Assembly: GCA_002869895.2 (NCBI GenBank)
Contig: NEWP02000006.1
Location: forward strand, 1-41,260
DNA from: Nitrospira sp. CG24E
GTDB lineage: Bacteria > Nitrospirota > Nitrospiria > Nitrospirales > Nitrospiraceae
Length of the DNA: 41,260 nucleotides
Reading direction: 5' to 3'
The notes beneath the pieces are model-generated. The model was not told the origin of the DNA. It worked only from the letters and a program-made list of their open reading frames with translations, and did not search any database. Shown here in pieces: positions 1 to 41,260 of the stretch (positions are counted from its first letter, which is position 1; each line of letters opens with the position of its first letter). The position numbers and the translations under genes are program-made.

Positions 1-1983
1 CAAGTTCACGCCCAGCACGCCCGTCGCGCTGCCGGTCGCCCCGTGCGCCGCCGCGTCATAGACACCGGTGTAGCCGAGCACAGTGATCGTCGCGTCCGCC
101 TTAGCGATGCTGCTGATGACGCTGCCGGTGGCGTTGTTATAGTTCCCTGTCATATCAGTGAACGTGAAGGTGTCGAGATAGGCCCCTGCATCGGTATGCA
201 TCGGTACACTCAACCCGCCCAAGTTTTCGCCAAAGACACCCACGGCCGTGGCCCCGTGCACAGCCGCGTCGTAGACGCCGCTGTAGCCGGTCACTACAGC
301 GTTCGCCTTGTTCACATTCACTACCATGGGAGCGGTTGATGCGCTGCCAAGGAAGCCGGTTGTGGGAGTGAAGACTGCACTGATCGAATGTGGGCCGGCA
401 GCGAGGGTATCGACATCGAGGGTAAAGACCGAAGCCAACGGATCAATCAGATCTTGGCTGGAAACACTGGTGCTCCCCAGTGATGTCGCCCCATCAAAGA
501 ATTCCACCATGCCGATCGGGCGCCCAGGGGCACCAGCCTCGGCTGTGACGGTCGCGGTGAGCGTCACCAAATCTCCGTATGTGGAGGTTGCCGTACTGGC
601 GGAGATCGTCGTCGTGGTAGCAGCCTCGTTCAGCACGATCTCCACAATGTCTACCCAGTCGGTGTAGTTGCCCGTCACATCGGTGAAGGTCCAGGCCCCT
701 AGGTGGATCCCTACTGTACTGAAGAATGTACCGCTCAGATCCAAGCCGGCCAGAGGCTCGCCCAAGACGCCGGTTGCCGTGCCGGTCGCCCCATGCTGAT
801 TGCCGTCGTAGAAGCCGTCGAAGCCGATCACGTCGAGTATTGCGTCTGCCTTGTCGATGTCCGCTGTCGTCGTGGCGACCGACGTCAGGTTGTAGTTGCC
901 CGCATCCACACCGACGAGTGCTCCGTCGAGGAGCATCACAGGCTTGCCGACGCCGGCGTTGGGATCGGCGAAGGATGCAATGCTTCCGGACAGGGCCACA
1001 TCGTCGCTGCCGACAACTCCGCCCAAATCGATTTCTGTGAAGAACACGGAGGCAGCGGTGGTGCCATCGTAGACCTTGGGGTCCACCAAGAAGCTGCCAG
1101 TGATGTCCTTCTGGCCCACTGTATGATCGATAATTCCCGAGGCGCTGTCATTGAAGCTGTCGATGCCGTTGTCGCCACCGGTGAAGAGGGCTTCGATCGA
1201 ATACGAGCCGGCAACGAGCTGATCGAAAGTGGTAGCTGAGAGTGTGACGCTAAAGACCGAGGACAAGCCGCCAACAAGAGGGTTGTCAACGTCGGCGGAC
1301 CCTATTAATATCCCGTCAGCAAAAAAATCGACCGTACCGACCGGCCTGGTTGACGCACCAACCGAAGGCGTCACCGTCGCGGTGAAGGTCACATCATCTC
1401 CATAGATGGATGTGGCGGAACTGGCAGTGACGACAGTGGTCGTGTTGACATTCTCGTCCGTGAAGGCCTGGCTGGCTACGGCCCCAGACGCTTGGCCCTC
1501 CGCCGTCACTAAGAGAGACGAGTTCCGGTACTGTTCCTCCACAAACCAAGTCGTGCTGATGCTGCTGTTGACGGTGAGGTCGTTGTCCGGCGCGATCCAG
1601 TCGGCCTGGCCGTCGCCGCTTACATCTGATCCCAGATGCGCGGCAAACCCGCCGACGCCGTCCACGACATACCAGGCTTCATTGCCTGCTGGTCCCACGC
1701 CGGCAGTTGAGCCTGCGACATCCGTCATGCCATCGGTGCGGGTGACCTGAAAGCGCACTGACTCGCCGGCCCCGAATTGCAGACCCTCGCCATTGGTATT
1801 CGAGGTGGTAATCACCGCCGTCTCGCGCGGCGCATAGTCCAGGTGGTCGGTGGTCACCACTGCGGCTGTCATGGGCACGGCAGACAACAGCAGGCGAGAT
1901 TCCAGCGACTCCAGGACAAATTCATTGGCGCGCGGTTTACGGCTATTACGTTTCTTGAGATCGAACAGTTTCTTGAGCTTCAT
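1..1983 (-). CDS. Giant secreted repeat protein (LEPR-XLL-like N-terminus, Ig-like and MBG/YDG repeats), C-terminus beyond window
   Basis: An open frame of 661 codons runs leftward from the ATG at 1983 and leaves the window with no stop. A GGGAGG ribosome site lies 8 bases upstream of the ATG. The basic N-terminus is followed at residues 24-35 by LESLESRLLLSA, a variant of the LEPR-XLL motif found at the start of very large secreted proteins. After it come an Ig-like domain at about 175-285 (Thr-rich, with YGDDVTFTATV), a YDG-type domain at about 290-375, an MBG-like unit from 378, a second Ig-like domain near 455-555 and further MBG units starting at 559 and 628. The MBG units share GYxGVYDAAxHGATG and TFTDxTGNY. 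The likely role is cell-surface adhesion or matrix formation. Type I secretion is an inference, because the C-terminal signal is not visible. The family is clear; the exact function is not. Confidence 0.85.
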   Translation of the reverse strand, partial: MKLKKLFDLKKRNSRKPRANEFVLESLESRLLLSAVPMTAAVVTTDHLDYAPRETAVITTSNTNGEGLQFGAGESVRFQVTRTDGMTDVAGSTAGVGPAGNEAWYVVDGVGGFAAHLGSDVSGDGQADWIAPDNDLTVNSSISTTWFVEEQYRNSSLLVTAEGQASGAVASQAFTDENVNTTTVVTASSATSIYGDDVTFTATVTPSVGASTRPVGTVDFFADGILIGSADVDNPLVGGLSSVFSVTLSATTFDQLVAGSYSIEALFTGGDNGIDSFNDSASGIIDHTVGQKDITGSFLVDPKVYDGTTAASVFFTEIDLGGVVGSDDVALSGSIASFADPNAGVGKPVMLLDGALVGVDAGNYNLTSVATTTADIDKADAILDVIGFDGFYDGNQHGATGTATGVLGEPLAGLDLSGTFFSTVGIHLGAWTFTDVTGNYTDWVDIVEIVLNEAATTTTISASTATSTYGDLVTLTATVTAEAGAPGRPIGMVEFFDGATSLGSTSVSSQDLIDPLASVFTLDVDTLAAGPHSISAVFTPTTGFLGSASTAPMVVNVNKANAVVTGYSGVYDAAVHGATAVGVFGENLGGLSVPMHTDAGAYLDTFTFTDMTGNYNNATGSVISSIAKADATITVLGYTGVYDAAAHGATGSATGVLGVNL

Positions 1984-2478
1984 GTTTGGAACCTCCCGTT
2001 GGTTAGTACCTATCTCGAAATTGGCAGCACGCTATCCTGGGTGACGTTTTGCTGGAAGACCACTTGCTCATGACTCCTATTTCCCCAATGAATCTGCAAA
2101 TTGTTCATATTGCTCATTCGCTCACCCATTGACATCTCAGCTGACTGAGCAATGACGACTCATCGCTGATCACGTGCAGATATACGCTCCTGCGATAGCA
2201 GGCAGCAGTCGCGCAACTACGACTTCTCACAAAAAACTTCACCCAATTTGTAGAGAAAACCCTACGCAACACTTTCGAGGGGACTGCCCTCCGTTAGGAG
2301 GGGTATCGCAGCGCTACCCTGAAAATCGATTCAATTTGGCTGGCTCAACCTGTTGGATTTACGAATGTATTTTGTGGCACAGCTCAACTGTGGGATAACT
2401 GGTCCTTGGGAAGTTTCCCCTGCCCGATAGTCAGAACAGGCAATTCAGGTCGTGAGAATAAAGTGAAGTGTCTGCCTT
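1984..2478. other. Divergent intergenic region, 495 bp, with several dyads
   Basis: No convincing gene lies between the giant adhesin (leftward) and the response regulator (rightward). The sequence contains GTAGAGAAAACCCTAC at 2250-2265, a dyad with GTAG/CTAC arms. It also holds short hairpins CTCAG-ctga-CTGAG (2136-2149), CCTGC-gata-GCAGG (2189-2202), CCCTCC-gtta-GGAGGG (2287-2302) and CACAG-ctcaa-CTGTG (2378-2392). They could be operators or leader structures for either gene; I cannot assign a regulator. A 19-codon frame on the minus strand near 2070, with an AGGAG only 2-3 bases from its ATG, is probably not translated. Confidence 0.5.
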
Positions 2479-3264
2479 ATGAACCACCGATCGAACGACA
2501 AAAAACTTCCAATCCTCCCAGGCGCTTCGAATCACGCACCATCAGGAGAAGCGGAGCACCAAGGGTCGGACTCACAAATTCGGACTCTGTTGGTGGACGA
2601 CCATACGCTCGTTCGGGAAGCGTTGGCCTCTCTGTTGTCCCTCGATCCGCAAATTCTGGTCATTGGCGCAGCAGGCAATGGGACCGATGCGCTACGCCTC
2701 ATCGCCACACTCCATCCAGACGTCGTGCTTCTAGATCTGTCTCTGCCCGGGATGCATGGAACCGAGATCATCCGCCAGGTGAAAATTTCCCAGCCTGCTG
2801 TCAAATGCCTGGTTCTCACGGTTCACATATCCGAGCCGATCGTCCGGGCTGCTCTTCATGCAGGAGCCGCCGGATATCTCCTCAAAGAATCCTCGTACGA
2901 GGAACTCAGAACAGCCATTCATAGCGTGGCACAGGGACGAACCTACCTCAGCCCCATGATTACGGACAAAGTTCTCTGTGGGTACTTGGAAAAACAATCC
3001 CCGCTCCCCAGTCAAGAAGGTCCTTGGCAAAGACTGTCGGATCGGGAGCGGGAGGTATTGAAACTGGTTGCCGAAGGGGCCACTAGTAAAGAGATCGCCG
3101 AAAGTCTCTGCATCAGTGTCAGAACGGTGGAAAAACACCGTGCGAGCCTCATGGCCAAACTCAACTTGAGGACCACCGCAGGTCTGACAGCCTATGCCAT
3201 TAAGAACGAACTCGTCACCAGCGCCGGAGTGCTCAAGCTCGATCTCCTGTCGGAGGAAAGCTGA
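2479..3264 (+). CDS. NarL/FixJ-family response regulator
   Basis: This is a two-component response regulator with an N-terminal receiver and a C-terminal LuxR-type helix-turn-helix. The receiver spans roughly residues 35-155, with the acidic pair D40/D41, phosphoacceptor D86 in VVLLDLSLPG and K136 in GYLLKES. The DNA-binding domain at about 188-235 has LSDREREVLKLVAEGATSKEIAESL followed by the recognition helix SVRTVEKHRASL. The first 34 residues are a non-conserved extension; no ATG lies between them and the receiver, so the start at 2479 is kept although its ribosome site is weak. It is followed 40 bases later by a cupredoxin-like gene and then by a NarX-type kinase at 4049, its most likely partner. 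Target genes are unknown; the adjacent cytochrome genes are the obvious candidates. Confidence 0.92.
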   Translation: MNHRSNDKKLPILPGASNHAPSGEAEHQGSDSQIRTLLVDDHTLVREALASLLSLDPQILVIGAAGNGTDALRLIATLHPDVVLLDLSLPGMHGTEIIRQVKISQPAVKCLVLTVHISEPIVRAALHAGAAGYLLKESSYEELRTAIHSVAQGRTYLSPMITDKVLCGYLEKQSPLPSQEGPWQRLSDREREVLKLVAEGATSKEIAESLCISVRTVEKHRASLMAKLNLRTTAGLTAYAIKNELVTSAGVLKLDLLSEES

Positions 3265-3304
3265 TGAGTCCATCCGGCCCATGGATTGACCGAGGAGGCG
3301 CCCC

Positions 3305-4039
3305 ATGTTGGTGATCGCTCTGTTCATCGCACTGATGGTGTCGAACGTGCCGGCGGCCCTGGCGGAGATGGAACAGGGGTATGGGACTGTGAACGTGCAC
3401 GTTCTCTATCGAGGCACAGTTCCACCGCCGACAGAGATGAAAGTCACCCGCGATCCGGAGACCTGCGGCGCGACGATATCCCTGCAGTCCCTGACGGTCC
3501 ACTCACCCTCAGACGGACTGAAGGATGCCGTGGTCATGATCGAGGGCATTCATTCATCGGGAAAAGAACAGACCAGAACGCAGCCGATGGTTCTGTCGAA
3601 CTCGAAGTGCTCTTTTTCGCCTCATGTGATACCCCTTCAGACAGGGTCTACCCTGGAGATCCAGAACCTCGATCAGATCATGCACAACACCCATATTACG
3701 CACGAGATACGAACCTTCATTAACGTGGCCATGGTGGCAAACGGTCGCCCGGTGGCCAAGAAAGTGGCGAATCCAGGCCTGTACCGAGTGCAATGCGATG
3801 TCCACAAGTTCATGGAAGGCTATGTACTGGCTTCCGGGCATCCCTATTTCGGCGTGACCGATGAACGTGGGAGCGCCAAAATCCTGGACGTGCCGGCGGG
3901 CGAGCACGACATCTCCGTTTGGCATGAACGACTGGGGCAACTGCAGACCCATGTCACCGTTCCTCCCAACGGAGAAGCGACTGCCACATTCGAGTTTCAT
4001 GAAGATGGAACAGGCCACAGCCGCCGCATAAACAGGTGA
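3305..4039 (+). CDS. Exported cupredoxin-like protein, copy 1
   Basis: A secreted protein of 244 residues. The N-terminal 20 residues form a signal peptide ending in ALA, and an ideal GAGGAG ribosome site precedes the ATG. The central domain resembles a plastocyanin/cupredoxin fold. Candidate type-1 copper ligands are H127 or H130 in HNTHI together with C164, H167 and M170 in CDVHKFM, giving a C-x2-H-x2-M spacing that is tighter than in classical plastocyanin. A C-terminal stretch (about 180-232, YFGVTDERGSAKILDVPAGEHDISVWHE) looks like a carboxypeptidase-regulatory beta sandwich. It lies between a response regulator and a kinase, 9 bases upstream of the latter. A very similar protein, again next to a kinase, lies at 8394. 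It could carry electrons in the periplasm or act as the redox or copper sensor input of the kinase; the second idea is inference from gene pairing only. Confidence 0.82.
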   Translation: MLVIALFIALMVSNVPAALAEMEQGYGTVNVHVLYRGTVPPPTEMKVTRDPETCGATISLQSLTVHSPSDGLKDAVVMIEGIHSSGKEQTRTQPMVLSNSKCSFSPHVIPLQTGSTLEIQNLDQIMHNTHITHEIRTFINVAMVANGRPVAKKVANPGLYRVQCDVHKFMEGYVLASGHPYFGVTDERGSAKILDVPAGEHDISVWHERLGQLQTHVTVPPNGEATATFEFHEDGTGHSRRINR

Positions 4040-4048
4040 GTTGAAGCT

Positions 4049-5986
4049 ATGCCGACCACTGGATTCTCAATCGCGGAACGCATGCGCTACGCATGGACTC
4101 ACAACTACGGCCTTCGCCTTGGGGTGAGCCTCAGCCTCATTCTGTTCCTCGTCATGGGAGCCGGAACGGGAGTCCTCATCGCTCAGCAAGACCGGGCGCT
4201 CCGACAGGCGGCGGAAGAAAGGGCGCGAGCCGTTGCCCGTACCTTTGCCGCCGTTGGCTCCGCCGCCGTCCTCGATAATCTCTATCGCCTCCAAGAATCG
4301 TTGCAGCTGTATGTGCAAGACGACTCGCTCCTGGAAATCGACATCGTCGACAACGACAGCCTGGTCGTTGCCGCAAAGCAACCGGGTCGGATCGGAACTG
4401 TTCTGGACGATCCAGGGTGGCTCAAAGCTCGAAAATCAAAACGCGAAGTCGTGCATGAGTCGTCCCTCGACAAGGGGCAGCCGACACTCGTCATTATCGA
4501 ACCGCTGTTCGACCGGGATGAGCTCACAGCATGGGTCCGCATGGTTGTCTCGCTTTCTCAAATCGAACGCGAGCGGGATCAAACGCTCTGGCGACTGCTT
4601 GCTGTCACAGTGGCCATCATGTTGGTCGGCCTCTACGCCATCCGGCGCGTGCTTCGGAGAACATCCGCCGTACTGCAAGGGGTTGTGGCGACATTGCAAT
4701 CGGGCAGCGTTCCGCTGGGGCCTGGAGAACCTCCTCTCGCGCTCTCCCTATCTCAGAACGCTCCTCGCGGGGACTTTGAACGGCTCCTCGCCGTCGCGAA
4801 CGACACAGCATCCGCACTCAGCGCACAGACCCGTTCGCTCCAGGATCTCGCGCAGTCGCTGGAAGCCAAGGTCATCGATCGAACGCAGGATCTTGAAGAG
4901 GCGCGCGCTCAGGCAGTGCGGTCGCTGGAAGAACTGCGGGAACATGAAACTCGCTTGCGCAGCCTGGTGGACAATGCAGCCGACGGAATTCTGGTCACCG
5001 ATGCGCAGTGGATCATTGAATCGGTCAACCCAGCGGCCTGTTCGCTCTTCGGCCATAGCGTAGGCCAGTTGATCGGTCGCGAAATTCAGAACCTTCTCTT
5101 CCAAACACCGCGCGACTCCGACCGCCCAAAGAATGGCCACGAGCCGCTGCACTTAATGGGCGGGACACGTGAAGAAGCCATTGGACGACATCTGAACGGC
5201 ACTTCATTCCCTGTCGAACTTTCAGTCAGCAGCATGAACATCGGCGGCGCCTCCCACTACACAATCATTGTGCGCGATGTGACGGAACGACGGCATATGG
5301 AAGAAATGAAGGAGCGGAGCGCACAACGGCTCTACCAACTCGGGGAAGAGCGGGCGCAACTGTATTACGATCTGCACGCCAGTTTGCTGCAGTCTCTGTC
5401 GGCGGTCAGCATGGGGCTGGAAACTTCGAAGCTCCTGCTCATACAAGCCCCTGACCGGGCCCCGAAACAACTCGATCAGGCACTGTCTCACCTGCACCGG
5501 GTCATCCAAGAAACTCGTGATTTCATCTCACGGCTTGAGCCTCGAACCGCATCCCACGACAGTCTATTACAATCGCTGCAGCTGCTGGTTCAGCGTCATG
5601 ACTCTTGGCCCTGCCCCCCCTTTCTGATCGATGTCGACCCGGTTGCCGCAGGCCAGCTGTCCGTGGAGCAAGAAATCCATCTCCTCGCATTTGCACGGGA
5701 AGCAGTCAGTAACGTCGTGCATCATGCTCGCGCCAGTTCCGGAACGATCCGATTTGGGCTATGGGAAGGAGCCGCCAGACTGGAAATTCAGGATGACGGA
5801 ATTGGATTCAGGCCTGTCGAGATCGGGAACAACAGCCCTGGGTTCATGAATATCACGACCCATGTCAAGAAATTACAAGGGCGCTTGACCATCGAATCTG
5901 CTCCTGGCGAAGGGACGACGATTCTGGTCACCATTCCTCAACCGCAAGAAGCCCAACTCATGGGTGGAACCTCCCAGATGTTTTGA
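4049..5986 (+). CDS. Membrane sensor histidine kinase, NarX/HisKA_3 type with PAS domain
   Basis: A 645-residue kinase. A first membrane helix at about 23-46 and a second at about 183-202 bracket a periplasmic sensor region of about 135 residues. A coiled linker and a PAS domain (about 300-415, DGILVTDAQWIIESVNPAA) follow. The dimerisation/phosphotransfer domain is of the HisKA_3 type, with phospho-accepting H443 in YDLHASLLQSLSAVSMGLE. The ATPase domain has the N box EAVSNVVHHARA and the G1 box DDGIGF. HisKA_3 kinases normally pair with NarL-type regulators, which fits the regulator at 2479. The sensor region (ARTFAAVGSAAVLDNLYRLQE, then IDIVDNDSLVVAAKQPGRIG) is closely similar to that of the broken kinase at 9201, although the two kinases have different catalytic cores. 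The signal sensed is unknown; the periplasmic cupredoxin-like neighbour is a candidate. Confidence 0.93.
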   Translation: MPTTGFSIAERMRYAWTHNYGLRLGVSLSLILFLVMGAGTGVLIAQQDRALRQAAEERARAVARTFAAVGSAAVLDNLYRLQESLQLYVQDDSLLEIDIVDNDSLVVAAKQPGRIGTVLDDPGWLKARKSKREVVHESSLDKGQPTLVIIEPLFDRDELTAWVRMVVSLSQIERERDQTLWRLLAVTVAIMLVGLYAIRRVLRRTSAVLQGVVATLQSGSVPLGPGEPPLALSLSQNAPRGDFERLLAVANDTASALSAQTRSLQDLAQSLEAKVIDRTQDLEEARAQAVRSLEELREHETRLRSLVDNAADGILVTDAQWIIESVNPAACSLFGHSVGQLIGREIQNLLFQTPRDSDRPKNGHEPLHLMGGTREEAIGRHLNGTSFPVELSVSSMNIGGASHYTIIVRDVTERRHMEEMKERSAQRLYQLGEERAQLYYDLHASLLQSLSAVSMGLETSKLLLIQAPDRAPKQLDQALSHLHRVIQETRDFISRLEPRTASHDSLLQSLQLLVQRHDSWPCPPFLIDVDPVAAGQLSVEQEIHLLAFAREAVSNVVHHARASSGTIRFGLWEGAARLEIQDDGIGFRPVEIGNNSPGFMNITTHVKKLQGRLTIESAPGEGTTILVTIPQPQEAQLMGGTSQMF

Positions 5987-6020
5987 TCCTTGAACTACTC
6001 ATTCAAATTTCGCGGATTGC

Positions 6021-6048
6021 TTGCCTACTTGGAACGAGCTGCTATTCT
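6021..6048 (+). promoter_or_regulatory. Likely sigma-70 promoter upstream of the cytochrome-porin gene
   Basis: TTGCCT at 6021-6026 is separated by 16 bases from TATTCT at 6043-6048, which is preceded by TG (extended -10, TGCTATTCT). Transcription would start near 6055, leaving a leader of about 80 bases containing a possible GGACA/TGTCC hairpin before the ATG at 6137. This is prediction by eye only. Confidence 0.5.
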
Positions 6049-6136
6049 TCTACGTAGTCACACGGGTAGATGGACAAGCCGGACTTTCCTGTCCGTCTGA
6101 ATAGTCCGCACATTGTTTCGAAGAAGGCTCCTCTCC

Positions 6137-7516
6137 ATGTTGTATCGGAAATCTACTCTGCTCGTAGCGACAGGCATTCTGGTCATAATTGCCCTGTCAT
6201 CTCTGGCAATGCCCAACCAGGCCCAGGCGATCCCGGCCTTTGCGCGCAAGTACGAAGTAAATTGCACAGCCTGCCATACGGCCCCGCCGATCCTCAATAC
6301 CTATGGCCAGTGGTTCTTGGAAAACGGCTATCAGCTCCCCGGCACGGAAGACGGCGGAACCACCGGTAAGAAGAAGCTGGGTGACGTCACGCTCGACGAT
6401 GTTGGGAAATATCTGGCCTTCCGCCTGGTCGGCAACGCCGTCCGGAGCTGGAGCTTCACCCAACAGAATCCCGCCGGGGTCGATACCGGCGTCGCCCAGA
6501 ACAAGACGGAGCTCACCTTTCCGGAGAACTTCGTACTGTTCGCAGGCGGCACCGTCATGAAGAACGTCGGATTTATGGTCGAACTTGGCCATGACGTGGA
6601 GGGAGGCGGCGCGGCCGTAGAACGCGGCTTCGTCTCCTTCAATAATCTGGGCGCGCAGGACCTGGCCCATGTCCGGGTCGGCAAATTCGATCCGTCAGCC
6701 TTCTACTCGGTAGTGACCATTCGGCAACAGCTCAATGAGGTCGGGGAGAGTGCATCAAGCAGCTGCACCACCGCCTTTGCCCCCTGTTCCTTCAATCGTA
6801 TCGGGTTGGCGCCCAGTGCCTTTGCGACCAAGTTTTACGGTCTCTACGATCGCGGCGGCAGCCCCCTCTCCCCCTTCGCATCAAGCCTCTACAATTCCGG
6901 AGGAGAGCTCGGCCTTGATGTCCATGGCCGGCCCTTCGGCAAGGCCTGGTTGTATCAGGTGGGCGTAGTGAACGGGGCGAATGAACCGTTTGGCGATTCC
7001 AACAAGGGCAAAGACCTCTACGCCATGCTGCGCTACGACTATGGGCACTCGGACTATTTTGCGGCGAATATTTCAGGCTTTGTCTACCACGGTAACAGCA
7101 ACGCCAAGGTCCAGACGCAGGAGGATGTGAACTGGCATCGCTATGGGGTCTCCGCCCGCGCGACCTATCAGATGGTGGATCTCTATGCCGCCTATGCGGT
7201 GGACCGGATCAACCATGTCCCGAGCGGCGTGAGTGGCGCCTTCGATGCCACTGCCACCGGCCTCACAATCGGCGCCGATGCCTATGTGACCAACGAGACA
7301 CTCCTCTCACTTCGCTACGACAACTTGGATGCGGGGGGCGTCCTGGAGCAGCGGAAGTCCGCCACCTTCGTCGGCCTCCAGGCGAAGCAGTATCTCCGCA
7401 CCAACGTCGCGGTCTTTGTCCGTAACGATGTGAATGTGCGGAAGTCAGAGGGGGGCGAGACGGCGGCGCGCAATCTCCGGAACGCCTTCTTCGCAGGCAT
7501 CGATATTATTTTCTAA
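6137..7516 (+). CDS. Cyc2-like cytochrome-porin: single N-terminal haem c motif followed by a beta-barrel
   Basis: A protein of 459 residues. The chosen start is the ATG at 6137, preceded by AAGAAGG at 9 bases; a TTG at 6113 in the same frame would add eight residues but lacks a ribosome site. A signal peptide ends near residue 31 (NQAQA). It is followed immediately by IPAFARKYEVNCTACHTAPP with haem-binding C43-x2-C46-H47, then LNTYGQWFLENGYQLPG. The remaining 380 residues are rich in alternating hydrophobic and aromatic strands and end in GIDIIF, with a terminal Phe as in outer-membrane barrels. A fused haem and porin is the architecture of Cyc2 iron-oxidising cytochromes, including Cyt572 of Leptospirillum. 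Many relatives are uncharacterised, so iron oxidation is only a possibility. It precedes a dihaem cytochrome c by 11 bases, likely its periplasmic electron acceptor. Confidence 0.75.
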   Translation: MLYRKSTLLVATGILVIIALSSLAMPNQAQAIPAFARKYEVNCTACHTAPPILNTYGQWFLENGYQLPGTEDGGTTGKKKLGDVTLDDVGKYLAFRLVGNAVRSWSFTQQNPAGVDTGVAQNKTELTFPENFVLFAGGTVMKNVGFMVELGHDVEGGGAAVERGFVSFNNLGAQDLAHVRVGKFDPSAFYSVVTIRQQLNEVGESASSSCTTAFAPCSFNRIGLAPSAFATKFYGLYDRGGSPLSPFASSLYNSGGELGLDVHGRPFGKAWLYQVGVVNGANEPFGDSNKGKDLYAMLRYDYGHSDYFAANISGFVYHGNSNAKVQTQEDVNWHRYGVSARATYQMVDLYAAYAVDRINHVPSGVSGAFDATATGLTIGADAYVTNETLLSLRYDNLDAGGVLEQRKSATFVGLQAKQYLRTNVAVFVRNDVNVRKSEGGETAARNLRNAFFAGIDIIF

Positions 7517-7527
7517 GGAGACACTCT

Positions 7528-8304
7528 ATGCGCCGCGCTCATGTTGCGACTGCTGCTGCACTTCTCGGCGTCATAGTAAGTGTCAGTTCACTTGCCCAAG
7601 CCGCGAAGCCGGAGGACACGGCTGCCACCAGAGCCCAGGGCCAGGCGCTCTTTGAGCGGGCCTGCCTCTTCTGCCATGGCGTGACCGGCCAGGGAGATGG
7701 ACCGGCCGGATGGTTTCTGGGGCGGTATGCCTCGCCCCGGCCCCAAAATTTTACGGTGGGCAGCTTCAAGTTGCGCAGCACCCCCTCCGGGGATCTGCCC
7801 ACGGACCAGGACCTCTTTCGCACAATTACGAAGGGCATCCCGGGCTACATGCCGGGCTTTGCCAGTCTCCCTGAGACGGCCCGCTGGCAGGTGGTGGCCT
7901 ATGTGAAGAGTTTCTATCCGGGCTTTCGCACCGAAACCCCGGTCCCTTTGTCGCTAGTCGGCGCGCCGACGCATCAGCTCGCGGAGAGTCTGGATCGAGG
8001 CCGTGCCCTCTATACGAGCTTCGAGTGCCATACCTGCCATGGCATCGAAGGGCAGGGGGACGGTCCAGTCGCACAAGCCGGGGAGCTAAAGGATGCCTTC
8101 GGGCTCTCTATCCCGACAGCCAACCTGACGCGCCCCTCTTCCTTTAAGAACGGGGCCTCCCTCCTGGATCTGGTGCGGACCCTCCTGACCGGGCTGGACG
8201 GCACGCCCATGCCCTCCTATGCCGCCCGGCTCAGTGACCGGGAGACCGACGCCTGGGATCTTGCCCAATATATCCGCGCCCTGTCGGCCGAATCAGTGCC
8301 CTAA
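7528..8304 (+). CDS. Periplasmic dihaem cytochrome c
   Basis: A 258-residue exported protein with a signal peptide ending near residue 26 (SLAQA) and an AAGGAG ribosome site at 7 bases. It contains two cytochrome c domains. The first has C46-LF-C49-H50 with likely axial M108 in GYMPGF. The second has C167-HT-C170-H171 with likely axial M228 in TPMPSY. Both haem motifs are followed by G-x-x-GQGDGP, showing internal duplication. The His/Met ligation suggests a relatively high-potential electron shuttle. It sits 11 bases after the cytochrome-porin and probably receives electrons from it in the periplasm. Confidence 0.9.
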   Translation: MRRAHVATAAALLGVIVSVSSLAQAAKPEDTAATRAQGQALFERACLFCHGVTGQGDGPAGWFLGRYASPRPQNFTVGSFKLRSTPSGDLPTDQDLFRTITKGIPGYMPGFASLPETARWQVVAYVKSFYPGFRTETPVPLSLVGAPTHQLAESLDRGRALYTSFECHTCHGIEGQGDGPVAQAGELKDAFGLSIPTANLTRPSSFKNGASLLDLVRTLLTGLDGTPMPSYAARLSDRETDAWDLAQYIRALSAESVP

Positions 8305-8393
8305 CCAGGCGCCTATCCTGCGCCACATCTCAAAGAACCGAGCGCGACTGCTTAGGTTTTATGTCCGTCGCCCTGTTCATATAGGAGCATTCA

Positions 8394-9131
8394 ATGCCTG
8401 GCCATCGGATTTCCAGCCGTATACGTCGTTCCCTCGCCCGGTTATTCGTCGTTTCTCTGTTCATCACCGGAGCCAGTCTGGCGCCCCTGCCCAGTCCGGC
8501 TGAACAGGTCGGCGCGACCCTCACCGGCCGGGTGATCTTTCGGGGCGCCGTCCCGCCGCCCGAGGTTGTCCCCGTCACACGCGATTCTGAGATCTGCGGG
8601 GCCACGAGGACCCTGCAGCCGCTCCTCGTCCAGCCCGGCACCCAGGGAGTCCAGTACGCCGTCGTCAGCCTTGCTGGAGCGCCGCTCACGCCTCCGAAGG
8701 ATCCGCCGACGACTATGGCCATCGCCAATGACCACTGTGCCTTCAGCCCCCATGTCGAGACCCTCCGTGTCGGACAGCCCCTCGAAATCGGCAACCGCGA
8801 CCCTCTCTTACACAATACGCACATCACGATCGAGATGCGCACCTTCTTCAATGTCGCCATGGTGGCCAGCGGCAAGCCGGTGCGCAAGATTGTGAAACAG
8901 CCGGGCCTATTTCAGGTCCGCTGCGATGTGCATCGCTTCATGCAGGGCTACGTCGTGGCCTTCGACCATCCCTATCACACCGTGACGCAGGCCACCGGCG
9001 AGTTTCGCCTCACCGGACTACCCCCTGGCAAGCAGCAGCTTACGGTCTGGCACGAAACGCTAGGGATCCTGCAGCGTGAAGTCACGATTCCGACACAGGG
9101 AGACGTTTCCCTCACACTCGAATTCCCTTAA
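8394..9131 (+). CDS. Exported cupredoxin-like protein, copy 2
   Basis: A paralogue of the protein at 3305, 245 residues long, with a signal peptide of about 36 residues rich in Arg at its start and an AGGAG ribosome site. Aligned features are GRVIFRGAVPPPEVVPVTRD, FSPHVETLRVG, HNTHI (H140, H143), FFNVAMVASGKPV and the copper motif C177-x2-H180-x2-M183 in CDVHRFMQGYV, then VWHETLG near the C-terminus. The gene ends a presumed operon with the cytochrome-porin and the dihaem cytochrome, and it precedes a kinase whose sensor region matches the kinase beside copy 1. Electron carriage and signal input remain equally possible. Confidence 0.82.
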   Translation: MPGHRISSRIRRSLARLFVVSLFITGASLAPLPSPAEQVGATLTGRVIFRGAVPPPEVVPVTRDSEICGATRTLQPLLVQPGTQGVQYAVVSLAGAPLTPPKDPPTTMAIANDHCAFSPHVETLRVGQPLEIGNRDPLLHNTHITIEMRTFFNVAMVASGKPVRKIVKQPGLFQVRCDVHRFMQGYVVAFDHPYHTVTQATGEFRLTGLPPGKQQLTVWHETLGILQREVTIPTQGDVSLTLEFP

Positions 9132-9200
9132 TGATCCACTCATGCACAAGAGATTGACCGCTTTGATGATTACTGAACCTATCACAGAGGGTGCGAGTAC

Positions 9201-11057
9201 GTGCTGAAACGCTGGCGGCATAGCCTGGAATTCCGCCTCTTCTTCGGCCTCTCCTGCCTCGTCCTGATCCTGATGATGGTGGGATCCGACCTCCTCATTG
9301 CCCGGCAAGGCACCCTCATTCAGCGGGAGGTGGAAGGTCGCGCGACGGCCTTTGCCCGCACCTTTGCCGTCATGGGGGCGGCGGTCGTCATCGACAACCT
9401 CTTTCGCATTCAGGAGGCCATGGCCCAATAGCTTACCGATTCCGAGATCCTCGACATCGATATCGTCGATCTCGACGGCATGATTGTCGCCGCCAAACGT
9501 GCGGATCGGATCGGCAGGGTGTTGACGGACGGGGCCGGAGAGGTCCGACCTACCGGTGCGTCCGAACACCTGGCCTATTGGCAAGCGCACAATGGGATCC
9601 CCTTCATTCTCGTCACGGAACCGCTCTTCGACGGGGCCACGCCTACCGCCTGGGTGCAGGTCAAATATTCGCTGACCCACGCACAGCGAGAGCAGCAACA
9701 GATGGCCGGCTGGCTCGTAGGTGTGAGTCTGGCCATCATCATCCTCCTCCTGGTGGCCCTGCGCCTGACGATGCAGCGGATCTCCCACATCGTTCAGGGA
9801 GCCGTGATAACCCTCCACAATGCGCTGGCAACATTGGGCGGAAATGCGGTCACATCCGTCCAGCACCTCCAATCGGCTACTCCTGAGAAGGGAAGGATCG
9901 AACGATTTTCAAATGTTATCTCCTGGACCGATCACGCCCTTCGCACTCAAGCGGAGCGTCTGCAGTCGCTCAATCTCTCGATCGAGAAGCGGGTCAGCGA
10001 GCGGACGGCTGAATTGGAGATTTCTCGCGATGAAGCTCAAGCAGCCAGCCGGGCAAAGAGCGACTTTTTGGCCACCATGAGCCATGAAATCAGGACGCCC
10101 ATGAACGGAGTGATCGGCATGACCGGACTCCTGCTCGATACAGACCTGACGCCCGAGCAACGGGAATACGCAGAGGTTGTCCGCAACAGCGGCAAACATC
10201 TATTGATGGTCATCAACGACATCCTGGATTTCTCCAAGATCGAAGCAGGCAAAATGCAGTTGGAGGTCATCGATTTCGATCTGCGCACCGCCGTGGACGA
10301 GACGATGAACCTATTGGCCGAGCGCGCCTTCAGCAAAGGGCTGAACCTGGCCTGCCTGTTTCATGCCGATGTGCCCAACGCCCTCCGAGGCGATCCTGGA
10401 CGTCTCCGCCAGATCCTCCTCAACTTGATCGGGAACGCCATCAAGTTTACCGAGCAGGGCGAGGTCGTGGTCTCCGTCAAGTCGGCGCACCGCACTGAAG
10501 ATGACGCCACCATCCTGTTCGAGGTGCACGATACAGGAATCGGTCTGTCCATTGAAACACAAGCGCGCCTCTTTCAGTCGTTCAGTCAGGCCGATAGCTC
10601 AACGACGCGCAAATATGGAGGCACGGGACTCGGGTTGGCCATCTGCAAAAAAATCACCGAGATCATGGGGGGTCAGATCGGGGTGGAGGGTCAGCCTGGG
10701 GCAGGCAGTACATTTCGACTCACGGTAACCCTCAGCACACAGCCCCCAAGCAGAGAGGCGACAGGGGACAACACAGCCCAGGAATTGCACGGGCTGCATC
10801 TCTGCATCGTGGATGATCATCCCACCAACCGCCGTATCCTGGAATCCTATGTTGCAAAATGGGGAGGCCGGTGCCTGATGGCGGAGAACGGAGTGATAGC
10901 TTCGACCAGACTGGTCCTCCTGACCTCGCAAGGCCAGCGCGGCGATGCCAAGGCAGCGCAGGAAGCCGGCTACGCCGCCTACCTCACCAAGCCGATACAC
11001 GAATCGCAACTGCATGACCGTCTCATTGCAGTCATGCAACCGCCTGCGACAGTTTGA
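9201..11057 (+). pseudogene. Broken hybrid sensor kinase, part 1: sensor, HisKA, ATPase and a damaged receiver
   Basis: One frame from GTG 9201 to TGA 11055-11057, interrupted by an in-frame TAG at 9429-9431. The first 76 codons encode a membrane helix and half of the sensor region (ARTFAVMGAAVVIDNLFRIQEAMAQ). After the TAG the same frame continues with [16 protein letters not shown], aligning without a gap to the intact kinase at 4049, where the stop position is a Tyr. The second part has a membrane helix, a HisKA domain ([11 protein letters not shown], His codon at 10083), an ATPase domain ([26 protein letters not shown]) and a receiver. The receiver keeps [10 protein letters not shown] and YLTKPI but jumps from AENG to [11 protein letters not shown] near 10890, losing about 40 residues with the phosphoacceptor Asp. 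The next receiver begins in another frame right at the stop. This is most likely a decaying gene; sequencing error could explain the TAG but hardly the deletion. Confidence 0.82.
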
Positions 11058-11567
11058 CCGAGGCAAAGGCCCGAGCGACCGCTCGGATTCTGGTTGCCGA
11101 GGACCATATCGTCAACCAAAAGACTGCCGTCCAGATGTTGGAAAAATTAGGCTATCGAGTGGATCTCGTGGCCAATGGCCTGGAAGCACTCCGTGCCGTG
11201 GCGAACATCCCCTATGACGCAGTCCTCATGGATTGCATGATGCCTGAAACGGACGGGTTCGAAGCCACGCGCTCAATCAGAGAACGTGAAGCGGGATTCG
11301 TGAAGCGGGAAGCGTCCGATTCCAAAACATCCGATTCCAAAACGAACGACGCTTCACGCTTCAAGCGCCCGGCGCATTCCCATCATCGCCATGACGGCCA
11401 ATGCCAGACTGCAAGATCGCGAGCAATGTTTGGCTGCCGGCATGGATGACTACTTGAGTAAGCCTGTGCAAGCCAAGGTCTTAGCAGAGGTCCTCGCACG
11501 CTGGATCCTGCCGACTGCGGCCCCTCCGTACTCGACTCGATCTGGAGTTGGACTCAACTCCTACTGA
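11054..11567 (+). pseudogene. Broken hybrid sensor kinase, part 2: frameshifted second receiver
   Basis: The receiver starts in frame 2 at TTG 11054, overlapping the stop of the preceding frame: [37 protein letters not shown], then phosphoacceptor region [24 protein letters not shown]. After about 84 bp containing a repeat, the homologous reading moves to frame 0 at 11373 ([32 protein letters not shown]) and ends at TGA 11565-11567. A normal receiver has only a few residues between IRERE and RIPII, so the repeat looks inserted and has shifted the frame. Frame 0 is also the frame of the kinase part, so a single ancestral kinase with several receivers is likely. The region as read cannot make a full receiver. 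Confidence 0.75.
11283..11372. repeat. Hairpin-type repeat inserted in a receiver-domain coding region
   Basis: The left arm holds two copies of CGTGAAGCGGG-like sequence (11284-11309) and the right arm GACGCTTCACGCTTCAAGCG (11349-11368), the inverse. Between them is a perfect-but-one 15-bp tandem duplication, TCCGATTCCAAAACA at 11315-11329 and again at 11330-11344. The same TTCACGC/CGTGAAG words make up intergenic hairpins at 13115, 37224, 38037 and 38938. Confidence 0.7.
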
Positions 11568-11958
11568 CGTCAGAGACCTTCACATCCTATTGGTAGAGGA
11601 TTCCTCGGACAATCAGCTGCTGATCCGTTCCTATTTGAAGCAGACTCCCTATCGCCTCGATATCGCGGAGCACGGGGCCATTGCGTTGGAGCTAGTCAAG
11701 AACAGCCGCTATGACATCATTCTCATGGATATGCAGATGCCGGTGATGGATGGCTATGAAGCGACGCAAGCGATCAGGGCCTGGGAGCGGGACCACGATC
11801 TCCCTCCCACCCAGGTGATTGCCCTAACTGCCCTGGCGCTGAAAGAAGACGGGGTCAAGATTCACAAGGCCGGCTGCAATTCCCATCTGACCAAGCCCAT
11901 CAGGAAACAGACCCTCCTGGATGTCCTCCGGACTTACAAAGAACGGCCAGTCGCCTGA
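11548..11958 (+). CDS. Receiver-domain protein, intact; third receiver of the decayed kinase or a free response regulator
   Basis: A complete CheY-like receiver of 136 residues: [19 protein letters not shown] with acidic E17/D18, phosphoacceptor D61 in [13 protein letters not shown], the switch Thr in VIALTALA and K116 in SHLTKPI. The start at TTG 11548 overlaps the end of the preceding damaged receiver in another frame, and only a GGAG immediately upstream could serve as ribosome site. It may therefore be the last domain of an originally continuous hybrid kinase. All residues needed for phosphorylation are present. A strong hairpin follows 28 bases after the stop. Confidence 0.7.
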
Positions 11959-11985
11959 CCGAGGAACCGATCATTTTGCGAGAAT

Positions 11986-12013
11986 GCGTGGAGGGGTGTT
12001 AGCCCCTCCACGC
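11986..12013 (+). terminator. Strong hairpin after the kinase/receiver block
   Basis: GCGTGGAGGGG at 11986-11996 pairs perfectly with CCCCTCCACGC at 12003-12013 around the loop TGTTAG. There is no T tract after it, so it may be a Rho-assisted terminator or an RNA 3-prime end stabiliser rather than a classical intrinsic terminator. Confidence 0.6.
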
Positions 12014-12166
12014 GCCTGCCCCACAGAATAGTGCCGCACATCGTCATGCAATAGGCCCCATGCCGCCCATGATTACTTCTGATGGGCCTTTCTGGTGGTC
12101 GGACGTCATCTTCTCGTGATGATGCCGATCGTTGATCGCCATAGCCATGAGGTTGAAAGCCAGAGA

Positions 12167-12290
12167 CTAGGCTCCCACCACATAGGGACGCATCATTTCG
12201 TTGTCCTCATGTTCGAGGATATGGCAATGCCACATATAGAGCCCGTCGATATCGAACTTGGCTCTCACCATCGTGATTTTCGGTGGGCAG
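12167..12290 (-). pseudogene. C-terminal remnant of a multicopper oxidase
   Basis: Read leftward, about 40 codons encode KITMVRAKFDIDG, then YMWHCHILEHEDNEMMRPY and a TAG at 12167. WHCHILEHEDNEMMRP is the type-1/type-3 copper-binding C-terminus of bilirubin-oxidase/CotA-like multicopper oxidases (HCH...H...M). Nothing upstream of about 12290 resembles the rest of such an enzyme (normally about 500 residues); the sequence changes there to repeat-rich DNA. The frame also continues after the TAG with a His- and Met-rich run (NDRHHHEKM) to TGA at 12044, perhaps part of the original tail. It is clearly a fragment. Confidence 0.75.
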
Positions 12291-12339
12291 AATGGATGAA
12301 TCACTGGGCAGAGAGTCGAGGAGAAACACACGCCATTGC

Positions 12340-12470
12340 AGCGCGGGCAGAGATATCCACAACGTACGGCGTTCGTCGTTCGTTGCCCGGAGTTTCTGGT
12401 TGCGAGTTTCGAGCTTTCAGTCAACGTGAAACTCCCACGCGAGAGACGCTTCACGAGCTTCGGTCTTTGT
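12340..12470. repeat. Repeat-rich spacer
   Basis: This stretch between the oxidase remnant and the Sel1 gene holds words typical of the other hairpin elements: GGCGTTCGTCGTTCG near 12370, CAACGTGAAACTCCC near 12422 and GAGACGCTTCACGAGCTTCGG near 12442-12465. I see no gene in it, and arm pairing is less clear than in the other elements. Confidence 0.4.
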
Positions 12471-12495
12471 CCTTACTGCGCGGTCTTGTTTAGCG

Positions 12496-13083
12496 TCACG
12501 CTGGCTCTGGCAGGCTTCCACTCTTTGCGTTCGTCATTTCGGCCTGCTTCAACTGCTTGGAGAGAAGGTCGCCCTGTCGGCCTGCCTCTTCGTCACCCTG
12601 AGCGGCAGACAACATCAACCACATGTACGCCTGCGGCCTGTCCGCCGATACTCCCTGGCCGCCCCCCGCGAGGATCTTTCCCAGGCTATGCTGCGCAGGG
12701 ACAAACCCCTTATCTGCCGCAAGCCGCCACCACCGGGCTGCTTCTCGATCGTCCTTCGGTACACCAGTGCCCTCCCAGTAATTGTCACCGAGAGCATTTT
12801 GTGCAAACATATCCCCTTGCACGGCAGCGCGCCGATACCACCGGAGCGCTGCCGTCTTATCTTTGGGCAGCCCGCGGCCCTGATCATACAAAAGACCCAG
12901 GTTAAACTGCGCTTCGATATTCCCCTGCTCGGCAAGGGAATGTAACGCCCGAATTGGAGAAACGACCGCTCCACGAGTGGAGGGTTGTGCCAATCCTTCC
13001 TGCAACAGGGGTCGAGATGGTGAGCTGCTGCAAGAGGCTACAAATATGGCGATGATACAGAGCCCAAGCGTTCGATTGTTCAT
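12496..13083 (-). CDS. Sel1-repeat lipoprotein
   Basis: A protein of 195 residues. The start is the ATG at 13083, preceded by AAGGAGG at 5 bases; the frame is open further upstream but passes through a repeat element. The N-terminus is a lipoprotein signal with lipobox VAS-C18. Three Sel1/TPR-like repeats follow: EAQFNLGLLYDQGRGLPKD, FAQNALGDNYWEGTGVPKD and PAQHSLGKILAGGGQGVSAD, each followed by a xAxxWxxxAA helix. Such proteins act as scaffolds in the envelope. The neighbours give no specific clue to its partner. Confidence 0.88.
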   Translation of the reverse strand: MNNRTLGLCIIAIFVASCSSSPSRPLLQEGLAQPSTRGAVVSPIRALHSLAEQGNIEAQFNLGLLYDQGRGLPKDKTAALRWYRRAAVQGDMFAQNALGDNYWEGTGVPKDDREAARWWRLAADKGFVPAQHSLGKILAGGGQGVSADRPQAYMWLMLSAAQGDEEAGRQGDLLSKQLKQAEMTNAKSGSLPEPA

Positions 13084-13114
13084 AGCAACCTCCTTCATCA
13101 TCTGTACAGAGCCT

Positions 13115-13272
13115 CGTCGTTCGTGAAGCGTTGTTCGTATATTCACGCGAAGCCAAGAGCATATGGCTTATGGCCAATAGCGTATGGTCCGGAATAGTGT
13201 GGGCAAGTCTTTACCATATGCTATTAGCTATACGCTCTTATCCCCAACGAGATACGCTTCACGCTTCACGAG
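13115..13272. repeat. Large nested hairpin repeat
   Basis: An outer inverted repeat (CGTTCGTGAAGCGTTGTTCG near 13118 against AACGAGATACGCTTCACGCTTCACG from 13246) encloses an inner one. The inner arms are AAGAGCATATGG...CCAATAGCGTATGG (13155-13187) and CCATATGCTATTAGCTATACGCTCTT (13214-13239). It fills the gap between the Sel1 gene and the flavoprotein gene and may act as an RNA structure or a dispersed REP/MITE-like element. Confidence 0.7.
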
Positions 13273-13283
13273 ATAGGACGCGT

Positions 13284-14597
13284 TCATTTTGCCATAGCCG
13301 TGCCGTAGTAGGTATCGACCATCACGCCCATCTCCTTCAGCATGGGAGTCGGGAGCGTGCCGCCCGCGCAGACAATCACGGCGTCGTTCTTCAGTTCAAT
13401 ATCTTTCCCCTGATAAATCAGCGTCACGGTTTCTCTCCCGATCTCCTTTACATTGGCGTCCAGATACACCGCAATCTTCTTTCTCTCCACCGACTGTTTC
13501 AGCTGCTGGCGGTTCTTGTCTTTGGGGCGGGTAAAAATTTCATCTCCGCGACAGGAAAGAACCACCGTAGTGCCTCGTTCCGCCGCAATCGACAAGGCCG
13601 CTTCAGCCGCCGCATCGCCGCCTCCCACCACCAGCACGTGCAGCCCACGATACTGCTCTGCGTCGATCAGGCGATAGACGACTTTTTCCTGCTCTTCGCC
13701 AGGCACGCCGAGCTTTCGAGGAGTGCCGCGCCGGCCAATGGCGAGGAGCACGTTCTTCGTTTTGTAGCTATCTTTTGCAGTCTTCACCAGGAACCCGCTT
13801 CCCGTTTTCGTGACCGCTTCCATACGTTCGCTGAAATTGATTTTGATCCCGTTATTGCGGGTAATGCTGGTCCAGAATGCCAACAGCTCTTCCTTGCTGA
13901 TCTCGAACTTGTTGAACTTGCCGACAATGGGCAATGTCATAGGCGCCGTCATGGCTAGTTTCCGACGCGGGTAGTGGTAGATGGCGCCGCCGAGCGAATC
14001 TTCCTGTTCGACCGTCACAAAACGCAATCCTGCTTCCTTCGCAGCCAGCGAGGCAGATATGCCGGCCGGCCCTGCGCCGACAATCACCACATCCAACTCG
14101 CCCCCCTTGCTCTTGTTTTTTCGAATCGTCTCAATCGCTCGCTGCCCTTGATCGACCCCCTTGCGGATCAATCCCATCCCACCCAACTCCCCGGCAATGA
14201 AGACGCCAGAGACGTTGGTCTCAAAGGTCGGTTTGACTTGCGGAATATCGATGCCGCGCTTTTCCGTCCCGAACACCAGCGTAATGGCCTCGACCGGACA
14301 GGCTGCCGCACAGGCTCCATGGCCGATGCAATGGTCTGGCTGGACTAGTGTGGCTTTTCCCCTAATGATCCCCAACGCCTGCTCCGGACAGGCATTGATG
14401 CAGGCGCTTGAGCCAATACACTTATTGGTATCGATGATGGGGTGCAAGCTGAGTGGCTCAGGGATGCCCGACTTCACCGTTTCAACGAGGCGAGCGCGGT
14501 GGTGGGTGTCCTTCTTGCGATGGCGGCGGTAATACAGAGCCAGCACCATGATCACCGGCAGAATATAGAGAAGCGTGATCAGATATGATTGTGACAT
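13284..14597 (-). CDS. Membrane-anchored ferredoxin-flavoprotein oxidoreductase (YpdA/thioredoxin-reductase-like)
   Basis: A 437-residue protein with one N-terminal membrane helix (residues 5-23) and the rest probably cytoplasmic. A two-cluster ferredoxin module at 55-110 has C60/C66/C70 and C90/C96/C100. The second Cys of each CxxCxxCxxxC motif is replaced, by S63 and H93. At 125-160 comes VSGVFIAGELGGMGLIRKGVDQG, the FAD-binding segment that normally ends thioredoxin-reductase-like proteins. The FAD Rossmann motif GAGPAG (174-179) and an NAD(P) motif VVGGGDAAAEAA (about 315-330) follow. The C-terminus lacks the usual FAD segment, so the order looks permuted. No redox CxxC of thioredoxin reductase is present. 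The likely role is transfer between NAD(P)H and an iron-sulfur or membrane partner. An AAAGG site precedes the ATG. Confidence 0.85.
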   Translation of the reverse strand: MSQSYLITLLYILPVIMVLALYYRRHRKKDTHHRARLVETVKSGIPEPLSLHPIIDTNKCIGSSACINACPEQALGIIRGKATLVQPDHCIGHGACAAACPVEAITLVFGTEKRGIDIPQVKPTFETNVSGVFIAGELGGMGLIRKGVDQGQRAIETIRKNKSKGGELDVVIVGAGPAGISASLAAKEAGLRFVTVEQEDSLGGAIYHYPRRKLAMTAPMTLPIVGKFNKFEISKEELLAFWTSITRNNGIKINFSERMEAVTKTGSGFLVKTAKDSYKTKNVLLAIGRRGTPRKLGVPGEEQEKVVYRLIDAEQYRGLHVLVVGGGDAAAEAALSIAAERGTTVVLSCRGDEIFTRPKDKNRQQLKQSVERKKIAVYLDANVKEIGRETVTLIYQGKDIELKNDAVIVCAGGTLPTPMLKEMGVMVDTYYGTAMAK

Positions 14598-14613
14598 GCG
14601 ACCTTTTCGATTT

Positions 14614-14802
14614 TAGGAGCCTGTCCGAGTAATATCATTCGACTGCGGCAAACGATCTGCTGGCATCTGCGTCGTTCTCGGCCCCAAAAAATCCTCAACG
14701 TATTCTCTCTGGAATACGCTTCCGGTTTTTTCGAACCTGCGGCCTTGCATCTACCAGCTGCTCCTTCGCCTCGCAACGAAGAATTATTCGGACAGGCTCC
14801 TA
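14614..14802. mobile_element. 189-bp MITE-like element with 20-bp terminal inverted repeats
   Basis: TAGGAGCCTGTCCGAGTAAT at 14614-14633 is matched at 14783-14802 by its inverse with one mismatch. The interior has no credible gene. The left end is 17 bases upstream of the flavoprotein ATG, and the right end supplies the TAG stop codon (14800-14802) of ccmI. The size and ends suit a non-autonomous transposon; no target duplication is obvious. Confidence 0.75.
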
Positions 14803-16077
14803 GGGTCTTTCACGATTGATCACCAGAGTGATTTTCTCTGTCCCTGGTTTAACCGACTGACTTATCCCTTCTAGATCTCCACTTTGCGGCATGGCCTGGC
14901 CGGATTTCGACAGACGGGCCACAATCACTACTGTCCCTGCAGCAGAAAGTTTTCTGGAGGGCATGGGGCTGGTTGAGTCGTCGAGCCGGAAGGTAAAGGG
15001 GAGATCCTGTCTCGTGGCCCGCACGATCGACAGCGGCATAGGCGGGCCATTCACCTCGCGCGCGAACACAAATAATGTGTCCATTGAAGCGCCTTTCGCT
15101 GCGAGACTCGGCACCAGGCTCACTGTCCCGCTGATTGCGGCAGCCTGACCGTTCGACATCGTCGAAGATGTCGTCTCACTGACCGATTTGATCATTGCCG
15201 GCTTTCCGCTTGCTAACCCTTTAGCCTCGTTGATACCGGAGAGCAGCTCTTGCCTGATCTCCCCCTCTGTATCGCTTGGAAGGTTCGCGCCGGCCTTCTC
15301 CCAATACTGAACCGCCTGCCTAAACTCTCTGCGGTCGAATGCCAGGGTCCCAGCCAACATCAGCGCTTTGACATGGTTTGGGTCAATCTTGAGCGCCTGC
15401 TGAATCAACAAATCAGGCTTCCCTGCCAACGTGCGACCATGCAACACACCAAGGGCATCGGCATAGTCGACGAGCAACTGGGGATCGTCGGGAAGCAACT
15501 TCATGGCCTTCTCGTAGATCGCCACAGCGTCGCTATGTTGGCCCATTTCCGCATAAGAACGAGCAAGGAGCGCCCATCCCACTCCGTCGTCGGGATTCTG
15601 TTCGAGTTTTTTCTTGAGACGCTCCGACAGGGCCTCAAGCCCTTCAGCAGTCCGGTGGTCGGAGTCCGACCCGCCTTGCGCCATCGGCGAGGAGGGGACG
15701 GGATGGGTGATCGCCAGTTGATTGCCCAACTGCCAATAGAGTAGCCCGCTGACGGTCGGAATGATGACCGCCAACGCCACAACGACCACTCGGCTGTTCA
15801 CCGGCCATGCTAGTGCCGGGACTGTGGCCTCGGCAGGCCCCGTTTCTTCAAGCAGGCGTCGTTCGAGTTCCCGTTTCGATTGTTGATACTGCTCATCGGT
15901 CAACAGGGCGCGCTTATGGTCTTGTTCCAATTCGGAAAATTGCTGGCGATAGACCGAAATCGTTTTTTCTCCTTCATCATTTTTCGATGACGATTGACGC
16001 TTGAGAAGGGGCCAGAGGAGCAGGCCGAGCGCGAGGAGGGTCATGGCCCAGGCAATAAACCAAAATATGAGGGTCAT
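14800..16077 (-). CDS. ccmI: Cytochrome c biogenesis protein CcmI (CycH-like)
   Basis: A 425-residue protein with two membrane helices (about 4-23 and 98-118) around a Glu/Arg-rich coiled segment containing RQQFSELEQDHKRALLTDEQYQQSKRELERRLLEE, the hallmark CcmI N-terminal region. A periplasmic TPR domain follows at about 145-285 (VGWALLARSYAEMGQHSDAVAIYEKAMKLLPDD). A C-terminal beta-rich domain is present at about 310-425, as in long CcmI proteins. CcmI chaperones apocytochrome c to the haem ligation complex. AAGGAGG lies 9 bases before the ATG. Only a fragment of ccmC lies upstream, so the rest of the operon must be elsewhere or lost. The final codons and stop abut the inverted-repeat element at 14614-14802, so the original C-terminus may have been altered. 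Confidence 0.88.
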   Translation of the reverse strand: MTLIFWFIAWAMTLLALGLLLWPLLKRQSSSKNDEGEKTISVYRQQFSELEQDHKRALLTDEQYQQSKRELERRLLEETGPAEATVPALAWPVNSRVVVVALAVIIPTVSGLLYWQLGNQLAITHPVPSSPMAQGGSDSDHRTAEGLEALSERLKKKLEQNPDDGVGWALLARSYAEMGQHSDAVAIYEKAMKLLPDDPQLLVDYADALGVLHGRTLAGKPDLLIQQALKIDPNHVKALMLAGTLAFDRREFRQAVQYWEKAGANLPSDTEGEIRQELLSGINEAKGLASGKPAMIKSVSETTSSTMSNGQAAAISGTVSLVPSLAAKGASMDTLFVFAREVNGPPMPLSIVRATRQDLPFTFRLDDSTSPMPSRKLSAAGTVVIVARLSKSGQAMPQSGDLEGISQSVKPGTEKITLVINRERP

Positions 16078-16157
16078 GATCGTATCCCTCCTTGAAATAA
16101 CAGTTGCCCAGCTTGTGAGCGTTCCTCATTCGTCACCGACGTATCTTTTGGAATCAT
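16074..16157 (-). CDS. Small ORF overlapping the start of ccmI
   Basis: A 27-codon frame with a TAGGAG ribosome site 5 bases before its ATG; its TGA overlaps the ccmI ATG (ATGA). The peptide is polar and has no membrane segment, so it is not CcmD. It may be the surviving end of a deleted ccm gene or a translational-coupling leader. I do not recognise it. Confidence 0.3.
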   Translation of the reverse strand: MIPKDTSVTNEERSQAGQLLFQGGIRS

Positions 16158-16165
16158 GGTGGCTC

Positions 16166-16429
16166 CTAGCGTGGATTGACGACCAGCGTCTTGCTGGGTT
16201 GGGCAACATACAAGAACATCGACATCCAAGCCGCCGGCACATGCACAAAGATAATGCGGTAGGAGTCGCCTTGCTGAAAGTCGGTCGGCGCCACGAAGAA
16301 TCCAATGTACAGGCCAGTGACGATCAACCCGATCGCGGCCACGGAAAACCAGGGGATCATCTTCCCCGCCAGCGGATGGAAGGCCTGTGGCGATGAATAC
16401 TTAAACCAATTCATGCGAGCAAAACTCAC
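16166..16429 (-). pseudogene. ccmC: Truncated ccmC (haem exporter subunit), N-terminal fragment
   Basis: The first residues read MNWFKYSSPQAFHPLAGKM, followed by a membrane helix (IPWFSVAAIGLIVTGLYIGFF) and the conserved YRIIFVHVPAAWMSMFLYV of CcmC. Homology then stops abruptly: twelve unrelated residues and a TAG at 16166 follow. CcmC is normally about 220-250 residues with six helices and the WWD haem loop, all missing here. The start may be GTG 16429 or ATG 16414, and neither has a strong ribosome site. Together with the adjacent ccmI this implies an internal deletion of the ccm operon from within ccmC to just before ccmI. The fragment cannot handle haem. Confidence 0.85.
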
Positions 16430-16596
16430 ACATAGTGGTGATTATTCCAATGCGATCCGAAATTCGAAATTCCAACAATCTCGAGCCCGCCCCTGTCTCG
16501 CTCGCCCAGCCCTTTTCGCTCCGCTATCCTGCCCTACGGGCCGAACATGTTAACCACAGTAGTTTCGTTGCGCCGAAATAGCTTTCCCGCAACATG

Positions 16597-18906
16597 CTAG
16601 GAGAAATCCCACCGAAGACCAAAGAAAAAGAATTCTCTCGTCGTGGTGTCCTTTTGCGTCGCGCTATTCTGCACCGTTTTCTCCAGCCCACCTGTCGCCT
16701 CGAAGGTCCAATTGTCGAAGAAGCGATAGTCGATGCGAACCGTCGGAGTCGCCCGGTACAGCTCTACGCCAAAACTATCCTTTTGGTGATAGAGCAGGAC
16801 GAACGTATCAAACCGCAATTGTTGTCCAAAGCGAGCCAGCGAATTGAGCGTGAGCGATTGTCCTCGGTACGCCGGACTCGAAATATAGCTGGCATTCGCC
16901 ACAAAGGTCGTATTTTCAAACGGAAAGTTCGCTCCGATCGCTTGAGCCGTGTAGGTCCATATATTTCCAGTCCCAGGCAACGCCTGCAGGGAACAGGCTG
17001 CATCTGTTGTCGCGTTTGGATCGAGAAAGAGGATACTGGTGCCAGGCCTGATGAGCAGACAGTTCGTAGCCCCGGTACCAGAAATACGATTGAGGCGGAC
17101 GTCCCCGCCGAGCTGCCAGTCCTTGCTCACCGCATGGAGTACCCCGGCGAGAAACAGGTCGCTGGTTGCCGTCACAGCCTTGGCCTGCTCGCGCAAGAGA
17201 CTTTCATTCGCTGTGTTGATGGTCTCGAAGGTGGCATTGGGGGTCCCGAAGAGCGCATTCGTGGTTTGCAAGTAAGGCGTTCTGCGGTGGTCTGCCAAGA
17301 AGGTGTAGGTTGTTCCCTCTGTCACCCAACTCCCACTGAGCATCGCCACATTGAGAACGTTGAATGACACGTCGTAGTCGATCAGGCTGAATGCATTCTT
17401 CCCATTGGCCCCATACCGTAATTCTGTCCCCACTGCCCGGCGATCCACCACGCCATTGACCATCTGGTTGATCACGTACAGATTGCCGCTCCAGGCCTGT
17501 CCGATCGGACCGATGTCCACATTCACTCCGTAAAAGTAGCGTTTCAAGTCGGCTCGAAAGTTCCGGGGATCGTCTGGCACGTAACCGGAACTCAAGCTGA
17601 ATTGCCGGGGCTGACCCGCGAGAAGATTGATATTCAAAAACTGCGGGACGGCAGTGTAGCGCACCCAGAGGCCATCGAATCGAAAATCCAGGATGCCTCC
17701 TTGGTTCCCCGGTTGGCGACCGACCCGGACGAGATAGGAGTCCTGACTCGAATGCTCATAGTAGAGGGCTCTGAGGCGGCTGATATTTCGCCGAAGGTCG
17801 GAGGTGGCGAGCAGGTTATAGGCCTGTGTGCCACGGACGACGAGCTTATTGTCGTACTCGTCTTTTCTGTACCTTCCCGTGACATCGAACGACGACAGCA
17901 GCAACGACTGGTCGTGGTTGTTGAAACTCGTCGTGCTATTCGTCAGTTTGTCTGTAATTTTCGACTGGGAGTATCCGCCATAATAGTACTCGTAGACACT
18001 CCCATAGACCTGCATTTGGTCGATCTTCTTTCTCGCCTTCTCTCCGGTCTTGCTTTGAGCTATCTGAGCCATCGCTTCAGCCAAAGCGGCCAATCGCTTC
18101 TGCACCCTCACCGCTCCCTCACCGTCAGGATAGGCTTTCAAGTAATGCTCATATTCGGCCTTGGCTTTGGAGGTTTCTCCATTTCTCTCACGCGCCACCC
18201 CGACCAGCTCCTGAGCCTCTTGCGACTGTTTGCTCGGTGGAAGGTTGAGGAGCGAATTGAAAATTTGCACGGCCTTCTCGTGATCTCCTGCCGCCAACGC
18301 TGTACGCCCTAGCTCCATGAGATCGCCCGCATACTTTTCCATACTCATGCCAGGGCGGAATGGAGGGACCTCGAACAGTTCCTTCTTCCCCGTGATCGCG
18401 GGAGGTGTCGCAGGCGAGGGGACCTTCACCTCGGGAGCCAGCGACGGCGGAGCCTCTGCCTGATCCAGCTTGACCGAAATCACAATTCGGCTGCCGCTTC
18501 TGATGTCCCGTTGGCTCACGCGAAACCGCACCGGCTTGGCGAATCGGATCGAAAGGCCATTTGTCGCTTGGTCGGGAAACGTGACCTGAAATTTTGGGAT
18601 CAAGTCGCTGGGCGGCGACGCCACCAATTCCCGCTGAAATCCACGAGATCGGTCCAGGTCTGGAAAGTCGAGAAATAGACGAATGAGATCGCCCTGCTGG
18701 GATGGGGTATGACGAAGATAGAGCGCCCGTGTATTGAACACAATATGGATCTCCGCCGCTGTCGAGGTCTCGACGATTTCGACGCGATCGAGTACCTGAG
18801 CCGAGGCTAAATCCGGCGCGGCGAGGCCGCCAAGTGTGACGACCCCCATCAGAAAGAGGCTCCCGACCGCAACACGCAACTGGTTTATATAGCTGAGAGC
18901 CAACAC
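16597..18906 (-). CDS. Outer-membrane protein: AMIN-like domain, TPR segment and C-terminal beta-barrel
   Basis: About 769 residues. The start is uncertain: GTG 18906 has AGGAG only 3 bases away, while the next codon, TTG 18903, has 6-base spacing. A signal peptide ends near residue 36 (DLASA). Residues about 38-145 form a beta domain resembling AMIN-type peptidoglycan or secretin-associated modules (RVEIVETSTAAEIHIVFN). A Pro-rich linker and a TPR stretch (about 190-280, AGDHEKAVQIFNSLL, AKAEYEHYLKAYPDG) come next. From about 295 to the end it is an Asn/Tyr-rich chain of amphipathic strands ending in GLRWDFS, like a large beta-barrel. It lies 82 bases downstream of the 18-haem cytochrome gene on the same strand. 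By analogy with porin-cytochrome conduits the barrel could house or export a cytochrome; that role is inferred. Confidence 0.78.
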   Translation of the reverse strand: MLALSYINQLRVAVGSLFLMGVVTLGGLAAPDLASAQVLDRVEIVETSTAAEIHIVFNTRALYLRHTPSQQGDLIRLFLDFPDLDRSRGFQRELVASPPSDLIPKFQVTFPDQATNGLSIRFAKPVRFRVSQRDIRSGSRIVISVKLDQAEAPPSLAPEVKVPSPATPPAITGKKELFEVPPFRPGMSMEKYAGDLMELGRTALAAGDHEKAVQIFNSLLNLPPSKQSQEAQELVGVARERNGETSKAKAEYEHYLKAYPDGEGAVRVQKRLAALAEAMAQIAQSKTGEKARKKIDQMQVYGSVYEYYYGGYSQSKITDKLTNSTTSFNNHDQSLLLSSFDVTGRYRKDEYDNKLVVRGTQAYNLLATSDLRRNISRLRALYYEHSSQDSYLVRVGRQPGNQGGILDFRFDGLWVRYTAVPQFLNINLLAGQPRQFSLSSGYVPDDPRNFRADLKRYFYGVNVDIGPIGQAWSGNLYVINQMVNGVVDRRAVGTELRYGANGKNAFSLIDYDVSFNVLNVAMLSGSWVTEGTTYTFLADHRRTPYLQTTNALFGTPNATFETINTANESLLREQAKAVTATSDLFLAGVLHAVSKDWQLGGDVRLNRISGTGATNCLLIRPGTSILFLDPNATTDAACSLQALPGTGNIWTYTAQAIGANFPFENTTFVANASYISSPAYRGQSLTLNSLARFGQQLRFDTFVLLYHQKDSFGVELYRATPTVRIDYRFFDNWTFEATGGLEKTVQNSATQKDTTTREFFFFGLRWDFS

Positions 18907-18988
18907 ACACTCCTATACGCTTTGGATACATATACGAAGAAGGGTGCTCGTCGTCTATCACGACAAGCACCCTTGGCTGAGCTAGAAA

Positions 18989-20524
18989 TTACCAACTACC
19001 GGTAGGTCTATGTTCCCCGGTTCGGTTCTTCAAAATCGTCGTGAAGGTGGAGTTGGTATAGACGTGGCAACTGCCGGAACAGTCTTTCAGCTCCAAGACG
19101 TTGTAATAAATCACCGGGGAATCCACCTTCTTATGCGGACCCTGTTTGAAGTCGCCCGCATGGCAACCGGCGCAATCAGGCTTATAACCGGCAAACTGCC
19201 AGGCAATGACTTCATTGTTGTTCTTATGGCAGTCATTGCACGTTACGGTGGATCGATGCGCCTTATAGAAAGCGCTCCGATGCGTATAGGTCGTGACCGG
19301 CGTCCAGGCTACCCCGGCCCGGTGACAGGCATCGCACGACTGCGTGGTGACAAAGTGGCCCGTCGATTTACCTGTCGCGGTCGTTCCATTGTGGCAGGTA
19401 GCACAGCTGCCCGGGGTCACCCCCGTATGGCTGAACGTCGCCGGAATCCAGGCCGTCGTTCGGTGACAGCTGTCGCAAGAAGCCGTGGTCGGCACGTGAT
19501 TCGTTGTTTTTCCCCGCGCGGTGCTGCCGTTATGACAGGTCGCGCAAGTACCCGGCACCACCCCCGTATGACTGAACGTCGCCGGAACCCAGGCCGTCGT
19601 TCGGTGACAGCTGTCGCAAGAAGCCGTGGTCGGCACGTGATTCGTTGTTTTTCGCGCTTGCGTCCCGTTATGACAGGTCGCGCAAGTACCCGGCACCACC
19701 CCCGTATGGCTGAACGTCGCCGGAACCCAAGCCGTCGTTCGGTGGCAGCTGTCGCACGCTTGCGTCGTTGGCACATGATTCGTCGCCTTGCCTCGCGCTT
19801 GCGTCCCGTTATGACAGGTCGCGCAAGTACCCGGCACCACCCCCGTATGATTGTAGCCTGAGGTGACAAGTAACCAATTCGCCGTCCCCACTCGGTGGCA
19901 ACTGTCGCAGGAAGCAGCTGTCGCCATGTGTCCAGCCGGCTTCCCACGGGCTTGAATCCCATTATGGCAGGTCACGCAGGCACCGGACGCGACACCTAGA
20001 TGTTTGAAGGCAGCCCCAGTCCAACCCACGGTCCTGTGGCAACTGTCGCAGGCCATGGTCGTCGGAATATGAGCAGCCGGCTTGCCTGCCGCGACAGCTT
20101 GGTTATGGCATTTGGAACAGGTTCCAGGAGCCACGCCATTATGCGTAAAGAAGGCGGGCGTCCAATTTGTCGTCCTGTGGCAACTGTTGCAATTGACGGT
20201 GGTCGGTATGTGATTGGTCGGTTTGAACGTGGACACGACTCGTCCGCCGGGCGAATGGCATTGCATACATTGGGTGGGGGTTCCCCGAAAGATACCTTGT
20301 AGATGGCAGCGTTGACAGTCGACCTGCGCATGGCCTCCGGTGAGCGGGAAGCCGGTGCTGCTGTGGTCGATTTCAATCTCCGTGCGGCTCCCCCCCTGGG
20401 CAGACGAGGTATCAGGCATCAGCAGCATCGTACTGCATGCCACCAGAATCCCGGCAACAATCGCCCAGGCAAAGAACCGATGTCTTGGCCAGCTGGCCTT
20501 TCGAGTCATAGTTGTATCAGTCAC
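18989..20524 (-). CDS. Exported 18-haem cytochrome c with tandem dihaem repeats
   Basis: The start is GTG 20524 with GAGAGG at 7 bases (ATG 20509 is an alternative). An N-terminal membrane segment serves as signal (HRFFAWAIVAGILVACSTMLL). I count 17 CxxCH motifs and one CxxxCH (CSGSCH) near the C-terminus, 18 potential haems. The core is a repeat of 46-47 residues carrying two haems, CDSCHRTTAW then PGTCATCHNG. Each unit has two further conserved His, in FSHTGV and NHVPTT, enough for bis-His ligation of both haems. Several units are nearly identical in DNA. Neighbours are a beta-barrel protein downstream and a divergent cytochrome b/24-haem operon. The long haem chain suggests a periplasm-spanning or extracellular electron conductor. 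Attachment as a lipoprotein is not supported, since no clear lipobox is seen. Confidence 0.92.
   Translation of the reverse strand: MTDTTMTRKASWPRHRFFAWAIVAGILVACSTMLLMPDTSSAQGGSRTEIEIDHSSTGFPLTGGHAQVDCQRCHLQGIFRGTPTQCMQCHSPGGRVVSTFKPTNHIPTTVNCNSCHRTTNWTPAFFTHNGVAPGTCSKCHNQAVAAGKPAAHIPTTMACDSCHRTVGWTGAAFKHLGVASGACVTCHNGIQARGKPAGHMATAASCDSCHRVGTANWLLVTSGYNHTGVVPGTCATCHNGTQARGKATNHVPTTQACDSCHRTTAWVPATFSHTGVVPGTCATCHNGTQARKTTNHVPTTASCDSCHRTTAWVPATFSHTGVVPGTCATCHNGSTARGKTTNHVPTTASCDSCHRTTAWIPATFSHTGVTPGSCATCHNGTTATGKSTGHFVTTQSCDACHRAGVAWTPVTTYTHRSAFYKAHRSTVTCNDCHKNNNEVIAWQFAGYKPDCAGCHAGDFKQGPHKKVDSPVIYYNVLELKDCSGSCHVYTNSTFTTILKNRTGEHRPTGSW
19417..19860 (-). repeat. Tandem DNA repeats within the 18-haem gene
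   Basis: Units of 138-141 bp recur with near identity; for example the same CGCGCAAGTACCCGGCACCA starts at 19541, 19679 and 19820. One unit lacks a Gly codon, accounting for 138 instead of 141 bp. Such identity implies recent duplication or gene conversion, so haem number may vary among strains. Confidence 0.8.
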
Positions 20525-20609
20525 GGTGAAACCTCTCTCCGCTGTGCCACTCTATAAACAATTGGGATTATCATCTTATATAAAATGCGCGTCCCTAACC
20601 AGAAAATCA

Positions 20610-20734
20610 TGGGAATGCAATCCCAAATACTGGGGCAAAATGGAGCAAGAGACATACCCTTTACGATTAGAAATCTTAAGCTTCTGATTTCTATAGGGGA
20701 CGGAGATTCCGCATGGGTAGATCTACCCATGCGG
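20610..20734. promoter_or_regulatory. Palindrome-rich control region between the divergent cytochrome operons
   Basis: Three dyads lie in the 395-bp gap between the 18-haem gene (left) and the cytochrome b gene (right). TGGGAATGCAATCCCA at 20610-20625 is symmetric at 14 of 16 positions. TAGAAATC at 20668-20675 is inverted at 20686-20693. A perfect 26-bp palindrome, arms CCGCATGGGTAGA/TCTACCCATGCGG, occupies 20709-20734. The AT-rich stretch 20553-20590 is a likely promoter for the leftward gene. The long palindrome could be a repressor site or a hairpin in the rightward leader. No gene is seen between 20525 and 20919. Confidence 0.6.
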
Positions 20735-20919
20735 CGCAGAGCCCATGCTGGACAGGATGCAGGCCACCACCTACACTCTCTACAGAGCGACAGATCATAA
20801 ATGTCCGAGACCCCGCAAGGATTGTGCACCGAAACACAGGCGTGGGAGTTGCTTTAGGCGATCAGGCGTCTTCGACGCGAAGAAGCAAACATCTCTAAAC
20901 AATCATAGGATGCACAACC

Positions 20920-21846
20920 ATGGCTATCGCCGAACCTCTCGCTCAAGTCCGGAGACGAACGACCGAGACATCTCGCCCGGCGAACGAACTCGGTCCACAA
21001 GCGGATGAAGACACCACATCCGATTCTCCCTCTCTGCCGGGACGGCTGTTGGTCTTCACGCTTGTGGGCCTAGCGATGTGGGTGGCTTACAATGTGGCAA
21101 CCGGCAAGTATTACACTCCGCGATCGAACTTCGGATTTTACCTGGGAGTCGCAGGCTCCGTGATGCTGCTCGCGATGCTGGCCTATCCACTGCGCAAGCA
21201 TGCGCGCTTCATGCAACGTTGGGGCGCGCTGAAACACTGGTTTCGAATCCACATGATCATGGGCATCGTCGGACCCACACTCATCCTGTTTCACTCCACC
21301 TTTCATTTGAGGTCTCTAAACGCCACGATCGCCCTTGTCAGCATGCTGAGGGTGGTCATCAGCGGCATCATCGGTCGCTTCGTCTACACCAGAATTCACC
21401 ATGGCCTCTACGGCCGTCGCGCCACGCTGAAGGAGATTCAGGAGAAATTTGCGGGCGATTCGCAGGATGCCCAATCCCGACTGCACTTTGCGCCTCGTGT
21501 CGAGCAATGGCTCGAATCGTTCGTGCGGGACTCGACGCAACTCGACCGGTCCTTCACTTCGCACCTCTTTAGCCCCCTGACTCTCGGCCTCAGAAGACAT
21601 ATCTTGGCCTTTCGCTGCGCGAGGGAGCTGCGAAGAATTCTGAAGACCGAACGGCGCCCGGAGTTCCGCGAGGGAGCATCTGAAGCCATTCAGCTGGCCT
21701 CTTCCTATTTGAGGGAAAGCGAGCGCGTCGCCCAGTTCAGTACCTATGAACGCCTCTTCTCCTGGTGGCACGTGCTCCACATTCCGCTCATCTATATCCT
21801 GGCCGCCTGTACGATTTTTCACATCGTGGCCGCGTACATGTACTGA
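20920..21846 (+). CDS. Five-helix membrane protein, probable dihaem cytochrome b
   Basis: A 308-residue protein with about 40 polar residues at the N-terminus and five predicted membrane helices near 43-61, 72-90, 107-128, 136-157 and 282-305, with a basic soluble loop of about 120 residues before the last. Two H-x13-H pairs stand out, H111/H125 in helix 3 and H287/H301 in helix 5. This is the arrangement by which two b haems are bound between helices in cytochrome b and ferric-reductase-like proteins. Extra His residues (H106, H129, H160, H161, H284) lie nearby. The gene heads an operon with the 24-haem cytochrome 10 bases downstream, so it may pass quinol electrons to that protein. I do not recognise a named family with certainty. 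Confidence 0.72.
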   Translation: MAIAEPLAQVRRRTTETSRPANELGPQADEDTTSDSPSLPGRLLVFTLVGLAMWVAYNVATGKYYTPRSNFGFYLGVAGSVMLLAMLAYPLRKHARFMQRWGALKHWFRIHMIMGIVGPTLILFHSTFHLRSLNATIALVSMLRVVISGIIGRFVYTRIHHGLYGRRATLKEIQEKFAGDSQDAQSRLHFAPRVEQWLESFVRDSTQLDRSFTSHLFSPLTLGLRRHILAFRCARELRRILKTERRPEFREGASEAIQLASSYLRESERVAQFSTYERLFSWWHVLHIPLIYILAACTIFHIVAAYMY

Positions 21847-21856
21847 GGTCTACATC

Positions 21857-23647
21857 GTGTTGGCCTCACCTTACCACCTGCTCATGATTCTCCTCGGCGC
21901 GGTCATGCTCACTGGCGCACCAGCCCTGGCAGACAATGTCGAAACCGCCTTGATGCCAGGCCAGGTGATCGAGGGTCATGCCAAATGGGAGGAAGACTGC
22001 ACCAAGTGCCACAAGCGGTTCGACAAGGCGGCGCAGAATACGCTCTGCCAGGACTGCCACAAGGATATTCGCAAGGACGTTGAACAAAGATTGGGATCGC
22101 ACGGGCGAGTGAAGGAGCAGCGCGAATGCAAGGACTGCCACACAGACCACCGAGGCAGGGCGGAGAATATCGCACCGATCACGGAACAGACATTCAATCA
22201 CGAACGGACCGACTTCCCACTCAAGGGCGCCCATGCCAACGCCAAGAAAGTCGAGTGCAAGGCCTGTCATGCGCCCAAGATCAAATATCGCGATACTCCG
22301 TCAGATTGTTACGCCTGCCACAAGAAAGACGATAAGCACAAAGGAAAGGTCGGCAGCGCCTGCTCAGACTGCCACACGGATACAAATTGGAAAGAGGTCC
22401 GGTTCGATCACGACAAGACCCGCTACAAGCTTCGGAACAAACATGCGGAGGTCCCGTGCAAGGACTGCCATGGAAACGATCGTTATAAGGAGACCCCCAT
22501 GGACTGTTACTCCTGCCATAAAAAAGACGACAAGCATAAGGGGCAGGAAGGGACAAAGTGCGAAGAATGCCACGACGACCGATCATGGAAGAAGACGCCC
22601 TTCGATCATAACAAGTCTCGTTTCCCATTGGTGGGGAAACATGCCAAGGTCGAGTGCAAGAACTGTCACCTAACTCCTGCTTTTAAAGACGCGCCGCTGG
22701 ATTGTTATTCCTGTCACAAGAAAGACGACAAACACAAAGGGACATACGGAGAGAAGTGCGAAACCTGCCATGCGGAGAGCGATTGGAAGACCATCACGTT
22801 CGATCATGACTTGCACTCCAAATACCCGCTCCGTGGGCGGCATGTCGCGACCAAGTGCGAGTCCTGCCATAAGGGGCACTTGTATCAAGATAAGACTCCG
22901 TCCGACTGCAACGCCTGCCATAAGAAGGACGACAAGCATAAGGGGCGATTTACCGAGCAGTGCGCAAGCTGTCATACCGAACGGAGCTGGGAACTCCTGC
23001 TCTTCGAGCATGATCGTGATACCGCGTTTCAGCTGAAGGGCTATCACCGGCAGACCAAATGCGACGGGTGTCACAAAGGCACACTCTACAAGGATAAGAC
23101 ACCGACCGGTTGCTATGCCTGCCATCAGAAGGACGACATTCATCGATCCAACTTCGGGACGAAATGCGAGAAGTGTCACAGCGAGCAGCAGTGGAAAACC
23201 ATCGCCTTCAATCATGATCGAGACACCAAATTCTCCCTCCTCGGCAAGCATCGTACAACGACCTGCGAGAGTTGCCATACGGGACGGCTATATCAGGACA
23301 AGACGCCTACGGACTGCTATGCCTGCCACAAGAAAGACGATGTGCACCGGCGCAGGTTGGGCACAGAATGCCAGGACTGCCATAGTATTCGCGACTGGAA
23401 GCTCTGGGACTTCGATCACGATACACGAACCAAATTCAAGCTCGATGGCGGGCATAAAGGCCTCGAGTGTTATGCCTGCCATACTGCGCGGATGGACAAG
23501 AAGGTCACATCATCGTCCTCTTGTGTCAGTTGTCACAAAAAGGATGACAAGCACGGGGGAAGTTACGGCCCACAATGTGATCGGTGTCATGACACAACGC
23601 TCTGGAAGACGATCAAACCAGGCACCAACATCTTTCGCGGCCGGTAG
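21857..23647 (+). CDS. Exported 24-haem cytochrome c with tandem trihaem repeats
   Basis: The chosen start is GTG 21857, with GAGG at 8 bases and a proper signal peptide (HLLMILLGAVMLTGAPALA); the frame is open further upstream, inside the cytochrome b gene. The product has about 596 residues and I count 24 CxxCH motifs. From the second motif on, seven repeats of about 60 residues each hold three haems. A typical unit reads CYACHKKDDKHKG, then CxxCH, a W-K segment, FDH, LxGxH and CxxCH. Each unit therefore carries three further conserved His (KHKG, FDH, GxH), as needed for bis-His coordination of every haem. The high Lys content suggests a basic surface. It lies 10 bases after the cytochrome b gene. 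A role as a periplasmic or extracellular haem wire is inferred. Confidence 0.92.
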   Translation: MLASPYHLLMILLGAVMLTGAPALADNVETALMPGQVIEGHAKWEEDCTKCHKRFDKAAQNTLCQDCHKDIRKDVEQRLGSHGRVKEQRECKDCHTDHRGRAENIAPITEQTFNHERTDFPLKGAHANAKKVECKACHAPKIKYRDTPSDCYACHKKDDKHKGKVGSACSDCHTDTNWKEVRFDHDKTRYKLRNKHAEVPCKDCHGNDRYKETPMDCYSCHKKDDKHKGQEGTKCEECHDDRSWKKTPFDHNKSRFPLVGKHAKVECKNCHLTPAFKDAPLDCYSCHKKDDKHKGTYGEKCETCHAESDWKTITFDHDLHSKYPLRGRHVATKCESCHKGHLYQDKTPSDCNACHKKDDKHKGRFTEQCASCHTERSWELLLFEHDRDTAFQLKGYHRQTKCDGCHKGTLYKDKTPTGCYACHQKDDIHRSNFGTKCEKCHSEQQWKTIAFNHDRDTKFSLLGKHRTTTCESCHTGRLYQDKTPTDCYACHKKDDVHRRRLGTECQDCHSIRDWKLWDFDHDTRTKFKLDGGHKGLECYACHTARMDKKVTSSSSCVSCHKKDDKHGGSYGPQCDRCHDTTLWKTIKPGTNIFRGR

Positions 23648-23687
23648 CCTCAAACCGGCACTGTGAGATCTCCAAAGGAAACGTACT

Positions 23688-25277
23688 ATGAAATATCGAC
23701 GCGACATTTCGTCCTTTCTTAAATTCTTCGCGCTTGCACTGGTGCTCTTTATCGGCTATCAGGCCTGGTTGAAACCGGCCTATTTGACTCCGAACTCGGC
23801 ATCCCGACAGTCCTCAGATTCTCCCTCTCTTCAACAGACCTCCAGCCTCCCTTTACCGGGAACGCAAGAATATCCATCCTGGGACGTTCCGCAAACGAGG
23901 CTGGTCGACCTCGGACAAGCGCCGACCGACGCGCTCGCGGTCATTCGCGATGAAGTGGATAGGGGGAATTACAGGGAGGCAGAGCGCCGTTTAACGGCCC
24001 TCCCGCGCAAAGAGCTGGAGAAAGCCCAGACCAAACGGTACATTGCAGCGCTCTGGAACAATCTCGGTGTGCAACAGGAAAAGTTCGGCGGGAGCGCACT
24101 CTCCGTCAAAGCCTTTAAGAAAGCCGTCGTGGCCGATCCTGCCAATCCTGTTGCCTCCATGAACCTGACGCAGGCCTATTGGGAACTTCGTGACCCGGCG
24201 ATGACGCCCGAGTTCCTCAACCGGGTAATTCGTCTGAATCCCACCGATCCGTTCCCACACCTTGCCCTTGCTGAGCTACTCTTAGAGAAAGGCGACAAGA
24301 CCTCGGCCATAACCCACCTCAATCTCGCAGATACACAAACTCAATATGATCCCCATCTCGGATCCTACCGCAATAAACTGGTCGCAAAGACAAGCGGGGA
24401 AAAGTCCGCACAGCCTCAAACAGTGGCAGTAGCACTCACCCCTTCAACCACATCGTCCGCTATCGTCTCCCGACCGGCCCCGAATCCTCGCCAAGACTTC
24501 GCGCCTCTTCCCTCAATACCATCCACTGATCCACCACCCGCCTCCACGACCGAGGAGGAATCGTCGCAGAAACTGCTTGCTCCTCGCGGCACTGCCCATT
24601 TCATCGTTCAGTTCGACGGGCCTGACGATCAGGCGACATGGGTGCGCATTCGCGCCATGCTCGAATATGCCTATGAGGAGATTCCTCCGAAGTTCGGGCG
24701 TCTGCCCGCCAACCCCATCCAGGTTGTCCTCCACACGGGACAGAAGTTTTCAGGACCGGTGGGATCCCCCCATTGGGCCGATACCCTATTCGATCACAGA
24801 TCTGGTTCAATCCATCTCCCCACTCAAGGCGCGCTCGACGATCTCGCATTATTCAGCCGCATTCTCCGTCATCAGTTCGTCCATGCGCTCTTTCATGAAC
24901 AGGCCAAACGGGACGGTCCAACCCTTCCAACATGGCTCATGGAGGGTCTGGTCATTCATATGACGGAAGACGCCTGGCCGGACATCGAAGAGTCTCGACA
25001 AAAGAACCCTCCACTCATGCCGCTGCCTTCCCTGCACAAGTCGTGGGCGCAAATCCCTTCAGCGTCGCTACCGACCGCCTACCTCACGGCAAGCACTGCC
25101 ACTCAGCACCTCATCGACCGGTATAGCATGTACACGATTCGCCAACTGATGAATGTGTTGATGGCCGGGCAGCCTCTTGAGACGGCAATGCAACAGAAGC
25201 TATCCCTGTCGTACGAACAGTTTCAGCGCCAGTGGGCGCAAAGCCACAAGCTGCATGTACATGAGAGCGGCTCATGA
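23688..25277 (+). CDS. TPR protein with degenerate peptidase-MA-like domain
   Basis: A 529-residue protein with an N-terminal membrane anchor (residues 9-27), a Ser/Pro-rich linker, TPR repeats at about 75-240 (NLGVQQEKFGGSALSVKAFKKAVVADPAN) and a second Pro/Thr-rich linker. The C-terminal domain at about 300-525 resembles peptidase MA family metallopeptidases. The zinc-binding helix reads H395-QFV-H399, so the catalytic Glu of HExxH is Gln (CAG at 24873-24875). The third-ligand helix LPTWLMEGL with E419 is kept. Zinc may still bind, but classical hydrolysis is unlikely. It follows the 24-haem gene by 40 bases with an AAAGGAA site, so it could help assemble or anchor the cytochrome. That is inference from position. 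Confidence 0.78.
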   Translation: MKYRRDISSFLKFFALALVLFIGYQAWLKPAYLTPNSASRQSSDSPSLQQTSSLPLPGTQEYPSWDVPQTRLVDLGQAPTDALAVIRDEVDRGNYREAERRLTALPRKELEKAQTKRYIAALWNNLGVQQEKFGGSALSVKAFKKAVVADPANPVASMNLTQAYWELRDPAMTPEFLNRVIRLNPTDPFPHLALAELLLEKGDKTSAITHLNLADTQTQYDPHLGSYRNKLVAKTSGEKSAQPQTVAVALTPSTTSSAIVSRPAPNPRQDFAPLPSIPSTDPPPASTTEEESSQKLLAPRGTAHFIVQFDGPDDQATWVRIRAMLEYAYEEIPPKFGRLPANPIQVVLHTGQKFSGPVGSPHWADTLFDHRSGSIHLPTQGALDDLALFSRILRHQFVHALFHEQAKRDGPTLPTWLMEGLVIHMTEDAWPDIEESRQKNPPLMPLPSLHKSWAQIPSASLPTAYLTASTATQHLIDRYSMYTIRQLMNVLMAGQPLETAMQQKLSLSYEQFQRQWAQSHKLHVHESGS

Positions 25278-25356
25278 CTGGTCAGTATTCGTCAGACGGT
25301 GAAGCAGTGATCGCAGATTGGCGGAGGATCGGACGGACGGGTTGGAAGGAATGGGT

Positions 25357-26022
25357 TTACTTGACCTTGGAGAGATCGGCAGTAATTCTCGCTTCATTTC
25401 CGTCCTGAAGGTTGACGACGAAAATGGATGAAGCCGTGGGATCAAATGTTTCATAGGCAAACACCGCGGTAAAGCGTGACCGGAAGATCGGCCCGCTTCC
25501 CTCGTTCTTTCGGCCCCGTTCAGCCTTCCCGATGTCAATGGGCTTGATCCTCTTGGAACCCTGCTGCAACTCGATCAAAGCTCCCTCTGCAAAGTATTCG
25601 TCATCGCCACAGAGCTGAACTTCAATCTCCATATTGGGCATGTCGACGACTTTCTTGATGAACTCGTCGGGCATGCGCACATCCATCTTCCTCTTCTTGG
25701 ACTCCGCCGCTTCCTGCCGACCGAAGGCCTCAAGTCGATAGCGTTTGGTGCGGAGGATGGCGCTGGCTCCGCAGGGATCCTTCTCCGGATGGGCTCCAAC
25801 CCGCGTAACCATGGAGGCTTGCTGGAGAACCTTCTTGACCTCCTCTTGGTTGTTGGCCTTCTCCATCGGAGCCCGCCCTGCTTCCAAGGCCTTCTGCGCC
25901 TCTTCTACTGAAAGTTTCACATCAATCGCCAAAGCCGACTGGAGGCAAACAACCGTCAACAGGCCTACGGCCACAGAGATGACAATAGCAACAACTCTCG
26001 CTGAGAATGTCAGACCCCGCAC
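25357..26022 (-). CDS. Exported protein of unknown function
   Basis: About 221 residues from GTG 26022, chosen because GGAG lies 8 bases upstream; an upstream GTG at 26046 has no site. A signal peptide (VVAIVISVAVGLLTVVCLQSALA) precedes a charged helical stretch (LSVEEAQKALEAGRAPMEKANNQEEVKKVLQQA) and a beta-rich part with two Cys (DPCGAS, QLCGDD) that could form a disulfide. I recognise no family. It lies 74 bases after maf on the same strand and converges with the TPR/peptidase gene. Confidence 0.7.
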   Translation of the reverse strand: MRGLTFSARVVAIVISVAVGLLTVVCLQSALAIDVKLSVEEAQKALEAGRAPMEKANNQEEVKKVLQQASMVTRVGAHPEKDPCGASAILRTKRYRLEAFGRQEAAESKKRKMDVRMPDEFIKKVVDMPNMEIEVQLCGDDEYFAEGALIELQQGSKRIKPIDIGKAERGRKNEGSGPIFRSRFTAVFAYETFDPTASSIFVVNLQDGNEARITADLSKVK

Positions 26023-26096
26023 GCTTGTTGCTCCTTCTTTCCACACAACGATGAATGATGGGGCGGCATTTTACGGAAACCTCTTTCCCTTTGCAA

Positions 26097-26729
26097 TCAG
26101 CCAGGAAATCGAGCCCAGTTGGCATAGGGCTTGGCGACATAGAGCTCATTCAGATCGATCGGCACTCTCACACCGGCTTTCGTTAGCAGCTGAGCGACCA
26201 GGCGAAGGGGCAACCCGACCACGGTTGGAAAGTCTCCGACAACGGAATCGACTAGGTCGCCGCCCTCTCCTTGAATCGAGTAGGCGCCGGCTTTGCCAAA
26301 ACTCTCTCCTGTTGTCAGGTAACGTTCATGCAGTCGTTCATCGAACGGCTTCATGCGAACGGTGGCCGTGGACAGGGCGACGACGTCTATCGCACGCACG
26401 AAAGACACGATGGCGACCGCCGTATGTACATAATGATCGCGCGCGGCCAGACGGCGAAGCATTGCGCGGGCCTCCACCTGATCGGCCGGTTTGCCGAGCG
26501 CATCATGGTCCAACTCAATCACCGTATCGCTCCCTAACACGACAGCCTCTGGCTCTTGTCTCGCAACCGACTGAGCCTTGCCCCTGGCGAAGGACTGCAC
26601 TTGCTCGATCGCCGGACAGTCGGCCACCAGCCGTTCCTCGAAGGATGGGCTTTTAATGGAGAATGGGAGACCCAAGAGGGCGAGCAATTCGCGACGACGG
26701 GGAGAGGTGGAGGTCAGAATGAGTGACAT
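26097..26729 (-). CDS. maf: Maf/YhdE-family nucleotide pyrophosphatase
   Basis: A 210-residue protein of the Maf family, which hydrolyses non-canonical or pyrimidine nucleoside triphosphates (dTTP/UTP in the YhdE branch) to monophosphates. Signature features are TSTSPRRRELL (6-15), E31 in SFEER and D68 in LGSDTVIELD, followed by LGKP and the central YSIQGEGGDLVDSVVGDFPTVVGLP. The usual family length is about 190-210. The ATG directly follows the stop of the dihydrouridine synthase gene without a gap, so the two are co-transcribed. Confidence 0.92.
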   Translation of the reverse strand: MSLILTSTSPRRRELLALLGLPFSIKSPSFEERLVADCPAIEQVQSFARGKAQSVARQEPEAVVLGSDTVIELDHDALGKPADQVEARAMLRRLAARDHYVHTAVAIVSFVRAIDVVALSTATVRMKPFDERLHERYLTTGESFGKAGAYSIQGEGGDLVDSVVGDFPTVVGLPLRLVAQLLTKAGVRVPIDLNELYVAKPYANWARFPG

Positions 26730-27905
26730 CTATATCGTCGGAAAGGACGCAGCAGTAACAAGTGGCTCCGGTTGCATAGGGTCTGATGTCTCGGTGAGAC
26801 CCGCGCTACGCCGGTGGAAATCGGCAAGCACCTGCTCCAGCTCGGCAACCGACGAGACACGGAACAGATCGGCTCGAAGTGAGGCGGCATGAGGGAATCC
26901 TTTGCAGTACCAGCCTAAATGTTTGCGCATACGCCGAAACTGGCCCTGCCCACAGGCCGCTTCGAACCGTCTGGCATGGTCAAGCAGCACCTCGAAACGA
27001 ACATCTAGTGGCGGCATCCAGGGTTCGAACCCCTCTTCAGACTGATAATGCTGCAGTGCGAGTCGCGCCTCCTCCTTCTGCCGAAAGAACCAGGGGGCGC
27101 CGAGCGCTGCCCGTCCGACTAATACCCCATCGACTCCGGTGTCCCGCACTCGACGAACGACATCGTGATAACTGTGCAGGTCCCCATTGCCGAAAAGCAA
27201 CGTCCCGCTTCCCCGCGCGATCTCCGCCGCCCGAGCAATAGCATTCCAATCCGCTTCTCCCCGATACATTTGCTGCAAGGTACGACCATGGAGAGAAATA
27301 ACCGACGGCCGCTCGGTGAGGAGATGTTCGATCCAGCGATCGACGACCACCACGTCGTAGCCGAGGCGTGTCTTCACGGACAGAGGGATCGGCTGTCGGA
27401 CGAGCGGGCGAGCGCCCTGCCGCTGCCCATTCATTTTGGAGATCGCTGCGACCCTGCCAGGCTTGAGCCCCGCTCCCTCAAGGGTCTGACCGGCCGCCCA
27501 GTCGGCAATCCCCCGTCGAGTTGCCTGCATAATGGCCTGTGCGACATCCGGCGTTCGGATCAACCCTGCTCCCGATCCAGACGAGGCCACACTTCGCGAA
27601 GGACAGCCCATGTTGATATCCAGTCCGTCGAATCCCAACTCACAGACTGCATGGGCAGCCTGATAGAAGAGGTCCGGCTCTTTTCCATAGAGCTGCGCGA
27701 CGATCGGTCGTTCAGCCTCATGATAGATGAGGGAGTCCAACAAAAACTCCGGTCCCCGGCAGACATCATGCACATGCGTGAACTCCGTGAAGGAGACATC
27801 CGGCTTCCCATGCATCGCGACCGTATGGCGAAATGTCGCATCTGTGACTCCATCCATCGGCGCCATCCCGATGATCGGTTTGGCGAGTGCCTGCCAGAAA
27901 CTCAT
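26730..27905 (-). CDS. dus: tRNA-dihydrouridine synthase
   Basis: A 391-residue FMN-dependent enzyme that reduces uridines in the D loop of tRNA. The TIM-barrel start reads IIGMAPMDGVTDATFRHT. The catalytic Cys is C101 in DINMGCPSRSV; substrate and FMN residues lie in SVKTRLGYD, SLHGRT and LFGNGD. The C-terminal helical tRNA-binding domain has RRMRKHLGWYCKGFP. A segment of about 30 residues (residues 137-170, TLEGAGLKPGRVAAISKMNGQRQGARPL by region) is longer than in typical Dus. The start overlaps the stop of the upstream DUF692-type gene by four bases (ATGA), implying coupled translation. Confidence 0.93.
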   Translation of the reverse strand: MSFWQALAKPIIGMAPMDGVTDATFRHTVAMHGKPDVSFTEFTHVHDVCRGPEFLLDSLIYHEAERPIVAQLYGKEPDLFYQAAHAVCELGFDGLDINMGCPSRSVASSGSGAGLIRTPDVAQAIMQATRRGIADWAAGQTLEGAGLKPGRVAAISKMNGQRQGARPLVRQPIPLSVKTRLGYDVVVVDRWIEHLLTERPSVISLHGRTLQQMYRGEADWNAIARAAEIARGSGTLLFGNGDLHSYHDVVRRVRDTGVDGVLVGRAALGAPWFFRQKEEARLALQHYQSEEGFEPWMPPLDVRFEVLLDHARRFEAACGQGQFRRMRKHLGWYCKGFPHAASLRADLFRVSSVAELEQVLADFHRRSAGLTETSDPMQPEPLVTAASFPTI

Positions 27906-29392
27906 CGGGCTTGCTCCATCTCCATGACCGGCTCTCCCACTTCATTCGCCTGCGCATAGGCCAGACGCAACAGATCGCCCTCCAATTGTACACAGCCCCG
28001 CACATCCGGCGCGCGCTCCGTCGCAAATTCAAGAAACCGTTCGATCTTGAGGAGGAAGAAATCGTATGAATGAGTGATCGGTCGTGGCGACCGAAACCAG
28101 AAGGCCACAAACTCTGTCAGGCAAATACCACGCTCCGCCAAGATCCGGCAGGTCTCCGGAAACATCTCAGCAAGATCTCCTCCCCAATGAAGAATCTCGT
28201 GCGGCAAATAAGACGTGCGGTACCGTGTTAACCCAGCCGCCTCTGCGGCCGCCTCCTGCCACTCCAGTCCTGTCATAGGGACCTGTCCTGAGATGATTTG
28301 CGCGTAGCGCGCATAGTCGACGCACAATTGCTGCCGATCGGACTGGCGCAGCGAAACATGAATTGAGGCAGGGCGAAGCGTCAGCCCCTTCGACTGTTCT
28401 GCCGTAGTTTCTCTCGCCATCGCTTGTTGAACACGAAGGGTAAAACGCCGAACTGCCTCTGCATACTCCTCCACAATCGTCTCAATCGATTTGGTATCCA
28501 CTTCAAGCGCAACCGCCCGGAGGCTGATGAGGTTCGAGTGGGCCAGAACCTGTTCGAGCATGGTAAAGAGGATCGAGGGAATCGGAGCTGCGTGGGCATC
28601 GATCCATTCAGGAAGCCCTTCTTCCCCCTTCGACTCACCGGCCGATTCATGACAGGCCAGACCCGCCACGTGGATTTCTACGACACGCTCCAGGGGAAAT
28701 CCGTCGAGAAATTCATGAACGAATCGTTCGAGAGATATACGCCGGCGCAGGGCAGTATAGCGGTACACCGTCCAGAGATGCCCGATGTCCAGCACAAGAC
28801 CGCAGGGCGCCGTGGCCGTGACAAGCCGAAAAAAATCGGGAATCGGTATCGTGCCGGCAGAAAAATATGTGAGCGGCGGCATCTCCAAGAGGAAAAGTGG
28901 CGCAGTCCCGTCTGCCCGAACAGCCTGTCGATCCATCGCCTGCTGAACCGCAGCGATATTGTCGGCCACGACTTGGGCGCTTAGCTGCGTGTAGAGTGGA
29001 GGGACATAGGTGCCGAACGAATAGCCCGCCATCTGCTTCATGGCACATTCATGGTTCAGCCAGAGACTCTGCAGGCTGTTCAGATGCATGACCATCTCAT
29101 CGACATCCTGCTGAAAAAATGGAGCTGCCTGCACATCCGGCTGAGTAATCCACAGACCTTCCCCATGGTAGGCCAGCGGCATATCCGGCAATGCATGTCG
29201 AACGGTTGTCAATGCGGACGTCGTCGCCTTAAAGACTTCGAGATAGCCAGGCTGGAGCCCTCGCTCCCTAAGCCTGTTGACCAGCTCGAACAGATCGGGA
29301 CTGTAGACGTCGACTGACAGCCCCATCCCCAGGGCAGGAATTTTCCTGAGGCGGCGCCGAAAGTCCTGATGAACAAAATCCGGTTCAACCAT
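27902..29392 (-). CDS. DUF692/MNIO-family multinuclear iron enzyme fused to an unknown C-terminal domain
   Basis: The first 315 of 496 residues have the TIM-barrel pattern of DUF692, the multinuclear non-haem iron oxidative enzymes that modify peptides (MbnB, TglH). Visible motifs: GLSVDVY (24-30), YLEVF (50-54), YHGEGLW with H76, NHE with H114/E115, LLEMPP with E170, LDIGH with D202/H205, EIHVAG with E239/H241 and DAHAAP with D265/H267. These are the expected metal-ligand positions. The last 170 residues (with YLPHEILHWGGDLAEMFPETCRILAERGI) are not a domain I recognise. No small Cys-rich precursor gene lies beside it. It begins an operon with dus and maf, overlapping dus by four bases, so a role connected with RNA or nucleotide metabolism is possible. 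The ATG has only a weak ribosome site. Confidence 0.78.
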   Translation of the reverse strand: MVEPDFVHQDFRRRLRKIPALGMGLSVDVYSPDLFELVNRLRERGLQPGYLEVFKATTSALTTVRHALPDMPLAYHGEGLWITQPDVQAAPFFQQDVDEMVMHLNSLQSLWLNHECAMKQMAGYSFGTYVPPLYTQLSAQVVADNIAAVQQAMDRQAVRADGTAPLFLLEMPPLTYFSAGTIPIPDFFRLVTATAPCGLVLDIGHLWTVYRYTALRRRISLERFVHEFLDGFPLERVVEIHVAGLACHESAGESKGEEGLPEWIDAHAAPIPSILFTMLEQVLAHSNLISLRAVALEVDTKSIETIVEEYAEAVRRFTLRVQQAMARETTAEQSKGLTLRPASIHVSLRQSDRQQLCVDYARYAQIISGQVPMTGLEWQEAAAEAAGLTRYRTSYLPHEILHWGGDLAEMFPETCRILAERGICLTEFVAFWFRSPRPITHSYDFFLLKIERFLEFATERAPDVRGCVQLEGDLLRLAYAQANEVGEPVMEMEQAR

Positions 29393-29490
29393 CTATCGCC
29401 CCTTGTGCTGCTCGAACAATTGGCCTAGTCTATTCGCCGAACCCCTTGTTTGACAAGGGAAGCCCCGGTTACGGGCCAGGAAGCCCTATC

Positions 29491-29499
29491 TGCTATACT
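29491..29499 (+). promoter_or_regulatory. Extended -10 element upstream of the CBS/PilZ-like gene
   Basis: TGCTATACT matches an extended -10 box. No -35 is found at standard spacing (the TTGACA at 29450 is too far, 38 bases away). Transcription from about 29506 would exclude the more upstream in-frame start at 29446 and supports ATG 29569. Confidence 0.4.
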
Positions 29500-29568
29500 T
29501 GGCTTACGTTGCTGGTGGCGAAACCCTCGCGAATCGTGCAGGCGCGACTCGGGGGAGGTCTCGAACCC

Positions 29569-30345
29569 ATGCTGAACGACGATAACAGACCCTTCAAGAC
29601 GACAGAACACCGACAGACTATGGTTGCCCATATGATGACACCAGGGGTCGTACAGGTTCCGGGAGACGTGTCCGTCAGCGAAGCAGCGCTGCTGCTCGAG
29701 CGAGAACAGGCCCCCTGCCTGCTCGTTAAGGATACCGATAGCCGATTCGGCTTGATGACGCCGACCGACATTGTCAAGAAAGTCGTCGCTCAGGGACTCG
29801 AACCGCACGATATCGAAGTCCGGGCGATCATGACGCGCCCAGTGCAGTTCATCGAGTACGATGAGGTCTTGGCAGAAGCCTCGACACTCATGGTGGCGAC
29901 AGGGGTCTCTCTCCTGATTGTCACCAAACAAAACCAACCGGTTGGGGTGCTCAGTGCGCAAAACTTAATGCTCGCTCCGACTAGGCGCGACACGAAGATC
30001 CCGGTTGTCCTGAGCGTAGTCGGCCAAGCCTCGGCGCAGGGGCTGAACTTTAATGCCATGATCACCCAGCTCAACCACGTCGGCGCATTGGTCGAATCGA
30101 CGACGAAGCTTGCGCCAAAATCCAACGTCGTCCTGTCGTTTTCCATCTCCGGTCAAAACACTCCCTTAACCATTCGTGGAAAGGTTCTAACCAGCGAAAT
30201 TTCCGGAGCAGAACCGGATGAGAGATCAAGCGAAGCCGGCACCTGGCATATCGATATTCAGTTTACGGACCTCTCCTCCAGCGATCTCGCTCGTATCAGG
30301 GCCTGGGCGCTTCAAACGATGCCTCCGCTGCCCAATCGCGCTTAA
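29569..30345 (+). CDS. Tandem CBS-domain protein with PilZ-like C-terminus
   Basis: About 258 residues from ATG 29569, preceded by GGGAGG. Two CBS domains occupy roughly residues 18-135: MVAHMMTPGVVQVPGDVSVSEAA ... GLMTPTDIVKKV, then VRAIMTRPVQFIEYDEVLAEAS ... PVGVLSAQNLM. The C-terminal 110 residues form a beta-rich domain ending in WHIDIQFTDLSSSDLARIRAWAL, similar to PilZ domains, but the c-di-GMP motifs RxxxR and D/NxSxxG are not intact. CBS pairs usually bind adenine nucleotides and regulate a partner, so this is probably a regulatory protein. It is divergent from the DUF692-type gene. Confidence 0.78.
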   Translation: MLNDDNRPFKTTEHRQTMVAHMMTPGVVQVPGDVSVSEAALLLEREQAPCLLVKDTDSRFGLMTPTDIVKKVVAQGLEPHDIEVRAIMTRPVQFIEYDEVLAEASTLMVATGVSLLIVTKQNQPVGVLSAQNLMLAPTRRDTKIPVVLSVVGQASAQGLNFNAMITQLNHVGALVESTTKLAPKSNVVLSFSISGQNTPLTIRGKVLTSEISGAEPDERSSEAGTWHIDIQFTDLSSSDLARIRAWALQTMPPLPNRA

Positions 30346-30369
30346 CCACACTCCTATGTTTCGATCTTT

Positions 30370-30398
30370 TTGACCAACAGGCGATCAGCTGATAGAAT
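30370..30398 (+). promoter_or_regulatory. Sigma-70 promoter for the LOG-family gene
   Basis: TTGACC (30370-30375), a 17-base spacer and TAGAAT (30393-30398), the latter preceded by TGA as an extended -10. The TTG of the -35 box is in frame with the gene but should not be taken as its start. Confidence 0.65.
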
Positions 30399-30429
30399 TT
30401 TTCTCTCTAGGAAAGAACCTTCACCGCAC

Positions 30430-31491
30430 ATGGATAACCGGATGAAAACCTCCCAGACCCATTCCCATGCCCGTCCTCTCCCCTCGAATGAGGAGGTGCT
30501 CAATCGAGTTCGCCTCCTGCTGGACAGTCCGGAAGACGATCTGCAAGCTTCGATTATGAAGGAACTCCTGGCAGGAACACTTCGGCTCCACGATTCTCAT
30601 TTGGATATCCTGGACCTCAAGATCGTCAACCGTGCTGTCAAAGAACTGCGGCATGCCTTCCGCGTCTTTTACGACTACCGCGATAGACGTAAGATCAGCA
30701 TCTTCGGTTCGGCCCGCACTGCTCCGGATGACCCAAACTACCGGATGGCCTTCCAGTTTTCCCGCCAGATCGTCGAGGAAGGATTTATGGTCATTACGGG
30801 GGGAGCGGACGGGATCATGCGCGCCTGCCAGGAAGGCGCCGGACGCGAGAACAGCTTTGGGGTCAATATCATGTTGCCCTTCGAGCAGGGCCCGAATGCC
30901 ACCATTGCCGACGATCCGAAGCTCGTCACGTTTAAATATTTCTTTACCCGAAAACTCATCTTTCAGAAAGAAGCCAACGCGATCGCCCTGTTCCCTGGCG
31001 GCTTGGGGACCCATGATGAAGGTTTTGAAATCCTGACCCTCGCCCAGACCGGCAAGAGCGATCCTCAGCCGATCGTCTGTCTCCAGGCCCCCGGTTGCGA
31101 CTACTGGGACGAGTGGTACTCCTTCATAAAACGTCAACTCTTGGCCCGTCGATTGATCAACCCTGAAGATCTCAGCCTATTCAAAATCACCACGTCCGCA
31201 GACGAGGCGATCGATGAGATCAGGAAGTTTTACCGTCGATTCCATTCCATTCGGTATGTCGGCCGGCTCCTGGCCATACGGCTGAAAACGAGCATTACCC
31301 CCGAGCAGGTAAGCGGCCTACATGAAACCTTTGGCGATCTGTTGTCCGAAGGCACCTTCCAACTGCGCGGACCGCTCCCGGAAGAACTCGACGAGCCGGA
31401 CCTGAGGAACTTGCCTCGGCTGGCCTTTATCTCCAATCGCAAGAGCGCGAGCCGATTGCGCCAACTGATCGATCACCTCAACCTACTCTGA
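30430..31491 (+). CDS. LOG-family protein (cytokinin-riboside-monophosphate phosphoribohydrolase-like)
   Basis: A 353-residue protein from ATG 30430, chosen because a promoter overlaps the more upstream TTG. The Rossmann-type LOG domain spans about 85-280: ISIFGSARTAPDDPNY, VITGGADGIMRACQEGA and the active-site motif PGGLGTHDE (189-197, matching PGGxGTxxE). LOG enzymes hydrolyse nucleoside 5-prime-monophosphates to base and ribose phosphate; older annotation calls them lysine decarboxylase-like. Both a helical N-terminal region of 80 residues and a C-terminal extension of about 90 residues are beyond the core family length of about 200. The substrate is unknown. Confidence 0.88.
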   Translation: MDNRMKTSQTHSHARPLPSNEEVLNRVRLLLDSPEDDLQASIMKELLAGTLRLHDSHLDILDLKIVNRAVKELRHAFRVFYDYRDRRKISIFGSARTAPDDPNYRMAFQFSRQIVEEGFMVITGGADGIMRACQEGAGRENSFGVNIMLPFEQGPNATIADDPKLVTFKYFFTRKLIFQKEANAIALFPGGLGTHDEGFEILTLAQTGKSDPQPIVCLQAPGCDYWDEWYSFIKRQLLARRLINPEDLSLFKITTSADEAIDEIRKFYRRFHSIRYVGRLLAIRLKTSITPEQVSGLHETFGDLLSEGTFQLRGPLPEELDEPDLRNLPRLAFISNRKSASRLRQLIDHLNLL

Positions 31492-31530
31492 CCTCTTCTT
31501 ACAAAGAAGCTTTAGTCTCGGCGAAGCATC

Positions 31531-32424
31531 ATGGTATGCTCTGCCGTAATGACTGGATCCCGCATACAGCATCCATTCTCTGAGCCCCCCACAGTCGTGC
31601 TCTATCACGCCGAATGTGCCGACGGATTCGGCGCCGCCTGGGCGCTATGGAGTCGATTTCCCACGGCTCGATTCATTCCGGTCAAGCACGGCAATTCCCC
31701 TCCCGAAGGGCTGCAAGACCAACGAGTGGTCATCGTGGATTTCAGCTATGCCCGCGAGACCCTGGAAACCATGGCTCATCAGACGCAGGCCCTGCTCGTA
31801 CTCGATCATCACATTACCGCAGAGAAAGCCCTCACCGGCCTTCCCTATGCCTATTTCGACATGAAAAAGTCCGGCGCGGTCCTGGCCTGGGAATGGGCGC
31901 ACGACGAGCCGGTTCCGTGGCTTCTCGACTATATCCAGGACAAAGACCTCTGGACTTGGGCTCTCCCCTTCAGTCGGGAAATCAATGCGGCTGTCGCCTC
32001 ATATCCGTTCGAGTATCATCGCTGGAGCCGCTTCAAGCAGAACGAGTTGGAGCAAGAAGGTCGGGCTATCTTACGTTATGAAAACGAGCTCGTAAGCAAA
32101 CTGGCGGCGCAGGCCATGTTGATCGACTTTCACGAGGCCGTCGTTCCATCGGTCCACAGCGCAATCTTAACGAGTCAGATCGGCGAACGCCTCTCCGCAG
32201 AGCACCCATTTTGCGTCATGTGGCACGATCGCGATGGACGCCGCTATTACAGCATGCGCTCGCGAGAGGACGGAACGGACGTGGGAGCCATCGCCGCGTC
32301 TTTCGGCGGAGGGGGGCATACACATGCCGCAGGATTTTCGGTCCCCCTCGGACCTGACGGCTCCTTGCCGGACAACCCGGCGCTCCCTCGATCGGTGATT
32401 GACCGTCGCAGGCCTCCTGGTTGA
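31531..32424 (+). CDS. DHH-family phosphoesterase
   Basis: About 297 residues, or 291 if translation begins at ATG 31549. A possible extended -10 (TGGTATGCT at 31532-31540) overlaps the first codons, which favours 31549 and a very short leader. Motifs of the DHH fold are YHAECADGFGAAW (25-37), VIVDFSY with D70, LVLDHH with D92-H93-H94, and the DHHA1 substrate loop GGGGHTHAAGF near 260-270. Family members degrade short RNAs, pAp or cyclic dinucleotides; the lack of a membrane or CBS domain fits oligoribonuclease-like or uncharacterised types. No specific substrate can be chosen. Confidence 0.85.
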   Translation: MVCSAVMTGSRIQHPFSEPPTVVLYHAECADGFGAAWALWSRFPTARFIPVKHGNSPPEGLQDQRVVIVDFSYARETLETMAHQTQALLVLDHHITAEKALTGLPYAYFDMKKSGAVLAWEWAHDEPVPWLLDYIQDKDLWTWALPFSREINAAVASYPFEYHRWSRFKQNELEQEGRAILRYENELVSKLAAQAMLIDFHEAVVPSVHSAILTSQIGERLSAEHPFCVMWHDRDGRRYYSMRSREDGTDVGAIAASFGGGGHTHAAGFSVPLGPDGSLPDNPALPRSVIDRRRPPG

Positions 32425-32497
32425 TCTGGTTCATCTGGTTTGTTTTGTTTATTTAGTTAGCCTTGTTTAACCAAACAAACGAAACAAACCAAATAAC
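32419..32497. repeat. Hairpin repeat of the GGTTTGTTTG family, copy 1
   Basis: The left arm (32419-32460) is built of GGTTCATCTGGTTTGTT-like words. The right arm (32469-32497) has AACCAAACAAACGAAACAAACC, its inverse. The element lies between the DHH gene and the rhomboid gene, and a second copy sits at 33232. Confidence 0.75.
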
Positions 32498-32523
32498 AGT
32501 CCTCTTCCCCTACTGAGAGCCCC

Positions 32524-33228
32524 ATGATCCCTCTGCGCGACGACAACCCGACCGAACTGACACCGGTCGTCACGATCGGTTTTATCGTCTCCTGCGTCCT
32601 CGTCTTTTTGTACCAGGTGAGCCTACCGGTCGGCCCGGATAATACATTCGTGTTCCAGTATGGAGCGATTCCGGCCCTCCTGTTCGGAGAGGCCGACCCC
32701 TCCGAAACGGCCGTCTCCATTCCTGCCTACGCCACCTTGATCACAAGCATGTTCCTCCACGGTGGCTGGATGCACCTTATCGGAAACATGCTCTATCTAT
32801 GGATCTTCGGGAACAACATCGAAGACGTCATGGGACACGCAAAATTCGTCATGTTCTACCTCGCATGCGGGATCCTGGCCGCGTTGAGCCACGCCGCGAC
32901 CGATCCATCATCGTTTGTCCCCATGGTCGGAGCAAGCGGCGCTATTTCCGGTGTGTTAGGCGCTTATCTGTTGTTGTTTCCACGAGCCACGGTGCTGGTT
33001 CTGATGCCGGGCTTCGGTGCTACGAGGGTCCCAGCCGGTATCGTCCTCGGCATGTGGTTCGTCATGCAACTGTTGAGCGGGGGAATGAGCATCGGCAGAG
33101 CCGGAGGAGGAGTCGCCTTCTTCGCCCATATCGGCGGGTTTGTGGCTGGGATGGCATTGATCGGCCTGTTCAAACGTGCGGACGTGCCCTACTTTGCACC
33201 AAGCCGCCGTGACCGGTGGGAAAACTAG
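32524..33228 (+). CDS. Rhomboid-family intramembrane serine protease
   Basis: A 234-residue membrane protein with six helices. It has the rhomboid signature HGGWMHLIGNMLYLWIFG (H84 and N88 in helix 2), the catalytic Ser S138 in GASGAISG and the catalytic His H202 in AHIGGFVAG. The long loop between the first two helices (about 34-70) carries the L1 region. Rhomboids cleave membrane-embedded segments of partner proteins. No substrate is evident nearby. The gene is flanked on both sides by hairpin repeats of the same family. Confidence 0.93.
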   Translation: MIPLRDDNPTELTPVVTIGFIVSCVLVFLYQVSLPVGPDNTFVFQYGAIPALLFGEADPSETAVSIPAYATLITSMFLHGGWMHLIGNMLYLWIFGNNIEDVMGHAKFVMFYLACGILAALSHAATDPSSFVPMVGASGAISGVLGAYLLLFPRATVLVLMPGFGATRVPAGIVLGMWFVMQLLSGGMSIGRAGGGVAFFAHIGGFVAGMALIGLFKRADVPYFAPSRRDRWEN

Positions 33229-33231
33229 CCC

Positions 33232-33321
33232 GGTTCATCTGGTTTGTTTGGTTTGTCTTGTTTGGTTGGTTGAACGGAGCGAACCAGATAAACCAGATGA
33301 ACAAAACAAACCAAAGAAACC
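33232..33321. repeat. Hairpin repeat of the GGTTTGTTTG family, copy 2
   Basis: GGTTCATCTGGTTTGTTTGG at 33232-33251 and following words pair with AACCAGATAAACCAGATGAA and AACAAACC words at 33282-33321. It shares words with the copy at 32419. Placed between the convergent rhomboid and kinase genes, it could act as a bidirectional terminator. Confidence 0.78.
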
Positions 33322-33330
33322 ATCCGGTGC

Positions 33331-35148
33331 TCACGCATCCAGCAGCTCGCGCACTTTCCCCACCAGCCCGGCCTGTCGATAGGGACGCCTCAAGAGATAC
33401 CGTGGGTTAAGGCGATGCAACGCCATCGTTTCATCGTCATACCCGGAGACAAAGAGCGGTTTCATCATGGGGTGTTGTTTCAACAGTCGCCTGGCTAGGT
33501 CGCGCCCACCGATTTCCGGCATCATGAGGTCGCTCACGGTGACATGAACAGCACCGGCATATTGCTGCGTGAGCAGCAATGCTTCAACGGGCGAACCAGC
33601 CTCCAAGACCTGATAGCGATGCCGCAACAATGTCGAGAGTGCAAGCTTGCGATCGATTTCATTCGGTTCCACCAGTAGAACCGTCTCCTGACCTTTGGCT
33701 GAGCCATTTACCAGAATTGAAGGAGCAAGCGGACGACCCTGCCGTACAAGGGGAAGTGTCACCCGCACCGAAGTGCCTTCGCCAGGCCGGCTGACAACCT
33801 CAACCTGCCCGGCACTCTGCTTCACAATGCCATAGACCGCGGTGAGACCGAGTCCCACATTCATTTCCTTCGTGGAGAAAAACGGTTCAAAGATATGCGA
33901 CTGGGTCTCTAGGCTCATCCCGCTCCCTGTATCGGTCACTTGAATCAGCACGTTGGCTTGATTCCCATGGGACCCCTGCTTCGCTTCAATTCGGAGACGA
34001 CCTCCACTCGGCATGGCATCCCGCGCATTCACCGCGAGATGAAGCAGGACCTGTTCGAGTCCTTCACGATCGACTTCGACATCCATCGACGCCTCATCAA
34101 TGGCTATGCTGAGATCGATAGAGGTGGGCAGCAGTCCTCTTATCACTCCACGCAGTTCCTCCAGCACCGTCTTGACCGAAAGCACTTGCCGAACTTGGCC
34201 ATCCTGGAGACCCAACCCAGCCAATTGTGCGGTCAGGGCTGCTGCCTGTTCTCCACTTCGGAATATATCGTCGACCGGCCCATAGAGAGGGTCGCCAGAC
34301 TTGAGGCAGGACAGGGCCACACCAGTCTGCTTACCGATCACTGAAACCAGATGGCTCAGTTCGTGGGCGATCCCTCCGGCGATCCGACTAATCGCTTCCA
34401 TTTTCTGCGCCTCATGCAATTGCTGCTCAAGGCCTTGTCGCTCCTTCTTTTCCTGCCGTACATGTTCATTCGCCCGTGCGAGATCGCCCTTGAGACCCTT
34501 GATACGAACCTCCAACTGATCGCGCGATGCCTGTAGGGCCTGTTCGGTCTCCTTCAGGGCCTCAATATTCCCCAGCAACAGGGTTTTCTGTTGCCGTTCT
34601 GTTCCAATCGTTTGCAGCGCGAGTCCGTAGAATATCGCCATCACTAACAGAACCGGCACTCCCAGCAAATGCCCGGGCGACATCGAGCCGGTTTGTACAA
34701 CTCCCTGATAGAGAATGATGCCATACCCGGTACAGAGCAGGAGAGATAACCCGATGACATGGGAAAGCCGACGCACTGAGGCGGCAATGAGCATGAGCAC
34801 GAAATACGACAGGTAGAGATCGGACCGTGCATTACCGGAAAGATAGATCGTCGCAGTCACGAGAAGCGTGTCGATCCCAACCAGAGTCCCGCTGAACCAC
34901 GCGGCCTGCAAAATCGATGTCGGCACATACCACAGGCAGAGGATCATCCCCAATAACCCGCCGATAATCACCAGGCTCGTAGAAAGATTGGTAGTCAGCT
35001 CTGCTCCGGACAATAACTGGTAGGCCAACATGACGCCAACCAGCGACTGAAGCACAACATATCGGGGACGTGAAATCGTATTGTCGTGACCGGAATCCGC
35101 GGCAGGAGATTCGGCAGGATTCTCAGAGGAGAGGGTAAGGCTGCTCAT
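33331..35148 (-). CDS. Membrane hybrid histidine kinase with degenerate receiver
   Basis: A 605-residue protein. Six membrane helices in residues 31-181 form the sensor part with almost no periplasmic loop, followed by a long coiled coil (190-250). The HisKA domain has H262 in GGIAHELSHLVSVIGKQ and the ATPase domain has NARDAMPSGG, DTGSGM, IFEPFFSTK and GLGLTAVYG. The C-terminal receiver (about 488-605) keeps phosphoacceptor D540 in SDLMMPEIGG, but the acidic pair reads E494-P495 and the conserved Lys of KP is R588. Such changes may alter phosphorylation kinetics. No regulator is adjacent. Six-helix sensors often detect membrane-associated or small hydrophobic signals; the signal here is unknown. 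Confidence 0.9.
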   Translation of the reverse strand: MSSLTLSSENPAESPAADSGHDNTISRPRYVVLQSLVGVMLAYQLLSGAELTTNLSTSLVIIGGLLGMILCLWYVPTSILQAAWFSGTLVGIDTLLVTATIYLSGNARSDLYLSYFVLMLIAASVRRLSHVIGLSLLLCTGYGIILYQGVVQTGSMSPGHLLGVPVLLVMAIFYGLALQTIGTERQQKTLLLGNIEALKETEQALQASRDQLEVRIKGLKGDLARANEHVRQEKKERQGLEQQLHEAQKMEAISRIAGGIAHELSHLVSVIGKQTGVALSCLKSGDPLYGPVDDIFRSGEQAAALTAQLAGLGLQDGQVRQVLSVKTVLEELRGVIRGLLPTSIDLSIAIDEASMDVEVDREGLEQVLLHLAVNARDAMPSGGRLRIEAKQGSHGNQANVLIQVTDTGSGMSLETQSHIFEPFFSTKEMNVGLGLTAVYGIVKQSAGQVEVVSRPGEGTSVRVTLPLVRQGRPLAPSILVNGSAKGQETVLLVEPNEIDRKLALSTLLRHRYQVLEAGSPVEALLLTQQYAGAVHVTVSDLMMPEIGGRDLARRLLKQHPMMKPLFVSGYDDETMALHRLNPRYLLRRPYRQAGLVGKVRELLDA

Positions 35149-35360
35149 CCGTATGACCTCCTAATACCAGCGACCGAAGGTATAGGAATCAGCAAGTCCT
35201 GTACCGCTGTCAATGGGAGCGAAACCCTGTTTTTCCCGTAGGCTATGCCCTGCGCAGTTGAACCATTCGGTCCATATCCCTGCGGCAAGTCACAAAATGG
35301 AACGATACCGCATCGTGCCGGTTGATGTCGGATAGGAACAGGAGAGGTGGAGGCAGAACG

Positions 35361-36539
35361 TTAGGCGGACAGGGTGGGGCCCTTTGCCAGGCCGTCACGA
35401 AATTGCCTGGCATGATTGAGAGCGAAGCTGAACGACTCGCCAAGAAACGTCACATGCCCCATCTTGCGACGGGGGCGAATCACAGGCTTGTCGTAGAGAT
35501 GGAGTACCGCGCCGGGAATATCCAACAGGGTGCGACAGCCTGCATCCTTCATAAGAACTGAAACATCCTCCCCGATAAGATTCACCATGACGGCTGGACT
35601 CAGCAGGCGCACTTCACCCAGCGGCATGCCGCTGGTCACGCGAACCTGCTGCTCAAACTGGGATACGGTACAGGCATCAATCGTGTAATGGCCTGAGTTA
35701 TGGGGTCTTGGGGCGATTTCATTAATAAGTAACGCTCCGCTCGGCAGCTGAAATAATTCGAGACAAAATACCCCAATCCCTTCCAACCGATCGACCACTT
35801 GACGCCCGAGAATGGCCGCTCGTTCGGCCACAGCTGAAGACCCCGGGGCCGGCACCTTGCTGGTCCGAAGAATCCCCTCTTCATGCTCATTCTCAGCCAA
35901 GGGGTACGTGCAACTCTCTCCGTCCGCTCCACGGACAACCAGGATCGAGAGTTCCCGTTCGAACGGTATCAAGGACTCTACGATCCATCGCATGCCAGGG
36001 CGAGCGGGTTCTAACAATGCCAGCTCCACCTCACGGACATCGGACTCACGAAGGATTTTCCACTGTCCCTTGCCATCATAGCCGGCCGTTGCCGTCTTAC
36101 AGATAGCGGGATAGCCGACCTCTGCAACAGCCATCGCCAATTGACCTGGAACAGTCAGGCCGGTGAAGGGTGGAACGGGGAATCCATTGGAGGCCAAGAA
36201 TCCCTTTTGTCCGAGACGATCCTGAATCACCCTCAGCACAGCACTCGACGGACAAACCGGCCTCTGCTGCTCCAAGGCTCGACAGAGTTCCGCCGGAACG
36301 TTCTCCCACTCATAGGTCACAGCCCTGACCAGATCGGTAAACCGCGTAATTGTCTGTTGATCGTTGAATGGAAGGGGAAAGCTATGGCTGGCAATACGAT
36401 GGGCCGGCGCCTCCGGATCTGGATCCCAGACGGCGACTCGGTACCCGAGACGGCGTGCGGCCAGGGTGAACATGGCGCCCAATTGTCCGCCACCCAAGAC
36501 GCCCAGGACCGATCCCGGCTCAATGACCACGGCCTTCAC
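35361..36539 (-). CDS. purK: N5-carboxyaminoimidazole ribonucleotide synthase
   Basis: A 392-residue ATP-grasp enzyme converting AIR, ATP and bicarbonate to N5-CAIR in purine synthesis. It has the N-terminal [29 protein letters not shown], the conserved TYEWENVP, the ATP-binding [13 protein letters not shown] and the metal-binding [21 protein letters not shown], followed by the C-terminal QFEQQVR. The start is GTG 36539, overlapping the purE stop (GTGA). The size is normal for the family, and it works directly with the product of the upstream gene. Confidence 0.95.
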
Positions 36540-37114
36540 GACTTGCGACTCGAACGGCGGAGACCCTTTGTTCCGGCTACCAGACCCTTCGCTTCAGGAG
36601 ACTGGAGCACGCTATCCGTCTGTGTCTGACGAAATAGTTTCACGCTGGTGGCAATCTCCGGATACCGGCCGGCTAAGATTTGCGCGGCCAGCAAACCGGC
36701 ATTCTCCGCCCCTCCGATAGCCACCGTAGCGACGGGAATCCCTCTTGGCATCTGCACGATGGAAAGAAGCGAATCGAGCCCGCGAAGATTCGCTGTCGGG
36801 ATCGGAATACCGATGACGGGCAGGTGGGTTTTCGCAGCCAGCATTCCGGGAAGATGGGCCGCCCCTCCGGCGCCGGCGATAATGACTTCGATCCCCCGGC
36901 CGGGAGCTGCCTCCGCATAGGAAAACAAGCGATCAGGGGTTCGATGCGCGGAGACGACCATCAATTCGTACGGGATTCCGAGATCCGTCAGAATTGCAAC
37001 GGCCTTTTCTAAGATTGGGAAATCGGATTTGCTTCCACCCAACACCCCGACCAATGGATGGGGGCGATCCGCCCCCCGCCGTCGTGATTGTGATCTTTTA
37101 CTGAGACGAGGCAT
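36536..37114 (-). CDS. purE: N5-CAIR mutase
   Basis: A 192-residue enzyme that rearranges N5-CAIR to CAIR. It has [35 protein letters not shown] and [26 protein letters not shown], the class I PurE signature, with the active-site His in SAHRTP. The N-terminus has a basic extension of about 18 residues and the C-terminus a basic tail of about 20. A weak AAAGGA precedes the ATG. It is translationally coupled to purK through a four-base overlap. Confidence 0.95.
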
Positions 37115-37223
37115 ATCCGCGCGAATCCTTTTTCCATGGCTCTCTGGCTCATAACCCTCAACGAAGCCCCCACCTTATCGATTCTCTGACGGATGGTCAA
37201 GCTCGGCCCTCTCCACCGACGAT

Positions 37224-37313
37224 CCGTGAGACGTGAATCGTCAAACGTAAAATGTTTCGGATGAAGAACCCTCGGCAGCCCTACGTTTCACGTTTTACGT
37301 CTTACTTCTCACG
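37224..37313. repeat. Hairpin repeat of the TTCACG family
   Basis: The left arm CGTGAGACGTGAATCGTC...CGTAAAATG (37224-37253) is inverted in TACGTTTCACGTTTTACGTC...CTTCTCACG (37282-37313). It lies between purE and the response regulator gene, both leftward. Confidence 0.7.
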
Positions 37314-37337
37314 ACTCTTGAGAGCGCCGCGGCTGGG

Positions 37338-37709
37338 CTAATCCTGCAATTCAGCCTGAACGGTCTCGATGAGAGTCTTCATTTCAAAGGGTTTCTGAAG
37401 TGTGCGGTGGGCGCCCAGCATTTTTGCGACATCAAGAAAGTTGAGAATGCCGATCATTTCACTGCTGCCGGTAATCGCAATGACTTTCACATTTGGAAAT
37501 TCCCGCCGCAGCGTGGCGATGGTCTCCAACCCGTCCTGCTCCGGCATGAGAATGTCCATAATCACCACGTCGGCCTGCGCCAGCCGATATTGCGTGATAG
37601 CCTCTTTGCCATCACGCGCTTCCGTGACGTGGTAGCCGACCTGCTCCAATATTTCACGGACCAATCTGCGGAGTTGCTCTTCGTCGTCGACGACAAGAAC
37701 GGACGGCAT
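37338..37709 (-). CDS. Single-domain response regulator
   Basis: A CheY-like receiver of 123 residues from ATG 37709; the frame stays open upstream through a tRNA gene, which rules out longer starts. Residues: D8/D9 in VLVVDDEE, phosphoacceptor D52 in VVIMDILMPEQDG, Thr in IAITGSS and K106 in LQKPF. An insertion near 84-98 (MIGILNFLDVAKMLGA) is typical of single-domain regulators of this type. There is no output domain, so it acts by protein contact or phosphorelay. No kinase is adjacent. Confidence 0.88.
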   Translation of the reverse strand: MPSVLVVDDEEQLRRLVREILEQVGYHVTEARDGKEAITQYRLAQADVVIMDILMPEQDGLETIATLRREFPNVKVIAITGSSEMIGILNFLDVAKMLGAHRTLQKPFEMKTLIETVQAELQD

Positions 37710-37944
37710 CGCGCCTCGGCTTCGGTGAATGACTCGGGGCTTCGAATCCTTGCGCACTGGGCATGACCGAGAAGACCATGGGACAGTACCATCTCCTCGG
37801 TGCGAGGGCAACCAAACAATTCGTCCACGGGAATGGCCTGTACCAACTGATTGTGTACTGAGATGTCGCGACGGATCAGCGTATTTCCTCTGCACTGCCC
37901 ACACAACCGAGGCCCAGGGCTCGTATAGAAGCCCACGACTAAGA

Positions 37945-38028
37945 TGGTGCCGAAGGCGGGACTTGAACCCGCACGGCTTGCGCCACACGCCCCTCAAACG
38001 TGCGTGTCTGCCATTTCACCACTTCGGC
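37945..38028 (-). tRNA. tRNA-Leu(GAG)
   Basis: An 84-nt tRNA including an encoded CCA end (rc of 37945-37947). The acceptor stem GCCGAAG pairs with CTTCGGC. The anticodon stem CACGT/GCGTG (one G-U pair) closes the loop TTGAGGG with anticodon GAG, reading CUC. It has a long variable arm (GTGGCGCAAGCCGTG region), as expected for class II leucine tRNA, and the T loop GGGTTCAAGTCCC. Confidence 0.95.
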
Positions 38029-38036
38029 GACCGAAT

Positions 38037-38117
38037 CCGTGAAGCGTATCTCGTGAAGCGTCGCTCGCTTCCAGATTCGAACATTTCACGTGTCACGCTT
38101 CACGAACAACGCGTGAC
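38037..38117. repeat. Hairpin repeat of the TTCACG family next to the tRNA
   Basis: CGTGAAGCGTATCTCGTGAA and GCGTCGC (38038 onward) are inverted in TTTCACGTGTCACGCTTCAC (38084-38103). It lies just upstream of the tRNA and before the HAD gene promoter. Confidence 0.75.
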
Positions 38118-38156
38118 AGTACGAGGGAGGCGCATTATAGAAGTGGGCCAAAATCC

Positions 38157-38185
38157 TTGTCAATCAGCAGAGGGTCCAGTAGAAT
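38157..38185 (+). promoter_or_regulatory. Sigma-70 promoter for the HAD phosphatase gene
   Basis: TTGTCA at 38157-38162, a 17-base spacer and TAGAAT at 38180-38185. The TTG of the -35 box happens to be in frame with the gene. Confidence 0.6.
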
Positions 38186-38219
38186 CGGACCGCTCCTATT
38201 CACCGGGACCCCCAACACT

Positions 38220-38933
38220 GTGCAGAGTCAACATATCCTGATCTCCCCGCTTCTTGATGACGTCGCTGGACGACAGGCCCAGGGGTCCATCGCAGCTCTG
38301 TTCGACGTCGACAATACCCTCCTGCCGGGAGAGGCCAGCGAGATAGGATTTTTCCGCTTTTTATGGCGGCGTGGCCTGGTGGGATGGGGCGAGCTGAGTC
38401 GAAGTGTTGCCTGGCTGGCGAGGCACATGCCTCCGTTCTCGCCGCACCATCTCCGGAAACGAAAAGTCTACCTGACCGGCAAACGTCCTTCAGACATTGA
38501 ATCCTATGCACGGGAGTTCTGCCGGGCCGAGATGCTTGACAAACTGTCTCTCCAGGGCCGCGCACGACTGGAAGAGCATCGTCAGGCCGGTCACCAACTG
38601 ATTCTTGTGACTGGCGCGCCGGAGTTCTTGATCGTGCCCCTTGCGGAGTTCTTGGACATACCCACGGTCTTTGCGGCTAAACCGGAGCAACGGGACTCAG
38701 TCTATACCGGTGCCTTGATTCCCCCGTTCCCCTATGGCCGTGGCAAGCGGGAACTGATCGTCGCCCACGCTCAGGAAATGGGCCTCGATCTGGCCCGCTC
38801 CTATGCCTATGGCGACAGCCCCGGCGACCATGACATCCTTGAATTAGTCGGACACCCTCAGGTCGTCAATCCGATCCGAGGCATGGCTCGCACGGCGCAA
38901 CAACAGGGCTGGCCGGTCGCGAGATGGGAATAA
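38220..38933 (+). CDS. HAD-superfamily subfamily IB phosphatase
   Basis: About 237 residues from GTG 38220; the longer frame from 38157 is excluded because a promoter covers it. HAD motif I is LFDVDNTLLPGEAS with D29 and D31, motif II is LILVTGAPE, and motif IV is YAYGDSPGDHDILELVGHP with its acidic pair. The helical cap between motifs I and II (FFRFLWRRGLVGWGELSRS...) is typical of the SerB-related IB group, often annotated as HAD-IB family hydrolase. The substrate is probably a small phosphomonoester, but phosphoserine is not assured. Confidence 0.88.
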   Translation: MQSQHILISPLLDDVAGRQAQGSIAALFDVDNTLLPGEASEIGFFRFLWRRGLVGWGELSRSVAWLARHMPPFSPHHLRKRKVYLTGKRPSDIESYAREFCRAEMLDKLSLQGRARLEEHRQAGHQLILVTGAPEFLIVPLAEFLDIPTVFAAKPEQRDSVYTGALIPPFPYGRGKRELIVAHAQEMGLDLARSYAYGDSPGDHDILELVGHPQVVNPIRGMARTAQQQGWPVARWE

Positions 38934-38937
38934 AAAT

Positions 38938-39022
38938 GTGAATCGTTCAACGTTAACCGACTTTTCAGCCGGACAGTACGTTTCCGATAGACGATTCACG
39001 CTTCACGTTTCACGTTTCACAT
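38938..39022. repeat. Hairpin repeat of the TTCACG family with tandem heptamers
   Basis: GTGAATCGT (38938-38946) is perfectly inverted at 38991-38999. The right arm continues as tandem 7-mers, TTCACGC TTCACGT TTCACGT TTCACAT. It ends nine bases before the queE start codon. Confidence 0.78.
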
Positions 39023-39030
39023 CGTAATGT

Positions 39031-39666
39031 ATGCGCGTCACCGAGATCTTCCATAGTATTCAAGGCGAGTCGAGTTACGCCGGACAGCCCTGTGTCTTCG
39101 TGCGATTGACCGGATGCCCGCTTCGCTGCACCTGGTGCGATACCGACTATGCCTTCTACGGAGGGCGCGAGTGTTCGATCGATGAGATCCTGGCGCAGGT
39201 GCAAGACTATGGGTGCCGCCTCGTGGAGGTCACGGGAGGGGAACCGCTGGCCCAGGCTGAATGCCTTCCCCTCATGACCAGGCTCTGCGATGCCGGCTAC
39301 AGGGTTCTCCTTGAAACCAGCGGCGCCATCGATATCGCTCCGGTCGATCCCCGCGTGCATGTCATCCTGGACGTGAAGTGTCCTGGGAGCGGGATGGGAG
39401 AACGCATGCACTGGCCAAATCTTTCTCGGTTGGCGGCAAAAGACGAGGTGAAATTCGTCCTGGCTGACAGGGCCGATTACGACTGGGCTCGCGAGATTCT
39501 TGCTCAGCATGACTTAGCCGGCCGTTGTATGGTGCACTTCAGTCCAGTCTTCGGTTCGCTCGATCTTCGTGAGCTGGCAGAGTGGATCCTGGCCGATCAC
39601 CTGCCGGTCCGTTTTCAATTGCAGATGCACAAGTACATCTGGGCGCCGGATATGAGAGGAGTATGA
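39031..39666 (+). CDS. queE: 7-carboxy-7-deazaguanine synthase
   Basis: A 211-residue radical SAM enzyme of queuosine/7-deazaguanine synthesis, converting 6-carboxytetrahydropterin to CDG. It starts EIFHSIQGES, and the 4Fe-4S motif is C29-x3-C33-x2-C36 in CPLRCTWC, followed by DTDYAF. VEVTGGEPLAQ is the SAM-binding GGEP motif; LETSGAIDI and LDVKCPGSG are further QueE signatures. The size is usual for the family. The ATG is close to a heptamer repeat and lacks a clear ribosome site. No other queuosine genes are in the window. Confidence 0.95.
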   Translation: MRVTEIFHSIQGESSYAGQPCVFVRLTGCPLRCTWCDTDYAFYGGRECSIDEILAQVQDYGCRLVEVTGGEPLAQAECLPLMTRLCDAGYRVLLETSGAIDIAPVDPRVHVILDVKCPGSGMGERMHWPNLSRLAAKDEVKFVLADRADYDWAREILAQHDLAGRCMVHFSPVFGSLDLRELAEWILADHLPVRFQLQMHKYIWAPDMRGV

Positions 39667-39670
39667 GAGA

Positions 39671-39740
39671 TGTCATTGGTCAAGGGTCATTGGTGGGAAA
39701 GCCTCCGTACCCGTTGACCATTGACAATTGACCACTGACA
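39671..39740. repeat. Hairpin repeat of the TCATTGGTCA family
   Basis: TGTCATTGGTCAAGGGTCAT and TGG (39671-39693) pair with CCGTTGACCATTGACAATTG and ACCACTGACA (39711-39740). The right arm ends just before the AAGGAG ribosome site of pepA. Confidence 0.75.
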
Positions 39741-39753
39741 AGGAGTTTGCGCA

Positions 39754-41260
39754 ATGAAGATCATGCATGTCACAGTCGAGGTTGCACGAGCGGAGGCCGC
39801 AGCTGCCGAGGCGTTGGTCCTCACGCATTGCGAGGGAGAGGGATTGGTCGGACAGGACGCAGCCCTGATCGATCGATCTCTCGGCGGTTCGTTGAGCAAG
39901 CTGGTGCAGTCCAAAGAATTCGAAGGCAAGGCCAACGAAGTATTGCTGTACCACACACAGGGTGCGGTGCCTGCGAAGCGATTGGTGCTGGTCGGCTTAG
40001 GGAAGAAACACGACGTCACGCTTGAAAAGATCAGGCAAGCGATGGGTTCGGCCTCGAAACGCGTCCGTCAGGCAAAGGTTGGATCCTTTGCCGTAGCGCT
40101 TCCATCGATAACGCCTACCGGGATGTCAGGGGTCGAGGTGGCGCAAGCCATGGTTGAAGGGGCGATTCTGGGAAATTATCGGTTCACTGTCTATCGGAGC
40201 GAGACCGCCCCAGAGCAAGATCTCGCGGGAATGAAGATTCTCGTTCCACGGAAAAGCCAATTACGGCAGGTGACTGAAGGGATCAGGCGCGGTGTCGCGA
40301 CGGCAGAGGCGACTGTCTTTGTCCGGGACCTTTGCAATCATCCCTCTAATGTCCTGACCCCCGCTAGGGTCGCTGAGGAAGCGAAGGCTGTCGCCAAGGC
40401 TGAAGGGATCACGATCAAGGTTCTCGATCAGAAAGAGATGGAACATTTGGGAATGGGCGCCTTGCTCGGTGTGGCGCGCGGGAGCCAGGAGCCTCCAAAA
40501 TTCATCATCCTTGAATATAACGGAGCCAAGAAAAAAGACGAACGTCCGGTCGTACTGGTCGGGAAAACGATCACCTTCGATACGGGCGGGATCTCGCTGA
40601 AGCCTGCCGAAAATATGGAACATATGAAGGCCGATATGACGGGCGGGGCCGAAGTCCTGGCTTCGATTCGGGCGGCAGCCAGGCTCAAACTCCCATTGCG
40701 TCTCATCAGTATCCTGCCAGTAGCGGAAAACATGCCGGGTGGCCGGGCGATGAAGCCGGGCGATATCGTCACGACCCTGTCGGGAAAGACCGTCGAAGTG
40801 CAGAATACGGATGCGGAAGGCCGGCTCATCCTGGCCGACGGCCTCGCCTATGCCATGCGTTATAAACCGGCAGCCTTAATCGACATCGCGACGCTCACGG
40901 GAGCCTGCGTTGTGGCGCTCGGCCAATTTGCCATCGGGATGTTCGGAACCGATCAGAGGCTCAAAGAACAGGTCAGGAAGTCGGGACTCACGGCCGGTGA
41001 ACGAGTGTGGGAAATGCCCCTGTGGGAAGAATATTTCGAACAGCTCAAGAGCGATGTCGCCGATATGCGCAACATCGGTGGTCGCGGCGGCGGCATGATC
41101 ACGGCGGCGCTTTTTCTGAGTAAGTTCGTGGGGGACTGTCCCTGGGTCCACCTCGACATTGCCAGCACTGATTGGAGCGAGCGGGAACGAGCCTATATTC
41201 CAAAGGGGCCCACAGGGATCGGCACACGCTTATTATTGCAATATCTCATCGATCGAAGCT
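39754..41260 (+). CDS. pepA: Leucyl (cytosol) aminopeptidase M17, last residues beyond window
   Basis: 502 codons are visible with no stop, close to the whole length of the family (about 500). AAGGAG lies 8 bases before ATG 39754. The N-terminal macro-like domain is followed by the M17 catalytic domain: VGKTITFDTGGISLKP with K271 and D276, MKADMTGG with D294, and NTDAEGRL with D353, E355 and R357. These are the expected two-metal and catalytic positions. The enzyme removes N-terminal residues from peptides as a hexamer, and some homologues also bind DNA. It is preceded by queE and a hairpin repeat; regulation is not visible. Confidence 0.95.
   Translation, partial: MKIMHVTVEVARAEAAAAEALVLTHCEGEGLVGQDAALIDRSLGGSLSKLVQSKEFEGKANEVLLYHTQGAVPAKRLVLVGLGKKHDVTLEKIRQAMGSASKRVRQAKVGSFAVALPSITPTGMSGVEVAQAMVEGAILGNYRFTVYRSETAPEQDLAGMKILVPRKSQLRQVTEGIRRGVATAEATVFVRDLCNHPSNVLTPARVAEEAKAVAKAEGITIKVLDQKEMEHLGMGALLGVARGSQEPPKFIILEYNGAKKKDERPVVLVGKTITFDTGGISLKPAENMEHMKADMTGGAEVLASIRAAARLKLPLRLISILPVAENMPGGRAMKPGDIVTTLSGKTVEVQNTDAEGRLILADGLAYAMRYKPAALIDIATLTGACVVALGQFAIGMFGTDQRLKEQVRKSGLTAGERVWEMPLWEEYFEQLKSDVADMRNIGGRGGGMITAALFLSKFVGDCPWVHLDIASTDWSERERAYIPKGPTGIGTRLLLQYLIDRS

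Follow-up and report, generated by a model that had tools for sequence, protein, structure and literature searches.

The window examined here, a stretch of 41,260 nucleotides from Nitrospira sp. CG24E (contig NEWP02000006.1), carries at positions 16597-25277 five genes in two divergent units around one shared region, as delimited by the list of open reading frames and a count of haem motifs. The host is a comammox Nitrospira, a nitrifier that takes ammonia through to nitrate, with an AMO gene present and a "Rifle_cladeB" MAG among its relatives. An earlier note on this DNA had listed two multihaem cytochromes (MHCs), a barrel protein, a five-helix protein and a TPR/peptidase-like protein with 42 haem motifs in total, and both this inventory and the count (18 motifs in the cytochrome CytA and 24 in CytB) were borne out. 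The divergent arrangement was also found, and gene positions show that it is kept in relatives.

The porin is encoded on the minus strand (16597..18906, 769 aa) and was assigned based on a Pfam TPR match, an AlphaFold2 model, structural matches in the PDB and its identity to Proteobacterial porins. It consists of a signal peptide, an AMIN-like beta domain (residues 39-146), a TPR region (189-285) and a barrel (296-768), for which AlphaFold2 predicts 22 strands with a mean pLDDT of 80; the barrel claimed previously is thus supported, and a model lacking one did not appear. The best structural matches are outer-membrane barrels, 22-strand and others, with Z values up to 17. MtrB is absent among the structural matches listed, an observation that speaks neither for nor against an MtrB-type barrel. 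Up to 42 segments have been reported for some PCC3 porins elsewhere, whereas the window porin is modelled with only 22 strands, and this smaller barrel, if correctly modelled, makes the putative passage of a haem chain through the porin less certain.

CytA, a predicted extracellular MHC of 511 aa (18989..20524, minus strand), was recognized by its haem motifs and by homologues that neighbour the porin both in relatives and in the PCC3 loci of Proteobacteria, where it corresponds to the third gene. It contains 17 CXXCH motifs and one CX3CH motif (CSGSCH), which if all occupied would give 18 haems at 26 aa per haem, and 19 histidines outside the haem motifs in its mature part. The protein is built of T/S/A/G-rich repeats (42% T+S+A+G), a make-up that, like its haem number, falls within that of the extracellular PCC3 cytochromes (T/S/A/G-rich, with repeats and about 10-85 haems). 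CytB, a predicted periplasmic MHC of 596 aa, is encoded on the plus strand from a GTG start (21857..23647) and was assigned based on its haem motifs, the start site in relatives and its identity to PCC3 cytochromes. Its open reading frame was listed as 21746-23647 (plus strand), giving a 101-base overlap with the preceding gene, which is a start-codon artefact since close relatives start cytB at the GTG at 21857, 10 bases past the stop codon of that gene. CytB is K/D-rich, its 24 CXXCH motifs are arranged in 8 three-haem repeats of about 66 aa each, and 26 histidines lie outside the haem motifs in the mature part. Residue shuffles of CytA and CytB yielded means of 0.19 and 0.33 haem motifs, respectively, with a maximum of 3. 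The best decahaem NCBIfam match of CytA reached 65 bits, far under the cut-off of 192 bits, and sequence searches of the PDB with both cytochromes returned weak matches only. The host genome also encodes a second CytB paralogue with 30 haems and neither a porin nor a five-helix protein beside it.

The five-helix inner membrane protein (IMP; 20920..21846, plus strand, 308 aa) was identified by its five hydrophobic segments, signature residues and a profile match. The two H-x13-H pairs described earlier are present, with H111 and H125 on segment 3 and H287 and H301 on segment 5, as parts of the signature W107-x3-H111-x13-H125, S148-G149-x2-G152 and W283-x3-H287-x13-H301. These residues are identical to the two WX3HX13H motifs and the SGXXG motif listed for the PCC3 and PCC4 IMPs by He et al. 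[PMC5566968], and the length agrees with the approximately 300 aa of the PCC3 proteins. The IMP is a probable dihaem cytochrome b and quinone interface.

The earlier note had taken these genes for an undescribed conduit. This claim fails, as the porin, both cytochromes and the IMP are homologues of PCC3, published in 2017 and recorded in iron-oxidising and further Proteobacteria, among them Sideroxydans, Gallionella and Leptothrix [PMC5566968], with follow-up studies since [PMC8788666, PMC10734462, PMC12016527, PMC12442390]. Examples are Slit_1446-1449 and Slit_0867-0870 of Sideroxydans lithotrophicus ES-1, the former with the gene order IMP-cytB-cytA-porin [PMC12016527]. As references we used Sideroxydans/Gallionellaceae and other Proteobacterial MAG loci with the PCC3 layout, rather than the ES-1 or SP-6 proteins. 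The window porin shares 31-40% identity with these porins over its full length, with the same domain order including the AMIN-like and TPR N-terminus, and CytB shares 46-56% identity with their cytochromes. Common to both are a porin, an extracellular MHC, a periplasmic MHC, an IMP of about 300 aa with five helices and a low ratio of amino acids per haem; the periplasmic MHCs of the relatives' PCC3 loci have 21, 24 or 27 haems, as do those of the Gallionellaceae [PMC10734462]. The four PCC3 genes lie next to one another in the window, as they do in related genomes, in two divergent units. We therefore read the locus as a conduit of the PCC3 porin-cytochrome type in a form particular to Nitrospira, with a probability of roughly 0.8. 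Multihaem repeats can mislead similarity searches, and the differing operon layout, extra gene and own palindrome could suggest a new type of conduit that resembles PCC3 only by convergence of repeat-rich cytochromes. However, the two non-haem parts match their Proteobacterial counterparts over the full length in profile comparisons (E 1e-92 to 1e-163 for the porin, 1e-67 to 1e-103 for the IMP), and because of this the likeness to PCC3 does not rest on CXXCH repeats; we regard convergence as extremely improbable.

Other known systems are more distant. PCC4 is similar in the motif layout of its IMP and in combining a porin with periplasmic MHCs, but it has three periplasmic MHCs and no extracellular one, whereas the locus encodes two MHCs, one of extracellular PCC3 make-up; its IMP family was reported to have no significant overall similarity to that of PCC3. 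MtrCAB, MtoAB and PioAB resemble the proposed conduit in that a chain of cytochromes crosses the outer membrane inside a barrel. In contrast to these systems, the locus has its own cytochrome b-like IMP rather than CymA and cytochromes of 24 and 18 haems, and a decahaem MtrA-type cytochrome was not found in it. PCC_1 of 'Ca. Manganitrophus' is a porin-cytochrome complex from the same phylum, set apart by its description as a porin with a dodecahaem cytochrome confined to the Manganitrophaceae [PMC9040806].

The Nitrospira branch of PCC3 is a distinct, monophyletic variant, in which two divergent units replace the single line IMP-cytB-cytA-porin of the Proteobacteria and to which a fifth gene, TGGGA-N6-TCCCA palindromes and a link to ccm and DUF6502 genes are peculiar. 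Pfam and motif comparison identify the fifth product (23688..25277, plus strand, 529 aa) as a membrane-anchored, predicted periplasmic TPR and Peptidase_MA-like protein. It had been called a dead-looking peptidase, which agrees with the replacement of HEXXH by HQFVH in the window but not with many relatives, which have HEFVH; Foldseek returned only TPR proteins and no peptidase fold among the matches listed. Full-length copies are present in 19/19 IMP-bearing genomes, and none of the Proteobacterial PCC3 loci examined gave a match. Most likely, the protein would act as an assembly or docking factor for the conduit. The conserved synteny expected across Nitrospira was found (18 of the 20 porin-bearing genomes also encode the IMP), and a comparison of 121 genomes shows that porin, IMP and fifth gene tend to occur together (Fisher p 3e-18 to 3e-20, uncorrected for kinship among genomes). 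The literature searched yielded no account of PCC3 from Nitrospirota; its presence in this phylum and in comammox bacteria appears to be unreported there, as do the division of the operon, the additional gene and the palindrome of the control region.

The two units are separated by a control region of 395 bp (20525..20919), in which a single weak sigma70-like match does not exceed shuffles. The region contains a candidate operator, TGGGAATGCAATCCCA (20610..20625), a TGGGA-N6-TCCCA palindrome that is conserved in the control regions of 18/20 PCC3 loci of Nitrospira (38 sites, against a mean of 0.015 in shuffles) and found in 0/49 Proteobacterial ones; across the whole genome there are 7 sites, against 1 for the control. 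In canonical Nitrospira, the PCC3 island is completed by a ccm operon together with a gene for DUF6502 that bears the same palindrome. A repressor or activator binding this palindrome would control the conduit, and DUF6502 is a candidate, its putative DNA-binding role being suggested by linkage and an HTH-like stretch read by eye; searches with DUF6502 against the PDB and NCBIfam gave no significant match. In the window, a ccmC fragment of 87 aa (16166..16429, minus strand; partial Pfam PF01578) and the apocytochrome c chaperone gene ccmI/cycH (14800..16077, minus strand; Pfam Ig_CycH and TPR_CcmH_CycH) are apparently left over from the ccm operon found after the porin gene in canonical Nitrospira; ccmABCEF come after the porin in locus L045, and the position of ccmC in relatives is in line with this. 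A search of the host did not turn up ResB (System II).

Because the host has AMO, and because ccm genes adjoin the locus in relatives and AMO/HAO in comammox genomes [PMC6311188], the cytochromes could instead serve nitrification, receiving electrons from hydroxylamine or nitrite oxidation. The distribution disfavours this, as many Nitrospira that lack AMO carry PCC3 and several that have AMO do not, and homologues turn up in genera whose names refer to the oxidation of iron, sulfur and methanol; we consider a nitrogen-cycle module very unlikely. PCC3 was found in 9/12 genomes with AMO and 8/20 without (p 0.08), a weak link between PCC3 and comammox specifically.

The sequence data support the trans-envelope conduit proposed in the earlier note, with the transfer itself postulated. 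The b haems of the IMP (H111/H125 and H287/H301) would exchange electrons with the quinone pool, CytB with its eight three-haem modules would bear them through the periplasm, the porin barrel would hold a haem chain through the outer membrane with its AMIN-like and TPR part facing the periplasm, and CytA would sit in or on the porin, reaching into the medium. In this way, the nitrifier could trade electrons with an extracellular redox partner such as minerals, humics or other cells. PCC3 electron transfer has been described as untested [PMC12442390], and both clusters of S. lithotrophicus are down on Fe(II)-citrate [PMC8788666], which counts against a conduit. Alternatively, the proteins could form an electron store or redox buffer in the periplasm and outer membrane, without exchange with the outside and with the barrel serving cytochrome assembly or import. 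The very high haem density (about 24-26 aa per haem in CytA and CytB), the capacitor role suggested for PCC3 [PMC10734462] and the 30-haem paralogue standing apart from any porin or IMP are in line with such a store, but the porin and cytochrome pair stays together in essentially all carriers and CytA has the low-complexity, repeat-rich make-up of extracellular PCC3 cytochromes, and we think it improbable. For the PCC3 conduit, the quinol oxidation and exit proposed earlier is one of two possible directions rather than the sole one, since its parts allow both uptake and discharge. We slightly favour uptake from reduced extracellular donors, at about even odds, over the release of electrons from quinol under oxygen shortage, which is plausible at somewhat less than even odds.

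More tentatively, and with a good deal of doubt, we hypothesize that many Nitrospira, including clade-B-like comammox bacteria, possess a dedicated extracellular-electron island. It would combine the PCC3 conduit and an assembly factor of its own with a ccm operon, which has moved elsewhere in comammox genomes, and with DUF6502 as the regulator steering both the island and a second cytochrome of 30-39 haems via TGGGA-N6-TCCCA. If so, complete nitrifiers could acquire electrons from, or pass them to, the cell's surroundings, and DUF6502 would represent a family of transcription factors that is new. A working conduit would allow nitrifiers, which are common in aquifers, soils and the filters of drinking-water plants, to link their metabolism with that of other cells or with minerals and humics, and the view of nitrifier survival without oxygen or nitrogen substrate would change. 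With these findings PCC3 reaches a second phylum and gains a conserved fifth component as well as a concrete hypothesis on its regulation, so that expression studies in comammox enrichments could test its function and control.

Several further loci were tried as PCC3 references. They included plasmid loci of Methylophaga, Sphingobium and Variovorax. Those of Sphingobium and Variovorax, with related IMPs (27-31% identity), were dropped; they look like other IMP-MHC systems, since there are only 7-10 haems in their cytochromes and no similarity was seen for the candidate barrel of Sphingobium. Emticicia (Bacteroidota) carries on pEMTOL02 an IMP, a 23-haem CytB relative (32% identity), a 40-haem MHC and a candidate barrel and, as this barrel had no significant match, represents only a possible, distant PCC3-like cluster.

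The five genes that the earlier note placed at 16597-25277 are found at its positions: on the minus strand a porin (16597-18906) and the predicted extracellular multihaem cytochrome (MHC) cytA (18989-20524), and on the plus strand a five-helix inner-membrane protein (IMP, 20920-21846), the predicted periplasmic MHC cytB (21857-23647) and a fifth gene (23688-25277). Its total of 42 haem motifs is borne out by motif count, with 18 in cytA (17 CXXCH, one CX3CH) and 24 in cytB (all CXXCH), compared with at most 3 in shuffled cytA or cytB. The true start of cytB is the GTG at 21857, matching close relatives. Non-motif histidines (26 in cytB, 19 in cytA) would be enough for bis-His ligation of each haem. 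CytB is built of eight three-haem modules and its relatives carry 21, 24 or 27 haems, which fits the expectation for a wire changing length by modules. A further cytB-like cytochrome of 30-39 haems that adjoins neither porin nor IMP occurs in L078, L079, L080, L099, L133 and L136 and, as a 30-haem paralogue, on host contig C12 (L142:3637-5967), where the genes ahead of it encode DUF6502 and a DUF5666 lipoprotein.

The porin-cytochrome conduit type PCC3 was defined by He et al. 2017 as a porin, a repeat-bearing, T/S/A/G-rich extracellular MHC, a periplasmic MHC with a median of 21 haems and an inner-membrane protein of 300 aa (PMC5566968). In Gallionellaceae PCC3 the periplasmic MHC carries 21, 24 or 27 haems and its extracellular counterpart 10-35 (PMC10734462), and Slit_1446-1449 encode, in order, IMP, periplasmic MHC, extracellular MHC and porin (PMC12016527), with haem numbers of 24 and 28 (PMC8788666). 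Five hydrophobic segments run through the IMP in the window, whose residues W107-x3-H111-x13-H125, SGxxG (148-152) and W283-x3-H287-x13-H301 exactly match the published inner-membrane motif set (PMC5566968). As multihaem repeats can mislead, homology was assessed on the porin and IMP, neither of which carries haem motifs. The porin aligns end to end with Proteobacterial PCC3 porins at 31-40% identity (profile E 1e-92 to 1e-163); the IMP matches its counterparts at 1e-67 to 1e-103. On this homology, membership of the locus in PCC3 is well supported, the references being Sideroxydans/Gallionellaceae and other Proteobacterial loci with PCC3 layout in place of the type-strain proteins. The porin model comprises 22 strands (296-768), an AMIN-like beta domain and a TPR bundle, and its best solved structural matches are outer-membrane barrels, e.g. 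PirA and BtuB (Z 16-17).

A cytB profile scan of one genome per species yielded 269 relatives, of which 80 were kept, in Nitrospira, Sideroxydans, Gallionella, Thiobacillus, Methylotenera, Rhizobacter and others. A plasmid of the Bacteroidota member Emticicia oligotrophica (pEMTOL02, L055:9875-18571) encodes an IMP with PCC3 signature residues, 23- and 40-haem cytochromes and a candidate barrel; Bacteroidota may be a third phylum with a PCC3-like system. In other Nitrospirales (L050, L051, L052), 5-7-haem cytochromes adjoin shorter relatives of the IMP, about 195 aa long, and no PCC3 porin was found next to these. Two genomes with PCC3 genes (L118, L125) are titled Bordetella parapertussis, probably wrongly, because both are environmental metagenome bins.

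Proteobacterial loci hold IMP, cytB (24 or 27 haems), cytA and porin in a single row, whereas Nitrospira has two divergent units, porin-cytA and IMP-cytB. This layout, with the fifth gene after cytB, is repeated in the related loci wherever contigs extend far enough (L033-L049). In the arbitrarily rooted IMP tree the Nitrospira sequences are monophyletic (100/99), with Methylotenera as their closest neighbour (89/95), and the tree is otherwise Proteobacterial; this topology is consistent with one ancient transfer between the phyla, in either direction, and largely vertical inheritance thereafter. The fifth gene is absent from every Proteobacterial PCC3 locus examined and full-length in 19/19 IMP-bearing genomes and two further ones, where other PCC3 parts may be missing through fragmented assemblies. 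Its product is membrane-anchored, with TPR and Peptidase_MA-like regions (22/23 members match). It reads HQFVH in the window versus HEFVH in many relatives and the host's own paralogue, so at least some lineages have retained the protein without its catalytic Glu. That paralogue lies on contig C1 (L164:5887-7566), and similar ones occur in most Nitrospiraceae searched.

An AMO-family gene on host contig C58 and nearest PCC3 relatives that include a genome titled 'Rifle_cladeB' mark the host as a comammox Nitrospira, probably of clade B. Since many Nitrospira that lack AMO carry PCC3 and some AMO carriers do not, PCC3 is not part of ammonia oxidation. That PCC3 hosts are mostly lithotrophs suggests electron uptake, a reading opposed by the fall of both S. 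lithotrophicus PCC3 clusters on Fe(II) (PMC8788666). A search of open-licence papers on PCC3 and on extracellular electron transfer in Nitrospira, comammox members included, found no description of this system in Nitrospirota; a report elsewhere is possible.

Ccm genes come after the porin in canonical Nitrospira (e.g. G036, G018), and beyond them lie a DUF5666-type lipoprotein gene and a DUF6502 gene. Of these, ccmA, B, C, E and F were Pfam-checked in L045, ccmC was also placed in other loci, DUF6502 was called by profile, and DUF5666 by resemblance to a Pfam-checked copy. At this place relatives that lack AMO carry ccm genes, ccmC among them, whereas the window retains only an operon remnant adjoining the porin, an 87-aa ccmC fragment (16166-16429) and intact ccmI (14800-16077); a ccmF-containing cluster is kept elsewhere in the host genome. 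Ccm genes beside AMO/HAO are known in comammox genomes (PMC6311188). Downstream of the cluster, an MbnB/TglH/ChrH-family protein (RiPP precursor modification; 27902-29392) is conserved in close relatives along with dus and maf.

The control region separating the divergent units carries 1-3 copies of the palindrome TGGGA-N6-TCCCA in 18/20 Nitrospira loci (38 exact sites versus 0.015 expected from shuffling, the loci being related and the sites not independent) and in 0/49 Proteobacterial loci. The host genome has seven exact sites (reversed control, one): one in the PCC3 control region (20610-20625), two in the C12 locus (L142:1329-1344 and L142:7360-7375), one of these immediately before DUF6502, among them. 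The same palindrome lies upstream of DUF6502 in G018, G014 and G036. Its presence both in the PCC3 control region and at the locus of DUF6502 and the 30-haem cytochrome makes it a candidate operator of a small regulon, for which sites are also recorded at L170:3576, L171:5639 and L172:6284. DUF6502 is present in 17/22 genomes with PCC3 parts versus 8/99 without (p 9e-11), and we propose it as the regulator of the PCC3 locus.
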